Positions 1 to 64,000 of a DNA stretch of 64,000 nucleotides are shown in pieces. Positions within the stretch are counted from its first letter, which is position 1. The number at the start of each line of letters is the position of its first letter. The position numbers and the translations under genes are program-made. The notes below the pieces were generated by a model. The model did not search any database. It was not told where the DNA came from and was given only the letters and a program-made list of their open reading frames with translations. Location: the NCBI RefSeq assembly GCF_014695915.1, contig NZ_JACJPF010000069.1, forward strand, positions 1 through 64,000, given 5' to 3'. The stretch comes from Trichocoleus sp. FACHB-40. Its GTDB lineage: Bacteria > Cyanobacteriota > Cyanobacteriia > Cyanobacteriales > FACHB-T130.

Positions 1-72
1 TACTACCCACAACGGATAACGGGGTTGGGTGCGGAAATCTCGAATTTGTTGCAGATGCGCTATCAAGCTCAT
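1..72 (-). CDS. N-terminus of a probable ISAs1-family transposase, cut by window edge
   Basis: An ATG at 72-70 on the minus strand opens a frame of 24 codons that stays open to the window edge. The visible residues include FRTQPRYPLWVV, which resembles the conserved start of ISAs1/H-repeat transposases in cyanobacteria (a short leader, then a D-x-R-x(n)-YPLW segment before the first hydrophobic stretch). The frame is also open for about 19 codons upstream without a convincing start codon. Only 24 residues can be seen, so family and intactness are tentative. The catalytic DDE part would lie to the left of this window. Confidence 0.45.
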   Translation of the reverse strand, partial: MSLIAHLQQIRDFRTQPRYPLWVV

Positions 73-481
73 TACACTAACGTAGACAACGACTACCTCT
101 CCATTTTCTTCATGCTCTTTTTTCTCTCACCAATGAATCAGCCCTGGGATGCAAGGGGGATCTCCACCATCTAAGCGTCTCGATTATGACTTTTCAGACA
201 TCCTCTTACGGGGATTGGGCAGGGTGGTTTCATACAACCCTTAGAAAATGTCGAAAATTGCGACATTTTGTAGGGGCATGGCAATGCCATGCCCCTACTG
301 TAGGTAGGGTTGAGGGATGAAACCCAATACGCATAAGCATTTGTCAAGTGAGGTTCCACGGGGCCTAACCTATGTTCTGAATAAGGGGCTTTTTGAAAGT
401 TGCAGATTGAATAAGTAATAACTTTGGTAGCAAAAATTGCTTAAAATCAAGCCTGAGCATTAATTCAGGCACTTACTCTCT
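73..481. other. Intergenic region with a palindromic interspersed repeat
   Basis: No convincing gene lies here. Positions about 219-330 carry a repeat unit that recurs near 13046-13112: a stretch reading GTGGTTTCATACAACCCTTA, then AAAAT-x-TCGAAAATTGCG, then a palindrome around GGCATGGCAATGCCATGCC. The second copy is shorter. The short frame on the minus strand across this repeat is composed of repeat sequence and is not a gene. The stretch just before 482 is the leader of the prenyltransferase gene and has no clear Shine-Dalgarno sequence. Confidence 0.6.
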
Positions 482-1453
482 GTGATATCTCCTCAAAAGC
501 CTTCCGGGCCCCAAATTAATCCTTCTCAGTCCCATCCAGTTCAGCAACGTGTTCCCTGGCTGTATGCCTTTTGGAAGTTTTCGCGACCCCATACGATCAT
601 TGGCACTAGCTTAAGTGTGGTGGCATTGTACTTGATGGCGATCGCTCTCAGCACCACTAGCGTCATCGGCGATAGCGTGGTGCAACTGTTGGGAAGTTGG
701 ATTGCGTGTTTGGGGGGCAATATTTACATTGTGGGGTTAAATCAGCTGGAAGATGTAGAAATTGACAAAATTAACAAACCCCATTTGCCCATCGCAGCCG
801 GTGAATTTTCCCGGCGACAAGCTGTAATAATTATCGCTCTTAGCGGTACTGTAGCGTTGCTTTCTTCGCTGCTGCTGGGGCAATATTTACTTTTGACAGT
901 GAGCATTAGTTTAGCAATTGGCACAGCTTATTCTTTACCGCCAATTCGATTAAAGCGGTTTCCATTTTGGGCAGCGTTGTGTATTTTCACTGTGCGGGGG
1001 GTAATTGTTAATTTAGGGCTGTTTTTACACTTCAGCTGGGTGTTGCAAAAAGAACAAGTGATTCCCATACCAGTCTGGGCGCTAACCTTGTTTGTATTGG
1101 TGTTTACGTTTGCGATCGCTATCTTTAAAGACATCCCCGACATGGAAGGCGACAAGCAGTACAATATCACCACTTTTACAATCCAGTTGGGTAAAGCTGC
1201 TGTATTTAATCTCTCTCTCTGGGTAATAACTGTATGTTACGTCGGGATGATTTTAGCGGGCGTGGTGAAGCTTCCTTTGCTAAACGCCACCTTTGTAGTC
1301 ATTACTCATTTATTAGCACTAGCCTTGCTGTGGTGGCGCAGCACAAGGGTTGATTTACAAGATAAGGTAGCGATCGCATCCTTCTATCAATTTATCTGGA
1401 AACTGTTTTTCTTGGAATATCTAATTTTTCCCGCCGCCTGTCTTTTGGCGTAA
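482..1453 (+). CDS. hpt: Homogentisate phytyltransferase (UbiA family)
   Basis: A 323-residue UbiA-superfamily membrane prenyltransferase, most likely the enzyme that condenses homogentisate with phytyl diphosphate in tocopherol synthesis. The first Asp-rich motif is N-Q-L-E-D-V-E-I-D-K-I-N at about residues 87-98 and the second is K-D-I-P-D-M-E-G-D at about 216-224; these bind Mg-diphosphate. Eight to nine hydrophobic segments follow the family pattern. The opening segment PWLYAFWKFSRPHTIIG is typical of the cyanobacterial HPT branch rather than of 4-hydroxybenzoate or chlorophyll prenyltransferases. The start is GTG; no ATG is placed well and no clear ribosome binding site precedes it. Other tocopherol genes are not nearby. 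Confidence 0.8.
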   Translation: MISPQKPSGPQINPSQSHPVQQRVPWLYAFWKFSRPHTIIGTSLSVVALYLMAIALSTTSVIGDSVVQLLGSWIACLGGNIYIVGLNQLEDVEIDKINKPHLPIAAGEFSRRQAVIIIALSGTVALLSSLLLGQYLLLTVSISLAIGTAYSLPPIRLKRFPFWAALCIFTVRGVIVNLGLFLHFSWVLQKEQVIPIPVWALTLFVLVFTFAIAIFKDIPDMEGDKQYNITTFTIQLGKAAVFNLSLWVITVCYVGMILAGVVKLPLLNATFVVITHLLALALLWWRSTRVDLQDKVAIASFYQFIWKLFFLEYLIFPAACLLA

Positions 1454-1739
1454 GAAAAACACTGCCTGATAATGGCGCGTTACACAACGCTTTTTAGTCC
1501 GCGTAGCGAAACCCAACATACATACAGATGAGCCGTGAAATTTATTTCCGGCTCATAGCTTAAACCCGTTAAAACGGGTTAAAATCAATACCAAGCAAGC
1601 ATTTGAGGGCGTTGACATGGACTTGATATTTCAGCCGGAACTTTAGTTCCGCGCTTGCTCGCAAGGCAAAAATTAAGCGCCATCCATCCAAATTTGTTTA
1701 ATTACAATCTTACAAATTAAAGTATAAAGTGAGGAAAAA

Positions 1740-2204
1740 ATGGGCGAAAATCAAACAATTTATTTTATTGCTACGGCTGTGGTTGGTATTATTTTAACCG
1801 GACTTGGTTATTTTATTTGGGAGACAATTACTACATCAAATATATTTGAAAAAGGAGTAAATCTTTATAAACAAAAAGATTTTGCAAGCGCCGAGGCAAA
1901 TTTTCGCCGGGTGATGGAACGACACCGTACTAATGATATGGCTCGGTTGTTTTTGGGAAATTCGCTGATGGCGCAAAACAAACTTGATGAGGCTACGCCT
2001 GTGTTTCGGGAACTGACGGAGAGATCGCCCAAAAATATAGATGCTTATTTGAGGTTGGGAGACGCTTTGATGAAGCAAAATAAGTTAGAAGAAGCGATCG
2101 CAAATTTGCAAAAAGCTAGAGAATTATATAAAGCACCGTCCCCAGAGCAAAAACAGCTCGAAGACTTAATCGAGCAAATTAAACTAAACACGCCCACACC
2201 GTGA
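1740..2204 (+). CDS. Membrane-anchored TPR protein
   Basis: 154 residues. An N-terminal membrane segment (about residues 7-27) is followed by a helical region from about residue 38 to 145 with three tetratricopeptide-like units (A-x-F-x-x-V-M-E-R, A-x-L-F-L-G-N-S, A-Y-L-R-L-G-D-A). The N-terminal anchor suggests a cytoplasmic or lumenal TPR scaffold held at a membrane. The ATG is preceded by GTGAGGAAAAA, a good ribosome binding site. A strong hairpin starts 7 bases after the stop codon. I recognise the fold but not a specific function. Confidence 0.7.
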   Translation: MGENQTIYFIATAVVGIILTGLGYFIWETITTSNIFEKGVNLYKQKDFASAEANFRRVMERHRTNDMARLFLGNSLMAQNKLDEATPVFRELTERSPKNIDAYLRLGDALMKQNKLEEAIANLQKARELYKAPSPEQKQLEDLIEQIKLNTPTP

Positions 2205-2210
2205 AGGGTG

Positions 2211-2259
2211 AGGCTACACATATAAAGCCTGCTCTTATCAGGCTTTATATGTGTAGCCT
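2211..2259 (+). terminator. Perfect 21-bp hairpin after the TPR gene
   Basis: Positions 2211-2231 pair perfectly with 2239-2259 around a 7-base loop. It begins seven bases past the TPR stop codon and is not followed by a T-run on the plus strand, so it may be a palindromic repeat acting as an mRNA 3' end rather than a classic intrinsic terminator. Confidence 0.55.
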
Positions 2260-2280
2260 TGCGTTGTACAAGCTTTGTCT

Positions 2281-2303
2281 GTTCGCCCTTAACTTTAGTC
2301 GTC
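2281..2303 (+). repeat. Dispersed 23-bp repeat, copy 1
   Basis: A 23-bp unit starting GTTCGCCCTT and ending CTTTAGTCGTC. The second copy at 16771-16793 differs at one base. In both places it follows a long hairpin that sits after a gene end, which suggests a mobile palindromic element of some 100 bp with a variable hairpin and a conserved tail. Confidence 0.6.
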
Positions 2304-2338
2304 CAGCTTAAATCCAAAATTCAAAATCTAAAATTGAT

Positions 2339-3928
2339 ATGACTGAGCATATCGGCAAAGTATATCTTGTAGGCGCGGGGCCAGGAAATGTTGCTTACCT
2401 CACCGTGCAAGCGCAACAACTGCTTTGTGAGGCAGAAGTTTTAGTTTACGATGCGCTCATCGATGAGCAACTGTTGCAACTGGTGCCAGATGATTGCCAG
2501 AAGCTGGATATGGGCAAGCGGGGAGGAAAACCTAGTACACCGCAAGCAGAAATTAACCAACTGCTGGTGGAAAAATGTCAAGAAGGTAAAGCCGTTGTGC
2601 GTCTAAAGTCAGGCGATCCGTTTATTTTTGGGCGCTGTAGTTCCGAAATTCAAGCATTAATTGCCGCCCGGTGTCCATTTGAAATTGTGCCGGGAATTTC
2701 CTCAGCTTTAGCAGCACCTTTACTAGCAGGAATTCCGCTGACAGATCCGGTGATGAGTCGAGGTTTTGCCGTAGTGACAGCCCATGAACCAGAAGCCTTA
2801 GACTGGAAGACACTCTCCGGGATGCAGACGCTAGAAATATTGATGGGCGGACGCAATTTAGGTGAAATTGTCCATCAGTTGCAGCGATATGGGCGATCGC
2901 ATTCTACACCAGTCGCCGTTATTCGTTGGGCGGGAACTGCTGAACAAAAAATCTGGATAGGGACTTTGGGCAATATTGTGGAGAAAACCAAGGGTGAATC
3001 TCTTTCTCCCACAGTAATTGTAATTGGGGAGGTAGTTGGCTTGAGAGAATATTTGCGATCGCCTGAAGAAGACACAAGGCGATCCCCCCAACCAAAAGGA
3101 ATTACCAATTCCCAAGCCCCAATCCCTAATCCTCAATCCTCCATTCCTATGTTTGGTAAAACTATCTTGGTGACGCGAGCAACCGGACAAGCAAGTGAGT
3201 TTTGCGATCGCTTGCAACAACAAGGCGCAACAGTAATCGAAATGCCTACTCTGGAAATTGTGCCGCCTTCCAACTGGGAGGCTTTGGATAATGCGATCGC
3301 GCAAATTACTGACTACTCGTGGTTAATTCTCACTTCCACTAACGGCGTTGATTACTTCTTTGAACGCCTAGAAGCACAAAATAAAGATGCTCGTGCCTTA
3401 GCAGGGGTAAAAATTGCTGTAGTCGGCAAGAAAACCGCCCAAAGTTTAAAACAGCGAGGTATCAACCCAGATTTTATTCCCCCAGACTTTGTGGCAGATT
3501 CCCTCGTAGAAAACTTTCCAGAAAATCTCTTCGAGAAAAAAGTTCTGTTTCCCAGAGTCGAAACAGGTGGAAGAGAAGTTTTAGTGTCGGAACTACGCTC
3601 TTTGGGTGCAGAAGTGGTAGAAGTGGCGGCATATCAGTCTCGGTGTCCAAAAGCAATTTCTCCCCAAGCTCTCCAGGCACTACAGCAGCAGCAAGTCGAT
3701 ATAATTACCTTTGCCAGTTCTAAAACTGTGCAACATTTTTGTCAATTAGTAGGCGAAATTGATGAATTGCCGCTCCAGAATGTCTGCATCGCCTCAATTG
3801 GCCCTCAAACCTCAAAAACTTGTCAGGAGCTTTTGGGACGAGTTGATGTGGAAGCGCCAGAATACACTTTAGATGGGCTGCTGGAAGCGCTACTAGAGTG
3901 GACTACAGTGTTAAGGAATAATTCTTAA
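2339..3928 (+). CDS. cobA-hemD: Fused uroporphyrinogen-III C-methyltransferase / uroporphyrinogen-III synthase
   Basis: 529 residues with two enzymes of tetrapyrrole synthesis. Residues about 5-240 are a SAM-dependent CobA/SUMT domain: VYLVGAGPG near the start, GKRGG at about 60, VRLKSGDPFIFGR at about 88-100 and PGISSALAAPLLAGIPLTDP at about 120-140. Residues about 271-520 are HemD (FGKTILVTRATGQ start, LTSTNGV, TFASSKTVQHF). HemD makes uroporphyrinogen III and CobA methylates it toward sirohaem and cobalamin, so the fusion couples consecutive steps. The linker, about residues 243-270, is encoded by a heptamer repeat array (3104-3148) and ends at an in-frame ATG at 3149, where a free HemD would start. 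CobA-HemD fusions are known in other bacteria. Confidence 0.9.
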   Translation: MTEHIGKVYLVGAGPGNVAYLTVQAQQLLCEAEVLVYDALIDEQLLQLVPDDCQKLDMGKRGGKPSTPQAEINQLLVEKCQEGKAVVRLKSGDPFIFGRCSSEIQALIAARCPFEIVPGISSALAAPLLAGIPLTDPVMSRGFAVVTAHEPEALDWKTLSGMQTLEILMGGRNLGEIVHQLQRYGRSHSTPVAVIRWAGTAEQKIWIGTLGNIVEKTKGESLSPTVIVIGEVVGLREYLRSPEEDTRRSPQPKGITNSQAPIPNPQSSIPMFGKTILVTRATGQASEFCDRLQQQGATVIEMPTLEIVPPSNWEALDNAIAQITDYSWLILTSTNGVDYFFERLEAQNKDARALAGVKIAVVGKKTAQSLKQRGINPDFIPPDFVADSLVENFPENLFEKKVLFPRVETGGREVLVSELRSLGAEVVEVAAYQSRCPKAISPQALQALQQQQVDIITFASSKTVQHFCQLVGEIDELPLQNVCIASIGPQTSKTCQELLGRVDVEAPEYTLDGLLEALLEWTTVLRNNS

Positions 3929-4100
3929 ACAACTCTTAATCTTGCCACTGTTAAGGAAATTTTGTTAACTTTTGGGGTAGTCGTGCTACCTGCACAGAAC
4001 ACCTGAAGAAAAAAGCATGGAAATAGTATTAACTAATACAAAATATTAGTTTTTTCATCTTGCTCCTTCAGCGGAAAAGGTTTAGGGGATGAAGTAGCCT

Positions 4101-7100
4101 ATGCGATCACTTTTAAGATCGTTAAATGTTATCAGGGATACGGCAGCATCCAGGTTGGGGACGATGACGAGCCGGCTGGGAATAGGTAACGCATACGCAA
4201 CTTCACTGCGATCGCGCCTGCTGCTGCTGGTTCTGCTGGCTGTCATTCCAGCGTTTGGGCTGACGCTCTACACACACTTGGAAGATCGTCATCTGGAAAA
4301 AGTTGAAGCCAAGAAAAATGCCCTGCGGCTGAACAGGCTCGCTACCGACAATCAAGAGCGCTTAATTGAGAATACCCGCCAACTACTTACTGTACTGGCG
4401 CAACTTCCCGAAGTACGCCAGCAGGATGCCAAACTGTGTAGTAAGTTTTTGGCTTCTCTGCGGCAAAAATATCCAGGCTATGGCAATTTGGGTGTTGTAG
4501 AAGCCGATGGCGATGTATTTTGCAGCGCTCTTCCTTTTAAAAAGCCAATTAACTTAGGAAATCGCCCGTGGTTTGTGCGTACTTTCAAAGAGCGTAACTT
4601 CGCTACTGGTGATTATCAAATTGGTCAGATTACAGGCAGACCAGGGCTGGTTTTCAGCTATCCTCTACTTGACGAGAAAAGACAAGTGACAGGGGTAGTT
4701 TATGCCGCCCTGGATTTGCGATCGCTAAGTCAATTAGTTAACACTTCCCATCTGCCGCCCGGATCGACTTTTACCGTTATTGACAGCAACGGGACAATTT
4801 TAGCCCGCTACCCCAACCCAGAAAAATGGATTGGGCAGTCTGCGCCAGAAGTACCGTTAGTCAAAACTATTCTCAAAACACAAAAGACAGGCACCGTTGA
4901 ATCTATTGGCTTGGATGGTATATCGCGCTTGTATGCCTTTGCGCCGCTTTCTGGTGTTTGTACAAATAGCAGCGATCGCTGTAGCATTTACCTAACCATT
5001 GGCATTCCTAAAACTGTTGCCTATGCTGAGGCTCAAGGAAGGCTGAAGAGAAACTTATTTACTTTAGGGTTAATTGCGGTATTCGTAGTCATTGCCACCT
5101 GGATAGGCAGCGACGTATTTATATTGCGGCGGGTAAAAGCGCTAATAAAGGCAACGCACCGCCTCGCCAAAGGCGATTTGAGCGTCCGGACTGGCTTGGC
5201 TTATGCTAGCGGAGAATTCAACCAGTTAGCTTATGCCTTTGACACGATGGCGGCATCGTTGGAAAACTCTTTTAAAGAACGCGAATCAGCAGAAGCAGCT
5301 TTGCGAAAAAGTGAGAAAAAGTATCGTTCACTGGTTAATAGTCTGCCACAAGTGCTATTTCAAACCGATGAAGCTGGACATTGGACATTTCTCAATCCTG
5401 CGTGGACACAACTTACTGGCTTTACTATTGAAGAAAGCATTGGGAAGAATTTTTTAGATTATATTCATCCCGAAGAGCGCGATCGCAACTTACAAGAATT
5501 TTCTTCCTTAATTTCACAGGCAAAAGAATCTTTTCACAATCAGGGAAGATATATTACCAAAGATGGTAGACATTGTTACCTGGAAGTAACCGCCCAATTA
5601 ACTCTAGGTTCCGATGGTAGAATTAATGGCACCAGTGGCAGCCTCACCGACATCACCCAGCGGAAAATCGCGGAGTCAGCTTTAAGGGAAAGTGAAGAAC
5701 GCTGGCATCTAGCATTGCGCGGCAATAATGATGGAATTTGGGACTGGAATATCAAAACTAATCAAGTTTTCTTTTCAGCTAGATGGAAGGAAATGCTAGA
5801 TTATGAAAATGATGAAATTGCCAACCATTTTGATGAATGGATCGGTCGGGTACATCCAGATGATGTTGACTGGATGCTACAGCTTTGCCAAGATCATTTG
5901 GATAAGAAAATACCATTTTACGTCACCGAGTATCGCCTAAGGTGCAAAGACGGCACTTATAAATGGATTTTAAATCGCGGTCAGGCGCTGTGGGATGAAA
6001 CAGGTAATCCCGTGCGGATGAGTGGTTCGCACACAGATATAAGCGATCGCAAGCTTGGAGAAGCAGCACTTGCAGCCAGTGAGGCTAAATTCCGTTCGCT
6101 AATTCAAAATAGCTCAGACATCATCACTATTATTGATGCTGATGGCGTAATGCAGTATCAAAGTCCCTCTGTTGAGATAATTTTGGGATATAAATCAGAG
6201 GAATTAATTGGTAAGAGATATTTCGATTATGTTGATCCTGAAAAAATTAAGTATGTTAAAAATAATTTGCACAACTTAATTGAAAACCCTGGCTTAGCCG
6301 TATCGATAGAATACAGATATCAACATAAAAACGGATATTGGCGCTATTTATCATCAAGATGCACTAACCTCTTTGCTGACCCGGCTGTAGGTGGTATTGT
6401 TGTCAATTCTCGCGATATTACTGAACGCAAAAATGCTGAAGAAGCCTTGCGAGAAAGTGAAGAAAGATTCCGCAATATAGTCGAAAATACTAACGACTGG
6501 GTGTGGGAAAAAGATATTAACAATGCCTATACTTACGTCAACCCGAAAGTAAAAGATATTCTGGGTTACGAGCCAGCCGAGATTCTGGGAAAGAGGCTTT
6601 TTGAGTTGATGGAACCGTCAGAGGCTGAGCGATTTGCTCAATTGATGGATTACTTTACCTCACTCAGACAACCGTTCTCAGAACTGGAAAAAACGTTACT
6701 TCACAAAGATGGTCATCAAGTTATATTCGGAACCAGCGGTTCTCCAGTCTTCGACCATCAAGGTGTTTTTCAAGGTTATCGTGGTATCGCTCGTGACATA
6801 ACTCTTGCCAAGCAAGCGGAAGCGCTGATAGCCGGACAAAAACGTTTACTAGAAATGATTGCCACGGGAGTGCCACTCCTTCAGGTGCTGGAAGCTTTGG
6901 CGCAGTTTATCGAGGAACAGTCTGGTGAAGGGATTAGCGCGATCCTGCTTGTTGACAAAAGTGGGACAAAATTGCTGAATGGAGCCGCTCCTAGTCTTCC
7001 AGGCAGCTACACTCAGGCAATAAATGGAATAGCGATCGCTCCTAATGTTGGTTGCTGCGGTTCGGCGGCGTATTTTGGTAAACCAGTTATCGTTTCGGAC

Positions 7101-9275
7101 ATCGAAAACGATCCCTTGTGGACAGAATTTCGCGATTTGGCATTATCTAATGGATTGCGAAGCTGTTGGTCGATGCCAATATTTTCCACCAATGGCAAGA
7201 TACTGGGGACTTTCGCCATGTATTACCGCAAAGTTCGCCCCCCCAGTGCCGAAGATTTGCAACTGATCGCAGTAGCAACGCAAATGGCAGGAATTGCGAT
7301 TGAGCGCCAGCAGTCTTTGGAGGCGTTGCGAGAAAGCGAAGCCCGGTTTAGGCGGTTGGCTGAGTCGAATATGTTTGGGGTATTTTTTGGGGATATTAAC
7401 GGTAATATCGCCGAAGCTAACAACGCTTTTCTGTCGATGGTCGGCTACACGCGGGAGGAGCTTCTTGCAGGTAGAGTGCATTGGGACGTATTGATCCCCC
7501 TAGAATGTCGCTCTCTGAATGAACGAGCGATCGCAGAAATTAGAAAATCTGGCTCTTGTACCCCTTTCGAGCAAGAATACACTCGCAAAGATGGCAGTTG
7601 CGTCCCCATTCTATTCGGCATGGCACTTTTGGACGACTATACAGATCGGGTTGGCTGCTTTGCAGTTGACTTGACAGAGCGCAGACAGCTGGAAAAAGCA
7701 CTAGCCGAACTTTTGGTACTTGAGCAGCAGGCGCGTACAGACACCCAAGCCAGCGAACAACGCTATCGCCTTCTAGCAGACGCAATGCCGCAGATCGTCT
7801 GGACTGGACAGCCGGACGGCTTTCTAGATTACTACAACCAGCGCTGGTTTGACTATACAGGAATGACGCTGGAGGAAACTCAGGGGTGGGGATGGCAACC
7901 TGTGCTGCATCCGGACGACGTACAAAATTGTCTCGACACTTGGAATCATGCAGTGCAGACGGGCGAACCTTATAAAATTGAATATCGCTTCAAGAGAGCA
8001 TCTGACGGAAAATATCGCTGGCACCTCGGTTGGGCGTTACCATTGCGCGATCGCAATGGCAATATTATCAAGTGGTTTGGGACTTCTACGGACATTGACG
8101 ACCAGAAGCGGGCTGAGGAAGGATTGCGTCAGAGTGAGGAGCGCTATCGTTCTCTGGCACGCGCCACCTCGCAGATAGTCTGGGCTACCAACGGTCAAGG
8201 TGAGATGATTACCGAGCAAGCTGATTGGACAGCTTATACTGGTCAATCTGAAGCCGAGATCAAGGGCTGGGGCTGGCTAGAAGCCGTTCATCCCGACGAG
8301 CGCGATCGCGCTTCCCAAGAGTGGTTTCAAGTCATCCAAACCAAAAGTATCTATAACACCGAGTTTCGTCTGCGGGGTGCCGATGGTGATTATCGATACT
8401 TCAATGTCCGTGGCGTTCCCTTATTATCAGAAGAAGGTGAAATTCGCGAGTGGATTGGCACCTGCACCGATATTACAGAAAAAGTGCTTTCCCAAGAAGC
8501 AATTAGCCAGCTAAACGCCGAATTGGAAAAAAGAGTCATCGAACGCACCGCCCAATTAGAAGCAGCTAATAAAGAGCTAGAAGCTTTCTGCTATTCTGTC
8601 TCTCATGACTTGCGTAGTCCTCTGCGTGCCATCAACGGTTTCTCGCGGATCTTGCAGGAAGATTATAGCGATCAACTCGATCCCGAAGCCCAACGCTATC
8701 TGCAACTGGTGCAGGACAACGCCCAGAAAATGGGCGACTTAATAGATGATTTGCTCAGTTTCTCCCGGCTGTCGCGCCAACCGCTAAGAAAACAGCCAGT
8801 AACTATTCTCCACATAGTGCGTCAGGTACTCGCAGAACTAGACCAAGAACAACAAAACCGTAATATTGAAATTACAATTGGCGAACTCCCCATTTGCCAG
8901 GGAGATCCAGCCTTACTCAAGCAAGTTTTTATCAACTTACTTTCCAACGCCTTCAAATTTACACGCGATCGCGAAATCGCCCAAATTGAAATTGGCTATA
9001 ACGGTCAGTCATTAACTAATACCCAAGAACTAATAACTAATGATGTTTATTTCATCAAAGACAACGGTGCAGGCTTTGATATGCGCTACGCCCATAAACT
9101 CTTTGGTGTCTTCCAACGGCTACACCGTGCAGAAGAATATGAAGGAACCGGGGTAGGTTTAGCGATCGTACAACGCATCATCCACCGCCACGGCGGACGC
9201 ATCTGGGCTGAATCAGCAGTCAACGAAGGTACAATTTTTTACTTTACCCTTACAGGTGCTAATGGCCACAATTGA
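4101..9275 (+). CDS. Multi-PAS hybrid-sensing histidine kinase (dCache-HAMP-7 PAS-GAF-HisKA-HATPase)
   Basis: 1724 residues. A membrane segment at about 37-57, an extracytoplasmic Cache-type domain to about 315, a second membrane segment at about 320-342, and HAMP at about 345-395 form the input module. PAS/PAC units start near residues 407, 534, 662, 788, 1081, 1220 and 1347; a GAF domain lies at about 917-1075 between PAS 4 and PAS 5. A coiled coil leads into HisKA with the phospho-acceptor His1502 (SVSHDLRSPL) and an HATPase domain with N-box LLSNAFKFT, G1 KDNGAGFDM and G2 GTGVGLAIV, of the phytochrome-like kinase type. All key residues are present. It overlaps the next gene, so the two are probably cotranslated. 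The ligand cannot be told from sequence. Confidence 0.92.
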   Translation: MRSLLRSLNVIRDTAASRLGTMTSRLGIGNAYATSLRSRLLLLVLLAVIPAFGLTLYTHLEDRHLEKVEAKKNALRLNRLATDNQERLIENTRQLLTVLAQLPEVRQQDAKLCSKFLASLRQKYPGYGNLGVVEADGDVFCSALPFKKPINLGNRPWFVRTFKERNFATGDYQIGQITGRPGLVFSYPLLDEKRQVTGVVYAALDLRSLSQLVNTSHLPPGSTFTVIDSNGTILARYPNPEKWIGQSAPEVPLVKTILKTQKTGTVESIGLDGISRLYAFAPLSGVCTNSSDRCSIYLTIGIPKTVAYAEAQGRLKRNLFTLGLIAVFVVIATWIGSDVFILRRVKALIKATHRLAKGDLSVRTGLAYASGEFNQLAYAFDTMAASLENSFKERESAEAALRKSEKKYRSLVNSLPQVLFQTDEAGHWTFLNPAWTQLTGFTIEESIGKNFLDYIHPEERDRNLQEFSSLISQAKESFHNQGRYITKDGRHCYLEVTAQLTLGSDGRINGTSGSLTDITQRKIAESALRESEERWHLALRGNNDGIWDWNIKTNQVFFSARWKEMLDYENDEIANHFDEWIGRVHPDDVDWMLQLCQDHLDKKIPFYVTEYRLRCKDGTYKWILNRGQALWDETGNPVRMSGSHTDISDRKLGEAALAASEAKFRSLIQNSSDIITIIDADGVMQYQSPSVEIILGYKSEELIGKRYFDYVDPEKIKYVKNNLHNLIENPGLAVSIEYRYQHKNGYWRYLSSRCTNLFADPAVGGIVVNSRDITERKNAEEALRESEERFRNIVENTNDWVWEKDINNAYTYVNPKVKDILGYEPAEILGKRLFELMEPSEAERFAQLMDYFTSLRQPFSELEKTLLHKDGHQVIFGTSGSPVFDHQGVFQGYRGIARDITLAKQAEALIAGQKRLLEMIATGVPLLQVLEALAQFIEEQSGEGISAILLVDKSGTKLLNGAAPSLPGSYTQAINGIAIAPNVGCCGSAAYFGKPVIVSDIENDPLWTEFRDLALSNGLRSCWSMPIFSTNGKILGTFAMYYRKVRPPSAEDLQLIAVATQMAGIAIERQQSLEALRESEARFRRLAESNMFGVFFGDINGNIAEANNAFLSMVGYTREELLAGRVHWDVLIPLECRSLNERAIAEIRKSGSCTPFEQEYTRKDGSCVPILFGMALLDDYTDRVGCFAVDLTERRQLEKALAELLVLEQQARTDTQASEQRYRLLADAMPQIVWTGQPDGFLDYYNQRWFDYTGMTLEETQGWGWQPVLHPDDVQNCLDTWNHAVQTGEPYKIEYRFKRASDGKYRWHLGWALPLRDRNGNIIKWFGTSTDIDDQKRAEEGLRQSEERYRSLARATSQIVWATNGQGEMITEQADWTAYTGQSEAEIKGWGWLEAVHPDERDRASQEWFQVIQTKSIYNTEFRLRGADGDYRYFNVRGVPLLSEEGEIREWIGTCTDITEKVLSQEAISQLNAELEKRVIERTAQLEAANKELEAFCYSVSHDLRSPLRAINGFSRILQEDYSDQLDPEAQRYLQLVQDNAQKMGDLIDDLLSFSRLSRQPLRKQPVTILHIVRQVLAELDQEQQNRNIEITIGELPICQGDPALLKQVFINLLSNAFKFTRDREIAQIEIGYNGQSLTNTQELITNDVYFIKDNGAGFDMRYAHKLFGVFQRLHRAEEYEGTGVGLAIVQRIIHRHGGRIWAESAVNEGTIFYFTLTGANGHN

Positions 9276-9708
9276 GAACCCAAAGGAAATCTTGCTAGTC
9301 GAAGACAACCCTAACGATGTGGAACTCGCACTTTTGGCCCTGCGGAGAAACAAAATCTCCAATCACATCCACATCGCCCGCGACGGCGAGGAGGCGCTAA
9401 ACTTCATTTTCTGTAAAGGCACCTTTGCAGACCGCAACCTTAACAACAACCCCAAACTGATTCTGCTTGACTTAAAACTCCCCAAAATTGATGGTTTAGA
9501 AGTTTTGCAGACCATCAAATCCGACCCCCAAACCCGTAAAATTCCAGTAGTAATACTTACCTCATCCTGTGAAGAGTGCGACATGGTGGATAGTTACCAA
9601 CTCGGTGTCAACAGTTACATCGTCAAGCCTGTAGACTTTGAACAGTTCACTGAAGCTGTGAGGCAGTTGGGGTTGTACTGGCTAGTGTTGAACCAGTCGC
9701 CATTCTAA
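9262..9708 (+). CDS. Rcp1-like single-domain response regulator
   Basis: A receiver-only protein of 148 residues. The acidic pocket is in LLVEDNPND, the phospho-acceptor is Asp70 in LILLDLKLPKIDG, the switch Thr is in VVILTSS and the Lys is in YIVKPVDF. The long loop before the acceptor Asp is typical of Rcp1, the partner of cyanobacterial phytochrome kinases. The ATG at 9262 overlaps the kinase stop by 14 bases (a GTG at 9256 is also in frame), so this is the expected phosphotransfer partner of the upstream kinase. It has no output domain. Confidence 0.9.
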   Translation: MATIENPKEILLVEDNPNDVELALLALRRNKISNHIHIARDGEEALNFIFCKGTFADRNLNNNPKLILLDLKLPKIDGLEVLQTIKSDPQTRKIPVVILTSSCEECDMVDSYQLGVNSYIVKPVDFEQFTEAVRQLGLYWLVLNQSPF

Positions 9709-9941
9709 AAGTCAGGGCGTATACCATTTTCAAGGCAAAGATTTTGGATTATTAAAATCGAATACAGTACAAAATTTTAGAAATTGCCGAGCCGACAAAC
9801 CTAAAACCATATTGTACTGTCAGAAGCACAAAGGCTATAACGAGTGAAATCTTAACCATGAATTTGCATACATCACTTCAGAACTCAGACATCAGGCCGC
9901 AAACGTCAAAACTCAGACATTCTTATCAACAGAAGGCCATC

Positions 9942-12158
9942 ATGTCAGTTCCGCTGAAAGTTTTACTGCTTGAAGACTCACCAACCGATACTGAACTGAC
10001 TCTGCACGAACTGCGTTGGGCTGGTTTTAAACCAGATTGGCAGCGCGTAGATACAGAAGCCGACTACCTGGCCCAATTGCATCCCGATCTTGACTTGATT
10101 CTGGCTGATTACACCTTGCCTCAATTTGATGCTCTCAGGGCGCTGGAACTTTTGCGATCGCGCAATCTAGACATTCCCTTCATAGTCGTTACTGGCACAG
10201 TTAGCGAAGAAGTGGTAGTAGAGTGCATGAAACACGGCGCAGCTGATTACCTGCTTAAAGATAGATTAGTGCGACTGGGGGCGGCGGTATCGCAGGCGCT
10301 GCAAGCGAAACAAATGCGCGACCATAAGCGGCAGACTGAGGCGGAAAAGACACGATTAATCGCATCCCTACAAGAAAGCGAACAACGATTTCGAGCGTTA
10401 ATCGAAAACGCCACCGACATTATTCTGATTGTTGATGAAAATGGTGTTTCACAATATGTTAGCCCTTCTGTTGAGCGAATTTTAGGATATTCACCAGCTA
10501 GGGTGATTGGCAAAAGCGCTGTAAAGTTTGTTCACCCAGAGGATATAACTCTGGTTAATCAAACATTTGAACGTGCTATGGAAAATCCCAGCGTTAGTCA
10601 CCGACTACCTGAGTATCACGTTCGACATACCAACGGTTCTTGGTGCGTTTTTGAGGCTGTCACTACTAACTTACTGAACGATCCAGCAGTAGCTGGGATT
10701 GTAGTCAACTGCCACAATATTACCCACGCCAAGCTTGCCGAGGAACAGCTGCGATACCATGCTTTTTATGATTCCCTGTGTGGCTTGCCTAACCGAAAAT
10801 TGTTTCTAGATCGTTTGGCAAGTCGCATAGAGCGTGGCAAAGAACACCCAGAGAGTTTATTTGCTGTCTTGTTTCTGGATTTGGATCGCTTTCAGATGGT
10901 CAAATACAGTATGGGACACTTGGTAGGCGACCAACTGCTGATTGCTACGGCTGGCAAGCTATCAAGCTGTCTGAGTGCTAGTGACACGCTAGCCCGGATG
11001 GGAAGAGACGAGTTTGCTATTCTGCTGGACGATATTCACGATGTAGGTGATGCTATTCGCATTGCCCAGCAGATCCACCGGAAGTTGGGGGAGCCTTTTA
11101 AACTGAATGGGCGCGAGGTGTTCACAACTACCAGTATCGGAATTGCTCTGAGTAAAACTGATATAAAAACATTAACAAGTGAGACACCAGGAAGTTCTTC
11201 GGTTTCCTCTTTGTCCTCGGTTAATCCTCATTACTGCCTCCTCAGCAGTGATGATGACCTGCCTCAAGATTTGCTGCGGGCGGCGGATACGGCGATGTAT
11301 TACGCCAAGGTACAGGGCAGAGCAGGTTATGCTGTGTTCGATCCGGTGATGCACACTCGTGCGGTGGATCGTTTGCAGTTAGAAACGGATCTGCGACGAG
11401 CGATCGCTACCCATGAATTTCAGCTTTACTATCAGCCAATTGTTTCCCTATCTACAGGGAAAATTAGTGGTTTTGAGGCTCTTGTACGCTGGTTTCACCC
11501 GACGAGGGGCATGGTTTCTCCATCTGAGTTTATCCCAGTGGCAGAAGATACTGGTCTGATCGTCCCCATTGGTGCATTGGTACTTGAGGACGCCTGCCGT
11601 CAGTTGCGTGTTTGGCAGATGAAATATCCCGATTTTACGGATGATTTAACTATCAGCGTGAATCTTTCTAGTGTCCAATTTAGGCAACCAGGTTTAATTG
11701 AGCAAATTGACGAAATTTTGCAGGAAACTGGTCTTGATCCTAGTTTTTTGAAGTTAGAAATCACCGAAAGTACCATCATGGAAAATGCCGATTCTGCTAA
11801 AGCTTTGCTTGAGCAATTGAAGGCAAGGAATATTCTATTGTGTATTGATGACTTTGGTACAGGCTATTCTTCATTAAGTTATTTGCACCGCTGGCCTATA
11901 GATACTTTGAAGATTGACCGCTCTTTTGTCAATGGTATCGGCATTGAGGCTCACAGTCGGGAGATTATCTGGACAATTGTAACGCTGGCTGGCAATCTGG
12001 GTATGGAAGTGGTTGCAGAAGGTGTGGAAACTGAGCAGCAGTTGACTCAGTTGCGACTATTGAAACGGGAATGTCATTATGGGCAGGGATATTTGTTTTC
12101 TCGACCAGTGGATAGCGAGGCGGCTGTGAAATTGTTTGCGTCAGAGTTGCGATGGTAA
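9942..12158 (+). CDS. REC-PAS-GGDEF(degenerate)-EAL cyclic-di-GMP protein
   Basis: 738 residues from the ATG at 9942, which has AGAAGG five bases upstream; an upstream ATG at 9858 would add 28 residues but lacks this signal. The receiver domain has acceptor Asp56 (LILADYTLPQFDA). A PAS domain lies at about 145-270. The GGDEF domain carries GRDEF at about 354-358 in place of GGDEF, has no RxxD inhibitory site before it, and reads DRFQMVKYSMGH where active cyclases have an Asn. The EAL domain appears intact: FEALVRW at about 511-517, an E in KLEITES, DDFGTGYSSLSYL, and EGVET. The likely activity is c-di-GMP hydrolysis controlled by phosphorylation. It belongs to the same strand and cluster as the kinase and Rcp1-like protein. 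Confidence 0.9.
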   Translation: MSVPLKVLLLEDSPTDTELTLHELRWAGFKPDWQRVDTEADYLAQLHPDLDLILADYTLPQFDALRALELLRSRNLDIPFIVVTGTVSEEVVVECMKHGAADYLLKDRLVRLGAAVSQALQAKQMRDHKRQTEAEKTRLIASLQESEQRFRALIENATDIILIVDENGVSQYVSPSVERILGYSPARVIGKSAVKFVHPEDITLVNQTFERAMENPSVSHRLPEYHVRHTNGSWCVFEAVTTNLLNDPAVAGIVVNCHNITHAKLAEEQLRYHAFYDSLCGLPNRKLFLDRLASRIERGKEHPESLFAVLFLDLDRFQMVKYSMGHLVGDQLLIATAGKLSSCLSASDTLARMGRDEFAILLDDIHDVGDAIRIAQQIHRKLGEPFKLNGREVFTTTSIGIALSKTDIKTLTSETPGSSSVSSLSSVNPHYCLLSSDDDLPQDLLRAADTAMYYAKVQGRAGYAVFDPVMHTRAVDRLQLETDLRRAIATHEFQLYYQPIVSLSTGKISGFEALVRWFHPTRGMVSPSEFIPVAEDTGLIVPIGALVLEDACRQLRVWQMKYPDFTDDLTISVNLSSVQFRQPGLIEQIDEILQETGLDPSFLKLEITESTIMENADSAKALLEQLKARNILLCIDDFGTGYSSLSYLHRWPIDTLKIDRSFVNGIGIEAHSREIIWTIVTLAGNLGMEVVAEGVETEQQLTQLRLLKRECHYGQGYLFSRPVDSEAAVKLFASELRW

Positions 12159-12286
12159 AACAATTAAAAATTATCGTTTTTAGTCAGATACTGGGAATAC
12201 AATTCTGGGAATGGCTAAGAAGAAATGAGGCTCTAGCGTCATGCTCCGACATTCCCCGTCAGAGATTGGGAACGAGAGTATAACTA

Positions 12287-12895
12287 ATGAATAATGACGA
12301 TAAACGGCGGATTATTGGTTTAACTGGGGGCATCGGGACTGGCAAAACTACGGTTTCAAATTATCTTGCCAGTGCCTACAATTTGCCGACTTTGGATGCA
12401 GACGTTTATGCAAGAGATGCTGTAAAAGTTGGTTCGACGATACTGAATCTGATTGTTGAGCGCTACGGTTCAGATATACTTCTACCGGATGGAACCTTAG
12501 ATCGCGGGCGGTTGGGTAATGTTGTTTTTAACAACTTTGGGGAACGTCGGTGGCTAGAACAACAGATTCATCCTTTTGTGCGCGATCGCATTGTCGAGGC
12601 AATTGATAATTTTAATCTACATCCCACGGTGGTATTAGTGGTGCCTTTGCTGTTTGAAGCTGGAATGACTGATTTGTCTACAGAAGTGTGGGTTGTAAGG
12701 TGTTCGCAACAACAGCAGATTCAGAGATTGATTCAACGCGATCGCTTAACTTTTGAACAGGCGCAACTTAGAATAAACAGCCAGATGCCAATAGACCAGA
12801 AGTGTGCCAAGGCTGATGTCGTTCTTGACAACTCCTCCACTTTAGAATTTCTGCTCCAACAGGTAGACGCAGCCATAAAAAGTTTTGAATGTTGA
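12287..12895 (+). CDS. coaE: Dephospho-CoA kinase
   Basis: 202 residues, the usual length. It phosphorylates the ribose 3'-OH of dephospho-CoA in the last step of coenzyme A synthesis. The P-loop is GLTGGIGTGKTTVS at residues 11-24. The LDADVYARD segment, the RIVEAI region and the LLFEAGM segment match the family. The ATG start follows an AT-rich leader without a strong Shine-Dalgarno sequence. It stands alone on this strand, with a 13-kb repeat copy downstream. Confidence 0.93.
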   Translation: MNNDDKRRIIGLTGGIGTGKTTVSNYLASAYNLPTLDADVYARDAVKVGSTILNLIVERYGSDILLPDGTLDRGRLGNVVFNNFGERRWLEQQIHPFVRDRIVEAIDNFNLHPTVVLVVPLLFEAGMTDLSTEVWVVRCSQQQQIQRLIQRDRLTFEQAQLRINSQMPIDQKCAKADVVLDNSSTLEFLLQQVDAAIKSFEC

Positions 12896-13045
12896 GTTAG
12901 AGCGTTTCTCAACAGTGGATTTTCAGTCATTGACAGGCTGATTCAATACTTGGGCAGCTTTAGTGCAATGCAAGTGCCAGGTTTTCCCTGTCCCCAACAC
13001 TTACAAAATGAAACCACCCTGTAACGCAATACTTCTCGGAGGGGG

Positions 13046-13112
13046 GTGGTTTCATACAACCCTTAGAAAATATCGAAAATTGCGGTAGGGGCATGGCATT
13101 GCCCCTACCGGA
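13046..13112. repeat. Second copy of the GTGGTTTCATACAACCC repeat
   Basis: This matches about 219-330 over the GGTGGTTTCATACAACCCTT block and the GGGGCATGGCA palindrome, but is shorter. Related palindromes (TAGGGAYATGG...CCATGTCCCTA) occur at 33312-33338 and near 52779-52800. The family sits between genes. Confidence 0.6.
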
Positions 13113-13155
13113 AACCAAAATCAACGTTACAGAATTTTCTCTGACGGGGTTGTTA

Positions 13156-13659
13156 CTAGCTTCGGAGTTCGTTGAGTTTGGCTCTTAGTGTCTCTATTCT
13201 TTTACGGTTCACGCCTAAATCAGACTGTCCCAGGCGGGAAGCTGAACGGACGTGGATGGTTTTTGCGGCATCATCGACATAGAATTCCACATCATCGACA
13301 AACCCCATGAGTTTGGTGGTGAATTCCGCGTAGAGGTAATTGTCGGTTTCGGCGACAATTTTGGTTTTAGGGAGAGACTGGATAACTGTCTTGAGATCAG
13401 CGATCGCTTGTGCGGCGCTAGAGTTGTAGGCAAGAGGCTCGATTTTATGTTCGCTATCCTGGCTTTGGCTGTTGACACAGTTGGGCGTACTAGGACATGG
13501 CGCTAGTTTTCCTGACTGTACACCTAGATTTGTGGGTCGTTTTCCGGCAAACACGGTCATTCCTCCTAAAAAAGTAGTTGCCCCTATGAAACAGATAGCT
13601 GCTAAACATAAGGATATGAAGATTACAGGCCAACGTGACTTACTGGGGCTGACATCCAT
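13156..13659 (-). CDS. DUF1499 family protein
   Basis: About 167 residues from the ATG at 13659; an upstream in-frame TTG at 13677 is possible. An N-terminal membrane segment (about residues 10-32 from the ATG) precedes the DUF1499 domain, recognisable by the CPSTPNCVNSQ motif and the C-terminal half with YLYAEFTTKLMGFVDDVEFYV and RSASRLGQSDLGVNRKRIE. DUF1499 proteins are common in cyanobacteria and chloroplasts; their function is not established. The two cysteines of CPSTPNC may bind a metal or form a disulphide (inference). The start codon lies back-to-back with that of the TPR gene on the other strand, so any promoter of either gene lies inside the other. Confidence 0.8.
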   Translation of the reverse strand: MDVSPSKSRWPVIFISLCLAAICFIGATTFLGGMTVFAGKRPTNLGVQSGKLAPCPSTPNCVNSQSQDSEHKIEPLAYNSSAAQAIADLKTVIQSLPKTKIVAETDNYLYAEFTTKLMGFVDDVEFYVDDAAKTIHVRSASRLGQSDLGVNRKRIETLRAKLNELRS

Positions 13660-14128
13660 GAATGAATTTTCTCTCAATTCGTTACTAGAAGACCTGAAAA
13701 ACCCTGATGAAAAGGTGCGCTATGATGCTACGGCTGAGCTTTGGCGCATTTGGTTTTATCAAAAGGGAGTAGCGGGTTTTGAAATTTTACAGCGATCGCA
13801 GGCATTACTTGAAGCAGGAGAGATTGCCAAAGCCGAAGATTTACTTAGAGAAATCATCGCAGCTCAACCTGATTTTGCCGAAGCTTGGAATAGACGAGCC
13901 GTACTTTACTATATTCTCAGGGATTATAAAAAAGCTCTTAAGGACTGTCAAATGGCTGTCGAGCTAATTCCATTTCACTTTGGCGCACTGCATGGTATGG
14001 GTTTGTGTTATCTCGCACTGGAAGAATACAGTGCTGCTATCGTAGCTTTTAGAAAAGCTTTGGAAATTCAGCCTTATGCGCTAGAGAATCAAAGGTTAAT
14101 TTTAGAGTGTACAGCAAAATTGAGTTAA
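13658..14128 (+). CDS. TPR repeat protein
   Basis: 156 residues from the ATG at 13658. The frame is open further upstream to 13472, but that part runs antisense through the DUF1499 gene and is not protein-like, so I use the internal ATG. After a short N-terminal region (LLEDLKNPDEKVRYDAT) there are three TPR units from about residue 45 to 145, with A-x-A-W-N-R-R-A, Y-x-x-A-L-K-D and A-I-V-A-F-R-K-A-L-E signatures. No signal peptide is present, so it is probably a cytoplasmic scaffold. A partner cannot be named. Confidence 0.75.
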   Translation: MNEFSLNSLLEDLKNPDEKVRYDATAELWRIWFYQKGVAGFEILQRSQALLEAGEIAKAEDLLREIIAAQPDFAEAWNRRAVLYYILRDYKKALKDCQMAVELIPFHFGALHGMGLCYLALEEYSAAIVAFRKALEIQPYALENQRLILECTAKLS

Positions 14129-14476
14129 CGCGATCGCTTCATTTTCATCCCTGTAGACGGTTGACACGGATTAATTTACCTGTCATTTCCTCAGCAGAAA
14201 TAGCCTTATTAATGCACGTCGCCAGCCTCTCCAAGTTTTTATCGTCTGTGCAAGTATCCTTGCCCTAACTTAATCTAAAAAGGGCAAATATAATTTGGGT
14301 AGTGGTATAGAAGTAGTGATAAATTCACTTTCACCCCTACCGTACAAGGCTTTGAGCATTGAATATCACTATCTGTTTACCACTACCATAATTTGCATAT
14401 TCTCACACTAAACCCGCCTACGCAGGTTTCAAAATTTGGCGCAGGCGGGTTTTGTTCGTCTTGCAACTTTCGACTA
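14129..14476. other. Gene-free region with a long inverted repeat
   Basis: No reading frame here is convincing. Positions about 14285-14309 and 14377-14399 form an imperfect inverted repeat (GGGTAGTGGTA against TACCACTACC, flanked by AT-rich arms around ATAATTTG/ATTTGCATA) with about 70 bases between the arms. This could be a folded small RNA, a MITE remnant or the end structure of a transcript. A separate hairpin at 14411-14451 follows. Confidence 0.45.
14411..14451. terminator. Bidirectional hairpin between convergent genes
   Basis: Arms AACCCGCCTACGC (14411-14423) and GCGCAGGCGGGTT (14439-14451) pair at 12 of 13 positions. T-rich sequence follows on the plus strand. It lies between the converging TPR and DUF3153 genes and could end both transcripts. 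Confidence 0.6.
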
Positions 14477-15238
14477 CTAACTTTGTGGAACCGCAGGCGG
14501 TGTCACAGAAACCGTCCCACTTCCGGGGGAATTCTTCCCTTTCAAGTAGAATCCCGCCACCACTAACAAAATAATAACCAGCGTCCCAATTCCAAGGGGG
14601 TTAGGAAGCCAGAACACAGCTTCGATGTGGTTTACCTCGCCTGGATTCAGCTTCCAAACCAGTTCATGCCCTTTATCGGAGACAACTGGGGCGATCGCAG
14701 TGGTAGAGTTATCAACACTCTTAGCACCCCAAGGAGTTTTCAAGCTAAAGTCTAAATCAAACAGCGAACCGGGACTAACTATAACGTTACCGTCAGTAGA
14801 GAGAACACCGAGCGATCGCAAATCCAAATCGTAACTCAAACGATTTCGCACCCAGAAAATAAAGTTACCCTGAGTCAAACTCAAATTAGACTTAATCGTT
14901 GGTAAATCCGTCGCAGGTTGGGAACCCTTCTTCACTGGAGGATTAAAAAACTCATTAAACTTCTCCTCCAACTCCCGACCACTAGCAAACGGAACCGTCA
15001 GAATAACTTCCTCTTTCGAGATGCGCTTAACTTTCCCAGAAAGTTGCTTTGCGCGACTCTCAAGACTATTTAACCAATCCTGCGCCTGTTCGCTGCTAAA
15101 AGCCGTCAGCTGTTCCCGCAACTTAATATGCTGTACAATCTCCCCTTTATTCGGACTCTCGAAATTCACCCCAGCATCATACTGAACGCAACCCGAAAGC
15201 AAAAGCACCGCCAACAGCATCACCCAGAGAACCCGCAT
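14477..15238 (-). CDS. DUF3153 lipoprotein
   Basis: About 253 residues from the internal ATG (MRVLWVMLLAVLLLSGC), which gives a standard lipoprotein signal with lipobox LSGC; the open frame starts 14 codons earlier at 15280. The mature part is the DUF3153 domain (Y-D-A-G-V-N-F-E-S near the start, then HIKLREQL, WLNSLESRAKQL). A membrane segment lies close to the C-terminus (LGIGTLVIILLVVAGFYLKG), so the protein is anchored at both ends. DUF3153 is found in cyanobacteria and plastids and has no assigned role. It lies 95 bp downstream of the TldE/PmbA gene on the same strand and may share its transcript. Confidence 0.8.
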   Translation of the reverse strand: MRVLWVMLLAVLLLSGCVQYDAGVNFESPNKGEIVQHIKLREQLTAFSSEQAQDWLNSLESRAKQLSGKVKRISKEEVILTVPFASGRELEEKFNEFFNPPVKKGSQPATDLPTIKSNLSLTQGNFIFWVRNRLSYDLDLRSLGVLSTDGNVIVSPGSLFDLDFSLKTPWGAKSVDNSTTAIAPVVSDKGHELVWKLNPGEVNHIEAVFWLPNPLGIGTLVIILLVVAGFYLKGKNSPGSGTVSVTPPAVPQS

Positions 15239-15333
15239 CCTCGCCAACACATCGCCAAATTCCAACACAGCTAACCTCACTCTTTCTCCTCCTTGCTCTT
15301 TGTTCTCTTCGCGTCCTTCCTTGTGCGCTTCAT

Positions 15334-16674
15334 TTACCCATGTCGCGCCGCCACACCCAAACCTTCAAACAACATACAAGGCAAATAACTACCGCCGCCA
15401 ACCCATTCGGGCGTATCTCCTAAATCCACCAAATTTTTAAAAGCCTCAAAAATACTACCAGCCACCATAGTATTCTTCACCCGACCGACAATTTTGCCTT
15501 TTTCTACCTTGTAACCTAAATCCAGGTTTACTGAGAACTCTCCCGCCAGTTGATTCGACTGTCCAGCACCCAAAACCTGATCCACAATTACCCCTTCATC
15601 CATATTGGCAATTAAATCAGCCGTAGAAGTCTTACCAGGAGCAAAACACAGATTCACCAAATCTGGGCTAGGACGAGACAAACCACCCCGGAAACCGTTA
15701 CCAGTAGACTCGCAACCAGCCCGTGCAGCCCAACGACGATCCCAATAAAAGCCGCCTACAGTGCCTTGCTCGATAAACACCTTGCGACTGGTGGGCGTAC
15801 CTTCATCGTCAAAAGCGCAGGCAGAAGCTCCGATGCTGGGATCTTCAAATAACGTTAAACGCTCGTCAAATAGCTTCTCGCCCAGTTTAGCTGCCAATGG
15901 AGAGGCTTTTTGGACAACGGATTGACCGGAGAGAACCGTTTTAAATAAGCGTCCGATGGCACCTGCGGCGGCTCTGGGGTTGAACAAGACAGGGAAAGAT
16001 CCACTTTCAATTGTTGCTGGCTGTTCTGCTAGAGCGTACTTTTGCAACAAATCTTCCAGAAGACGGTTATAGTCGGGAACGCGATCGCGGGCGACATCGA
16101 AGCTGTAAATTTGGAGAAAATCTTCCCCGCGTACTAAGTTACCCGAAAGGCTGGCGCTGACAATTTGGCTGCTGCGTTCGGCGTAGACATCAGAACTGGT
16201 AGCAATTTTAATGTTCCCTTTCCGGACGTGGAAGCCGACATCTACCAGGATATCGGGATTATAGTCGTGGATTTGGGAAATTAAGCGATCGCCTACTTCC
16301 ACTAATTCTTCAGTTGCTGGTGGTGTGTAGGTGGTTTCTGGTGCTGTCACCTGCATTACGCTGGCAAAATCAAACTCAGAGGGATCGCCAATTTCCGACG
16401 TTTGCACGGCAGCATCTACCAAATCTTCCAGCCGCGTCAAGTCTGTGGAACTGGCAAAACCCAACTTACCCTTATGCAGCACCCGCAGCGCTACCCCTCT
16501 CAAGGCTTTGGTTTGCAGAGATTTTAAACGATTGTTTTCAAACTCAACTGGTGTGTCAGAGCTTGATAGATAGTAAACTTCAGCGGCATCGGTTCGCCCC
16601 TTTGCCAATTTCAGAATTTGCTCCACCGTCGCATCAGTCACCATCTCAGTTCCTCCAGCTTCACCCATAATCAT
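15334..16674 (-). CDS. TldE/PmbA-family metalloprotease subunit
   Basis: 446 residues. The N-terminal part (AAEVYYLSSSDTPVEFENNRLKSL) and the C-terminal part (CAFDDEGTPTSRKVFIEQG, then G-G-S-Y-L-P-C-M-L near the end) match the TldD/PmbA family. I see no HExxxH metal site, so it is the TldE/PmbA-like partner rather than TldD. The family degrades unfolded peptides and matures some peptide products; here that role is inferred. No TldD gene is in the window. Several ATGs lie at the start and the exact one is uncertain. Confidence 0.82.
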   Translation of the reverse strand: MIMGEAGGTEMVTDATVEQILKLAKGRTDAAEVYYLSSSDTPVEFENNRLKSLQTKALRGVALRVLHKGKLGFASSTDLTRLEDLVDAAVQTSEIGDPSEFDFASVMQVTAPETTYTPPATEELVEVGDRLISQIHDYNPDILVDVGFHVRKGNIKIATSSDVYAERSSQIVSASLSGNLVRGEDFLQIYSFDVARDRVPDYNRLLEDLLQKYALAEQPATIESGSFPVLFNPRAAAGAIGRLFKTVLSGQSVVQKASPLAAKLGEKLFDERLTLFEDPSIGASACAFDDEGTPTSRKVFIEQGTVGGFYWDRRWAARAGCESTGNGFRGGLSRPSPDLVNLCFAPGKTSTADLIANMDEGVIVDQVLGAGQSNQLAGEFSVNLDLGYKVEKGKIVGRVKNTMVAGSIFEAFKNLVDLGDTPEWVGGGSYLPCMLFEGLGVAARHG

Positions 16675-16687
16675 CTTAAATTAAACC

Positions 16688-16793
16688 CACACGCTCGCAG
16701 CGTGTGACTACACAGACACTGCCCGCACAACGCGAGCTATAGATTAGCTTGCGTTGCGCGGGCTTCGTTTGTTCGCCCTTGACTTTAGTCGTC
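16688..16793. repeat. Hairpin cluster plus dispersed 23-bp repeat, copy 2
   Basis: Two stems stand in a row: 16688-16706 (CACACGCT/AGCGTGTG) and 16721-16763 (GCCCGCACAACGC against GCGTTGCGCGGGC, with an inner AGCT/AGCT stem). They are followed at 16771-16793 by the 23-bp unit also seen at 2281-2303. The same order of hairpin then conserved tail occurs at both sites, as expected of a mobile palindromic element. Confidence 0.6.
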
Positions 16794-16849
16794 AGGCGTT
16801 TTTACTTCTAGTTATTCTAGTAGGTATAGATTAATTTTTATTTCACCGA

Positions 16850-17365
16850 ATGGCTAATTCAACTCGATTGGAAAACCAAGATATTAAATTTGGCATTTTA
16901 GACCAAGCACAACAAAAGGCAATATATACTCTTGCTTTATCTAAAGCCCACTTTAGTACAGCAACAGTTTGGGGTTATGTGCAATTTATAGTAGGAATAC
17001 CAAATACTATTATTTCTGCTATCGCTGGAGCCTCAGCTTTATCACAATGGCAAGATAGTAATATGCTGGCTGGAATGTTATCAATTTTAGTAGCCATACT
17101 AACGGCGATATCAACTTTCTTAGACCCAAGCGATCGCGCAAAAGCTCACTGGCACGCGGGAAATCAGTTTCAGCTGCTTAACGATAAGTTCCAAATATTT
17201 ATAGATTTTGATGCGATCGCTGGGAGTTCTCCTCAAGAGCTTAAACAAAAGCTAGATATACTAATAGATGAATTTTATAAAGCCAGAAAGGAAAATCCTG
17301 TAACTCCTTACTGGTCATGGAAAAAGGGTTTAAAAGAAGCTAAACAAGAGCAGCGTCAAGTGTAG
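16850..17365 (+). CDS. SLATT-domain (DUF4231-like) two-helix membrane protein
   Basis: 171 residues. Two adjacent membrane helices lie at about 45-65 and 72-92 (FIVGIPNTIISAIAGASAL; MLAGMLSILVAILTAISTF), followed by D-P-S-D-R-A-K-A-H-W-H-A-G and a long C-terminal helix. This is the layout of SLATT proteins, pore-like effectors predicted in nucleotide-signal conflict systems. No CD-NTase, SLOG or reverse transcriptase gene is next to it, so it is an orphan copy. Base composition and HIP1 sites do not set it apart from the neighbours. A defence role is inference only. Confidence 0.7.
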   Translation: MANSTRLENQDIKFGILDQAQQKAIYTLALSKAHFSTATVWGYVQFIVGIPNTIISAIAGASALSQWQDSNMLAGMLSILVAILTAISTFLDPSDRAKAHWHAGNQFQLLNDKFQIFIDFDAIAGSSPQELKQKLDILIDEFYKARKENPVTPYWSWKKGLKEAKQEQRQV

Positions 17366-17417
17366 ATTCTAAAGACGCGATTTCTCGCGTCCGTAAAAAA
17401 TACGCTCCAAAGGAGGT

Positions 17418-18044
17418 TTACAAACTCCACCACGCTAAGGAACCCAACGTCAAAATGATAGCAATCAGGGCAACCCAGATAAAACGATTGTCTTGGGTAT
17501 TGACTTTGCTCAAGTCAACTGGTTCCAGTTCTGGTTCTGGACGCTTACGGGGGGTAGTATTGGCAGGCTTAACATTGCTAGCGCCCCGAAATTCTGCCTG
17601 ACTCTCAGCCAGTGCAGTTAAGTCGGGAATCTCACTCAACCATTCTGGACGCCTACTTAATTGGGGAGCTTCCATAATGTAGAGTAGGCGACGGCTTTGC
17701 TTGCTGATTTCTGGATCGGGATGATGAAACAGCTGTTTCAACAAAGCGATCGCTTCCGTCCTTTGTCCAGCAGCCTCATAAGCCGTCACCAGCCAAATCT
17801 GCACTTCTCCCCCCAGTCGAGAGTTACGAGCCACAAGGCTACTCGCCTTTTCCAAATGCTGCACTGACTGGCGGTACTCGCCACGCTCAAATGCCGTTTT
17901 GCCAGCCTGGTACTGGGTTTTAATGATATCTCGGTTTTCTGAATTCACTTTGCCGATGTCATCTGGAGTGAACTTTTTTTCAGTTTTGTCGTCAACGCCG
18001 ACAGCCCCTTTAAATTTTAGCGAAGGGGTTGATCCTGAAATCAA
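17418..18044 (-). CDS. TPR protein with C-terminal membrane anchor
   Basis: 208 residues from a TTG codon; the start is uncertain because no strong ribosome binding site or ATG is near. TPR-like helices lie at about 40-120 (AGKTAFERGEYRQSVQHLEKA; AYEAAGQRTEAIALLKQL). A Pro/Arg-rich spacer follows, and a single hydrophobic segment (WVALIAIILTLGSLAWWSL) closes the protein, as in a tail-anchored protein. Similar proteins are widespread in cyanobacteria; the function is unknown. Its start is next to an STRR array that may hold the promoter. Confidence 0.7.
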   Translation of the reverse strand: MISGSTPSLKFKGAVGVDDKTEKKFTPDDIGKVNSENRDIIKTQYQAGKTAFERGEYRQSVQHLEKASSLVARNSRLGGEVQIWLVTAYEAAGQRTEAIALLKQLFHHPDPEISKQSRRLLYIMEAPQLSRRPEWLSEIPDLTALAESQAEFRGASNVKPANTTPRKRPEPELEPVDLSKVNTQDNRFIWVALIAIILTLGSLAWWSL

Positions 18045-18090
18045 AACTACTGCGATAATTTGCCTTCACCAGGGTTTTATCACAGAGGGG

Positions 18091-18160
18091 GTGGGGACTG
18101 GGGACTGGGGACTAGGGACTAGGTAAGACTTTTTCCCAATCCCCAATCCCCACCCCCAAT
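18091..18160. repeat. STRR heptamer arrays (two blocks)
   Basis: 18091-18123 repeats GGGGACT about four times. 18133-18160 carries the complementary type (CCCAATCCCCAATCCCC). This is the short tandemly repeated repetitive class known from filamentous cyanobacteria. Confidence 0.85.
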
Positions 18161-18277
18161 ATCACCCATTCAGGTGAATCAGCTAGGGGAATCTACTTAG
18201 CTTTGCCAGGGCGTACCTTAAGAAGTAATTCAAGCTTTCATATCAAGTTACTATCCAATAAATCGGGAGCTAAAACC

Positions 18278-18724
18278 ATGCTCAAAGCAATAAATCTGTC
18301 TCAAGGTGGATTCAATCGGCTTTGCCTTGCTACCCTGTTAGCACCGTTAACGCTAGGATTCGCCATGTTAACAGGAGCGAATTCACCCGTTAACGCCAGA
18401 CCCTCAGTAATTATACGGAATCGCCCTACTTACGTAATTCCACGGCCATCAACTGGCAACTGGATTTACGGCAGTCCCATCCCCAGTCCGATTCCTGTAA
18501 ACCCAGTAACGGGTTTTTCTAACAATTACTATTCGGATTACTATCCGGGTTACTATCCGGTCAATCCGGGCTTTTCTGTCAGGGTCAATGGGGGAGTCTT
18601 CAGTTCGCCACTCATCCGAGTGAATCCACGGTTTGATCATTTGCGCCCGATTAACCCAGGGATTATTAGACCACGGGTATATCAAAGACCTTTTGTTTCG
18701 CCAAGGCGGATCATTATTCGTTAG
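18278..18724 (+). CDS. Secreted Pro/Arg-rich small protein
   Basis: 148 residues from the ATG at 18278, which has CGGGAGC about eight bases upstream; the frame opens at 18203 but the internal start gives a proper signal peptide. The signal runs to about residue 39 (LCLATLLAPLTLGFAMLTG, then a cut near NARPS). The mature chain is rich in Pro, Tyr, Arg, Asn and Gly, with repeats such as YYSDYYPGYYPVNPG, and is very basic at the end. It is probably an exported low-complexity envelope protein; function unknown. STRR arrays lie on both sides. Confidence 0.65.
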   Translation: MLKAINLSQGGFNRLCLATLLAPLTLGFAMLTGANSPVNARPSVIIRNRPTYVIPRPSTGNWIYGSPIPSPIPVNPVTGFSNNYYSDYYPGYYPVNPGFSVRVNGGVFSSPLIRVNPRFDHLRPINPGIIRPRVYQRPFVSPRRIIIR

Positions 18725-18868
18725 GGATTGGGGATTGGGGACTGGGAATTGAGAATTGGGAATTGGGAATTGGGATTAGGGATTGGAAGGACTCTTACCC
18801 AGTCCCTTCTTCCTAGTACCTAGTCCCTAGTCCCCAGTTCCCAGTCCCTAGTCCCCAGCCCCCAGTCC
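18725..18868. repeat. Large STRR array
   Basis: Two oppositely oriented blocks, G-rich heptamers (GGGGATTG, GGGAATTG) at about 18725-18790 and their C-rich complements (CCTAGTCC, CCCAGTCC) at about 18800-18862, fill the gap between this gene and argB. They could fold into a long stem at the converging gene ends. Confidence 0.85.
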
Positions 18869-19762
18869 TCAAGCCATAAACTCGGAAGCGATAATCATCG
18901 ACCCGATACCAGCGTCGGTGAAAATTTCTAATAGCAGTGCGTGGGGAATGCGACCATCAATGATGTGTGCAGCGTGAACGCCTTGGGCAAGACTACGCAC
19001 GCAACACTTCACCTTGGGAATCATTCCCCCGCCGACTACACCAGCCTCAATCAAACGCCGCGCTTCGCCGATATCTACCTTGGGAATCAGGGTGGATGGG
19101 TCTTTGTAATCCTGTAAGATTCCTGCTGTATCTGTGAGCAAAATCAACTTCTCTGCACCCAAAGCCGCCGCAATTTCTCCAGCTACGGTGTCAGCGTTGA
19201 TGTTATAAGCTTGCCCAGTTTCATCTGCCGCAACGCTGGACACTACGGGTATATAACCGCTATTGACCAGAGACTGCAAAAGCTTGGTATCTACACTGGT
19301 AACTTCCCCAACAAAGCCAATACCCTCGGCACCTTCTGGGCGGGCTTTGAATAAATTGCCGTCTTTGCCGCAAAGTCCTACAGCATTCCCTCCAGCCCGG
19401 TTAATCAGGGAGACGAGTTCTTTATTCACCCGACCGACTAAAACCATTTCCACAACATCCATTGTGGGAGCATCGGTGACGCGCAGACCATTTTTAAATT
19501 GTGGCTCGATTCCCAGCTTATCCAGCCAAGAGTTGATTTCCGGGCCACCGCCATGTACTACAACTGGGCGCAAACCGACGCAGGATAAGAATACGATGTC
19601 GCGGATTACTTTGTCTTTGAGCGAGCTGTCTTTCATGGCAGCGCCGCCGTATTTGACGACAACGGTGCGACCAGCAAATTGCTGGATGTAGGGTAGTGCT
19701 TCGCTTAGCACTCGCACCCGCGTGGCTTCAGCCTTCAGGATGTATTCGCTATCGTTGATCAT
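18869..19762 (-). CDS. argB: Acetylglutamate kinase
   Basis: 297 residues, the family length. It phosphorylates N-acetylglutamate in arginine synthesis and in cyanobacteria is the target of the PII protein. VVKYGGAAM at about residues 34-42 and [10 protein letters not shown] at about 68-77 bind ATP and substrate. The hexameric, arginine-sensitive type has the long N-terminal helix seen here (residues 1-25). The ATG start lies 160 bp from the shikimate kinase stop on the same strand, so cotranscription is possible. Confidence 0.95.
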
Positions 19763-19922
19763 TACTTGGCAGAATCAGGCTAGTTATTGTTTTTAGAAGT
19801 TTAGAACATAGGTGCCTCTGCGAGGCGTTTATTTGCAGCTGTTTGAAGATTCAATATTTCAATCCCTAACCATAATTTATACCTCTAGTCTAAGTAAATT
19901 CTACATCAAATTAGGGATAGGT

Positions 19923-20501
19923 TTAATGACCGTTATTGCTTTGCGGCCGCTTCTTGAGAACTGTGGGAATCGCTTCTATGATTTGCTTGGCGATTTGTTC
20001 GGGAGTTTGCTCTTGGCTAATGGAGATTTGCAGGTCTGCTTGCGCGTAGAGCGGCTGGCGTTGGTGGCAACGGTTTTCCAATTCGGTAGCTAGGTCAGCG
20101 TTTTTTAACAAAGGTCGGGTGGTATCGTTTTGCAGACGGGCGACTAAAAGTTCTACTGGTGCGTCTAACCACACTACTAGACCGTATTGCAGATAGCCCC
20201 AATTTTCTAGGCGCAGGATAATGCCGCCGCCAGTGGCGATCGCTAACCTGGTAAAAGCTGACATTTCCTGTAGCACTTTGCTTTCCATCTGTCGGAAGCT
20301 GTCTTCACCGTCACTGACAAAAATATCGTTAATGGATTTACCAGCAGCTTTCTCAATTACGCTATCGGTGTCCACAAAACCGTAACCCAGCTGCTGGGCA
20401 AGTAATTTCCCTACGCTGGTCTTCCCAGCACCCATCATCCCCACCAGATAGATATTGATGCCCTTGAGCGATTCCCTAACTTGACGATTATTGTTTTCCA
20501 T
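19923..20501 (-). CDS. aroK: Shikimate kinase
   Basis: 192 residues. It phosphorylates shikimate at the 3-OH in aromatic amino acid synthesis. The P-loop is GMMGAGKTS at about residues 21-29; VDTDSVIEK (the shikimate-binding DxD region), the GGG of IATGGGIILR, and RPLL follow in order. The ATG at 20501 is the only sensible start. It is followed by argB on the same strand. Confidence 0.94.
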   Translation of the reverse strand: MENNNRQVRESLKGINIYLVGMMGAGKTSVGKLLAQQLGYGFVDTDSVIEKAAGKSINDIFVSDGEDSFRQMESKVLQEMSAFTRLAIATGGGIILRLENWGYLQYGLVVWLDAPVELLVARLQNDTTRPLLKNADLATELENRCHQRQPLYAQADLQISISQEQTPEQIAKQIIEAIPTVLKKRPQSNNGH

Positions 20502-20611
20502 ATCTATAAATATTAAATTCTACAAGCGATCGCTTCGCCTCGGCTAAGAGCCTACGCTTTCACACTTTCGCAATCAACTCCAGAAAATAGAATTGGTCTT
20601 TTACTTCCCCA

Positions 20612-22108
20612 TTACCTATTACCATATATATCAAAATTTTGTAAGACTACCTCTTTCAAATTTCGTAGTGAAGGTTGCCACTTTTCCACCAATCCACCCC
20701 GCACACAGCTTTTCACCCAAGGATGCAAATTATATCGTGGATTGTGTATCTCCAAATCTTGTAAATCTTCAATTAAATACCATCGTCGTAGCTCAGCGAT
20801 CGCTATGTCCAAATCTTCTTCCAGGAACTTCCAATCTCTAGACAAATCTGCTCTGCTGACGCTTACATCGCTCCCAGCTATATAACGCAGTATGGTCTGT
20901 GCTGGCACACCGATTCGTTGCCAAGTTGGCTCCAGACAGAAGCGATAGAATGTTTCAAGTGGTCGGCTGGTTGCTGAAAGTTCCGACAATACTGGCTCAA
21001 GTGTACGAACGTGAAAAATACGCCCCACCAAAAAATGTAGTGCTAGCGGTGCGCCGCAAGAAAACTCATGCAATTGATGTAACTGTTCATCACTTGCCTG
21101 GCTAAGTATCGCTAGATTATTGTATTTTGCCTCATCAGCTAACAAAATGTGTGACCATTTTTCTTCAAGTCTTGGAACTTCAATTAATCCTAAGTATGGA
21201 GGTTTTATCCTAAGTCTGCTGGTTAACAACGCTCGGCTGGGGTTAAGCATCTTGACAAGATTCCCCACAATATTCTCAATTTGTGCAGTTTCAGCGTTGT
21301 CTAATACGAGTAGCAGCTTTTCTTCTCTAAGACGCTGGTGAACTTGCTCTACAGGGCAAGCTAGTTGATATGCTATTTCCTTGATAAATTGCTGCCAACT
21401 AAGAGATTTAAAAGGCTTTTCAAAGCTAATATAACCATCAACTAATTCGCTTTGTCGAGCCGTAACCCATAGCACATCACTAAAGAGATTTCTTTTAAGT
21501 GCTTCTTTGGCAACAAAACTCGCAGCTTCCGATTTCCCATACCCCGGACTGCCAGTAAGCGAGAGGATAGATACTTCATTCGGATCGCAAATCCGCTGCA
21601 ATATTTCTTCAATTAAGTTATCTCTTCCCCACACACTCCGGCAGCGAGTATTTGGTATAAATACCCCTATCTGGCGTTTTGAGTTCTCATTTTGTGGCGT
21701 AGCGGCTGACGTTTTTAGCTCTGGCTGCGATGAAGAACATCCGACAACAGGAGTTGCCAACGAGCAGTTTTGAGTAACTACTAACTCCCTATCGGTTGTG
21801 TCTTGAACCTGCTGGTATAAGTCTATCCATTCATCGTATGAACAGTTGAGTAACAGTTGACATAAGCCGTTGGCAATCCGATATTCGCAGGTGTGGCGAC
21901 TTTCTGATTCCAAAATAGCTCGTAAAGCTTGGCGTGATGGTTCAGGTGTATCGAGTTGTTTCCGCCACGCGCTTAAAAAGTCTTGTATTAGGGCCCGGTT
22001 GCCATTTGGCTTATATCTTTTTTTAAACTCATCATGTAGCTTTTGCTTCAAACTCCCGGATAAATAAACGTTACTATTGCCTCTTTTGATTTCAGATGCA
22101 CCAGTCAT
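20612..22108 (-). CDS. NB-ARC-like STAND ATPase with N-terminal helical domain (cassette A)
   Basis: 498 residues. Residues 1-110 are a helical domain I do not recognise (SLKQKLHDEFKKRYK; an ILESESRH segment). The ATPase has the P-loop GSPGYGKS at 186-193, Walker B KLLLVLDNAE with Asp270, ALLTSR at about 295, and CGAPLAL as the GxP motif, then a winged-helix-like end with SVSRADLS and IAELRRWYLI. No WD40, TPR or LRR sensor follows, so this is a short STAND protein. It diverges from the small gene at 22350. STAND ATPases are signalling switches, often in defence; that role is inferred. It begins a region where the same gene pair occurs twice. Confidence 0.75.
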   Translation of the reverse strand: MTGASEIKRGNSNVYLSGSLKQKLHDEFKKRYKPNGNRALIQDFLSAWRKQLDTPEPSRQALRAILESESRHTCEYRIANGLCQLLLNCSYDEWIDLYQQVQDTTDRELVVTQNCSLATPVVGCSSSQPELKTSAATPQNENSKRQIGVFIPNTRCRSVWGRDNLIEEILQRICDPNEVSILSLTGSPGYGKSEAASFVAKEALKRNLFSDVLWVTARQSELVDGYISFEKPFKSLSWQQFIKEIAYQLACPVEQVHQRLREEKLLLVLDNAETAQIENIVGNLVKMLNPSRALLTSRLRIKPPYLGLIEVPRLEEKWSHILLADEAKYNNLAILSQASDEQLHQLHEFSCGAPLALHFLVGRIFHVRTLEPVLSELSATSRPLETFYRFCLEPTWQRIGVPAQTILRYIAGSDVSVSRADLSRDWKFLEEDLDIAIAELRRWYLIEDLQDLEIHNPRYNLHPWVKSCVRGGLVEKWQPSLRNLKEVVLQNFDIYGNR

Positions 22109-22349
22109 AATAAATACAACTAAATCTTATTAAGACTCTGCCTTAAGTAATAACATTGGATTTCTATAAATTAATCCAATGTTATTAATATATCCGCTTA
22201 TGAAAAGTTTATGTTAACTTTAAATTTCTTTTAAATTAACTTTAAATTACTGTAATCTACATTCAGTGATGCTACTGTTGCTTAATAAGGCTAAATCGTA
22301 AAATCCCAGTAATTCCACTTAGGTTGACAAGTTTTTGGGGGTGCTACCC

Positions 22350-22583
22350 ATGAAGAGTAAAGTGATTAATATCCGTGAAGTTGTCCAACAGGCTATGACG
22401 ACGGGCTATCTTACCATCGCAGCCGAGGAGCAACTGCGGAGACTTCTAACCACGAAGTATGGCTTTGAAGATTTCAAAGCCTTTATGAAGTTGCAGCAAG
22501 CAGCAATGGAGGGTCAGGTTCGCCAAGAGTCTCGCGAATTAGCGCGACAAAAGCAGCTTTCCCGGCATTTAAGAGCTTCATAG
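22350..22583 (+). CDS. Small helical protein A, paralogue of protein B
   Basis: 77 residues from the ATG at 22350 (a TTG at 22335 is also in frame). Mostly helical: INIREVVQQAMTTGYLTIAA, then EEQLRRLLTTKYGFED, then an LQQAAM segment and an Arg/Gln-rich end. It is clearly paralogous to the gene at 24537, with more than half of the aligned residues the same. No known domain is recognised. A small hairpin (GGGT-GCT-ACCC) sits directly before the ATG. It lies divergent from the STAND ATPase at 20612-22108, about 240 bp away. Confidence 0.7.
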   Translation: MKSKVINIREVVQQAMTTGYLTIAAEEQLRRLLTTKYGFEDFKAFMKLQQAAMEGQVRQESRELARQKQLSRHLRAS

Positions 22584-22745
22584 CGAGACAAAAATCCGGA
22601 TGGTTGAGGTTCATAGCTTTCAAAAATCCAAAATTAACTATTGATGACTCCTCCAAGAATTATTTTCCTATGCCTCGCTGGGAGGATTAATTAATACTAG
22701 GCTGATTAAGAAAGCAACAGATTTAGCAGTTATTTCTCCCTAAAC

Positions 22746-24155
22746 CTACTCAACTAATTTTTCTGCTAGATACGCTCTGACTACTGGTAGCAGCGTGAAG
22801 TTTGTTAAGTTTTTCTCCAGAAGCGATCGCCTCCGCAAAGATTCAATTGCTTCCATCTGTTCCCGTTTCGATATTCCTGGTGCAATCTCCTCTTGCAAGG
22901 CACCTACAGAAACAGACTTGTGACGAATTGCCAGCCAGTACATTACTTTTCTTTCTATATTCGATAAGCGCTCAAAATGTATATCTAGTAAATCGCGGAC
23001 ATCGCCAAAAACCACAATTTCTTTTGATAAAAAGTCTGTAATATTACCGTTGAAAATATCTTTGATTGTCGTTGCTACAATTTTGAGGATTAACGGATTA
23101 CCGCTATAACGGTTAATTAAAACTCGGCATTCTTCTGGGTTGCCAATCAAACCTTTGAGTTGCAACAGTTCTTGTGCATTGGATGCTGCCAAACCCCGCA
23201 ATTCAAGACAGCGAACAGGTAGGTTTGCGCCTTCGAGTGCGGCAATTTCTTTGGGTTTTTCCCGGCTGGTGAGAATGCAGCAGCTGGGATGGCGTTCTTC
23301 TCCTAAGCGTCGAAATAGTTCTCCATACACCTGATATTCGTAGCTATAATAACCAGCATTTTTGCCACTGCATAAAACCGCTTCAGCTTGATCCAGAATC
23401 AGTAAACAGCGGCGACTTCGGATATAAGTCATCAAGCGAGAAATTGTCACTTCTGCCGATAGGCTGTCTACTGTTTCTTGTCCTTGAGACAGAAATTGAA
23501 TCAAAGAAGCCACCAGATCCTGAATCGATGGCGCATGACGAAGCGATCGCCAGATGACAAACTCAAAGTTTTCGCTTATTTGTTCTGCCAACTTTACAGC
23601 AAGAGCAGTTTTACCGATTCCCCCCATGCCTAGCAACGCCACCAAGCGGCAGCTGTCGTTAACAATCCACTGTTCTAAAGTTGCTAGTTCTTCTTGAGAA
23701 CCATAGAAGTCTTCTACATCTATAACTTCTTCCCAATCTTGGTGCTGATCAGCAACTACTGTAGACTGTAACGTCTCTTCTGTCTCGCTTTGATTTTGTT
23801 CTGGCAAATTAACAGATTCAGTTTTATATCCTGCTTTGGATAGCAAGTTAGTAACGCGGCTCCAGTTCTTTATCTTTATTGTGTCGCCAGTCTGACGAAT
23901 TAGAAGTTCCTGAATATATTTATATAATCCATTGGATAAATAGACTCTAACGGCACTCGAAGTGCGACTTTTGTAGACAGTATCTGCAATTTCGGCAGGA
24001 GAGTAACCACACAGTAAGCCTCTCAAGAATTTTTTTTCAACTGGTGTCAGGCTTCTACCTTTGGCAGAAGCTAAGTCTATGTATAGTTTTTCCAGATTCC
24101 AGTTATTTGCCGCCTCTTGAAAATCAGCTTCCTGTTCATTAACAGTTGATTCCAT
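22746..24155 (-). CDS. NB-ARC STAND ATPase with N-terminal vMAP-type HTH (cassette B)
   Basis: 469 residues from the ATG at 24155; a TTG seven codons upstream is an alternative. Residues about 33-85 form a helical HTH-like domain (LTPVEKKFLRGLLCGYSPAEIADTV) of the kind found at the front of cyanobacterial NACHT/NB-ARC proteins. The P-loop is GMGGIGKT at about 176-183, Walker B is CLLILDQAE, then ILTSRE, SGNPLILKI and a winged helix (ISKREQMEAIESLRRRSLLEK). The protein stops right after the winged helix, so the usual C-terminal sensor repeats are absent. It is on the same strand as the first STAND gene and diverges from small gene B. Confidence 0.8.
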   Translation of the reverse strand: MESTVNEQEADFQEAANNWNLEKLYIDLASAKGRSLTPVEKKFLRGLLCGYSPAEIADTVYKSRTSSAVRVYLSNGLYKYIQELLIRQTGDTIKIKNWSRVTNLLSKAGYKTESVNLPEQNQSETEETLQSTVVADQHQDWEEVIDVEDFYGSQEELATLEQWIVNDSCRLVALLGMGGIGKTALAVKLAEQISENFEFVIWRSLRHAPSIQDLVASLIQFLSQGQETVDSLSAEVTISRLMTYIRSRRCLLILDQAEAVLCSGKNAGYYSYEYQVYGELFRRLGEERHPSCCILTSREKPKEIAALEGANLPVRCLELRGLAASNAQELLQLKGLIGNPEECRVLINRYSGNPLILKIVATTIKDIFNGNITDFLSKEIVVFGDVRDLLDIHFERLSNIERKVMYWLAIRHKSVSVGALQEEIAPGISKREQMEAIESLRRRSLLEKNLTNFTLLPVVRAYLAEKLVE

Positions 24156-24176
24156 TACCCTGCGTTGCCATCCCAA

Positions 24177-24536
24177 TTCAAGATTGCCAACGCCTGATTT
24201 TAACTGATTAATTATGAAATACTAACGAACTAACGATAAAGTTATAACGAATTTAATAACGTCTGTTAGGTGTAGTTTACGGAATCTTTTAGTTATCCTT
24301 AATTTTATGGAGACTTCATCGAACTTTCATCTAAACTTTATTAAATATTTACAGGGTGTGGAGGGAAAAGGAGATGAGGCTACGGTTTTCCTTGAGTTTA
24401 GACAGTTGTGGCAGTTTCAGCTACGTAAGTGGTATCTTTCCCCGTTCTCAGATATGGCATCCGCAAATCTACTTAAGCGAGTTGAGCATTTAAAAAATCG
24501 GTGTTTGCTCTTGACGTTTTTCTAGGTAATAACCAC
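24177..24536. other. Divergent intergenic region of cassette B
   Basis: An AT-rich region between the STAND ATPase and small gene B; it should hold both promoters. A 72-codon frame at 24307-24525 was judged non-coding: it resembles nothing, and its end overlaps the leader of gene B. The last 35 bases resemble the matching leader of cassette A (TTGAC, a T-run, then GGT-loop-ACC before the start codon). Confidence 0.5.
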
Positions 24537-24728
24537 ATGATGCTAATCCGTGAACTTGTCCAACAGGCTCTAGCCATCGGCTACTTAACGATAGAAGCTG
24601 AAGAACAACTGCGACAGCTGCTCAAAAAAAAGTATGACAGAGAGGATCTGAACGCCTTTATGACCTTACAGCAAGCGGCTATGGCTGGACACGTAAAGCA
24701 GCAATCCCGCGAACTACTACGCTCATAA
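24537..24728 (+). CDS. Small helical protein B, paralogue of protein A
   Basis: 63 residues from the ATG at 24537; a second ATG follows immediately. The sequence LIRELVQQALAIGYLTIEA, then EEQLRQLLKKKYDREDLNAF, then LQQAAM and a QQSREL end, aligns almost without gaps with the protein at 22350-22583. It ends earlier, lacking the last ten or so residues of protein A. No domain is recognised. As in cassette A it is divergent from a STAND ATPase, about 380 bp away, which argues that the pairing is not chance. Confidence 0.7.
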   Translation: MMLIRELVQQALAIGYLTIEAEEQLRQLLKKKYDREDLNAFMTLQQAAMAGHVKQQSRELLRS

Positions 24729-24801
24729 GCATTTGGGATCTTGAACAAATCAAGCATAGAACAGTGAAATTGTCAATTCCGATTAGGAGCGTGGCTAGGG
24801 G

Positions 24802-25515
24802 TCACGCTCTTGGCTTGTCGCTGCGCCAATCATCCTCAAAGTTGTCTTCGTCCTCATCTTCAAATCCCCAGTCATCCTCATCCTGATTGGTTTCCGGGGT
24901 GGGTGGTTGATAGGGCGGCGTAATCACGCGGTAATTGGCGTCATAAACCGCCTCAGTTTTTCCAACGCCGGAATTCTTTGGTTCCCGGTAGCTATAAGAA
25001 TAGACTGAGCCAGCTCGTGAGGCGCTTTTTGGTTCTTGCCTAACTTCGTACCTCGTGCGGTCTTCTTCGGGAAAATTTTGAGGACTGGTGTCTGCGGCGG
25101 CTGGCTTCTCCTCAAAATCCCACTCATCGTCATCAGTAGTGCTGGTATCCTCTTCCCAGTCATCTTCATAGGACTCGGTGTTTTTAGTTTCCGGTGGTGG
25201 TGGAGGGGGAGGGGTGTAAGGGGTTTGTTGAGTATCATCCCCAGTTTCGCGCCGTCGCCAGTTAGAACGAGTTGATTCGGCTTCTAGTTTTTCCAGTTTG
25301 CGGATGCGCGATCGCAAAGGACGTTGTTGCAGATAGCTGAAAAATTGCAACAAACCGCTAACGATCGCGCCAGATGCGATCGCTACTATTATCCACACCG
25401 CCAGAGGTAGCGCCTGCGTCCTCGCCCCGAAAAACACTATCGACAACGGCGACAAGTTTTGAATGGCAAATAAAGCCAGAGTTCCCAGCAGCAAAAATAC
25501 CAGCAAAATCCGCAT
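24802..25515 (-). CDS. LapA-domain (DUF1049) membrane protein with acidic tail
   Basis: 237 residues. Two membrane helices at the N-terminus (about 3-23 and 38-62: LLVFLLLGTLALFAIQNLSP; VWIIVAIASGAIVSGLLQFF) form the LapA domain with the Q-N-x-x-P turn. A basic coiled coil (RIRKLEKLEAE) follows, then a long disordered region rich in Asp, Glu and Pro, with W-E-E-D/W-D-F-E-E/W-G-F-E-D-E-D clusters up to the end. In proteobacteria LapA/B regulate lipopolysaccharide synthesis; the role in cyanobacteria is not known. It sits about 46 bp downstream of ubiX on the same strand. Confidence 0.8.
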   Translation of the reverse strand: MRILLVFLLLGTLALFAIQNLSPLSIVFFGARTQALPLAVWIIVAIASGAIVSGLLQFFSYLQQRPLRSRIRKLEKLEAESTRSNWRRRETGDDTQQTPYTPPPPPPPETKNTESYEDDWEEDTSTTDDDEWDFEEKPAAADTSPQNFPEEDRTRYEVRQEPKSASRAGSVYSYSYREPKNSGVGKTEAVYDANYRVITPPYQPPTPETNQDEDDWGFEDEDEDNFEDDWRSDKPRA

Positions 25516-25561
25516 AATCTATTAAAAATGAGAAATTAAAAATTAAGACTATCTTAAATTT

Positions 25562-26179
25562 CTATTTTCCTTCCCAGCGGTTGATTGGGATGCAATCAAT
25601 GTCCAGCTGGTCTAAAGCACGAGCTACAACAAAATCCACCAAGTCTTCAATATTTTGGGGATTGTGATACCAAGCCGGGATAGCTGGAACAATTCTAGCG
25701 CCTGCTTCTGCCAAAGTGGTCAGGTTACGCAGATGAATCAGGCTGAAGGGCGTTTCTCGCGGCACAATAACAAGTTTACGTCCTTCTTTGAGTTGTACAT
25801 CGCTTGTCCTCTCCAGCAAGTCGGAACTCAAACCCGCCGCCAGCTTTGCTACGGTACTCATACTACATGGCATGATTACCATTCCCAGTGTGCGGAAGGA
25901 ACCGCTAGCAATATTAGCTCCCACATCGCTCCAAGGGTGACAGCGTAGTTTACCTGCTAGTTCTACCCCCGCTTGCTGTCGCCAAAATTGTTCCTGTTCT
26001 TCAGGGTTAGGAGGCATTCGGATATTTTGTTCTGCCTGCCAAACTATATAAGTAGATTTAGAGGCAACCAGTTCAATGCTGTATTCTGCTTCTAGCAGAA
26101 ATTTCAAAGCACGGACAGCATAAATTAAGCCAGAGGCACCAGTGATGCCTAAGATTAGAGGCAAAGTGTTTTTAGTCAT
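25562..26179 (-). CDS. ubiX: UbiX-family flavin prenyltransferase
   Basis: 205 residues. It prenylates FMN to give the cofactor of UbiD decarboxylases. GITGASGLIYA at about 10-20 binds the flavin; MVIMPCSMSTVAKLAAGLS at about 100-118 and the PRETPFSLIHLRNL segment at about 140-153 are conserved in the family. The C-terminal D-F-V-V-A-R-A-L-D-Q-L end also fits. Start at 26179 (ATG). It lies between the RNase II/R gene and the LapA-like gene on the same strand; no UbiD is in the window. Confidence 0.9.
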   Translation of the reverse strand: MTKNTLPLILGITGASGLIYAVRALKFLLEAEYSIELVASKSTYIVWQAEQNIRMPPNPEEQEQFWRQQAGVELAGKLRCHPWSDVGANIASGSFRTLGMVIMPCSMSTVAKLAAGLSSDLLERTSDVQLKEGRKLVIVPRETPFSLIHLRNLTTLAEAGARIVPAIPAWYHNPQNIEDLVDFVVARALDQLDIDCIPINRWEGK

Positions 26180-26204
26180 TAGTTATTGGTCACTTCAAGT
26201 ACGG

Positions 26205-26251
26205 CTAATGGCAATTAGCCATTAGCCATTAGCCATTAGCTATTAGCCATC
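26205..26251. repeat. Tandem heptamer repeat (TTAGCCA)
   Basis: About six imperfect copies of TTAGCCA or a close variant lie between the ubiX start and the RNase stop. It is STRR-type. Confidence 0.8.
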
Positions 26252-26253
26252 AG

Positions 26254-28527
26254 CTATTCATCCATTTCACCCAACTCGCCGTTTTCTGCCTCTATATCTT
26301 CATTGCTGGCTTCGCTACCGCCGCCGACGATTACAAGGTCAATTTGTTGACGGTAGTAATCAACGCTTTTAACTTGGACTTCCACGCGATCGCCTAATCG
26401 ATAAGAAACGCGGCTCTTACGTCCTACAAGGCAGGCGTGGCGGGAGCGGAACTCATACCAGTCATCTTTGAGCGAACTGACGTGTACCAGTCCCTCCACC
26501 AGCAAATCTTCGATTTCCACAAAGAAACCGTAAGATTGGACACCAGTAATTAACCCCTGGAAAACCTCCCCGGTGCGTTCCTTCATCAACTCAGCTTTTT
26601 TGAGTCCTTGGAGATCCGCTTGGGCATCTATAGTAAGCTTTTCTCGCTCGTTGAGATGCACAACCAAACCAGAAAGCTGCGCTTCCAACTCTTGCTGCGC
26701 GTCTGGTGGTAAGACATTCCAGTTGATATTACCGTGAGAGGAACTATGGCGGAGATTCACGCTATCTTTAGCACGGGTAGTACGGCGATCGCGTCCTTTC
26801 TCAAACATCTCCAGCAAGATCCGCGAAACCATTAAATCTGCGTAGCGCCGCAAAGGTGATAAACAGTGAGTGTAAGGAACATCCTCCTGTTCCCCCGCAC
26901 CCAAAGCTAAACCAAAGTGAGAGCCACCACTCGTGCTGTAAGTACACGGTTTAAGCGTTGACTGCAACAGATATGTCAAAACGCGCTCCGACCCTGAAGT
27001 GGCGAACATCTGAGTAAAACGTTGATAATCCCGTGGTGTCACTACATCTTCCTGTTCCAGACGTAGATCCATCCTCAGATTGCTTGCCAACTTCATCAAT
27101 TCTTGGACATCCTCTGCATCTGGGGGTGCTTGGACGCGATAAATTGCAGGTAGAAACAGCCCTTGTAGGTGAGAAGCTACTGCTTGATTGAACAGCAGCA
27201 TCAACTCCATTACCAGAGAACCAACTCCCCCCGAAACTACGATTGCTCCGAGAGTTCCTTCATCGCTGTAGTGTAATTGAGTACCAGGCAGATTTAATTC
27301 AAATCCTCCCCTAGCAAATCGTTGCGCTTTCACTGCTGGACTCAGCTCAAAGAATAACTGACTGAGCATTTCCATCACTGGGGGGTCGGCATCCTGATGG
27401 CGCTCCAAAATCGCCTCAGCTTGTTGGTAACTAAGCTGCGCGTCCACCTGGATGACGCTGGGGTGAATCTCATACTCCACCAACTGCCCAGAAGCTGAAT
27501 CTATGGTAAATATGACTGAGAGGGCTAACCGATCTTGACCAGGCACCAAAGAGCAGCGACTTGCGATCGCATCCGGTAGCATTTGCACCACCATATCGCC
27601 CAGATACACCGTCATTCCCCGCTTGCGGGCTTCCCGATCCAGCGGCTCGTCCGGCTGGACGTAGTGGGCAACATCAGTGACGTGAATGCCTAAGTGCCAC
27701 TGTTTATCCTCTGTTTTCTCCAAGGTGATGGCATTTTCTTGGTTGTAACTACCATCAGGTGCAAAGGCGAGGGTCAACAGAGAGCGTAAATCTTTACGCT
27801 GCTTTAAATCCTTTTTCTCTAGCTTTTGTGGCAACGCTTCGGCTTGTGACAGCACATCTGCCGGAAAACTCTGAGGCAAATCGTGCTTACAACAGACAAT
27901 ATCGGTGTCAGCTGCTGCTTCCGCATTGCTGCCAAGGATGCGAGCGACTTTGCCTACTGGCGGTTTTGTCGCCAAGGGGTAGCGCAGGACTTCTACGTGT
28001 ACCAGGTAATCAATAGCATCCGCCAGGTTCTCGGCTGAAACCAGGTCAAGTTCAAATAGTAGCCGATCGTCTAGGGGAACAGCGCGAAAACCGGTTTCGT
28101 TTTGCTTAACTCGTGCCAATACCGAGGGATTTGCACGTTCTAGAATTAGCCGCACTTCCCCTTCTGGACTTCGCTTGCGGTTTCCTTCTTTGGTAACTTT
28201 TACCAGTACGCGATCGCCATTCCAAGCTGTCGAAAGATGGCTCTCCCGCACATAAATATCCTCAGAACCCTCTACCTCCTGAATCGCAAAGCAAAAGCCC
28301 TTACTGGAACAGCGCAGTTTAGCTTCTACCACGTCTTCTTCATAGACGCGCCTATACTTACCACGCTCTTTGATTAGAATTCCGATTCTCTCCAAAGCAT
28401 CCAGGGCGATCTGTAGTTGATTCAGACTCGCCTCATCCTGGCAACCCATTTTTTTTTCGAGTACCTTGGGAGCCACTAACTTGTCATCAGAAAAATTTGA
28501 AAGTAGTGTAGCGATTGAAAATTCCAT
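26254..28527 (-). CDS. RNase II/R-family exoribonuclease
   Basis: 757 residues. A 3'-5' exoribonuclease of the RNB class. A winged-helix-like N-terminus (about 1-60) and a cold-shock domain lead into the catalytic RNB domain at about 240-560. This contains the conserved DVAHYVQPDEPLDREARKRG segment, and GDMVVQMLPDAIASRCSL follows it. An S1 RNA-binding domain is at about 660-740 (GEVFQGLITGVQSYGFFVEIEDLLVEGLVHV). The acidic tail ends EAENGELGEMDE. The product is the single RNase II/R enzyme of cyanobacteria; I do not assign rnb or rnr. STRR blocks precede the start. Confidence 0.92.
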   Translation of the reverse strand: MEFSIATLLSNFSDDKLVAPKVLEKKMGCQDEASLNQLQIALDALERIGILIKERGKYRRVYEEDVVEAKLRCSSKGFCFAIQEVEGSEDIYVRESHLSTAWNGDRVLVKVTKEGNRKRSPEGEVRLILERANPSVLARVKQNETGFRAVPLDDRLLFELDLVSAENLADAIDYLVHVEVLRYPLATKPPVGKVARILGSNAEAAADTDIVCCKHDLPQSFPADVLSQAEALPQKLEKKDLKQRKDLRSLLTLAFAPDGSYNQENAITLEKTEDKQWHLGIHVTDVAHYVQPDEPLDREARKRGMTVYLGDMVVQMLPDAIASRCSLVPGQDRLALSVIFTIDSASGQLVEYEIHPSVIQVDAQLSYQQAEAILERHQDADPPVMEMLSQLFFELSPAVKAQRFARGGFELNLPGTQLHYSDEGTLGAIVVSGGVGSLVMELMLLFNQAVASHLQGLFLPAIYRVQAPPDAEDVQELMKLASNLRMDLRLEQEDVVTPRDYQRFTQMFATSGSERVLTYLLQSTLKPCTYSTSGGSHFGLALGAGEQEDVPYTHCLSPLRRYADLMVSRILLEMFEKGRDRRTTRAKDSVNLRHSSSHGNINWNVLPPDAQQELEAQLSGLVVHLNEREKLTIDAQADLQGLKKAELMKERTGEVFQGLITGVQSYGFFVEIEDLLVEGLVHVSSLKDDWYEFRSRHACLVGRKSRVSYRLGDRVEVQVKSVDYYRQQIDLVIVGGGSEASNEDIEAENGELGEMDE

Positions 28528-29326
28528 GTACCTATGAGTTTGCCTCCGCCATAAAACAATTCTTTGTCCTTAGTTATTAGTCATTAGTGCTTAGTTTCTA
28601 GTCTTTAGTGCGCGCATTTCTTGTCCAAAGGCCATGACTAATGACTAATGACTCTTCGTCTTTGTGTTTTTACCCTGATGTGGCAGCTGCACATCCGTCG
28701 TGTTGTTGTTGCTGCCTTGCTGTTAAGTTTGTTGTGGCGCGTTTTTCACCTTACAGTAAACAAACAACCGTCATCTCTAGAGAGTGCGATGCGATCGCAT
28801 AAGAAGAACTCAAGCAGAAGACTTTAGTCTTTCTCTAGACGTGCTTTGAAACACATTTAGACAGACTTTGAGCAACAGACGGCTTAGTTTCCTAGTCTTG
28901 TACCAGACGTGGATTTATCGCGTCTTTTAAGTCCGCACTTGGGCGCTTTTGGGGTACATCGCTCTCTTCACCATTCTGGAATCCCCCAAGCAGCTTGTGT
29001 AAAGCAGCTGTCCTGAATAATATCTCCGGTTCTAATCGGCGTTCAGAACCAACCAGTTTTTACGAGAGTCGGTGCTTGACGACGAGAACGACGAAAGCAC
29101 TTTGACCCACTGCTTTTTTCCTCTGCTGCCAACCGCTGTGAAACGGACTCGGTGACGAAGCGAAGGTAGAGGGCAGTAGAGAATGGTTTTATACCTAGCG
29201 ATGAACAGTCTCTAATTATTTTAGTTTCTTTAGGCACTAAAGAAAATCCGTTTTCTTAGCAGCGTACTATACTTAACAAAAGATGGGAGCCACAACATCC
29301 CACTAGGTTTAGGGGTGGGAATATTT
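28528..29326. other. 800-bp gene-free region, possible RNA
   Basis: No frame is protein-like; the 64-codon minus-strand frame at 29043-29237 lacks any family signature. STRR-type repeats (TTAGTCATTAGTG, TGACTAATGACTAATGAC) occupy about 28568-28655. From 28800 to 28935 the motif AGAC/GTCT recurs on both strands (for example AGAAGACTTTAGTCTTTCT), which could fold. A 6-bp stem (GTGCTT/AAGCAC) lies at about 29072-29101. The region is unusually long for this otherwise compact area and may be a long 5' leader or an unannotated RNA. Confidence 0.4.
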
Positions 29327-30316
29327 ATGTTTTCTCTATTCCGAGTTCGTTATCCCTTAGGTAGCCTGTCCACCGAGTTACTGACCATTCACGAAGGAAA
29401 GTATGTGGTTCGGGCAGTTGTTCAAGTCGAAGGTATTACCCTGGCGACAGGTTTGGCGGCGGCTCCAGAAGTTGAGCTGGCAGAAGATAAGGCAACAACT
29501 AGAGCGCTGAACCTGTTGGGAATGGCACCAGCAACAGCAACACAGTCTGCTGCACTTGAAGCGCCGATAGAAACCCCCAAACCCGAACCAGTCATTACGC
29601 AAGAGCGCGTGGTACAGCCGAACCCGATGGGAAGTCCCGCTGAAACACTCAGCGTTAATGACACCCCTGAACTTTCTGCCTCACAACGACCCCGTGCTGC
29701 TGTACCTTCTCCGGTAGCGTCACTCCCGACTTATGATGTCGTCCCGTTTGCAGATGATGAGTTTTCTCCGGCTCAAAGTGAGCTGTATGAGGAGGATGCC
29801 TTTGTCGAGACACCGGAAGAGGTTTCTGGAGGGTTGTTTGGCAGTCAGTTCAATTCTCCGGGGACAAAGCCTGGTTATCACTCCAGCAATAACGTCAACA
29901 GCGCCAGAAAAGTAGACGATTTAGGCGCTCCCACGACCGCCGATATGTCATGGGGTGGCACAACTCCGGCTGGCGAGGAAATTGACTTGCGGGATGCGAT
30001 TGGCAAAATTACAATCAAGCTCAAGGAATTGCGCTGGAATAAAGATCAGGAACGCGATTATCTAGAGCGAAGTTTCGGCAAGCGCGATCGCAATCTACTA
30101 ACAGAAAAAGAATGGCTGAAGTTCCTAGACTATCTAGAAACTCTATCCCAAACTACTCACGAAATTAAACGCTTAGGCTGGAATAAGGATCAAGGACGCC
30201 AAGGACGCGATTATTTGCAGCGTACCTACGGCAGACCAACTCGCGCCGAACTCAACGAGGAAGAATTGCTGGAATTCCTGCATTATCTTGAATCTCAGCC
30301 AACGCCTGAAAATTAA
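29327..30316 (+). CDS. Conserved cyanobacterial protein with two C-terminal repeats
   Basis: 329 residues from the ATG at 29327 (a GTG at 29315 is also in frame). The N-terminal 65 residues form a compact domain (FRVRYPLGSLSTELL, then VVRAVVQVEGITLATGLAAA, then AEDKATTRALNLLG) reminiscent of strand-helix nucleic-acid-binding folds. The middle is Pro- and acid-rich, about 70-215. The end holds two copies of a unit of about 40 residues: K-x-L-x-W-N-K-D-Q-x-R-D-Y-L-x-R-x-x-G-x-x-x-R-x-x-L, then E-x-x-x-F-L-x-Y-L-E. The repeats match a C-terminal motif I have seen in several cyanobacterial proteins. The function is unknown; a DNA or RNA role is a guess. Confidence 0.7.
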   Translation: MFSLFRVRYPLGSLSTELLTIHEGKYVVRAVVQVEGITLATGLAAAPEVELAEDKATTRALNLLGMAPATATQSAALEAPIETPKPEPVITQERVVQPNPMGSPAETLSVNDTPELSASQRPRAAVPSPVASLPTYDVVPFADDEFSPAQSELYEEDAFVETPEEVSGGLFGSQFNSPGTKPGYHSSNNVNSARKVDDLGAPTTADMSWGGTTPAGEEIDLRDAIGKITIKLKELRWNKDQERDYLERSFGKRDRNLLTEKEWLKFLDYLETLSQTTHEIKRLGWNKDQGRQGRDYLQRTYGRPTRAELNEEELLEFLHYLESQPTPEN

Positions 30317-30443
30317 AAAGGCCCAATTGGACTCGGGATTAGCTTCCTATTGTGTCCCAAAGCAGGCTCCGAGTCTGCTTTGAGCATTTCTAGCTTCTGG
30401 CTAGAAACGAGATAGGGCTGGGCTAAAGTAAACCATAGTTCAA

Positions 30444-30483
30444 GGGGGAGCGAACGAACAGCGTAGCTCTTGTTCGCTCCCCC
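30444..30483. terminator. Strong bidirectional hairpin
   Basis: A perfect 12-bp stem, GGGGGAGCGAAC (30444-30455) with GTTCGCTCCCCC (30472-30483), stands between the converging ends of the gene at 29327 and clpP. No T-run follows, so it may be a repeat element rather than an intrinsic terminator. Confidence 0.55.
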
Positions 30484-30501
30484 CTAACAGAAGTATGATT
30501 T

Positions 30502-31101
30502 TTAATTGCTGGCGCTCATCGCCGAGGGAGTGCGGTTAATCACCTGGTCAATCAGTCCGTACTGCTTTGATTCCTCAGCCGACATGAAGAAGTCCCGCTC
30601 CGTATCTTCCTCGATCCGCTCAATAGGCTGACCTGTATGTTGAGCCAAATACTCATTTAAGCGACGCTTGTGGTAAAGGATTTCCTTAGCTTGGATCTCG
30701 ATATCCGTGGCTTGACCTTGAGCGCCGCCTAATGGCTGGTGGATCATAATCCGGGAATGGGGCAGACTCATCCGCTTGCCTTTGGCACCAGCGCTGAGGA
30801 GAAAAGCGCCCATACTGGCAGCTAAACCGACGCAAATGGTGCTGACATCGGGGCGAATTTGATTCATCGTGTCAAAAATGCCCATGCCTGCGGTGACAGA
30901 ACCGCCGGGAGAGTTGATGTAGAGGTAAACATCTTTTTCCGGATCTTCGGCATCGAGAAACAGCAGCTGAGCCACGATTAAGTTGGCGAGGTCGGAGTCA
31001 ACTTGTTGTCCCAAAAAGATGATGCGTTCGCGCAGCAGCCGGGAGTAGATATCAAAGGCGCGTTCGCCGCGACCTGATTGTTCGATTACGGTAGGAATCA
31101 T
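30502..31101 (-). CDS. clpP: ATP-dependent Clp protease proteolytic subunit
   Basis: 199 residues, the family length. The Ser-His-Asp triad is complete: Ser96 in GLAASMGAF, His121 in MIHQPLGG and Asp170 in ERDFFMS, so this is an active ClpP and not a ClpR. It forms the chamber that degrades proteins unfolded by ClpC or ClpX. The gene stands alone; no clpX or clpR neighbour is present. It converges with the 29327 gene at a strong hairpin. Confidence 0.95.
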
Positions 31102-31298
31102 TACGCCAAGCCTGTTATCGTGATTTTTCTTAATTTTAGCGATTAGAATGCTGAAATCTCCTGGGCGGGTTTCCGTATGCGTTGCGCGATCGCCTTAAAA
31201 AACACTGCCAACTCTAACCAGAGTCCCCAGAACCGATAGGATCAAAGTGGCGCTATGCCGACGCGATTGTTTTAAAACTGCACTTTCTAGTACACAAC

Positions 31299-32372
31299 AT
31301 GAACCTGGTTGCACTTCAGAATGGGTTGGATAATATCTCGTTTGCTGTCCTGTTTGTCACGATGCTGATTTACTGGGGAGGGGCAGCTTTTAATAACATT
31401 CCTTACCTACCAGTATTGGGAACATCGGGGATGGCGATCGCGAACCTCTGCATTGCTGCTTTACTGAGCGCCCGTTGGCTGGAAGCTGGCTACTTCCCCT
31501 TAAGCAATCTCTATGAATCCTTATTTTTTCTGGCTTGGGGGATTACCACAATTCATCTAATTGCGGAAAATATGAGCAAGAGCCGCTTAGTGGGCGTTGT
31601 CACTGCACCTGTGGCAATGGGCATCACCGCTTTTGCCGCCCTGACTTTGCCATCAAGTATGCAGTCGGCAGAACCGTTAGTTCCGGCGCTAAAATCTAAT
31701 TGGCTAATGATGCACGTCAGCGTCATGATGCTCTCTTATGCAGCGCTGATGGTGGGTTCGCTGTTAGCGATCGCTTTCCTTGTCGTTAGTGGCGGGAAAA
31801 ACATCGAACTTCGCGGCAGTTCCGTAGGAACTGGTGGATTTCGCAGTAAGGACGAAAGCGATCGCCCCTACCGTCTACAAAAAGTAAGCGATTTGGTACT
31901 TCAACCACAAGGGGAAGCTAGCAACTCATCTTCGGTCAACAGTGTTTTTGAAAGCAATGGCAGCGCCAAAACCGCCGTTCTCGATTTAGCCAACCCACAA
32001 ACCTCTCAAAAAGAGGTAATTAATGACGCTTCCATCCTGTCGCCGCAGCGCCTGAATCTCGCCGAAACCCTAGATAACATCAGTTACCGCATCATCGGCT
32101 TAGGATTTCCCCTGCTGACAATTGGGATTATCGCTGGTGGTGTTTGGGCAAATGAAGCTTGGGGGTCATACTGGAGTTGGGACCCCAAAGAAACCTGGGC
32201 ACTGATTACCTGGCTGGTATTTGCTGCCTACCTCCATGCCCGCATCACCAAAGGCTGGCAAGGGCGACGACCAGCAATTTTGGCAGCAACAGGATTTGTA
32301 GTAGTCTGGGTCTGCTATCTTGGGGTCAATCTGTTGGGCAAAGGACTCCACAGCTACGGTTGGTTCTTTTAA
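31299..32372 (+). CDS. ccsA: Cytochrome c biogenesis protein CcsA (system II)
   Basis: 357 residues. A multi-pass thylakoid protein that handles haem for attachment to cytochromes c and f. The tryptophan-rich [18 protein letters not shown] motif lies at about residues 286-303 and is the haem-handling signature. Two blocks of membrane helices flank a soluble loop of about 75 residues (around 170-245), which is longer and more low-complexity than usual and contains KSKDESDRP- and NSSSVNSV-type sequence. The partner Ccs1 is not in the window. Some databases call this subunit CcsB. Confidence 0.92.
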
Positions 32373-32399
32373 GCTTTTTGTTTGTTGGCGGAAAGAACG

Positions 32400-32490
32400 T
32401 TGGAAGGTTGGAAAGTTGTTAGAACCTGACAACGTTTCAAGTTGACAACTTGACAATTGGCTGACACCTGACAACTGACTAATCACACTT
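32400..32490. repeat. STRR-type repeats
   Basis: Short repeats of TTGACAACT and GACAACTGAC type between ccsA and the next gene, like those near 58545-58610. Confidence 0.65.
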
Positions 32491-32518
32491 TGAAAAAATT
32501 AAGCCGGGGGAGATAGTT

Positions 32519-33292
32519 GTGGATAATCAATTCGACTCATTATCAAAAGGCGAAGTTCTCTCTGTTGATGATGCTGCCCAAATTTTAATTGGACACCGCA
32601 CCTTCAGAGTCGGAGAATTCGCAGAAGCCATCAGAACCCAATTGGAATATGGGTTAGGTGGATGGACAGAAGAAAAAGATGGTTGGTTTAGCGAACAAGG
32701 CATCTCTTGTGAGGTGCTGAGATTTGGTTCTAACGGCTGGCAAAAAGGAAAAGTGAGATTTACTCTGGAATTTTCTCCTGAAGATTCAGATGCACCACAG
32801 CCACCAGCTAAGAGAGCGAGCCAGCCAGTACAAGTACAGGCACCGCCACCAGCAGCCATCGAAGAGGATGAGCTAGTCGCAGCACCGACAGCCTTTATTT
32901 ATGAAGAAGAGGTCATCTTGGTAGAGGGGCCATTCGCTGAAGATGAGCTGGATTTATCAGGGACACCAGTTTTCGCTGAAGATGAGCTGGATTTGGCAGA
33001 GACACCAGTTTTCGATGAAAATGAGCTGGATATGACAATTTCACCAGTTTTCGATGAGAATGAACTGGATTTGTCAGGGACACCAGTTTTCGATGAAAAT
33101 GAGCTGGATATGACAATTTCACCAGTTTTCGATGAGAATGAACTGGATTTGTCAGGGATGACAGGAATGCAGGACGATGAGCTGGACTTTCCAGAACTAT
33201 CCCAAAACAATGAGCCGGAAGACAACGCAGCCGACTCGCTACTTGACGATGTGTGGCAAGACATGAACCAGGGTAATTGGCAAAATCAATAA
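32519..33292 (+). CDS. Protein with an N-terminal domain and acidic 13-residue repeats
   Basis: 257 residues from a GTG with GGGGGAG upstream. Residues 1-85 form a compact domain (SVDDAAQILIGHRTFRVGEF, FTLEFSPEDSD) that I do not recognise. From about residue 140 a 13-residue unit, F-x-E-x-E-L-D-x-x-x-x-P-V, is repeated six times and followed by a decayed copy. Some 39-bp units are nearly identical, so they expanded recently. The unit carries about five acidic residues. The end is acidic and contains ELDFPEL. It looks like a flexible low-affinity binding tail; the function is unknown. Confidence 0.6.
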   Translation: MDNQFDSLSKGEVLSVDDAAQILIGHRTFRVGEFAEAIRTQLEYGLGGWTEEKDGWFSEQGISCEVLRFGSNGWQKGKVRFTLEFSPEDSDAPQPPAKRASQPVQVQAPPPAAIEEDELVAAPTAFIYEEEVILVEGPFAEDELDLSGTPVFAEDELDLAETPVFDENELDMTISPVFDENELDLSGTPVFDENELDMTISPVFDENELDLSGMTGMQDDELDFPELSQNNEPEDNAADSLLDDVWQDMNQGNWQNQ

Positions 33293-33301
33293 CATTATTT
33301 A

Positions 33302-33450
33302 TAGCAATTCATAGGGATATGGTAATGCCATGTCCCTACCAAGGTGGCGATAACGTCAGAACCGCGATATATTCCACCCAATTGAGAAACGCTATAAGAT
33401 GTGAAGCGATCGCATAAGCGAAAGTAGCCTTAGACTTCAGTCTGAGGCTA
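33302..33450. repeat. Two palindromic elements
   Basis: 33312-33338 pairs TAGGGATATGG with CCATGTCCCTA. 33425-33450 pairs TAGCCTTAGACT with AGTCTGAGGCTA at 11 of 12 positions around a 2-base loop. Both belong to palindromic types also seen elsewhere (219-330, 2211-2259). Confidence 0.6.
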
Positions 33451-33577
33451 CACAAATTCTTGAGAAGCGATCACGAAATTTATGTCTTGTCTATTCTCGT
33501 TCCCAACGAGGATAAAGCAGGCTATAAGCTGGCAGTGCGATACTTTGAACATATAGTTACCAACACATCTGTTGTTT

Positions 33578-33937
33578 ATGGAGCCATACTCTTTACCCAC
33601 AGAGCTGATTTTGACGCATCCACGTCAGTCTCTCGGCAACCTCGATCTAGATTGGACACCGCAACCGGGTAATTATCTAGATGTAGCAGGTAAAACTTAC
33701 GCTGTTTTAGAACGTCGCCACCGCTACCAGTACAAGGCGGGACGCTATCGATTACATAAAATCGCGCTTTACGTGCAGTCAGCGCAACGTCCGACAGAGA
33801 AAAGCTTTGTTAAGGGACGCTGGGTAATTGGGGATGCCAGATGCCGCTTTAATGCTCACTCAGAACTAATTCGCTGTGCGGTTAATCCAGAGGGGCCATG
33901 CGATCGCTGTCGTTCATTTGAAAGTGCTGAGTGCTAA
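33578..33937 (+). CDS. DUF6464-type small protein
   Basis: 119 residues from the ATG at 33578; TTG 33572 is possible. The core HPRQSLGNLDLDWTPQPG-Y-L-D, then LERRHRYQYKAGRYRLHKI and A-L-Y-V-Q, matches a cyanobacterial family called DUF6464. The C-terminus has cysteines in CAVNPEGPCDRC, probably metal-binding. An overlapping frame at 33460-33672 is a shadow. No function is known. Confidence 0.75.
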   Translation: MEPYSLPTELILTHPRQSLGNLDLDWTPQPGNYLDVAGKTYAVLERRHRYQYKAGRYRLHKIALYVQSAQRPTEKSFVKGRWVIGDARCRFNAHSELIRCAVNPEGPCDRCRSFESAEC

Positions 33938-33963
33938 GTGGGAAAGAGTAAGCAGTTATTTAC

Positions 33964-34965
33964 TCATAACTCAAAACTCTCCAAAACTTCCCCCACCGCT
34001 AAACGAGTGCCATTGGCAAAGTCCCAACCAGACTGAGCGCGTTTTCCTGATAGCTGCACTTCCCGCAGTAGCAACAGTCCATCCCCGGTTTGAACAATGG
34101 GCCCCATTCCCTTGACAATATTCACCACTTCACCGGGATGAACTGAAAGGGAAGATAAGGCTTGGCACTCCTGCTGTAACGCCTCTAATTCTGGCGGCAA
34201 TGACCCATAAGCCGAGCTAAGGGGAGCAGTAGCGATGATTTTGAGAGGATTACCCCGAAATCTCGCCACACAGTCCGGGAAAAATCCTCTGATTTGGTTG
34301 TGTAATGCGATCGCTTCTTTCGACCAATCGATAGAATAATCCAGCTTTTTAATCAGCGGCGCATATGTCGCCTCAGAAGCATCTTGGGGGATTGGTTCAA
34401 TTTCTTGATTCAGCTTCCGGAGAGTTTCCACTAACAAATCTGCTCCCACACCAGCCAGCCTTTCTTGCAAATCTTGGGCATTGTCCAAAAGCCCAATCGG
34501 AGTAGAAGCTTTCAAGAGCATAGCACCAGTATCCATCCCCGCATCCATCAGCATCGTCGTGATTCCGGTTTCTATCTCGCCATGATAGAGACACCACTCG
34601 ATCGGGGCAGCACCCCGATACTTCGGTAAAATCGAGCCGTGTACGTTGATGCAACTTAATGAAGGCATATCCAGAATTTGTTGGGAGAGAATCTGCCCGT
34701 AAGCAACAACCACAAACACATCAGCCCCCGTCTCCTGTAGCTGGGTAAGAGTTTCCTCGTCTTTTTTTATCCGCTGGGGTTGCCAAACTCTTAGCTGATG
34801 TGATAAAGCTACACTTTTTACTGGTGAAGGCATCATTTGATTGCCGCGTCCCCGCCGCTTATCCGGTTGCGTGACAACCCCCAAAACCTCAAATTCTGGA
34901 TTGCTTAATAGCCTTTCTAAAGTCGGTACAGCAAACTGTGGGGTGCCAAAAAATATTACTTTCAT
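33964..34965 (-). CDS. fmt: Methionyl-tRNA formyltransferase
   Basis: 333 residues. It formylates initiator Met-t[17 protein letters not shown] opens the protein; the catalytic region [18 protein letters not shown] at about residues 107-124 and the [14 protein letters not shown] segment follow. The C-terminal OB-like domain ends at about residue 330. The ATG at 34965 has an STRR array directly upstream. Confidence 0.95.
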
Positions 34966-35360
34966 TTAATTGGGGATTGGGAATTGGGAATTGGGAATTG
35001 TTAAGTAACTATGTAGAATTTATTACACAACCTTGCCTTACTACATAAGGCTGTCAATAGGATTTGATGTGTAATTTATTTCGCCTATCTACTTGTAGCA
35101 ATCCTAAATCATTCATGAAATCTTCCTTTTCTTCCTAAGCCCTAACGCGCTGGCTCCGCCAAGGCGGTTAATTAATCTTTATTACTCATTTATTATTGCT
35201 ATAATTCCTTACTCAACAACTGACTAATGATATCAACTCCGTGGAACTGCCCATAATAAAAAAAACTCTAGAGAGAGTTTAGCGGAACCCAAAGTCGCCC
35301 ATTTCCTAATAGAACAGAGGTTTACTTACAATAATAGATAATTGTCCAGACATAATATAC
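34966..35360. other. Gene-free stretch with STRR sequence
   Basis: A G-rich heptamer array (GGGGATTGGGAATTGGG) occupies about 34971-35000, next to the fmt start. The rest is AT-rich with no convincing frame or strong hairpin. It should contain the fmt promoter. Confidence 0.55.
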
Positions 35361-36203
35361 CTAATGGTTAATAACTATTAATTCAATTCGGCGGTTGCGC
35401 TGTCGGTTGATATCGCTATCATTAATTACCAAGGGAAAAGTTTCGCCATAGCCAATAACAACCATACGGTATTGCTTACCCAAAGCGGTAGATAAATACT
35501 GTTCAACTGTTCTAGCGAGTAAAAAGGATTTTTCGGTATTATCTTTGGCTTCCCCAGCGTCATCAGTGTGGGCAGCAATATGAATTGTCGCATCTTGGTA
35601 ATTACGCAAATCAGCGATCGCTGCGTCCAAAATCACGGGTGCCTCTGGGAGCAAAACCCTTTCATTATCTTTAAATAAACTATCGCTGGGCAGTGTTACT
35701 TTCACGGCATCCAATGACAATCCAGACACAGAGGTATTGGGGAGGCTTTTGCCTTGAATTTGCCCTTCGATGGCAGCTAATCGTGCTTCTAGGGGAACGT
35801 TGGCGCGATCGCTACCAAGTTGAGTTTCCAGGTTGCTAGTGCGATCGCGTATTCTCTGTAAATCAAGCTGCAACTGTTGTAACTCAGATTGTAGTTGTTG
35901 TCTTTGCTCTATGCTGAGCTGTGACGGTATCATCCTAACAGCACTTGATGGCTGCGGCTGTTTGAGGCGTAGCACTCTGACCACCAGAGGCACTTCTGCA
36001 TTTAAGTCAGGAAATAACGTGGCGACAACAATACCAAAAAGTCCAGCCAAACCACCCCCAGCTAGGAGTAGCAGTAGTCGCCACCCTAAAGCCTGTATAA
36101 ATCGACCCTTGCCCCTAGATTGGCGAGGGGAAGTATTAGCCTTAGCAAATGTTGCGTCTTCTGTCACCCGTTTTTCCCACTTTCCTCCACAACAGAGTAG
36201 CAC
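35361..36203 (-). CDS. OmpA-family peptidoglycan-binding protein
   Basis: 280 residues from a GTG; another in-frame GTG at 36167 has GGAGG upstream and may be the true start. A membrane anchor lies at about 40-65 (LGWRLLLLLAGGGLAGLFGIVV). A coiled coil rich in Gln and Leu spans about 98-135. The C-terminal OmpA/MotB-like domain at about 170-280 has HIAAHTDDAGEAKDNTEKS and ends with the family pattern N-R-Q-R-N-R-R-I-E-L. It probably ties the inner membrane to peptidoglycan. It is a single-gene unit. Confidence 0.82.
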   Translation of the reverse strand: MLLCCGGKWEKRVTEDATFAKANTSPRQSRGKGRFIQALGWRLLLLLAGGGLAGLFGIVVATLFPDLNAEVPLVVRVLRLKQPQPSSAVRMIPSQLSIEQRQQLQSELQQLQLDLQRIRDRTSNLETQLGSDRANVPLEARLAAIEGQIQGKSLPNTSVSGLSLDAVKVTLPSDSLFKDNERVLLPEAPVILDAAIADLRNYQDATIHIAAHTDDAGEAKDNTEKSFLLARTVEQYLSTALGKQYRMVVIGYGETFPLVINDSDINRQRNRRIELIVINH

Positions 36204-36436
36204 TCGCTAATGTCAACGAGGTTATTCTTTTATGCTGATGTGTATCTTCTCCCTCTCCCTGTTTGTGCTGCATGACCCCTGAAGGGGGATTTAAGGTCAG
36301 ATAATAAATTTTTTAAAATCTTTTGTCATTTATGCCGGGTTTTATGACATATACATATACGTATAGGGACGCTGCACTGTTCCTTAGGCGTTGCTCTTCA
36401 CACAAGAAACGCTGTTTAGCAACAAACCCCTAATCG

Positions 36437-37324
36437 ATGTTGAAACGCCTCTTCCGCTCAGTATGGTTTTGCCCTGAACCATACCTTCCTCTCTTAGCGG
36501 CTGCGCTGCTGATGGCTCCTAGCTCATTTGCCTTGGCTAGCACAGCTGCGTCTACAATCGCACGTCCCTCACCTATGCAATATCCTCAGTCGTCAAAGGA
36601 AGTTCGTGAAGCTGCCCCCGAAATGACTCCCCAAATAGCTCAACTTGGAGTGCAGATCGATCCCCTCGATAGTCCTCACCCCATCCCCTGGAATTGGGTA
36701 TTGACAACCCATACGGAAGTCAGCACCAAGGCGGGTTCTGGTGTGCGCTACTATCGCAGTCCGTCCTTAGTTTCTCCGGATGGTCAGTACGCAGCCTACA
36801 GTCGGATTAAGATGGAGGTGCAGCCGGATTTATTCCGCTCCCGCGTTACGAGTGTGATGTTTTTGGAAAATTTGCGGACAGGGGACTTAAGGACGATTTC
36901 AGCATCTTCTCCCTTGGCTGACAATCCTTTTGTCAGTAACGAAGAAGCCGATATGCCAGGGATAATCGCCATTTTGATCCCCGTTTCTTGGTCTAAAGAA
37001 GGCGATCGCATCCTAGCACGGCAATTTGAAGGTCTGTTTAGCACCTCTGATGCCTCTGACTACGCCGTTGTGTGGGATCGTAAGCAAAATCGCACTACCA
37101 CAATTGCGCCAAATAGGAATGATTACAGCAACGCTGTCTTGTTAGGTTGGAGTCGCACCAATCCCGACCAAGTTCTCTTTCGCGCTGGCGAATTGGGCGA
37201 GGAAAACTGGCCTTTATGGGCTGTTGATCTCGATGGTCAAACCTTAGCCGCCATCGAAGATCAACCTTTGGTGTTTGGTCAAACAATTACCCATTCCTGG
37301 GCAGGGCCGCAAGCTCATTACTAA
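36437..37324 (+). CDS. Exported protein of unknown function (beta-propeller-like)
   Basis: 295 residues. An N-terminal membrane or signal segment (about 13-37, LPLLAAALLMAPSSFALA) is followed by a soluble chain. Motifs such as YYRSPSLVSPDGQYAAYSRI, VSWSKEGDRILARQ and AVVWDRKQN look like TolB/propeller blades (S-P-D-G-x-x-A-Y; W-S-x-x-G-D-x-I). It has the look of a conserved cyanobacterial family. Its 3' end carries a perfect 42-bp palindrome. Confidence 0.65.
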   Translation: MLKRLFRSVWFCPEPYLPLLAAALLMAPSSFALASTAASTIARPSPMQYPQSSKEVREAAPEMTPQIAQLGVQIDPLDSPHPIPWNWVLTTHTEVSTKAGSGVRYYRSPSLVSPDGQYAAYSRIKMEVQPDLFRSRVTSVMFLENLRTGDLRTISASSPLADNPFVSNEEADMPGIIAILIPVSWSKEGDRILARQFEGLFSTSDASDYAVVWDRKQNRTTTIAPNRNDYSNAVLLGWSRTNPDQVLFRAGELGEENWPLWAVDLDGQTLAAIEDQPLVFGQTITHSWAGPQAHY

Positions 37325-37331
37325 CGTTTGG

Positions 37332-37373
37332 AATTTTGAGTTTTGAATTAATATTAATTCAAAACTCAAAATT
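37332..37373 (+). terminator. Perfect 42-bp palindrome
   Basis: Left arm 37332-37352 and right arm 37353-37373 are exact reverse complements. T-rich sequence follows. It is built from the TTTTGAGTTTTGAATT heptamer type, also found around 2315-2335 and 42886-42915, so it is both a repeat and a likely transcript end for the gene at 36437. Confidence 0.65.
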
Positions 37374-37420
37374 TTTATGTTTTTGCTTAGATATTTTTAT
37401 AAATTATTTCTATTAACAAA

Positions 37421-39334
37421 TTGCGGAAAACAAAACAACCCAAAAAGGTATTATTAATTATTCTTTTGCTTCTGAGTCTATTAATTGGGACTTCAGGAGG
37501 ATATATTTATTATACCCTAAAAAGTAATTCTGCTAAAACTAATATATCTAATTATGAAATATACATCAAAAGTCCATTCAATCAACCAAATTATTATCCA
37601 GCAAATCAAAGGATTTCATCAATTTATCAACCCGTTAATTCGTGGACGGGAAGACTTATATTGCCATCAAAAGAGCAGCGACAAAAAGACGATTCGGTAC
37701 TTTTTGAAGTGCAAAATGCTGATTCCACTCATCAAAATCTAATTGGAAAAATTGTCAATTTGAAGTGGAGTGGCGACCCAGAGGTGCAAGAATTTGTTAA
37801 AACTGTAACGCAAGATGTAAGTTTTAACCAGACAACTGAAAATAGTAAAAAATCAGGAAATTTGCATCCTGATAGATTGAACAATTGGCAAAGGGTTGGC
37901 CCTTTAGAGTCCCTAGCGGGGGCAAACCCTCAAGATAATATCATCGTGGAATTACAAAATCCTGTTGTTGTATCCAACCCCAACGGCGAACGCCCATCTT
38001 TGATTATTACTAAGGAACCCGTGCAAGTCGCGGGTCGAGTTTATGGTTTGGTTAGTATTATTAAAAGAGAAGAAAAGAACAAAGATAAATTTGTTGTCCG
38101 TCACTTTAATAAAACATCAAAACAATTCGATGGCATCCTAGAAACTATCCGCATCCCTCAAGTGCCACCTGACCGCAATGGGATTACCAGATCGACAAAT
38201 CGCGTGCTGGAAAAATCTCCTTTTAATTCAACAGGTTGGTATATTTATGGTGCAAAAGATGCCGATGGTGTCTTTGTGACACAAGCAATTGAACCCCGCG
38301 CCCTGATGCGACTGCAAGCGGATGAAGTTTATGTAAATCAGAGGGCAATTGCCTATATTAATAAGATTTGGAAAGGTACGAAAAGGCAAAAGGGAACTGC
38401 AAAAATTATTTTACTAGAACCCAATAAGCAGCCAATTACTCCCCAATCTTTAATAGATACTCCTTGGCGCGAGGGAGATAAGGCGATTGTGATTCATACT
38501 TATGGGGGAATAGGTGGGAAAAAAGCTGAACCAGCACCTTTGGGTTTGGTTACGGGACACTTCGCTTATGGTATTGCCAAAGTAGTGCGCGATCGCATAA
38601 CTTCAGAATTACGCTTCGACATCGAATATCAGCAAATTTATGCCCATAATCCTGATGGCATCGTTGCTGGGGCAATTAAATGGTCTAACTACATGGGAGA
38701 TTTACAGCGGGGTTGGCTAGGGAATCGACCAGTTTCCGACATCATCGTTAAATTCGATGCTGTCACCCAGGATTATGATTTTGATGGCATCAAGCTGTCA
38801 CCAATGGATGAATTTTTGCGGCAGCTAAACATCATGATGGCACGCTATCGAATTGGTGATGGTACTGGCGGATCGGTAGTGACACCAGCAACTTCTTGCG
38901 TACAAGATGCAAATCAGGCGCTTTTTGTGACAATTAAGCAGGTAGAGGAAGAAGTTAAATCTAATCCCCGCATTCAAGAATGGTTACGCCGTCATCCCCA
39001 AGACACCCAAACTCTGAGATTTAAGCAGCTAGTCAAATTGGGCCGCAACCTTGAAAAACAATTAGCACCCTTGGGAATTATCCGATCAGACTGGGAGAAA
39101 AACGCCGAAAATTTAGCAGGAACTCGGACAACAGACGACACCCTTACCACCATCTTCAAGGCGCTGACAACTTGGCGCACAATGTTACCGCGACGAGCGC
39201 ATGATGAAATTGCTACTATATTGTTAAAAAATGGTGCCACATTGTGGGTAATTCGTACTAATCAGGTGGGAGGATTTAATCCAGATATTGCGCCTGTTGC
39301 CCCAACAGCAATTTTGGGTCATCGCACGAATTGA
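37421..39334 (+). CDS. Large membrane-anchored protein of unknown function
   Basis: 637 residues from a TTG (no other start candidate; the frame is closed upstream). One membrane helix lies at about 10-30 (VLLIILLLLSLLIGTSGGYIYY). The rest is soluble, with a central conserved region at about 345-440 (WREGDKAIVIHTYGG; GLVTGHFAYGIAKVVRD; FDIEYQQIYAHNPDGIVAG; YMGDLQRGW) and ATSCVQDANQALF at about 488-500. I recall this being labelled a predicted CAAX-type protease in some cyanobacterial genomes, but the usual EExxxR motifs are not visible. A His/Cys-containing hydrolase is possible. Leading sequence to the start is AT-rich. Confidence 0.6.
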   Translation: MRKTKQPKKVLLIILLLLSLLIGTSGGYIYYTLKSNSAKTNISNYEIYIKSPFNQPNYYPANQRISSIYQPVNSWTGRLILPSKEQRQKDDSVLFEVQNADSTHQNLIGKIVNLKWSGDPEVQEFVKTVTQDVSFNQTTENSKKSGNLHPDRLNNWQRVGPLESLAGANPQDNIIVELQNPVVVSNPNGERPSLIITKEPVQVAGRVYGLVSIIKREEKNKDKFVVRHFNKTSKQFDGILETIRIPQVPPDRNGITRSTNRVLEKSPFNSTGWYIYGAKDADGVFVTQAIEPRALMRLQADEVYVNQRAIAYINKIWKGTKRQKGTAKIILLEPNKQPITPQSLIDTPWREGDKAIVIHTYGGIGGKKAEPAPLGLVTGHFAYGIAKVVRDRITSELRFDIEYQQIYAHNPDGIVAGAIKWSNYMGDLQRGWLGNRPVSDIIVKFDAVTQDYDFDGIKLSPMDEFLRQLNIMMARYRIGDGTGGSVVTPATSCVQDANQALFVTIKQVEEEVKSNPRIQEWLRRHPQDTQTLRFKQLVKLGRNLEKQLAPLGIIRSDWEKNAENLAGTRTTDDTLTTIFKALTTWRTMLPRRAHDEIATILLKNGATLWVIRTNQVGGFNPDIAPVAPTAILGHRTN

Positions 39335-39392
39335 AAGAATTGTGGGTTATAAATTGCAAAGCCTTAAGTAAACCGTATTGATTCCTAACTCC

Positions 39393-40082
39393 TCACTCCT
39401 TAGTTTTCCCACGCTCTTTTTCTAATAAAGACTTGCGTGGATCGCTGCGGCGACGATAATACCATGTGGCACCCCCAACCAGGATCGCCGCTAACAGCAG
39501 CGCCCCGATCAGAGGCAAAAAATCACCCGTTCTCAACGCCCGCAAACCATAACTACCCAACATTACAAACGGCAGCACTCCCGGAACCGTTCCCAGAATT
39601 GTTCCCAGAAGGTAGTCCCGAAAGCGGACTGACGTTAAACCAGCGGCAAAATTGACTAAGCCGTAGGGAATAATTGGCTGTAGCCGAACGGCAAACATAT
39701 AGAACAATCCCCCCTGAATCATCTCCGCATCGATGGCAGCTAAGCGCCCAGCCAGCTTTCGGGCAACAAATTCGCGTCCGACCGTGCGCGTAAAGGCAAA
39801 AGCCACTACAGCGGCAATCACAGCGGCAATAGTCGTCCAAAGCGTCCCCAGCCAAGGGCCAAAAATTGCGCCACTGGTGAGATTGAGTGCTGTTGAAGGC
39901 AATATTAACAGCGTTGCCACGGTATACAGGGCGATATAAATAATTGGTGCCCAGATGCCAGCTTTATTCAGGCTTGCCTGAAGTTGCGCGGGATCGATGC
40001 CTCCCAGCAGATATACTGCGATCGCAGTCACAATAATGCAGACGAACGTAAGTAGGAAAATGCCGCTTTTAAAATTCAACAT
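39393..40082 (-). CDS. TVP38/TMEM64-family membrane protein
   Basis: 229 residues, about six membrane segments. The VTT/SNARE-associated core is seen in LTSGAIFGPWLGTLWTTIAA and TRTVGREFVARK, then PYGLVNFAAGLTSVRF and GTVPGVLPFVMLG. The family is related to DedA and is thought to help move lipids in membranes. It ends with a basic tail. The neighbouring glycosyltransferase gene is on the same strand with an STRR array between them. Confidence 0.85.
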   Translation of the reverse strand: MLNFKSGIFLLTFVCIIVTAIAVYLLGGIDPAQLQASLNKAGIWAPIIYIALYTVATLLILPSTALNLTSGAIFGPWLGTLWTTIAAVIAAVVAFAFTRTVGREFVARKLAGRLAAIDAEMIQGGLFYMFAVRLQPIIPYGLVNFAAGLTSVRFRDYLLGTILGTVPGVLPFVMLGSYGLRALRTGDFLPLIGALLLAAILVGGATWYYRRRSDPRKSLLEKERGKTKE

Positions 40083-40156
40083 TTAGGGATTGAGGATTGG
40101 GGATTGGGCAAAACTTAGAAATTAGGATTTATTAATTCACAACTCTTACCTCTTAG

Positions 40157-41137
40157 CTATTCCCTATTACCAATTCCCTCTTCCCTATTATTTTTAAAGC
40201 CATAAGCGTCTCGCACTAAATAAAGCGGTCGTCCTTTGACTTCTTCGTAGACACGACTAAGATACTCGCCAATGATACCCAGCGTTACTAGCTGAATGCC
40301 TCCCAGAAACAGAATCGCTACCATTATGGAGGCATAACCAGGAAGATCGACCCCATAGCGTAAAGTCCGATAAATTAAAAAAGTGGCGTAGAGAAATGAA
40401 ATTAGGGAGATGGTAACGCCTACGTAACTCCAAACTTTCAAGGGGAGAAAGCTAAAAGAGGTAATGCCATCAATGGCAAAGTTCCACAAACGCCAATAGT
40501 TCCAGGTAGTGGTTCCTTTGTAACGTTGGGGACGGTCAAAAAGTACGGATGTTTGCTTAAAACCTACCCAGGCAAATAATCCTTTCATAAACCGGGTGCG
40601 TTCTGGCATTTGCTTGATGGCTTCAACCACACGCCGATCTAGCAAGCGAAAGTCTCCGGTATTACGGGGGATGGGAACGCGACTCATTTTGCCAATTATT
40701 TTGTAGAAAGCGTTGGCTGTCGTTTGCTTTAGCCAGCTTTCTTCTCCACGCGATCGCCTGGTCGCATAAACTACATCATAGCCTTCGCGCCATTTTTCCA
40801 CGAGTTCTTTAATTAACTCTGGCGGATCTTGCAGGTCGGCATCAATCGGCACCACGGCGGCACCAGTAGCATAGTCGAGTCCGGCGCTGAGGGCAACTTC
40901 TTTGCCGAAGTTGCGGGACAAGTTGACTACTTTAATAACTGGATTACGATGATGATGTTCAATTAAACACTTCAGGGTATTATCCTTACTGCCATCATTG
41001 ACGCAAACTATCTCATAGCTAGTGTCCAAGGTTTCCAGCACAGATAGCAGTCGTTCAAACAAATAGTCAATATTTAGCTCCTCGTTGTAAACAGGAACTA
41101 TTACAGAGAGTTCTACAGAGTTTATATCTGAGGACAT
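40157..41137 (-). CDS. GtrB-like polyprenol-phosphate glycosyltransferase (GT2)
   Basis: About 326 residues from the ATG at 41137 (an upstream ATG adds four residues). The GT2 catalytic domain has SVIVPVYNEELNI, DGSKDNTL and V-V-P-I-D-A-D-L-Q-D-P-P-E with the metal-binding DxD, then an FRLLDRRVVEAI block. Two C-terminal membrane helices at about 232-260 and 270-300 match GtrB, which loads glucose or another sugar onto undecaprenyl phosphate for glycan decoration. A second related gene lies at 41610. Confidence 0.88.
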   Translation of the reverse strand: MSSDINSVELSVIVPVYNEELNIDYLFERLLSVLETLDTSYEIVCVNDGSKDNTLKCLIEHHHRNPVIKVVNLSRNFGKEVALSAGLDYATGAAVVPIDADLQDPPELIKELVEKWREGYDVVYATRRSRGEESWLKQTTANAFYKIIGKMSRVPIPRNTGDFRLLDRRVVEAIKQMPERTRFMKGLFAWVGFKQTSVLFDRPQRYKGTTTWNYWRLWNFAIDGITSFSFLPLKVWSYVGVTISLISFLYATFLIYRTLRYGVDLPGYASIMVAILFLGGIQLVTLGIIGEYLSRVYEEVKGRPLYLVRDAYGFKNNREEGIGNRE

Positions 41138-41609
41138 ATAAAAAAACACGACAAGTTAAGATATGTTAAGTTTCATCTAGCTGAGCTAAATAACCTAAAT
41201 TCTCCTTTTTCCAGTAGGATGCTCGCGCTAGGGTTTATATACCCCTGCGGCGCTGGCCGCTGTTCGATGTGGCTTTAAGGAGCGCGATCGCGATCAAGCG
41301 TGTAGTTAGGCATCCTATAATCTGGAAGGCTGAAAATTCGGGTATGCCGAAGTTTTATCGCCAATCCTGTCCACCAGACAACGGGGAAATTACCAAAATC
41401 CAGACGCTGTTAACTTTGCTCTACGCGAATATACGGCCTTGTGGAGCTTAGAGCCAAATGTTAATTTCTGTCTCGGCTTAAAAAAACAAAAAATTATTTA
41501 CCTTGGCGACACGACTTACCTGAATAAAGATTATCATTTTGCTTTAAGCTGGCTTGGAATCTCATGAATCGAGTTCGCTCCTCCCACACACTCGATTTGG
41601 TGGAGTTTC
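41138..41609. other. Gene-free divergent region
   Basis: A 470-bp gap between the two divergent GT2 genes. A 60-codon plus-strand frame at 41269-41451 looks non-coding: it is odd in composition, has no family match I know and is in no operon. An AT-rich stretch at about 41480-41560 may hold promoters. No strong hairpins were seen. Confidence 0.5.
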
Positions 41610-42824
41610 ATGGCGAATTGGTCTGTTACACAACCTCACTTCCTTTTGCCCGTCCCCTTGGGTGCATTGCAAATTCCTGAAGCCCAAACAGCTTCTAAGA
41701 ATACAAGCACTAGCCTGATTCGTTTATCTCTAGTGATTCCTACTTATAACGAAGGTGAAAACATTGAGTACATAATTCAGTTATTGAGTCTGCTGCTAGA
41801 TGCAGTTCTCCCTAATGCCTACGAATTGATCGTCGTCGATGATGATAGCCCAGACCTTACCTGGAAAGTTGCCCTGTCACTCGTCAGCAAATATCCCCAA
41901 CTACGGGTGATGCGGCGAGTCGAGGAACGGGGACTTTCTACTGCCGTGATTCGCGGTTGGCAGGTAGCGAGGGGAGAAGTGTTAGGCGTGATTGATGGCG
42001 ATCTCCAGCATCCTCCAGAGTTGTTATTGCAGCTGTGGAGCAAAATGCAGCGCGGAGCAGATTTGGCAGTTGCCAGTCGTCATGTGGAAAACGGCGGCGT
42101 AAGCGATTGGAGTATTGTGCGGCGGTTTTTGTCCCGTGGGGCGCAGTTAATTGGGTTAATGGTGCTGCCTGGGGTAGTTGGTCGCGTTTCTGACCCGATG
42201 AGTGGATACTTTTTAGTGCGCCGCGACTGTCTTGCTGGCAAAATGCTCAATCCGCTAGGTTACAAGATTTTGATTGAGGTGCTGGGCCGAGGAAATATCA
42301 GTTGGATTGCCGAGGTAGGCTACGTGTTTCAAGAGCGGCAGGAGGGGATGAGCAAGGTAACTTGGAAACAATACGTGGAGTATTTGCGACATCTGCTGAA
42401 GTTACGTCTTTCCCTGTGGCCTGTGGGTCGGTTTATTCGCTTTGGTGCGGTGGGTTTAAGCGGGGTGTTTGTCCATATGGCAGTGTTTTATCTGTTGCGT
42501 AGCGAGTTGGAATGGGGATTGACTCGCAGTGCAGTGATTGCTGCTGAAGTGGCAATTATCAATAATTTCTTGTGGAATGACCGCTGGACGTTTGGGGATA
42601 TCAGCAGTCAGCAAAAGGGCTGGAGCAAGCGCTTTAAAAGGTTGTTGAAATTTAATATTATCTGTTTGGCAGGGCTGGTGTTGAATGTGACAATTCTAAA
42701 TTTGCTGTTTAATTTGTTGGGAATCAACGAATATATAGCGAATCTGATTGCGATCGCTACTGTCACATTCTGGAATTTCTGGATTAACCTCAAACTTAGC
42801 TGGCGGGTGACGGAAGTCAGGTAG
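41610..42824 (+). CDS. GT2-GtrA fusion: polyprenol-phosphate sugar synthase with flippase domain
   Basis: 404 residues. N-terminal GT2/DPM1-like domain at about 38-265: LSLVIPTYNEGENIEYI, IVVDDDSPDLTWKVA and G-V-I-D-G-D-L-Q-H-P-P-E, with the acceptor-binding S-D-P-M-S-G-Y-F region. C-terminal GtrA domain at about 275-400 with four membrane helices (RFIRFGAVGLSGVFVHMAVF; NNFLWNDRWTFGD). The fusion makes and probably moves a lipid-linked sugar. A GT39-like transferase follows 51 bp downstream and may use its product; this is a plausible two-gene glycosylation unit. Confidence 0.88.
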   Translation: MANWSVTQPHFLLPVPLGALQIPEAQTASKNTSTSLIRLSLVIPTYNEGENIEYIIQLLSLLLDAVLPNAYELIVVDDDSPDLTWKVALSLVSKYPQLRVMRRVEERGLSTAVIRGWQVARGEVLGVIDGDLQHPPELLLQLWSKMQRGADLAVASRHVENGGVSDWSIVRRFLSRGAQLIGLMVLPGVVGRVSDPMSGYFLVRRDCLAGKMLNPLGYKILIEVLGRGNISWIAEVGYVFQERQEGMSKVTWKQYVEYLRHLLKLRLSLWPVGRFIRFGAVGLSGVFVHMAVFYLLRSELEWGLTRSAVIAAEVAIINNFLWNDRWTFGDISSQQKGWSKRFKRLLKFNIICLAGLVLNVTILNLLFNLLGINEYIANLIAIATVTFWNFWINLKLSWRVTEVR

Positions 42825-42830
42825 TTACGA

Positions 42831-42915
42831 GTTAGGAGTTGGGAGTTAGGAATTAAGAATTAGGAAATATAAATTATGAGTTCTAACTCAAAACTCAAAA
42901 TTCAAAACTCAAAAT
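42831..42915. repeat. STRR array covering the GT39 leader and first codons
   Basis: GAGTTAGGAGTTGGGAGTT-type heptamers (about 42833-42870) run into CTCAAAACTCAAAATTC-type repeats (about 42885-42915). The second block is translated as the N-terminus of the next protein. Confidence 0.8.
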
Positions 42916-44663
42916 TCCCAATCCTGCTGCTACTGGTGTGGATAGGAATTGGAACTGGCTTGCGCTTGATGAATCTGGCTCTTAAGTCGCCTTGGACTGA
43001 TGAGTTTTCTACGCTCACTTTTAGTCTGGGCAATAGTTTTACGGGCGTTCCTCTAGATCAAGCGATCGCTCTCGATACTCTTCTGCAACCGCTTATACCT
43101 AGCCCAGCAGCAGGTATAGGTGATGTAATTCATCACTTACTTACGGAAAGTAACCATCCGCCACTCTACTTTGTCTTAACTCACCTGTGGCTGCAACTGT
43201 TTCCTCCTGCCGTCAACGGAGGGATGCAAGGATTGGTTTCTTTGTGGGGGGCGCGATCGCTGGCTGCGCTTCTGGGTGTAGCCTGCATTCCCGCTGTCTA
43301 CGCACTGGCACGGTTTGCTTTTCGCTCCCAGTTAGTCGGGCAAATGGCGGCGGCAATGATGGCGGTTTCTCCCTACGGCATCTTCCTAGCGCAGGAAGCT
43401 CGTCATTACACTCTGGCAATGTTATGGGTCATTGCTTCTTTGGGGTGTTTGGTGGTCGCTGTAAGGCACATTCAGCGTCAGAAACCGCTGCCAATCTGGT
43501 TGGTGCTGGTTTGGGTAGGGGTGAATACTTTAGGTATTGCTAGTCATTATTTCTTCGCACTTACTTTGTGTGCGGAAGCTGTGGCGTTAATTGCCATAGT
43601 TTGGGGAGGAATGAACCGCATTAGCGTTAGCGAAGCCATGCGCGATAGCGCTTTAGGCGCGAAGAACGCAAAGGAAAGAGAGGAAGAAACAGATGCAGTT
43701 GAGAATGTGAAACAAGCTTCCCTTGAGAAAGGGGATCTGTTTACTCCTCGGTTTCTACTTCCATTGGTTGCGCTTGCTGCGGGTACGCTGGCGGGGGGAT
43801 TAGTTTGGGTGCCAGTATTTTTGCAGAACAGTTATGGAGGTAAGCTTACTGAATGGATTCAAGGCGATCGCGTCGGTCTTGCTTGGCTGAGTCCCGTGTT
43901 TCAGGCGATCGCCGCTTGGATAACTATGATATCTCTGCTACCAGTGGAGGCAAGTCAGTTACCTTTAGTAATTGCTTCTGTGGTGGTGATGGTGATTTTC
44001 TTTTTCTGGGCGCTACCGATACTATATCGCGGTCTAAAAGTCCAGCGGCAGCGCCATCAAAATACTTGGTTATTTGAGGTTTTCGTCTGGAGTGCGATCG
44101 CGTTGTTTTTCGTCTTTACCTATTTTCTCGGTATCGATCTCACGCGGGGCGCACGGTATAACTTTGTCTATTTTCCGGCTGTAATAGTGGTAGTAGGAGC
44201 CAGTCTTGCCGCTTGTTGGGAAGATAAAGGAAAAACAGCCGTTGTCCTAGTTTGGCTGATCGGACTTTTAAGCGGAATAACAGTAGTCAGTAATTTAGGC
44301 TATCAAAAATATTATCGTCCCGACCTTTTAGCGCCAATAATTCAACATAATTCTCAAGCGCCCGTGCTAATTGCCACCACCCGCAAAACCCACGTACAAA
44401 ATGGAGAAATGATGGGAATAGCTTGGGAATTTAAACGTCAAGGTTTGCCACAAAATCCCCAATTTCTCCTAGCCCATCAAGACAAAAATCCCAAAACCTC
44501 AACAATTGCCTTGCAAAAAATTTTAGCTACTTTGCCACGACCCCTAGATTTGTGGCTAGTAAATTTCCACGCACCAATAGAATTAAACGGATGCGTTCAA
44601 AACCCTTTATCTTCTCCCGCAGTCGATGGCTACGACTACAAACTGTATCGCTGCGAAAAATAA
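42876..44663 (+). CDS. GT39-like (dolichyl/polyprenyl-phosphate-sugar) membrane transferase
   Basis: 595 residues, about 11-12 membrane helices. The first periplasmic loop has SPWTDEFSTLTF (a D-E pair as in GT39/PMT enzymes) and SNHPPLYFVLTHLWL; AQEARHYTLAMLWV is also conserved. It would transfer a sugar from a lipid carrier to an acceptor in the outer compartment. The upstream GT2-GtrA gene probably supplies the lipid-linked sugar. Residues 3-13 come from a repeat array, and about residues 248-280 (43618-43720) come from a second dispersed repeat plus a charged insert between membrane segments. The ATG at 42876 is still the best start. Confidence 0.8.
   Translation: MSSNSKLKIQNSKFPILLLLVWIGIGTGLRLMNLALKSPWTDEFSTLTFSLGNSFTGVPLDQAIALDTLLQPLIPSPAAGIGDVIHHLLTESNHPPLYFVLTHLWLQLFPPAVNGGMQGLVSLWGARSLAALLGVACIPAVYALARFAFRSQLVGQMAAAMMAVSPYGIFLAQEARHYTLAMLWVIASLGCLVVAVRHIQRQKPLPIWLVLVWVGVNTLGIASHYFFALTLCAEAVALIAIVWGGMNRISVSEAMRDSALGAKNAKEREEETDAVENVKQASLEKGDLFTPRFLLPLVALAAGTLAGGLVWVPVFLQNSYGGKLTEWIQGDRVGLAWLSPVFQAIAAWITMISLLPVEASQLPLVIASVVVMVIFFFWALPILYRGLKVQRQRHQNTWLFEVFVWSAIALFFVFTYFLGIDLTRGARYNFVYFPAVIVVVGASLAACWEDKGKTAVVLVWLIGLLSGITVVSNLGYQKYYRPDLLAPIIQHNSQAPVLIATTRKTHVQNGEMMGIAWEFKRQGLPQNPQFLLAHQDKNPKTSTIALQKILATLPRPLDLWLVNFHAPIELNGCVQNPLSSPAVDGYDYKLYRCEK
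43618..43680. repeat. Dispersed repeat inside the GT39 gene
   Basis: 28 bases at 43628-43655 are exactly inverted at 44714-44741, just after the end of the same gene. The wider copies span about 43618-43680 and 44696-44756. Only the internal copy is translated, in a frame that stays open (VSEAMRDSALGAKNAKE). Confidence 0.8.
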
Positions 44664-44695
44664 GAAGAGTGTTGGGTTTCGTTACTAACTTCTTC

Positions 44696-44756
44696 CTTCG
44701 CGCTCTTTGCGTTTAAAGCGCTATCGCGCATGGCTTCGCTATCGCTAACGCAGTTC
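44696..44756. repeat. Inverted partner copy of the GT39-internal repeat
   Basis: Reverse complement of about 43618-43680, located between the GT39 and DUF3318 genes. It carries CGCGCATGGCTTCGCTATCG-type sequence common in filamentous cyanobacteria. Confidence 0.8.
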
Positions 44757-44768
44757 ATTTCTTAATCC

Positions 44769-45377
44769 TTATTCCTGCTTAATAGACTCAGGAACACCAA
44801 CCGCTGATAAACCAGCGATCGCTCGCAAATTCTGACAACGAATTAACTCGGTAAAATTCAAACTAAGACGACCTTCGATGTTAGCCACAGCTTCAATAGC
44901 AGACAACATCTGTCGAGCAGCTTCAGCTTCAGAATAACCGCGCCTAATCGCCACCTTAATTGCCGCTTCATCCGCATCCAGTTGCGACTGAGAACTGCGA
45001 GAATTGCGGAAAATTTGGGAAAGTGCGATCGCGCTCATTCCTCCAGCCACCACCACACCCACAGCATCCCCCTGCACAAGTTCCACCATCGCCCCTAAAA
45101 CCCCAGCCAGCGTAACACCTTGATAAACGTCTGGCTTGAACCACTTAATGCTTATTAACCAGGAAACAGTCCGTAAAATTAGCAAATCTCTCTGTGGCTG
45201 AGACAAGCGCCGCCACAAATCGAAATTGATGTAAATTGTTCGATCCTGCGTCCAAGGTTGGGGAAAGGGGCTATCAATCACCTGCGGTTGCTGCGGTTTG
45301 CTGACAATTTTCGTCAACATCCGACCAGATGCAGGCATCACATCTAACAAGCGGCGAATTTCAGGCTCTGGATTCAT
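44769..45377 (-). CDS. DUF3318 protein
   Basis: 202 residues. The pattern INFDLWRRLSQPQRDLLILRTVSWL, then WFKPDVYQGVTLAGVLGAMVE and G-M-S-A-I-A-L-S-Q-I-F-R, matches DUF3318, a cyanobacterial family. Two weak membrane segments lie at about 90-130. A helical end with DADEAAIKVAIRRGYSEAEA suggests a metal-site or protease-like helix as in M48-type families, without a full HExxH; this is inference. Function unknown. The start is ATG at 45377. Confidence 0.75.
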   Translation of the reverse strand: MNPEPEIRRLLDVMPASGRMLTKIVSKPQQPQVIDSPFPQPWTQDRTIYINFDLWRRLSQPQRDLLILRTVSWLISIKWFKPDVYQGVTLAGVLGAMVELVQGDAVGVVVAGGMSAIALSQIFRNSRSSQSQLDADEAAIKVAIRRGYSEAEAARQMLSAIEAVANIEGRLSLNFTELIRCQNLRAIAGLSAVGVPESIKQE

Positions 45378-45434
45378 CTTTTAGGAGCTAGTGAGAAACT
45401 AAAGTAGGCACTGCCCACCCTACTCAAAACTAAT

Positions 45435-47117
45435 CTAATTTTGGGGTACAGGAGATGGAACTGGCGACGCAGTAGGTTTCGGTTGCGATCGCTGCTGATT
45501 TGGAGTATTGGCTTTGGGCGCAGCACCCGTAGGTTTAGGCGTTACTTGGGTCGCTGGCTTAGGAGCATTAGGAGCAGCACCAGTAGTAGGGCGGGGCTTT
45601 GCCGCTGGGGGCTTGGTGGCGGGTGATGCCGTCGGTACGGGTGCGACTTTGGGGCTGACTGCTGGTGCTACTAACGGGACGGGAGAAACCGTGACACTAG
45701 GCGAAGGCGAAACCGCGGGGGTGACAGGAGCGATTTGGGTGGGGGAAGTTTTGTCACCGAGAATGCTGGGATCTCCGGTGTCAAACACACCAGCCAGACA
45801 AGCAATCATCATCGTTGCCAAGGTGCCGATAAACAAAGCTTTCCAACCGAGTTCGGAAATATCTTTGCGCCGCGAGGGAATCAAGGCAATTGTGCCGCCT
45901 ACAAAAATTCCCACAGATGCTAAATGAGCAAATCCCGAAAGAGCGTAACTGACGATTAAGACAGTGCGATCGCTTATTGTTCCCGCCGCAGCTGCTTCTG
46001 CCAATGCTTGATAAGGAGGAATTGCAGTTTCTAATAGTCTGCGCCCAATAATTACCGAAGCCGTCCAAGATTCACTAAACGGAACACCTGTCAAGATAGT
46101 TAGGGGATAAAACAAGAAGCCTTGAATATTTGCCAAAGTGACAACTTTAAATACATCACCCACTGGGCCTGGTAATGCTCCTAACCACCCAAAGAATTGA
46201 TTAACTAAAGAAACCAAACCCAAGATTAGAATTAGCACAGCGGCAATGGATACTGCCATTTTCACCCCATCTAAAGCTCCCACAATTGCGGCATCTAGTG
46301 GGCTGATTCGTTCGATGGGTTCTCCCGCTACGGTTTCCTGTTTAAACTCCTCTTCATCTCCAAACGCCTCAAGCTCTCTAGCGCTTTTCTCGGTAGGAAT
46401 GCCACCAAGAGTTAGAGGATTTTCTGTTTCTGGGACTAAAATTTTCGATAAAACAAAACAGGCGGGAATCGCGATAATCGATGCTGATACTAAGTGTCCC
46501 AGAATGTTCGGAAAAACAGGCCTTAAGAAACTAACGTAAATTGCCAAGGTCGATGAAGCAGCAGTTCCGAAACAACAGGACAGAATGGCGCATAGTTCTG
46601 AGCGAGTCATTTTTGCCAAAAATGGCTTGACAACAATAGCCGCTTCAATACCTACAAAAATATTAGCGGCACCGCTGAGGGCTTCGGCTCCACTCAAGCG
46701 CATTGTCCAATAGAATAATTTGGCAAAAATGTTTGTAATTACTTGGATGACACCAATGTTGTAAAGTAGCGCCATCAGTCCGGAGAAAAAGATTACTGTG
46801 GGTAAGGCGCGAAAGGCAAAAATATATCCCAGATTGATTGGTGGATCTTGACCGGGAACTGGGACAATATTTCTGCCAAAAACAAATCTTGCGCCAGCGT
46901 CAGCAGCAAGAAAAACGCCATCAAGTAAGCTAGTAAACCACTCCAGCGCTGTGCGAGTTGGTGGAAACTGAAACACTAAAAATGCTAAAACTAATTGCAA
47001 GCCGATGCCCCAGATGATGACGCGCCAGGGTATAACCCGTTTGTGTTCTGAAAACAACCACGCGATCGCGCACAATCCAAATATGCCCAGAAACGAGATA
47101 ATGTTGAGATAAGACAT
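45435..47117 (-). CDS. NupC/CNT-type concentrative nucleoside transporter with Pro/Ala tail
   Basis: 560 residues. CNT core at about 1-470: the N-terminal helices, then SGAANIFVGIEAAIVVKPFL at about 150, the MTRSELCAILSCCFGTAASS region and a GFAHLASVGIFVGG segment near 415. Cation-coupled nucleoside uptake is the family role. A charged insert sits at about 238-275 (ARELEAFGDEEEFKQE). The last 80 residues (about 478-560) are a Pro/Ala/Thr/Ser-rich tail with APVTPAVSPSPS-type repeats, unusual for CNT proteins. It is monocistronic. Confidence 0.88.
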   Translation of the reverse strand: MSYLNIISFLGIFGLCAIAWLFSEHKRVIPWRVIIWGIGLQLVLAFLVFQFPPTRTALEWFTSLLDGVFLAADAGARFVFGRNIVPVPGQDPPINLGYIFAFRALPTVIFFSGLMALLYNIGVIQVITNIFAKLFYWTMRLSGAEALSGAANIFVGIEAAIVVKPFLAKMTRSELCAILSCCFGTAASSTLAIYVSFLRPVFPNILGHLVSASIIAIPACFVLSKILVPETENPLTLGGIPTEKSARELEAFGDEEEFKQETVAGEPIERISPLDAAIVGALDGVKMAVSIAAVLILILGLVSLVNQFFGWLGALPGPVGDVFKVVTLANIQGFLFYPLTILTGVPFSESWTASVIIGRRLLETAIPPYQALAEAAAAGTISDRTVLIVSYALSGFAHLASVGIFVGGTIALIPSRRKDISELGWKALFIGTLATMMIACLAGVFDTGDPSILGDKTSPTQIAPVTPAVSPSPSVTVSPVPLVAPAVSPKVAPVPTASPATKPPAAKPRPTTGAAPNAPKPATQVTPKPTGAAPKANTPNQQRSQPKPTASPVPSPVPQN

Positions 47118-47403
47118 GGGCGAGAGTCCTTACTTTTATACAAAGTGCTTCCCATTCCGCCTTTTGTTAAAATTTTGGCGTTTTTCGACTTTATTCCCGC
47201 CTTCCGGGAGATGACACAATACACCCAAGACAATAACTGAAAATGAGGTGCTTCGGTACTACTACAGCCTTAAAATAAGCGCAGAATACTAAAATTTATT
47301 CAAACTTAAGACATTTCTTAAAGTCAGGGAAGCAAGTTGACTAGACCAGTCGCAGACTCGTTATCCTGAATCTTCGGCAGTTAACCACCAGCAAATTCAA
47401 TAA

Positions 47404-47667
47404 ATGGAAGCTTTTGACCCAGTTCCTCCTCAATGGATTGAAGCGGCGATTCACGCCCACGATTTCTGCTGTCCCAAATGTCGCGCTGACTCTAGGGAGC
47501 AAGCGCGGGTTTGGATAAACAGGCGATCGCCTGTGATGACCCCAGAGTATCGCAGAAAATGGCAGGAGTTCTATCAGTGCCAGTGCGGTTCTGCGTGGTG
47601 GGCGTGGAGTAGCGATCGCCCTCCCTCAGACTTGGCAAAACGCGACCGTCCCCCAATTGACGAATAA
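47404..47667 (+). CDS. Small zinc-ribbon-like protein
   Basis: 87 residues. Cysteines in CCPKC (residues 22-26) and CQCG (59-62) make a likely four-Cys zinc knuckle, with W-W-A-W after it. The start PPQWIEAAIHAHDFCCPKC is conserved-looking. No DNA-binding motif is evident. It is a stand-alone small gene of unknown function. Confidence 0.6.
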   Translation: MEAFDPVPPQWIEAAIHAHDFCCPKCRADSREQARVWINRRSPVMTPEYRRKWQEFYQCQCGSAWWAWSSDRPPSDLAKRDRPPIDE

Positions 47668-47735
47668 TGCTTTAGGAAGTAGCGCGATTTCCTACGGGAT
47701 AGCTACTCCTTGAGAAGGCTACGCGAACGCTGCAC

Positions 47736-47836
47736 GCATTCTCTCTCGTTGTCAGCGCGATCGCATGATTGTGTCAGCCTGATGGAAAAGAGCGATCGCA
47801 TTCTCTCAGGTTGTCAGCGCGATCGCATGATTGTGT
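47736..47836. repeat. Direct 39-bp repeat with HIP1
   Basis: 47736-47774 and 47798-47836 are the same 39 bases with two differences, 62 bp apart (start GCATTCTCTC, then GTTGTCAGCGCGATCGCATG). Both contain a HIP1 site. Confidence 0.85.
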
Positions 47837-47866
47837 GATTAGCAGGTGCGATCTCCTCCCCACCTA

Positions 47867-48658
47867 CTACACACCTTCCAACCGCAGAAAATGCACCCGT
47901 CCCGATGCTTCACCTGCGACAATCGTTACTCCATCCGGCGCGACAGCACAGCACCTTAACGGGCCATCACCACTGAAACTGGCAATAATCTCCCTGCGAT
48001 CCAAATCCCAAACTTTGAGAGTGTTGTCCCATGAAACAGAAATTACTCTCTTGCCATCTGATGTCACTTTGGCAGCATATACCTGGTCGGTATGACCAAT
48101 GAGGGGGAAAAGTTCCTCTCTTGTTTCCAGATTCCAGACCTTGAGAGTGTTGTCTAATGAAGCAGAAATTATTCGCTTGCCATCAGGTGTTACTGCTACA
48201 GCATTTACTGATTCGGTATGACCAGTGAGGGTAAAAAGTTCTTCTCCTGTTTTCAAATTCCATACCTTGAGAGTCTTGTCAGATGAACCAGAAATTACTC
48301 GCTTGCCATCAGGTGTTACTGTCACAGCATATACTTTGTCGGTATGACCTTTGAAGGTGATGATGTCCTTTCTTGTTTCTAGATTCCAAACTTTGAGAGT
48401 CTTGTCAGATGAACCAGAAATTACCCGTTTACCATCTGGTGTTACTGCCACAGCATTTACCGACTGACTATGACCTATGAGGAGAGAAACTTGTTCTTTC
48501 GTTTCCAAATTCCAGATTCTGATAACTTCGTAAAGTGAACCAGAAATCAATCGTTTGCTATCGGGTGTCACTGCCACAGCATTTATCCTGCTGATATGAC
48601 TTTTGAAGGTAAAAAGTTCCTTTGTCGTTTCCAAATTCCAAACTATGAAAGTTTTGTC
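47867..48658 (-). pseudogene. Continuation of the WD40 protein after an in-frame amber stop
   Basis: The frame is the same as that of the WD40 gene at 48659-50104 and continues it. Repeat 8 is cut at SGS-stop; the codons after the TAG read DKTFIVWNLE, exactly what should follow. Six further WD40 units (repeats 9-14) follow, ending RVHFLRLEGV. A TTG at 48634 is the first possible restart but has no ribosome binding site. The 14 repeats fit two seven-bladed propellers; the stop falls after the first. This is either a decayed 3' half, or stop-codon readthrough makes the full protein. Confidence 0.7.
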
Positions 48659-50104
48659 CTATGAACCGGAAATTACCCTCTTGCCGTCTGCTGTCACTGC
48701 CACAGTAATTACCTCATTACTATGACCTGTGAAGGTGCAACTGTCTTTTTCCTTTGCCGTTTCCAGATTCCAAACCTTGAGAGTATTGTCCAATGAACCA
48801 GAAATCACCCTCTTGCCATCAGGTGTTACTGCCACAGCTTCTACTGAGAATGCATCACCTGTAAAGGTGAAAAGTTCCTCTCCTGTTTCCAGATTCCAGA
48901 CCTTGAGAGTGTTGTCAGATGAACCAGAAATCGCCAGTTTGCCATCAGGTGTCACTGCCACAGCATTTACCCTATCGCGATGACCATAGAGGGTGACAAC
49001 TTCCTCTCCTGTCTCCAAATTCCAAATTTTGAGAGTGTTGTCAGATGAACCAGAAATTACCTGTTTGCTATCGGGTGTTACTACCACAGCATTTACCTCT
49101 CTGTGATGACCATAGAGGGTGACAACTTCCTCTCCTGTCTCCAAATTCCAAATTTTGAGAGTGTTGTCATCTAAATCAAAAAAACTACCTGAACCAGAAA
49201 TCACCCGCTTACTATCAGGTGTCACTGCCACAGCGTTTATCCTGTCGGTATGACCTTTTAGGGTGAAAAGTTCCTCTTTAGTTTCCAAATCCCAGACTTT
49301 GAGAATGGTGTCCCAAGAATCAGAAACACTACCTGAACCAGAAATCAGCCGTTTGCCATCAGGTGTCACTGCCAGAGCATTTACTGACCAGGTATGATCT
49401 TTTAGGGTGAAAAGTTCCTCTTTAGTTTTTAAATCCCAGATTTTGAGAGTGCCATTAGCTAAACTAGCAATTTTCCATTTCCCATCAGGTGTCACTGTCA
49501 CCTCATATACCTCGTCAGTATGACCTGTGAAAGTTTTTAGTTCTTGTCCAGTCTCAAAATTCCAGACTTTGAGGGTTTTATCTGATGAAGCTGATACTAC
49601 CTGTTTACCATTGGGAGTGATAGCGACTGCCGTAACCCTATCGGTGTGACCGATGAGGGTGCGTAGCAACCTGCCATCAGGTGAGATCAAGTTAGGTGTT
49701 AAGGGGCGCAGCCAGTTGGATTTCCTCTGCCTTGCCTGTTCCAGCATCGCCTGAATTTCTGGTGCTTTAAAGGACATCAAACGCCCCAAAAATTGCCCTG
49801 CCAGTTGGGTTGTGTCTTTATCAAACACATGCGCCGACAACCGAAGCGCCCCTTGAATTAATCTCAGAGTCTCCGCTTTTTCTCCAGAGAGCAAGACATC
49901 AGGATTGAAAGCCAAATCGTAATCCTCAATAAGCGGCTGTACCCCCAAAGCAGAAACTTTCGCATCAATGAAATCGAAATCAGCCAGGAGACGGTGCAAT
50001 CGCTCCGCTTGGAGTGTTTCAGCTAGTGTCCTTGGTAAAACCTTCAAAGTACATCGCTGCCTATCCGGCGGCATACTAGCTAACCGGACACGGAAATTAC
50101 TCAT
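48659..50104 (-). CDS. WD40 sensor partner of the HEPN-NACHT ATPase
   Basis: 481 residues from the ATG at 50104, which overlaps the stop of the upstream ATPase (ATGAGTAA); an ATG two codons earlier is also possible. An open frame reaches 50338, but that part is antisense-like shadow of the ATPase gene. Residues about 1-145 form a helical linker (ERLHRLLADFDFIDAKVSALG, LSAHVFDKDTTQLAGQF) typical of the region between the ATPase and the propeller in cyanobacterial NACHT-WD40 proteins. Seven WD40 repeats follow, of the GHTDRVNAVAVTPDGKRVISGS and SDNTLKVWNLETGEEL type, then repeat 8 is cut by TAG. The propeller would bind the trigger. Repeats are very alike at DNA level. Confidence 0.8.
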   Translation of the reverse strand: MSNFRVRLASMPPDRQRCTLKVLPRTLAETLQAERLHRLLADFDFIDAKVSALGVQPLIEDYDLAFNPDVLLSGEKAETLRLIQGALRLSAHVFDKDTTQLAGQFLGRLMSFKAPEIQAMLEQARQRKSNWLRPLTPNLISPDGRLLRTLIGHTDRVTAVAITPNGKQVVSASSDKTLKVWNFETGQELKTFTGHTDEVYEVTVTPDGKWKIASLANGTLKIWDLKTKEELFTLKDHTWSVNALAVTPDGKRLISGSGSVSDSWDTILKVWDLETKEELFTLKGHTDRINAVAVTPDSKRVISGSGSFFDLDDNTLKIWNLETGEEVVTLYGHHREVNAVVVTPDSKQVISGSSDNTLKIWNLETGEEVVTLYGHRDRVNAVAVTPDGKLAISGSSDNTLKVWNLETGEELFTFTGDAFSVEAVAVTPDGKRVISGSLDNTLKVWNLETAKEKDSCTFTGHSNEVITVAVTADGKRVISGS

Positions 50105-51740
50105 CCCCATATGCCCCCTTCCATAGATCATCTGCAATCTCAGCCTTAATGCTCTGAAGCGCCACTCCAGCTGCTTGAACAATGTCCTTGCGATACAGAA
50201 AATCGCAGAAGCTTGAGTGATAGATGCTGTAACAGGTTTGACTATCAACCTGCTCCTTGCGTAAAAACTGCTCCCACTCGTCAAGTACCTCCTGCACTGT
50301 GAAAGCATCCTTTTTAACAAGGTCGGTAAGTAGCTCACGGGACAAAGGTTCGCGGAATTCCCCCAGAAAGTAGACGATGTTTATTTTGGTGCGCGGTAGC
50401 GGCTTGGCAGCCATGCCCATGCGCCGCCAGTGGTCTTCATAGTAAGCCTCCAGACCTTGCGGCAGACTCTTGATGCTCAAATCTCCGTACTTGCCGTTCT
50501 TGATATCCGGCAGCACGTATTTGAGATACATGAAATTGTTCTCGCTCTTGTTGGCAAGCTGGGTGATGAACTTCTCCACCGTCAGCCCCTTTTCATAAAT
50601 CCAGGCCTGTAGCTGCGATGATTTCTTTATCTCGCCCCGAATGTAAGTCTGGATGTCTTGCAAACTTTCAGCTTGGTACTGCATCAAGTCAAACCGATGC
50701 GGAGGCGTGTTAACGGTTAAGGGTAGAGTGCCAGGTCGCTGCGTCATCACGAAGTAGACACCCTTATGCAAGGTAGCAGGCAGGTAGAGGAGATTTGCAC
50801 CACCTTGGTCAGCCCGCTCCACCTCATCCAGCGCGTCAATGGCTATTACCAACCGCTCACCTGTTTTAAGTTTGGCACTGACTTCACCCAGCAGTTGAGC
50901 GAAAAATTGACCGTCTCGCGTGGTGTCAGGTGGTAGCGAGGAGTAGGACAAATTGTAGCGGGAGATCAGTTGGGTGCAGACATTCTTGAGGAATCGTTCA
51001 ACGCTGGTGATCCCTTGGGAACGAACATTGAAATGAGCCACACACCCAGTCTTCTGAACGTATTTGGCGAGAATAGCGCTTTTGCCGATACCGGGTTCGC
51101 CTTCGATAATAAAGTAGCCGTTGGGCTGGTTGGTCAGGAAGTTCTCTATTGCCTCAAACACAAATTCACGCCCGACAAACCCCTCCGTCTTTTCCTCAAT
51201 TAGCTTCTGCTGTTCCTTGTCTTCAACCTGAGTCTTCTCTTGCAGTAACGGCACCACTTCCTGCATCAGCACTTCCATCTTTTTTGCCGCCTCCTCAGCA
51301 GAGATAGCACTGAGCAACTGGTAAATCCTATCCAGTTCCCGGTAAGTATATCTGGGCGTAAAATCTTGCAGCTTGTTCCAGTCTTTCAGGCGTGGGTGCG
51401 CCCACTTGCGGCGTACATCTCTCAACTTGAACACCAAATCAATATCGTTGCGACTCAGGACAGACTCAAACACCTCTTGCCGTTGGTTGATAATCACCTG
51501 AATCAGCGCTTGGGAATCCTCCAGATTGATGCGATCGCTTTCAATGTGAAACTCTTTATCCCCCAGGCATCCCTTAGCAACCTCTTCCCAGCCATCGCCA
51601 TGAAACTTTTGCATTTGACCCTCGACAAATGGCTGGAGTCCCTGAGCGAGATATATCAATCCTCTGCCAACCCGCTCGTGATTCCTAAGCAGAAGCTCTT
51701 CTTGTTCCCTGTCAAAAGGCTTCCGAGCGCTCTTAGCCAT
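50097..51740 (-). CDS. HEPN-NACHT/STAND ATPase, probable defence effector
   Basis: 547 residues from the ATG at 51740, with GAGGGAGAG eight bases upstream; the ATG at 51758 lacks such a site. Residues about 15-125 resemble the Swt1-type HEPN domain (RGLIYLAQGLQPFVEGQM), with an R-x4-H RNase motif at R110-H115 (RRKWAH). A NACHT-like ATPase follows: P-loop EGEPGIGKS at about 213-221, Walker B LVIAIDALDE at about 297-306, then MTQRPG and a winged-helix region. It ends IADDLWKGAYGDE. Together with the coupled WD40 partner it forms a split NLR-like module. Predicted action: RNA cleavage on recognition, for instance of phage. This role is inferred. Confidence 0.82.
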   Translation of the reverse strand: MAKSARKPFDREQEELLLRNHERVGRGLIYLAQGLQPFVEGQMQKFHGDGWEEVAKGCLGDKEFHIESDRINLEDSQALIQVIINQRQEVFESVLSRNDIDLVFKLRDVRRKWAHPRLKDWNKLQDFTPRYTYRELDRIYQLLSAISAEEAAKKMEVLMQEVVPLLQEKTQVEDKEQQKLIEEKTEGFVGREFVFEAIENFLTNQPNGYFIIEGEPGIGKSAILAKYVQKTGCVAHFNVRSQGITSVERFLKNVCTQLISRYNLSYSSLPPDTTRDGQFFAQLLGEVSAKLKTGERLVIAIDALDEVERADQGGANLLYLPATLHKGVYFVMTQRPGTLPLTVNTPPHRFDLMQYQAESLQDIQTYIRGEIKKSSQLQAWIYEKGLTVEKFITQLANKSENNFMYLKYVLPDIKNGKYGDLSIKSLPQGLEAYYEDHWRRMGMAAKPLPRTKINIVYFLGEFREPLSRELLTDLVKKDAFTVQEVLDEWEQFLRKEQVDSQTCYSIYHSSFCDFLYRKDIVQAAGVALQSIKAEIADDLWKGAYGDE

Positions 51741-51918
51741 TGGTCTGCTCTCCCTCATCGCAACGGTCAGCTATCTAATCCCATTGTGACCCAATCATTA
51801 TGGCTATCTTGGCATGGGTTGACCTTTCCAGAAACACTCTCAATAAAGAGCGATCGCATCCCATCCCTGCCAAGCAAGCTTTAAGATGAAGATGTATTAA
51901 CAACGCGCTTATCGCTTC

Positions 51919-52695
51919 ATGGACTGGAAAGAAATATCCGGTAATTGGGTACTCATTCCCCCACATCCGGTGGGAATTGTACATTTTCTTGGGGGCGCTT
52001 TTGTCGCTGCTGCACCCCAAGTAACCTATCGTTGGTTACTCGAACAGTTGGCAAAAGAAGGCTATGTGGTAATTGCTACGCCGTTTGTGAATACGCTGGA
52101 TCATAGCGCCATCGCAGGCAATGTCCGCCTCAGCTTCGATAGCGCCCTGGAACAAATGCGCTCAAAAGGTTTACTCCGACGGCGATATCTCCCAATTTAC
52201 GGAGTCGGACACAGCATGGGCTGCAAACTGCATTTGCTCATGGGTAGCCTTTTCCCAGTTGAACGGGCTGGAAATATCCTGATTTCCTTCAATAACTACG
52301 CCGCACGCGATGCTATCCCATTTGTAGAGCAATTTAATTTTAATAATGCCTTTTCTGTCGAGTTTACGCCTTCGCCCGTCGAAACTAACAATCTCATCGC
52401 CCAAAAATACGGCATTCGCCGCAATTTATTGATTAAATTTACTAACGATAATATTGACCAAACAACTATCCTAAGCGAGTTGCTGCAAACCCGCTTTCCG
52501 GGAATGGTGGCGATGCAGATGCTATCAGGAAGCCATCTAACACCTTTAGGTCAAGATGTTAACTGGAAATCGGGAAAAGAGTTTACAGCCTTTGATGCTG
52601 TTGGTCAGTGGGTGAAGCAAGAAATTGTCTACCGAGAGCTAAATCTGCTGAAAAAAGAAATTGGACGCTGGCTACAACCGTTCTCGCCAGCTTAA
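51919..52695 (+). CDS. DUF1350 family alpha/beta-hydrolase-like protein
   Basis: 258 residues. Pattern WVLIPPHPVGIVHFLGGAFV at about 10-29, then GHSMGCKL at about 97-104 with the nucleophile-elbow Ser99, and GSHLTPLGQD near 205 with a His. Asp and Ser/His suggest a hydrolase, but activity is not shown for the family. Homologues occur in plastids and cyanobacteria. The start is ATG; it is divergent from the HEPN-NACHT gene. Confidence 0.85.
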   Translation: MDWKEISGNWVLIPPHPVGIVHFLGGAFVAAAPQVTYRWLLEQLAKEGYVVIATPFVNTLDHSAIAGNVRLSFDSALEQMRSKGLLRRRYLPIYGVGHSMGCKLHLLMGSLFPVERAGNILISFNNYAARDAIPFVEQFNFNNAFSVEFTPSPVETNNLIAQKYGIRRNLLIKFTNDNIDQTTILSELLQTRFPGMVAMQMLSGSHLTPLGQDVNWKSGKEFTAFDAVGQWVKQEIVYRELNLLKKEIGRWLQPFSPA

Positions 52696-52926
52696 CTATT
52701 TCTGCCAATTTACTTTATAGCGTTTCTCAGTTGGGCGGAATATATCGCGGTTTTAATGTCCGGTCTACCTTAGTAAGGACATGGGATGGCCATGTCCCTA
52801 CAGATGTATCGCACCTAGCCCTGGAATTGCTATATTGGCGGTACACTTGCGATTTTCTGCGATCGCTCCAACCCCAAGAGTAAATTGGCGCGATCGCATA
52901 TGTTGCATCACAAAGAAAAATTAATA

Positions 52927-53427
52927 TCACTGCACCATTGGGGGTAAGCCATCTCCCTTTTCACCTACAAATGTTACCCGGCGGTCTACCCCTACATCAA
53001 ACTGCCAACTGTTGTAACGGGAATTGGCTTCACCCCATCTAGATTCAAAAATCACAGTGTAGCCTCCTCTAGACTTACGGGGATTAACCACTGTCGTCAG
53101 CGTCATAGGTTGATTGCAATTCTTCATCAGCGCTGGGGGAGGGGGTGCGCCGCAGGTATTGTAACCAGTTTGCACTGAACCGGGTTTATCGGGCCATGCG
53201 TCAGGACTGCCGCCGACTGATAAGGGGCCATAATAAGCATAAATGCGGGGTGGAGATTTTTGCTTGTTTGCTGCTTCCTTGGCTAACGCGATCGCAACAC
53301 TTACAGTAACTTGTCTGTCCATGCGCTTCCAAGTTGGACGTTGCACAATTATCTGAGGATTTGGTTGCAGGGGTAAAACTGGCGTAACTGCGCTGTATAG
53401 GCTTAAGAGTAAAGCCGGGAGGATCAT
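52927..53427 (-). CDS. Exported protein, related to the next upstream gene
   Basis: 166 residues with a signal peptide (MILPALLLSLYSAVTPVLPL). The mature part has V-A-I-A-L-A-K-E-A-A-N, S-P-P-R-I-Y, W-P-D-K-P-G-S, FESRWGEAN and D-R-R-V-T-F, then GDGLPP. The same pattern in the same order is in the protein at 53714-54178, so the two are diverged paralogues. Two cysteines may bridge. Function unknown. Confidence 0.65.
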   Translation of the reverse strand: MILPALLLSLYSAVTPVLPLQPNPQIIVQRPTWKRMDRQVTVSVAIALAKEAANKQKSPPRIYAYYGPLSVGGSPDAWPDKPGSVQTGYNTCGAPPPPALMKNCNQPMTLTTVVNPRKSRGGYTVIFESRWGEANSRYNSWQFDVGVDRRVTFVGEKGDGLPPMVQ

Positions 53428-53713
53428 ACTTTTGGCACTCAGTGGCAGATTGTTCTTTTCTATACGAGTGCCAGATATCTACTAAAGTTCCACATCTCCA
53501 ATGCTTGAATACTGCGTAGGGTGAGCATTGCCCACCCTACGCATACTTTTGGTATTGGTAATTTTATTACCAATACCACTAGCCAAATTACTTCATATTA
53601 ACGGCATCTCACAACTCAAATAGGATTGCTATAGAAATGAACAATAATAAATTGTGCTTTCTTTTGTTCAGCGCCAAATAGCCGCAAAAGTTCTACTAAT
53701 TTTATGGCTTCTT

Positions 53714-54178
53714 TCAGCAATGCGGAGGCCCGTCATAGTAGGGAATTAAATTATCCCCTGACTCAAGAATAAACTGAACTTGACGGTCTGTAGCAACATG
53801 GAACCACCAATTATGTTTACCGCCCCACTGAGAAACAAAGACTACATTTTGCCCTCCCACAGGTAAGGAAACTGAGGAATTTTTTCGGCAAAAGATCCTG
53901 TCCTTTAATTTTTGAATTAAAGTGACCGAATCATTCTGTTTGTTAGCAGCTTCGCCTTCAAAGGTAATTGTAAAAAGGGTTGTCTTAGGGTAGCACTCAG
54001 GGGGAATTGGAGTGCCGCCTACATACTGTAAACTTAAAATATTTTCCGAACCAGGGGAATCGGGCCATTCTTCAACACACCCAGCCCGATTCTGATAAAT
54101 TCGTGGTGGAGATGGAAGCAAATTTGCTACTTGTTTAGCTAATCTAATTGCTTCACTAGGACTCAGTTCTGGCTGCAT
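53714..54178 (-). CDS. Paralogue of the 52927 gene, without signal peptide
   Basis: 154 residues. It shares the order S-x-A-I-x-L-A-K-x-x-A-N, S-P-P-R-I-Y, W-P-D-S-P-G-S, G-G-T-P-I-P-P, FVSQWGG and D-R-Q-V-Q-F with the neighbouring protein, but lacks a signal peptide and has an extra loop with a basic run. The start is the ATG at 54178. A hairpin terminator follows the dps gene directly before it. Function unknown. Confidence 0.65.
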   Translation of the reverse strand: MQPELSPSEAIRLAKQVANLLPSPPRIYQNRAGCVEEWPDSPGSENILSLQYVGGTPIPPECYPKTTLFTITFEGEAANKQNDSVTLIQKLKDRIFCRKNSSVSLPVGGQNVVFVSQWGGKHNWWFHVATDRQVQFILESGDNLIPYYDGPPHC

Positions 54179-54185
54179 AAAAAAT

Positions 54186-54215
54186 TGAGGAGGTAGAACT
54201 TAATCTACCTCCTCA
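54186..54215 (-). terminator. Rho-independent terminator of dps
   Basis: A perfect 12-bp stem (54186-54197 with 54204-54215) and a 6-base loop are followed on the minus strand by ATTTTTT. It lies 21 bases after the dps stop codon. Confidence 0.85.
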
Positions 54216-54236
54216 GTATCAACTTTTCCCGATGAA

Positions 54237-54779
54237 TTACTTCATATTAACGGGAACTTTCAGACCTTCTGCCGAAAGTCTGCCGTCTGGCTGAATGGAT
54301 TCACCTTCGATGAAGGAACGCAACATCCAAGCCATTTGCTCATGCTGTTCCATCAAGCCGGTGAGGAAATCAGCGGTACCTTGATCGTGGAAGTCATCAC
54401 CACACTGATCGATGTGTTCGCGCAGATTACGGATAACTTGCTCGTGATCTGAAACGAGGTTTTCTACCATGTGAAAGGCGTTCGGAAGAGTACCCGGATC
54501 TTCTTTAAGAGAAGCGTACTTCAGGAAGCCTTCCGCAGTTCCTACGGGATAACCACCCAAAGCGCGAACTCGCTCAGCGATCGCATCAATGCTTTCCGTC
54601 AATGCGGTATAGTGTTCTTCCCACAGTTGGTGCAGGGAGCGGAACTGAGGCCCGACAACATCCCAATGGTATTTTTTGGTTTTGATCAATAGCAGGTAAG
54701 CATCCGACAGATCCTTATTTAATAAATCCGTCACGCCTTGACGCTGCTCTTCTGTTAAACCTATGTTTAAAGGACGCAT
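54237..54779 (-). CDS. dps: Dps-family ferritin-like protein
   Basis: 180 residues. Dodecameric iron store that uses hydrogen peroxide or oxygen as oxidant. The ferroxidase ligands are visible: HWDVVG and LHQLWEEHY with His, then SIDAIAERV and ALGGYPVGT. The chain length matches the family. It is the last gene of a group (srx, dps2, HTH-GrpE, dps) on the minus strand, with 131 bp to the HTH-GrpE gene. Confidence 0.9.
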   Translation of the reverse strand: MRPLNIGLTEEQRQGVTDLLNKDLSDAYLLLIKTKKYHWDVVGPQFRSLHQLWEEHYTALTESIDAIAERVRALGGYPVGTAEGFLKYASLKEDPGTLPNAFHMVENLVSDHEQVIRNLREHIDQCGDDFHDQGTADFLTGLMEQHEQMAWMLRSFIEGESIQPDGRLSAEGLKVPVNMK

Positions 54780-54910
54780 AATTGTTGTGTTCTCCAGAGA
54801 TAGTCACTCTTATCAGTGCAACAAATCTATACAGGAGATTCATCAGCCAAACGGGAGATTCATAGAGCGCTTGGTGTTGCGTGGTTTTGAGTGTAGTCAG
54901 CTTAGTTGGC

Positions 54911-55564
54911 TCATGCTTTAGAAATAGCACTGACTTTGGCGCGGTGCAGAAGTTTCTCTCCTTGGCGGTAGCCGATGTTACGTACTTTCACCATTTCCCC
55001 TGGTTGGGCGGTTCCTTCGATGAGTTGATGTAGCTTTTGGTCGTAAGGTAATTCTGCACCGACAGATGCGATCGCTTCCACTCCCCACGCAGCCAGCAGC
55101 TTTTCCACCGGACGTACCAAAGGCAGCAATTGCACCGCCGCCATCTGAGGATTCTCCTGGGCTTTATTAGCAGCTGTAGGCCAATACACTAAAAAAGATT
55201 CCAAAATTTGCAGACTTGAGTGTTGAAATTCCAGCAGCAAAGTCTCCCGCTGCTGCTCCATCTGCGCCAAAAGAAGCTGGTACTCCTGCTTCAGCGCTTC
55301 CTCTACGTTTGGCGCATTCCCAGTCCCCAGTTCCTTCATTTTCCCAAAAATTGTCAGTAACTCGCTTACCGACACTTGCAGCACTTGACTAATCTTGAAG
55401 AGTGTTTCTACCCGCATCTGGGACACTTCTGCCAACCGCAGATGCTTCACCTGTCGTTCAGAAACGCCAGCTTCTCGACTCAAAGCTTTAAAACTAGAAA
55501 TACCCACCTGGTGCATTAAGTCCTGCAACAGCTGGGTGTAATTTTGCTGCGAAGATTGGCTCAT
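54911..55564 (-). CDS. XRE-type HTH fused to a GrpE-like domain
   Basis: 217 residues. Residues about 8-70 are an XRE-like HTH (SSFKALSREAGVSERQVKHL, SEL near 67). Residues about 85-215 are GrpE-like: a long helix, then DQKLHQLIEGTAQPGEMV and IGYRQGEKLLHRAKVSA, which fits the C-terminal beta part of GrpE (dimeric nucleotide exchange factor of DnaK). A DNA-binding exchange factor between two dps genes suggests coupling of chaperone state to stress-gene control; this is inference. Relatives exist in other cyanobacteria. Confidence 0.8.
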   Translation of the reverse strand: MSQSSQQNYTQLLQDLMHQVGISSFKALSREAGVSERQVKHLRLAEVSQMRVETLFKISQVLQVSVSELLTIFGKMKELGTGNAPNVEEALKQEYQLLLAQMEQQRETLLLEFQHSSLQILESFLVYWPTAANKAQENPQMAAVQLLPLVRPVEKLLAAWGVEAIASVGAELPYDQKLHQLIEGTAQPGEMVKVRNIGYRQGEKLLHRAKVSAISKA

Positions 55565-55630
55565 CTGAGTCTAAGAATGAAGAATCCCCTGTGCTTTAGC
55601 CAGGGGAGTGTCAAAACAGTGAATTTGGCG

Positions 55631-56182
55631 TTAGTTGCTGGCTACTACTTCTTTTAAAGCAGCAGTAGAAGTTACTGCTGAAGCTTGTAGATGTGCTTCT
55701 AAGAACCACAACCGCTTATCAATTACGCGAGAAACTTCCGTGTAAAGGTCAGCAGTATCAGCATCACCCAACTCAGCTGAAGCATCAATGTTTTGGCGCA
55801 GAGATTTGGCGTATGGTGCAAAGCGGTCTGATAAAGCTGTGATATGGTCTTTGCCGTCAAGAATATCAAAAGGATACTCTGGCAGCATGGACACATTCGC
55901 CGCCGTGCGAACTGTCCCCATTGCCAACCCTCCCAAGGCTGTCACCCTTTCGGCAAACAAATCGATGAATTCTTCTAACTCAGTGGCGAGTTCATCAAAA
56001 AGTAAGTGCAACTGGTAAAAATCCATACCTTTAACATTCCAGTGCGCTTGCTTCACCTGAGTTTTTAGGTCGAGGGTGGTTGCCAGGGTTTGGTTAAGAA
56101 GCTCAATCACTTTAGACCGAGTTTCTGGGACAATGTCAATGCTGGTCGGGTAGAGACGGGAAGAATTATTCTTGCTGGTCAT
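55631..56182 (-). CDS. Second Dps-family protein
   Basis: 183 residues. Motifs QAHWNVKGMDFYQLHLLFDELATELEEF (split over two helices) and FAERVTALGGLAMG match Dps. It differs clearly from the 54237 protein, so the two are not recent duplicates. It is in the same direction and shares the neighbourhood of sulfiredoxin, 124 bp upstream. Iron storage and peroxide detoxification are expected. Confidence 0.88.
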   Translation of the reverse strand: MTSKNNSSRLYPTSIDIVPETRSKVIELLNQTLATTLDLKTQVKQAHWNVKGMDFYQLHLLFDELATELEEFIDLFAERVTALGGLAMGTVRTAANVSMLPEYPFDILDGKDHITALSDRFAPYAKSLRQNIDASAELGDADTADLYTEVSRVIDKRLWFLEAHLQASAVTSTAALKEVVASN

Positions 56183-56306
56183 TATGTCTCGATCCTTGTA
56201 GTGAAAGTATAAAAAAGCGCACCTGACGGCTTGTGTAGATTATATTCTCGGTTCATAATTCATGGAAGCTTGTAGTGCTACTCTTGAACAATGAACGTTT
56301 TCATGC

Positions 56307-56591
56307 TCAGGCTAGGTGCATACTCAGAACAGAACGCGGTGCGCGGCGGATGCGGCAACGAATGGTTTCTTGACCTAAACGCTGAATCGCCTCAAATCTA
56401 TGACAACCTGAAAAACCATAGTATTCTCCATCCACTTCCAGCACGTCGATGGGTTCTTGCTGACCGATTAGTTCAATTGATTGCATCAAAGTTGCCACTT
56501 TAGCTGGGTCAGTTTGTCGGGGCAGAGGACGGTGAATTTTTCGCAGGGGTATCTCTTGAACCCTTACCATAGGACGAGTCGCTGTCTCCAT
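56307..56591 (-). CDS. srxA: Sulfiredoxin
   Basis: 94 residues. It repairs over-oxidised 2-Cys peroxiredoxin. The signature F-S-G-C-H-R-F-E-A with active Cys63 is complete, and RKIHRPLPRQTD matches the family start. The ATG at 56591 has AAGGAAGGA upstream. It is the first gene of the minus-strand oxidative-stress group (srx, dps, HTH-GrpE, dps). Confidence 0.93.
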   Translation of the reverse strand: METATRPMVRVQEIPLRKIHRPLPRQTDPAKVATLMQSIELIGQQEPIDVLEVDGEYYGFSGCHRFEAIQRLGQETIRCRIRRAPRSVLSMHLA

Positions 56592-56790
56592 CTATCTTCC
56601 TTCCTTCTAAATCATACTCGTTATGACTTCGTTTTGCAACCAGCCATTGTGAATCAAGCTGAAGATTCTCGCTCATCCCCTTCGCATTTGTGCCTTGCTT
56701 CTAGCACAATAGATGGAGCAACTAGCTACCTAGTTTGAGACTGAATATAGAGTTACATCTATCAAAAAGTCTTCTATCCTCAGATAGTTC

Positions 56791-58494
56791 ATGCAAAAAA
56801 AGGGTTACACCTTGAGACAGATTTTGGTACAGACCAAGCCAAACCATCGGAAATTTATTCGTCCGGCCGGGGCGGAAAATCGGTTGAGCCACTGGTCTAG
56901 CACCGTCCTAACGGTGTTTTGTCTGGTAGGACTCATGGCGGCGTCAGGAGCGCCGCCAGCTAAATCGGATGTAGAACTGAAAGTAGGTGTAGTGCAGCGG
57001 TTTGGTGAAGAACCGACTGATGAAATGACGTTAGCTGCAACAACAGGCGATCGCTTAACTGTGCGTTTTGATGCAGGCGATCGCCAACAAACCCTGCAAG
57101 CAAGCAATGTCAAGCTGCAAGTGACAATGCAACCGCTACCCGATCCAGTGCTAGAGGAAAAGCTTGTTCTGGGAACCTACCGCAGTTTTGAGACAGCGGA
57201 ATATAGTGCTAACCAGTGGAAAGCAAAGGGGATTGAAGTTGAAGTGGCGCAGCCCGAACGCTGGCAGGTTTGGGCAAAACGAGATGTTTACAAAACGCCT
57301 TTAGTGCGCCGCTGGCTGTTGCAGAGTCTCAAAACTCAAGGCAATCAAGCTGCCTTTCTGGATACGGAAATTGTGCAGCAGGTGCCAAAAACGTCTTTAG
57401 TCGTGGATGGCGTTAAGTACAGCCGCGACAAAATGGAGATTACGGCGGCCAAAAACCTGATCCAGGTTCAAAAAGGTAAAAACGCCAAAAATAGTTTTCT
57501 CTACGCCGGCCCCTTGCAGCTGCAACCAAATGCCTACGGCACCTACACCCTAGTAAATCAGGTGCCGCTAGAAACTTATCTGCGGGGTGTGGTACCGCAC
57601 GAACTTGATGCTGGTGCGCCGTATGCAGCGGCTGAAGCGCAGGCGATTATAGCTCGAACTTACGCTTTGCGGAACTTGCGCCGATTTACTGTGGATGGGT
57701 ATGAATTGTGTGCCGATACTCACTGCCAAGTTTATAAAGGTCTAACTGGCACAGTGCCAACTACCGACAAAGCGATCGCAGCTACCAAAGGCAAAGTGCT
57801 AACTTACCAGAATGAACTGGTGGATGCCCTTTATTCGAGTACCACTGGCGGCGTTACTGCTCATTTTAGCGATGTTTGGAATGGCTCAGATCGCCCCTAT
57901 CTCCAAGTTGTGGTAGATTCAGCGAACTCTGTTTGGAACTTGTCGCAGTTTCCTTTGGCTTCTGAGCAAAACATCCGGCGGTTCATTAACCTAAAACAAG
58001 GATTTAATGAAACTGGCGCGAATTGGTTTCGTTGGAGTCGGTCTAGCACTATTGTCCAGATTACCCAGGATTTAAAGCGTTATCTCCAGAGAACAAAGAC
58101 TCCTTTTGTCCCGTTTAACACAATTAAGCAGTTACGGGTGGTGGAGCGAAGTCCTTCAGGACGTATTCTCAAATTAGCGGTGCAAACTGACACAGGTGTG
58201 ATTGAAATCCACAAAGATGATGTCCGCAGCGCCTTTATGGCACCCCGCAGCACTCTGTTCTATCTACAACCTATTTATGGTGCCGACAAAAGCGTAAAAG
58301 GTTATGCCTTTGTTGGCGGTGGACTAGGGCATGCCGTAGGGATGAGTCAAACAGGCGCATTCAATCTGGCTAAAGTAGGCTGGTCAAGTCAACAGATTCT
58401 CAACTTCTACTATCCAGGGGCGCAAATTCAACCTCTCAACGAGTCAATTACCTTTTGGCAGGATAGATCCCAACAAACCCAGCCCAATTCCTGA
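56791..58494 (+). CDS. SpoIID/LytB-domain protein
   Basis: 567 residues. A membrane or signal segment lies at about 36-56. The SpoIID domain runs from about 250 to 420: LETYLRGVVPHELDAGAPYAAAEA (with the acidic catalytic candidate), then QAIIARTYALRNLRRFTVD, CADTHCQVYKGL, SSTTGGVTAHF and GHAVGMSQTGAFNLA near the end. SpoIID is a peptidoglycan lytic transglycosylase; in cyanobacteria it is probably a cell-wall enzyme. The N-terminal 200 residues carry an SPOR-like region (YRSFETAEYSANQWKAKG). A strong terminator follows. Confidence 0.85.
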   Translation: MQKKGYTLRQILVQTKPNHRKFIRPAGAENRLSHWSSTVLTVFCLVGLMAASGAPPAKSDVELKVGVVQRFGEEPTDEMTLAATTGDRLTVRFDAGDRQQTLQASNVKLQVTMQPLPDPVLEEKLVLGTYRSFETAEYSANQWKAKGIEVEVAQPERWQVWAKRDVYKTPLVRRWLLQSLKTQGNQAAFLDTEIVQQVPKTSLVVDGVKYSRDKMEITAAKNLIQVQKGKNAKNSFLYAGPLQLQPNAYGTYTLVNQVPLETYLRGVVPHELDAGAPYAAAEAQAIIARTYALRNLRRFTVDGYELCADTHCQVYKGLTGTVPTTDKAIAATKGKVLTYQNELVDALYSSTTGGVTAHFSDVWNGSDRPYLQVVVDSANSVWNLSQFPLASEQNIRRFINLKQGFNETGANWFRWSRSSTIVQITQDLKRYLQRTKTPFVPFNTIKQLRVVERSPSGRILKLAVQTDTGVIEIHKDDVRSAFMAPRSTLFYLQPIYGADKSVKGYAFVGGGLGHAVGMSQTGAFNLAKVGWSSQQILNFYYPGAQIQPLNESITFWQDRSQQTQPNS

Positions 58495-58502
58495 AAAAAA
58501 TT

Positions 58503-58534
58503 TAGGAGGGACACTCGTTATGGTGTCCCTCCTA
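58503..58534. terminator. Bidirectional terminator between spoIID-like and ferredoxin genes
   Basis: A perfect 12-bp stem (58503-58514 with 58523-58534) and 8-base loop. On the minus strand it is followed by a T-run, so it may end the ferredoxin transcript too. Confidence 0.85.
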
Positions 58535-58635
58535 AAACAATGAATTGTCAGTAGTCAGTTGTCAGTTGTCAGTAGACATTTGAAGGTTCAAACCTTCCAA
58601 TTTTCCAACTCTTAACAGACCATTGACTCATCTTA

Positions 58636-59351
<716 letters not shown>

Positions 59352-60413
59352 ATGGCAACATCAGTCTCTCATCCTGTTTGGTCTGGTAAGCTCCCGATAC
59401 GTGTGGCGCTGGTGGGAACCGGATTTGCTGCTAAACTACGGGCGCAAACTTTGCAATCTGAAGAACGCGCCCATCTGGTAGCAGTTGCTGGGCATACGCC
59501 ACAACAAACAGAGGAATTCAGTCAAACTTACTCTTGCCTTGCCATCTCATCTTGGGAAGAGTTAGTTTGTCGTGAAGATGTGGATATGGTGATAATCTGC
59601 ACGGTGAATCAAAATCATGGTGCGATCGCGCTTACAGCACTTAACGCAGGTAAACACGTAGTCGTCGAGTATCCCCTCGCCTTAGAAGTTGACGTTGCAG
59701 AAGCAGCGATCGCCTCTTCAAAAGAAAAAAACCAACTCCTGCACGTCGAACATATAGAACTACTCGGCGGATTGCATCAAGCACTGCGGCAAACCTTACC
59801 TCAAATTGGAGAAATTTTTTACGCCCGCTACAGCACCATCAATCCCCAACGTCCAGCACCCCAACGCTGGACATATCACCCAGAACTATTTGGTTTTCCC
59901 TTGAGTGGCGCACTTTCCCGCATCCACCGTTTGACGGATTTGTTTGGCACCGTAGCCACTGTCACCTGTCAAGCCAGATTTTGGGGCGAATTGGAAACTA
60001 GAGATGGGGGATTAGAAATTAGGAAATCCTTCCAATTCCCCAGTCCAGAGTCCCCATTCTACAAATCCTGTCTTTGCACAGCCCAGCTAAAGTTTACCAG
60101 CGGCGTTGTTGCAGAGGTAGTTTATGGAAAAGGGGAAAATCTCTGGCAACCATCACGAAGTTTTGAGGTTCACGGCGAACAGGGAGGATTAATGTTTGAT
60201 GGAGATGAAGGGAAGCTGATAAAGGACGATGAAACAACGCCAATTGAAGTGGGAGGACGACGGGGTTTATTTGCTAAAGATACTGGCATGGTTTTAGATT
60301 ATCTAATTGAAGGCACCCCCCTATATGTAACCCCAGAAGCTAGTTTATATGCCCTCAAAGTTGCCGATGCTGCCCGTCGTTCAGCAGAAACTGGGCAGAC
60401 AGTTTTAGTTTAA
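59352..60413 (+). CDS. bvdR: Biliverdin reductase (Gfo/Idh/MocA fold)
   Basis: 353 residues. The N-terminal Rossmann fold binds NAD(P)H (VALVGTGFAAKLRA at about 17-30). HVEHIELLGGLHQALRQ, FYARYSTINPQRPAPQRWTY and FGFPLSGALSRIHRLTDLFG match cyanobacterial BvdR closely as I recall it. It reduces biliverdin to bilirubin, needed for normal phycobilisome assembly. A charged insert at about residues 213-236, encoded by an STRR-like stretch, is not in the relatives I remember. The next gene is unrelated. Confidence 0.85.
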   Translation: MATSVSHPVWSGKLPIRVALVGTGFAAKLRAQTLQSEERAHLVAVAGHTPQQTEEFSQTYSCLAISSWEELVCREDVDMVIICTVNQNHGAIALTALNAGKHVVVEYPLALEVDVAEAAIASSKEKNQLLHVEHIELLGGLHQALRQTLPQIGEIFYARYSTINPQRPAPQRWTYHPELFGFPLSGALSRIHRLTDLFGTVATVTCQARFWGELETRDGGLEIRKSFQFPSPESPFYKSCLCTAQLKFTSGVVAEVVYGKGENLWQPSRSFEVHGEQGGLMFDGDEGKLIKDDETTPIEVGGRRGLFAKDTGMVLDYLIEGTPLYVTPEASLYALKVADAARRSAETGQTVLV

Positions 60414-60463
60414 ACGCTTCCCTCGGTAGTTATAAATAAGTAAGGATGCGATCGCATCTTTTC

Positions 60464-60551
60464 TCCTCATTCCTGGTTGTCTGGTGAAGAGGGAATAGTG
60501 ACGAGGTGCGATCGCTCTACGAACAAATAAGGCGAACAATGCCTACCCTAC
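60464..60551 (+). repeat. HIP1-containing interspersed repeat, copy 1
   Basis: A unit of about 90 bp: CTCATTCCTGGTTGTCTGGTG, then GAAGAG-x-TGACGAGGTGCGATCGCTC, then CAAATAAGGCG and AATGCC-x-ACCCTA. Related copies lie at about 61476-61552 and 63348-63436, with a partial one at about 61378-61410. Confidence 0.75.
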
Positions 60552-60596
60552 GACTGTTGTCTATTAATTCGTCCTTTTCAAGTTAAAAATAATGAT

Positions 60597-61175
60597 TTAA
60601 TTCGTAATACCTTCTCGAAATTCTCGCAGTGCTTGAGTATGATTTGCTATGTTGATACAGCGAATTAGTAGAGCTACATCTAGATTGGGTAAAAGTTGCG
60701 ACTTAGGAACGGTTTCGTATCCCGCATTTCCTAGAGTATAAAACGACAGTTGCTCGTTTACCCAAAACCAAACTTCAGGAATCTTCAGGCGTTTGTATGC
60801 TTCTAGTTTGTCAATACCTCCACTGGTGACAATAACTTCAATTACTAAATCAGGGCGTTCTCTATCTGACCCAAGTTCATAGGATTTGTCTGCTTCGCGT
60901 TTGACTCGTCCAGATTCGCTTTCTAGGGTCATTGAGCCAGTTGGAGTAAAATCCAAACCCAAGAATTCGAGATATATTTCTAATAAAGCCCCGATACGTT
61001 CTTTGATGGTTTCGTGTTTTTTACCCGGCACTTTACGAATCTCCAAGACTCCATCTAAAAAAGACAGCCTAACGCCCGGACGATCGATTAGCTGTTCGAC
61101 TACTTTGAATTCTCGCCAGGTCAACTCATCAATTAAAATGGGTTCTGCGTCTCGTTCGAGGAGTGTTAATGTCAT
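60597..61175 (-). CDS. Uma2-family restriction-like nuclease
   Basis: 192 residues. The PD-(D/E)xK-like core is seen in the PDLVIEVIVTSGGIDKLEAYKRLKIPEVWFW region, with Asp, Glu and Lys in the right order. The family (DUF820) is abundant in cyanobacteria and its role is unclear. It is a stand-alone gene with many paralogues expected elsewhere in such genomes. Confidence 0.85.
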   Translation of the reverse strand: MTLTLLERDAEPILIDELTWREFKVVEQLIDRPGVRLSFLDGVLEIRKVPGKKHETIKERIGALLEIYLEFLGLDFTPTGSMTLESESGRVKREADKSYELGSDRERPDLVIEVIVTSGGIDKLEAYKRLKIPEVWFWVNEQLSFYTLGNAGYETVPKSQLLPNLDVALLIRCINIANHTQALREFREGITN

Positions 61176-61607
61176 TAGCTAAACTCAAGTTTAGTTATTG
61201 AGTTAATTGTATATTAATATAATTTTAGCAACTTTAAAATAAATGCGATCGCGCCTTTTAGTCTACGCGATCGCATTCATAACCCTAATCTCCTATTATT
61301 TTGTGAGGTGATGCATAAGTAAAGAAAGAGCGATCGCCATGTCGGTGAAAAAAGCAAAGGGCGATCGCGTTTTTCACTCTCATCTCCTGTTATCTAGTGA
61401 AAAGCTCAATAGGTGAAAAGAGGCGATCGCCTCTGTGTTGGTAAAGTAAGTGAGGTGCGATCGCATCTACACGCCTCATCCTTGGTTTTCTGGTAAAGAG
61501 ATGAGCAAGCTTTGAGATGCGATCGCTCTGTAAATAAGGATAGATAATGCTCCACTTTCACTTTAGATTTAGTACAAGCTTGCCCTAATAAGACTATTAG
61601 TCTTGCA
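61176..61607. other. Gene-free stretch full of HIP1 sites and repeat copies
   Basis: At least seven GCGATCGC or near variants lie in about 350 bp. Two copies of the 90-bp interspersed repeat are here (partial at about 61378-61410, fuller at about 61476-61552). The minus-strand frame at 61406-61699 is a shadow. Confidence 0.7.
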
Positions 61608-63188
61608 TTAAGCACGCAAGTAATAAGCGAATGGGGTGAAGTTAAAGCCTCCGCCGCCCTTATTGATATTGCGCCGATGTGTAAAAGCTTGGTTGTCAAT
61701 TACCCATGCAACCTGATTAGCTTTGTTATCCCAACTGACAAAGACATAAACATGCGCGGGAACGCCTTTACCAAATCCGCCTTCCTGAGTGAATACAATA
61801 TCTCCAGGCTGAAGTGTTTTTGAGTCAGTAAATGGTTTCCATCCTTTACTTCGTAAGTATTTAGAGAAAGATACAGTCCAGAGTGAAATATTTGCACCAT
61901 CGAGGTTAGTTTTCGGAACATGATAACCAGACAGTCTCAGAGCGCTTGAAACGAAGGCTACACAACCATTTTTAGTTGTTCCAAACCAACCCATCACATT
62001 TCTGTGAACTGCATCATAGTTTTTTCTTTGGCTGTAGAAATCATGAAGATGTTTTGTGATAGTGTCAGGAGATATAGACTGCGGTTTGAAAAGTGGTGGT
62101 GTTACTTCAGACCAGCCGGGAATTTTTTTGTGATTAACCCCAGCTTTCCAGGTTGCCAAATCAACCTTTCCAGTTTTAGGTAAACCAAGATCGTTCTGGA
62201 ATTTATTGGTCATGTCTACAGTTGCTCCATCCATGCCTCCAGTGATCGGAAGCGGAGGATTATAACCACAACCATTGAGAATGTTTTGCCATGCTGCTAT
62301 AGAACCAACTGTGCTGGGATGGAGTTTCTGCGGCTTGGGATTTTTCTTACTTTCAATTGGTGGTTCTACTTCAGACCAGCCAGGAATTTTTTTGTGATTA
62401 ACTCCGGCTTGCCAGGTTGCTAAATCAACCTTTCCAGTTTCAGCTAAACCAAGATCATTTTGAAATTTCTTGGTCATGTCTACAGTTGCTTCATCCATGT
62501 CTCCAGTAATGGAAAGCACTGGATAATAGCCACAGCCGTTGAGGATATTTTGCCATGCTGCCACAGAGCCAACTGTGTCCGGCTCAGACTTGTTGGTCTT
62601 AAAGCTGACTAACCCTCTATGCTGCAATTCATAGAGTTGAGCCATGCAACCGACTTGCTCGCTTACTTTATCGCGGTCGAAAACGCCATCCTTGATATAT
62701 TTACCCTTCTCGTAATGGTTTGTGCCTGAATAAATATAAGGACTCCGACTAGGTGGTGTCGTGTCGCGTCCTGCGCCAGTTCGGTGTCCCCAACCATTAA
62801 ACCCCTCAAGAAACCAAAAGATAGTGGGAAGATCCCATGACACTATTCCTGTTGCACCGTCATACTCAAGCGCGTCCATAGCAGACTCCTCCCAGCTAAA
62901 AGGCGGGGTTCCCTTCTCAGGTTTGCCTTTCGGTTCATTAATAGTACGGGCAGTGAGCGGATCTCCATTGTGAAGGTGAGTTTTAAAGTTAAAGGTCGAT
63001 TCCATACCATGAATGACTGCAATCACATACCAAGGGACACCCGTTTCATCTGACACTGATTGATAAACCGCCTGTTTGTCTTGAATCTGATTGGCATACT
63101 GCTTCAGAGCCTCCTTGTAGTCTGGGTTGATCTCACATTTTTCCCATAGTGTGAGATATTCATTTTTCAGCTCTTCATTTAGTTCCAT
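61608..63188 (-). CDS. Multidomain peptidoglycan hydrolase (lysozyme-like, two PG-binding domains, CHAP-like)
   Basis: 526 residues, ATG at 63188 with TAGGAG upstream. The N-terminal 190 residues form a lysozyme-like domain with H-G-M-E-S-T-F-N-F (candidate acid Glu) and HNGDPLTARTI. Two PG_binding_1 units of about 60 residues follow (both VGSVAAWQNILNGCGYYP-like, with G-K-V-D-L-A-T-W), joined by near-identical linkers with HKKIPGWSEV. The last 150 residues are a CHAP/NlpC-like amidase with NGCVAFVSSALRLSGY and PAHVYVFVS. No signal peptide is seen. The layout resembles an endolysin or a toxin-type hydrolase. The PG units are probably a recent duplication. Confidence 0.82.
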   Translation of the reverse strand: MELNEELKNEYLTLWEKCEINPDYKEALKQYANQIQDKQAVYQSVSDETGVPWYVIAVIHGMESTFNFKTHLHNGDPLTARTINEPKGKPEKGTPPFSWEESAMDALEYDGATGIVSWDLPTIFWFLEGFNGWGHRTGAGRDTTPPSRSPYIYSGTNHYEKGKYIKDGVFDRDKVSEQVGCMAQLYELQHRGLVSFKTNKSEPDTVGSVAAWQNILNGCGYYPVLSITGDMDEATVDMTKKFQNDLGLAETGKVDLATWQAGVNHKKIPGWSEVEPPIESKKNPKPQKLHPSTVGSIAAWQNILNGCGYNPPLPITGGMDGATVDMTNKFQNDLGLPKTGKVDLATWKAGVNHKKIPGWSEVTPPLFKPQSISPDTITKHLHDFYSQRKNYDAVHRNVMGWFGTTKNGCVAFVSSALRLSGYHVPKTNLDGANISLWTVSFSKYLRSKGWKPFTDSKTLQPGDIVFTQEGGFGKGVPAHVYVFVSWDNKANQVAWVIDNQAFTHRRNINKGGGGFNFTPFAYYLRA

Positions 63189-63491
63189 ACACGCTCCTAT
63201 TTAATTGGCGAAAGTGAACTCTCGAACTTCTTGTCTTTTCAAATTGATAACCTACCTCCGATGCCCTGTCGGTGAGAAAAGGTGAGTTACTTTTGTAAGG
63301 GTTTGTAAATTTATCAGTTATCACTCTATGGGGAAAAGGGAATCGCGTCTTTCACCCTCATCTCCTGTCGTTTGGTGACGAGATGAATAGGTGACGTGGT
63401 GCGATCGCTCGGCAAATTAGGTGGAAAATGCCCACTCTAGAACTCATCCAGATATTTCTTCACCCATCTCACAACCAAAAGCTGTAGATAC
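63189..63491. repeat. Intergenic region with HIP1-type repeat copy
   Basis: About 63348-63436 carries a copy of the 90-bp interspersed repeat (CTCATCTCCTGTCGTTTGGTG, GACGAGATGAATAGGTGAC, GTGCGATCGCTC, CAAATTAGGTGG, AATGCCCACTCTA). The rest shows nothing. It lies between the two wall-hydrolase genes. Confidence 0.7.
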
Positions 63492-64000
63492 CTAAGCGAT
63501 TATTGTTGAAGGCGCGAGTGCTATCAGTTCACTGAACGAACCATTGAATCGATTGCCATCTTCGTTAGGCGTTGGAATACCTGGCACTTCAGTAGTATCG
63601 GTATATTGCCAGAAAGTCCAAGTTGACCACTCGTTTGGAATCAATGGTTTTTGTCTGTTTGTGTAGTGAGCCACCCATAGTGGATAGCTAGAGAAGTCCT
63701 TAACACCAGACATAAACCCATCCCAGAAACCAAAACTGGTGTAGATAATTGGCTTTCGCTTAATCTCAGTTTCAACCACTTCAATCCATGTACGAACTCG
63801 CTTAACTCGCTCACTTTTCTTCAGAGCGTCCCATTCACGTCGCACAGAGTCGGGGAAATGCTCTAAATCTAGAGCAGGAGGCAAATCCTCTGGCTGAATT
63901 GGCTCAACACTGGCAATGTAATCAAGAAAGTTACGGGCTTGCTCTTTAGGATCTACAGAAGGTCTGAAGAAGTGATAAGCACCGCGAATAATGCCTGCTC
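63492..64000 (-). CDS. GH25 lysozyme, partial at the window edge
   Basis: The frame runs out of the window at the right edge: 168 residues are visible, including about 38 upstream of 63885. The GH25 pattern is G-I-I-R-G-A-Y-H-F-F, then PALDLE (Asp and Glu of the D-x-E pair), W-x-x-x-V, KPIIYTSFGFW, W-V-A-H-Y-T and TFWQYTD. Muramidase of the Ch type. The N-terminal part and any signal peptide lie outside. It lies next to another hydrolase, so wall turnover or a lysis function is likely. Confidence 0.88.
   Translation of the reverse strand, partial: AGIIRGAYHFFRPSVDPKEQARNFLDYIASVEPIQPEDLPPALDLEHFPDSVRREWDALKKSERVKRVRTWIEVVETEIKRKPIIYTSFGFWDGFMSGVKDFSSYPLWVAHYTNRQKPLIPNEWSTWTFWQYTDTTEVPGIPTPNEDGNRFNGSFSELIALAPSTIIA

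Follow-up and report, generated by a model that had tools for sequence, protein, structure and literature searches.

In this study, we show that the two small proteins encoded beside STAND ATPases in Trichocoleus sp. FACHB-40 belong to a family which sequence profiles and a predicted fold, taken together, establish as homologous to the three-helix domain at the N terminus of CdgR/ComFB proteins, but free-standing and without the ComFB domain. The pairing of ATPase and small gene is real at one inherited locus and is not a general pair, and the small gene sits there at an old insertion point beside a shikimate kinase gene and a LapA-domain gene. The small protein family is a more interesting find than the ATPase pairing. 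A family that no Pfam model matches above its cut-off becomes interpretable as a detached CdgR N-terminal domain, and free-standing copies of this domain would be natural modulators of the CdgR pathway; inheritance of one locus largely accounts for the STAND ATPase adjacency, which within one window had seemed to mark a functional pair.

The window, by which we mean the whole stretch of 64,000 nucleotides that was analysed, contains in this order an amino-acid kinase gene, which we take to be argB, the shikimate kinase gene, ATPase1, small A, ATPase2 and small B, followed by the LapA-domain gene, a flavoprotein gene, presumably ubiX, and an RNB-domain ribonuclease gene (Pfam matches). The features referred to below are:

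19923..20501, minus strand: shikimate kinase gene, anchoring the conserved locus on its left side (Pfam SKI E 3e-52; synteny)
20612..22108, minus strand: ATPase1, 498 aa; N-terminal domain (about residues 1-110) and NB-ARC, without sensor repeats (Pfam NB-ARC E 1.5e-9)
22109..22349, no strand: divergent intergenic region of pair 1, between ATPase1 and small A
22350..22583, plus strand: small A, 77 aa; assigned as a free-standing CdgR/ComFB N-terminal-type domain with a C-terminal QESRE motif
22746..24155 (alternative end 24176), minus strand: ATPase2, 469 or 476 aa; probable LuxR/GerE-type HTH, NB-ARC (E 3.1e-14) and a C-terminal region
24156..24536, no strand: divergent intergenic region of pair 2, between ATPase2 and small B
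24537..24728, plus strand: small B, 63 aa; family of small A (AlphaFold2 model pLDDT 86.4)
24802..25515, minus strand: LapA-domain gene, anchoring the conserved locus on its right side (Pfam LapA_dom E 3.1e-8; synteny)

The original prediction had described two adjacent pairs, each of a minus-strand NB-ARC ATPase and a plus-strand small gene; all four genes were confirmed and the orientation is divergent in both pairs. The dN/dS values of the four genes were 0.11-0.34 against a same-species genome, a comparison with few differing sites, and 0.07-0.16 when two genomes of the same family were compared with each other, and since these values are low in close comparisons the four behave as real genes. 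For ATPase2, the ATG at 24155 is the likely start, as alignment with homologues favours it over 24176.

Small A and small B share 41 of 59 residues (69%, E 8e-28). Positions G19, L21, D41, A44, L48, G55 and Q59 are invariant in the family, and a QESRE motif, which CdgR does not have, is conserved at the C terminus. No Pfam model matched either protein above its cut-off, and NCBIfam returned nothing of note; PH_LRR1 was considered and rejected, its matches at E 0.0044 and 0.013 both lying under the curated cut-off. An iterated search from the small family first pulled in the ComFB protein of the window's own genome. A profile of 75 small proteins (A2) matches the N terminus of CdgR at E<=0.001 in 50 of 60 genomes by our count, over model positions of about 2-54 (merely 2-30 in G031 and G054), and an independent mapping, which located CdgR in 57 of the 60 genomes, showed that these N-terminal matches coincide with the CdgR places. 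In the reverse direction, a profile of 30 CdgR N termini recovered, at E<=0.1, 160 of 184 small ORFs, a set which includes overlapping loci and hence not only distinct genes, without any decoy, and apart from CdgR itself no further protein was drawn in. The first decoy and the first unrelated protein appeared at E 0.86, and at E<=10 all 184 small ORFs were found along with 4 decoys and 5 unrelated ORFs. The corresponding CdgR C-terminal profile recovered none of the small ORFs. Aligned directly with hhalign, the small family and the CdgR N-terminal domain gave a probability of 96.4 (E 1.2e-9), compared with 0.1-0.2 for the reversed and C-terminal controls. The best PDB sequence match of the family is 8hja, a c-di-GMP receptor (E 0.022), and the AlphaFold2 model of small B, built from 12 sequences with a pLDDT of 86.4, superposes on residues 1-64 of the same structure with Z 10.1 and an rmsd of 1.7 over 62 residues, the next best match scoring 3.1. 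Foldseek gave the model E 0.033 and TMq 0.81 against 8hja and returned nothing at E<=0.001. By itself a helical match at Z 10 is modest; it is because the structure match is combined with the sequence evidence that we take the kinship as established. The complete genome G058 combines a small gene with the absence of CdgR at E 1e-20, and relaxing the threshold to E 1 yielded just two matches, one at 0.0095 with stop codons and one at 0.4. The G058 small protein forms the longest branch in the small-protein tree and, given that it is the most divergent copy, the case cuts both ways.

According to two published accounts, CdgR is dimeric, binds c-di-GMP and c-di-AMP and works partly through DevH; when free of c-di-GMP, it mediates a reduction in cell size and a loss of viability (PMC12313861, PMC13075795). 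The likeness of the small family to CdgR of Anabaena/Synechocystis (PDB 8hja) covers residues 1-64, in sequence profile and in predicted fold. CdgR differs in having a ComFB domain, which in the window's genome matches PF10719 at E 1.9e-21, whereas a Pfam scan of small A and small B found no PF10719 match at E<=1; the small proteins also carry the QESRE tail and occur in several copies in many genomes. Judged from the absence of ComFB, the small protein presumably has no dinucleotide pocket. The ComFB domain is what CdgR has in common with ComFB of Bacillus subtilis, which is an obligate dimer via the ComFB core, the solved models ending at residue 88-91 (PMC4381287). Its length suggests that the B. 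subtilis protein has no CdgR-type N-terminal domain. Because its core dimerises alone, the N-terminal domain of CdgR is more likely to be a partner surface, and if the B. subtilis protein does lack this domain, it is a likely add-on which binds partners and not the dimer core.

The small family is cyanobacterial, with several copies in many genomes. Among the matches listed, small A has a match at E<=0.001 in 117 of 148 genomes of the order, the weakest of these matches including CdgR and not small genes, and up to ten matches fall in one genome; the 75-member profile matched above 75 bits in 33 of 60 genomes, as counted by us from the listing. In a draw of 98 genomes across the phylum, searched at E<=1e-8, matches were found in 19 of 32 genomes of the order and five of eight others of the class, and in none of the 58 genomes outside the class. 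A candidate for membership of this family is asr1734. In titles and abstract openings among the papers listed on CdgR/ComFB, on cyanobacterial NB-ARC and small proteins, on asr1734 and on EAD/VMAP, no description of free-standing CdgR N-terminal domains was found, and their novelty is provisional.

The original prediction had also proposed that the ATPase and the small protein form a functional pair, and had suggested tabulating how often the small gene has a STAND neighbour. Our table holds 159 distinct small genes among the matches listed, taken best-first and hence leaning towards relatives of small A, with genes of identical end merged. In 130 of the 159 there is no NB-ARC or AAA_35 5' neighbour (three of these have no 5' gene in the stretch at all), a count made with these two profiles only, so that other STAND classes could escape it; this is largely the outcome that the original prediction had itself named as speaking against the proposal. 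The picture at the shikimate kinase/LapA locus is different. It accounts for 43 of the 159 genes, 41 flagged by the synteny script plus L028 and L031, which have short flanks and were reassigned from coordinates, and 24 of the 43 have a divergent NB-ARC 5' neighbour. These lie in 20 genomes, four of which hold two pairs at the locus. Elsewhere, a STAND-type 5' neighbour is present at five of 116 listed small genes (L106 and L107 are counted here despite a LapA-like neighbour, unflagged by the script). These five represent two loci: L066, with an NB-ARC neighbour, and L007-L010, a single locus in four genomes, with an AAA_35 neighbour that carries the ATPase2-type N-terminal domain. Counted as two independent loci in 116, the pairing outside the inherited locus is not above chance (p 0.10-0.32, for an assumed STAND frequency of 0.45-1%); counted as five genes it would exceed chance (p 0.0002-0.006), although L007-L010 make up four of these genes and form a single locus shared by related genomes. 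L084, L088 and L092 had also been candidates for STAND neighbours and were set aside, L084, the one scanned, being a Clp-type AAA protein. All 29 NB-ARC or AAA_35 5' neighbours are divergent from the small gene, compared with 56 divergent, 59 same-strand and three missing 5' neighbours among the 118 small genes that the script flagged as non-syntenic, and as the 29 amount to about three independent loci the excess has p 0.12.

At the inherited locus, 20 of the 39 genomes that have the small gene also have an ATPase, compared with none of the 32 that lack it (Fisher 3.7e-7, with relatives counted as independent). A small gene is taken to be at the locus when at least one anchor gene is near; in G121, G147, G045 and G091, among others of the 39, one of the two anchors is missing. 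These classes cover 71 of the 148 genomes and were assigned by us from the listings, with LapA anchors among the matches listed; of the 32 genomes with neither gene, 28 were read from coordinates (anchor gap <=217 bases) and four, G043, G058, G076 and G093, individually, their anchor gaps being too short for an ATPase.

In the other 19 of the 39 genomes, the small gene is present without an intact ATPase. In G085, G102, G067 and G103 an intact small gene adjoins clear remnants of an ATPase, and in G035 a weak trace; G091 (L068), which we classed with the genomes that lack an intact ATPase, retains 28 residues of ATPase-like sequence near shikimate kinase and, 3' of the small gene, a fragment resembling the ATPase2 C terminus. 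The small genes beside dead ATPases have dN/dS values of 0.05-0.15, indicating purifying selection. In the small-protein tree G085, G102, G067, G103 and G035 fall among ATPase-bearing genomes of three families, and given this nesting of fragment-bearing genomes, three or more losses of the ATPase at the locus are probable. As the small gene was retained after the ATPase decayed, it does not depend on the ATPase. The converse dependence is likewise absent, since genes of the ATPase2 type are also found away from the locus with no small gene beside them: among 29 full-length ATPase2-type matches listed, 19 lie beside the locus small gene and 10 elsewhere without one, by our own count, for which nine of the 10 were read. 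This 19 of 29 is a fairer figure for the association of ATPase2 with the small gene than the loci L149-L158 and L160 (ATPase2) and L161-L164 (ATPase1), which were picked for having no listed small gene nearby and where the absence is partly by selection. It is mainly the locus that ties ATPase and small gene together.

Both ATPases score well above the curated NB-ARC cut-off of 23.5 bits (ATPase1 37.9 bits, ATPase2 53.3 bits), and a Pfam scan found no WD40, TPR or other sensor repeats at E<=1 in either, in line with what had been noted originally. The two were also correctly said to differ at the N terminus: their N-terminal domains align with different protein sets, and what they share is a weak NB-ARC core (36 of 149 residues identical, E 8e-4). 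The N-terminal domain of ATPase1 recurs on other STAND NTPases of the AAA_35, nSTAND1 and NB-ARC types, and in three relatives of its core examined elsewhere (L133, L134 and L139) the N-terminal regions differ. Against the PDB its profile gave weak matches alone, to a nickel-responsive regulator and with E values of 0.45 or higher, and a single-sequence AlphaFold2 model reached a pLDDT of 49. The N terminus of ATPase2 is a probable LuxR/GerE-type HTH, its three best PDB profile matches (E 0.0012-0.0023) being one transcriptional regulator and two response regulators. Among 16 ATPase2-type members, Pfam GerE matched weakly in 11 (best E 0.0029) and Sigma70_r4_2 in five (best E 0.00094); in the HTH region of the window's own ATPase2 no Pfam HTH family matched at E<=1, neither GerE nor Sigma70_r4_2. 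The same N-terminal domain heads the AAA_35 proteins of L007-L010, and the two of these that were scanned, from L007 and L010, additionally carry a TIR domain.

These data allow several explanations to be weighed. If the small protein were a dedicated partner of the ATPase, with the latter as STAND switch and the former as effector or regulator, one would expect the divergent pairing seen at the locus in 20 genomes, and the second pair in one lineage would fit as well; the many listed small genes without a STAND-type 5' neighbour, the selection that persists on the small gene after ATPase decay and a predicted small-protein fold that is that of a receptor's N-terminal domain make this improbable. 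Of the functional pair originally proposed, what stands is a divergent pair at an inherited locus, and what does not is an obligate switch with its effector. Conflict systems typically contain STAND and TIR domains, and the presence of such domains here, together with a match of ATPase2 to IetA in a defence library (E 6.7e-5, the best stretch, residues 37-98, being the HTH region), could point to a toxin-antitoxin or conflict module in which the small protein is the toxin and is guarded by the ATPase. Small genes, however, are widely solitary and survive loss of the ATPase, so that the two are not obligately together, and in the same library small A had no match and small B just AbiEi at E 0.019; we consider such a module very improbable indeed.

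A far stronger contender, though still short of even odds, is that there is no functional pair at all and that the genes are neighbours through inheritance of an old insertion beside the shikimate kinase and LapA genes, each working elsewhere in the cell. The synteny of the whole block, the 111 of 116 listed small genes elsewhere that have no NB-ARC or AAA_35 5' neighbour, the loss of the ATPase with retention of the small gene and the ATPase2-type genes that lack a small gene are all in agreement with it. It accounts less readily for the absence of a locus ATPase from all 32 genomes without the small gene (71 classed), for the second small gene of the window's lineage, which has a different ATPase in divergent orientation beside it, and for the HTH-domain AAA_35 protein that occupies the ATPase's place at L007-L010. 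The explanation that we prefer, with a probability of roughly 0.4, is a CdgR N-terminal domain homologue acting as adaptor or competitor at the inherited locus, with ATPase2 as an HTH-bearing regulator. The small protein would dock where the CdgR N-terminal domain docks, on CdgR itself or on a CdgR partner such as DevH, and as a free-standing copy it may serve as adaptor or competitor at CdgR-type binding surfaces. ATPase2 would be a nucleotide-switched local regulator acting through its HTH on the shared divergent promoter, and because it would regulate that promoter it could be dispensable to the small gene and yet absent from the locus without it. The lack of an operator signal, the G058 small gene without CdgR and the ATPase2-type genes elsewhere without a small gene count against this mechanism, as do the chance-level pairing outside the locus when loci are counted, the few independent loci behind the divergent orientation and the absence of a Pfam HTH match in the window's own ATPase2. 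A search for direct repeats revealed neither an operator nor a repeat common to the divergent intergenic regions, and neither region of the window rose above 40 shuffles each; repeats above shuffles occurred at a few single loci of both classes, for example L048 and L008 with an ATPase and L068 and L019 without, and this scattered excess was not counted as a signal.

It is a more doubtful proposition that cyanobacteria use a large set of free-standing CdgR N-terminal domains as c-di-GMP/CdgR modulators, some of them under HTH-STAND ATPases. If true, such modulators would compete for CdgR or its partners in the pathway that sets cell size and viability, and their placement under HTH-STAND proteins would couple nucleotide-second-messenger control to STAND-type danger switches. 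The HTH-bearing STAND regulators of the MalT/AfsR type are the nearest comparison for ATPase2, which resembles them in its NB-ARC switch and probable LuxR-type HTH; it differs in that its HTH is N-terminal and sensor repeats are lacking, and its DNA binding is putative. The VMAP/EAD ternary conflict systems of multicellular bacteria likewise include cyanobacterial STAND NTPases with N-terminal HTH-like domains (PMC10907252, PMC8195603). A further likeness is the HTH-TIR-AAA_35 protein that adjoins the small genes at L007 and L010. In contrast to those systems, a scan of nine proteins from the window's locus gave no MoxR or vWA match, and neither small A nor small B matched an EAD profile in Pfam at E<=1.

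The original prediction had regarded the small proteins as duplicated paralogues. Their homology is clear from the alignment given above; their duplication was not confirmed, as a tree of 77 small proteins over 65 columns neither supported nor rejected a sister relationship of small A and small B (AU p 0.466). In a FastTree phylogeny small A fell close to the TIR-linked genes of L007-L010, at a node with support 0.0. Among the 148 genomes, ATPase1 adjoins small A in G000, G011, G039 and G062 only, and the second pair was seen only in two genera, both belonging to the family of the window. Of the remaining two genomes of this family in the draw, G098 has a single pair and G081 a small gene alone.

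The complete genome G058 carries a small gene at locus L204, while CdgR, the cyanobacterial c-di-GMP/c-di-AMP receptor, was not found in this genome, and the protein encoded by this small gene forms the longest branch in the small-protein tree. In two further genomes, G040 and G039, matches to CdgR span its ComFB part but lack the N-terminal module, a mirror-image counterpart to the small proteins, which are free-standing.

Features outside the window
G058:C1:4101636-4101821, small gene (L204)
G040:C1:711445-711681, ComFB part of CdgR, N-terminal module absent
G039:C4:8695-8943, the same
G000:C52:5725-5895, second-subfamily member (L045, L005)
L123:2258-2461, L083, L096 and L113:3719-4006, further small proteins
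L007:264-2231, HTH-TIR-AAA_35 protein beside a small gene
L010:1786-3774, the same
L159:4531-6297, HTH-TIR-AAA_35 protein; small gene of this locus at G065:C3:76800-77012

Many genomes of the order, G000 among them, have a second, divergent subfamily of small proteins, mostly of about 75-110 aa and scoring about 37-66 bits against the family profile. The small proteins of L123, L083, L096 and L113, weak recruits of the iterated profile, have a G-x-L-T and EE pattern resembling that of the small family.

In four genomes (L007-L010) the position of the NB-ARC ATPase next to the small gene is occupied by an HTH-TIR-AAA_35 protein; the TIR domain was shown for L007 and L010, and the proteins of L008 and L009 are alike. 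A small gene of G065 is two genes away from such a protein, at L159.

The window itself contains a likely conflict gene:
50097-51758, minus strand, encodes 553 aa; the protein begins with a Swt1-like HEPN domain (E = 6.6e-21) and also has STAND-like AAA domains
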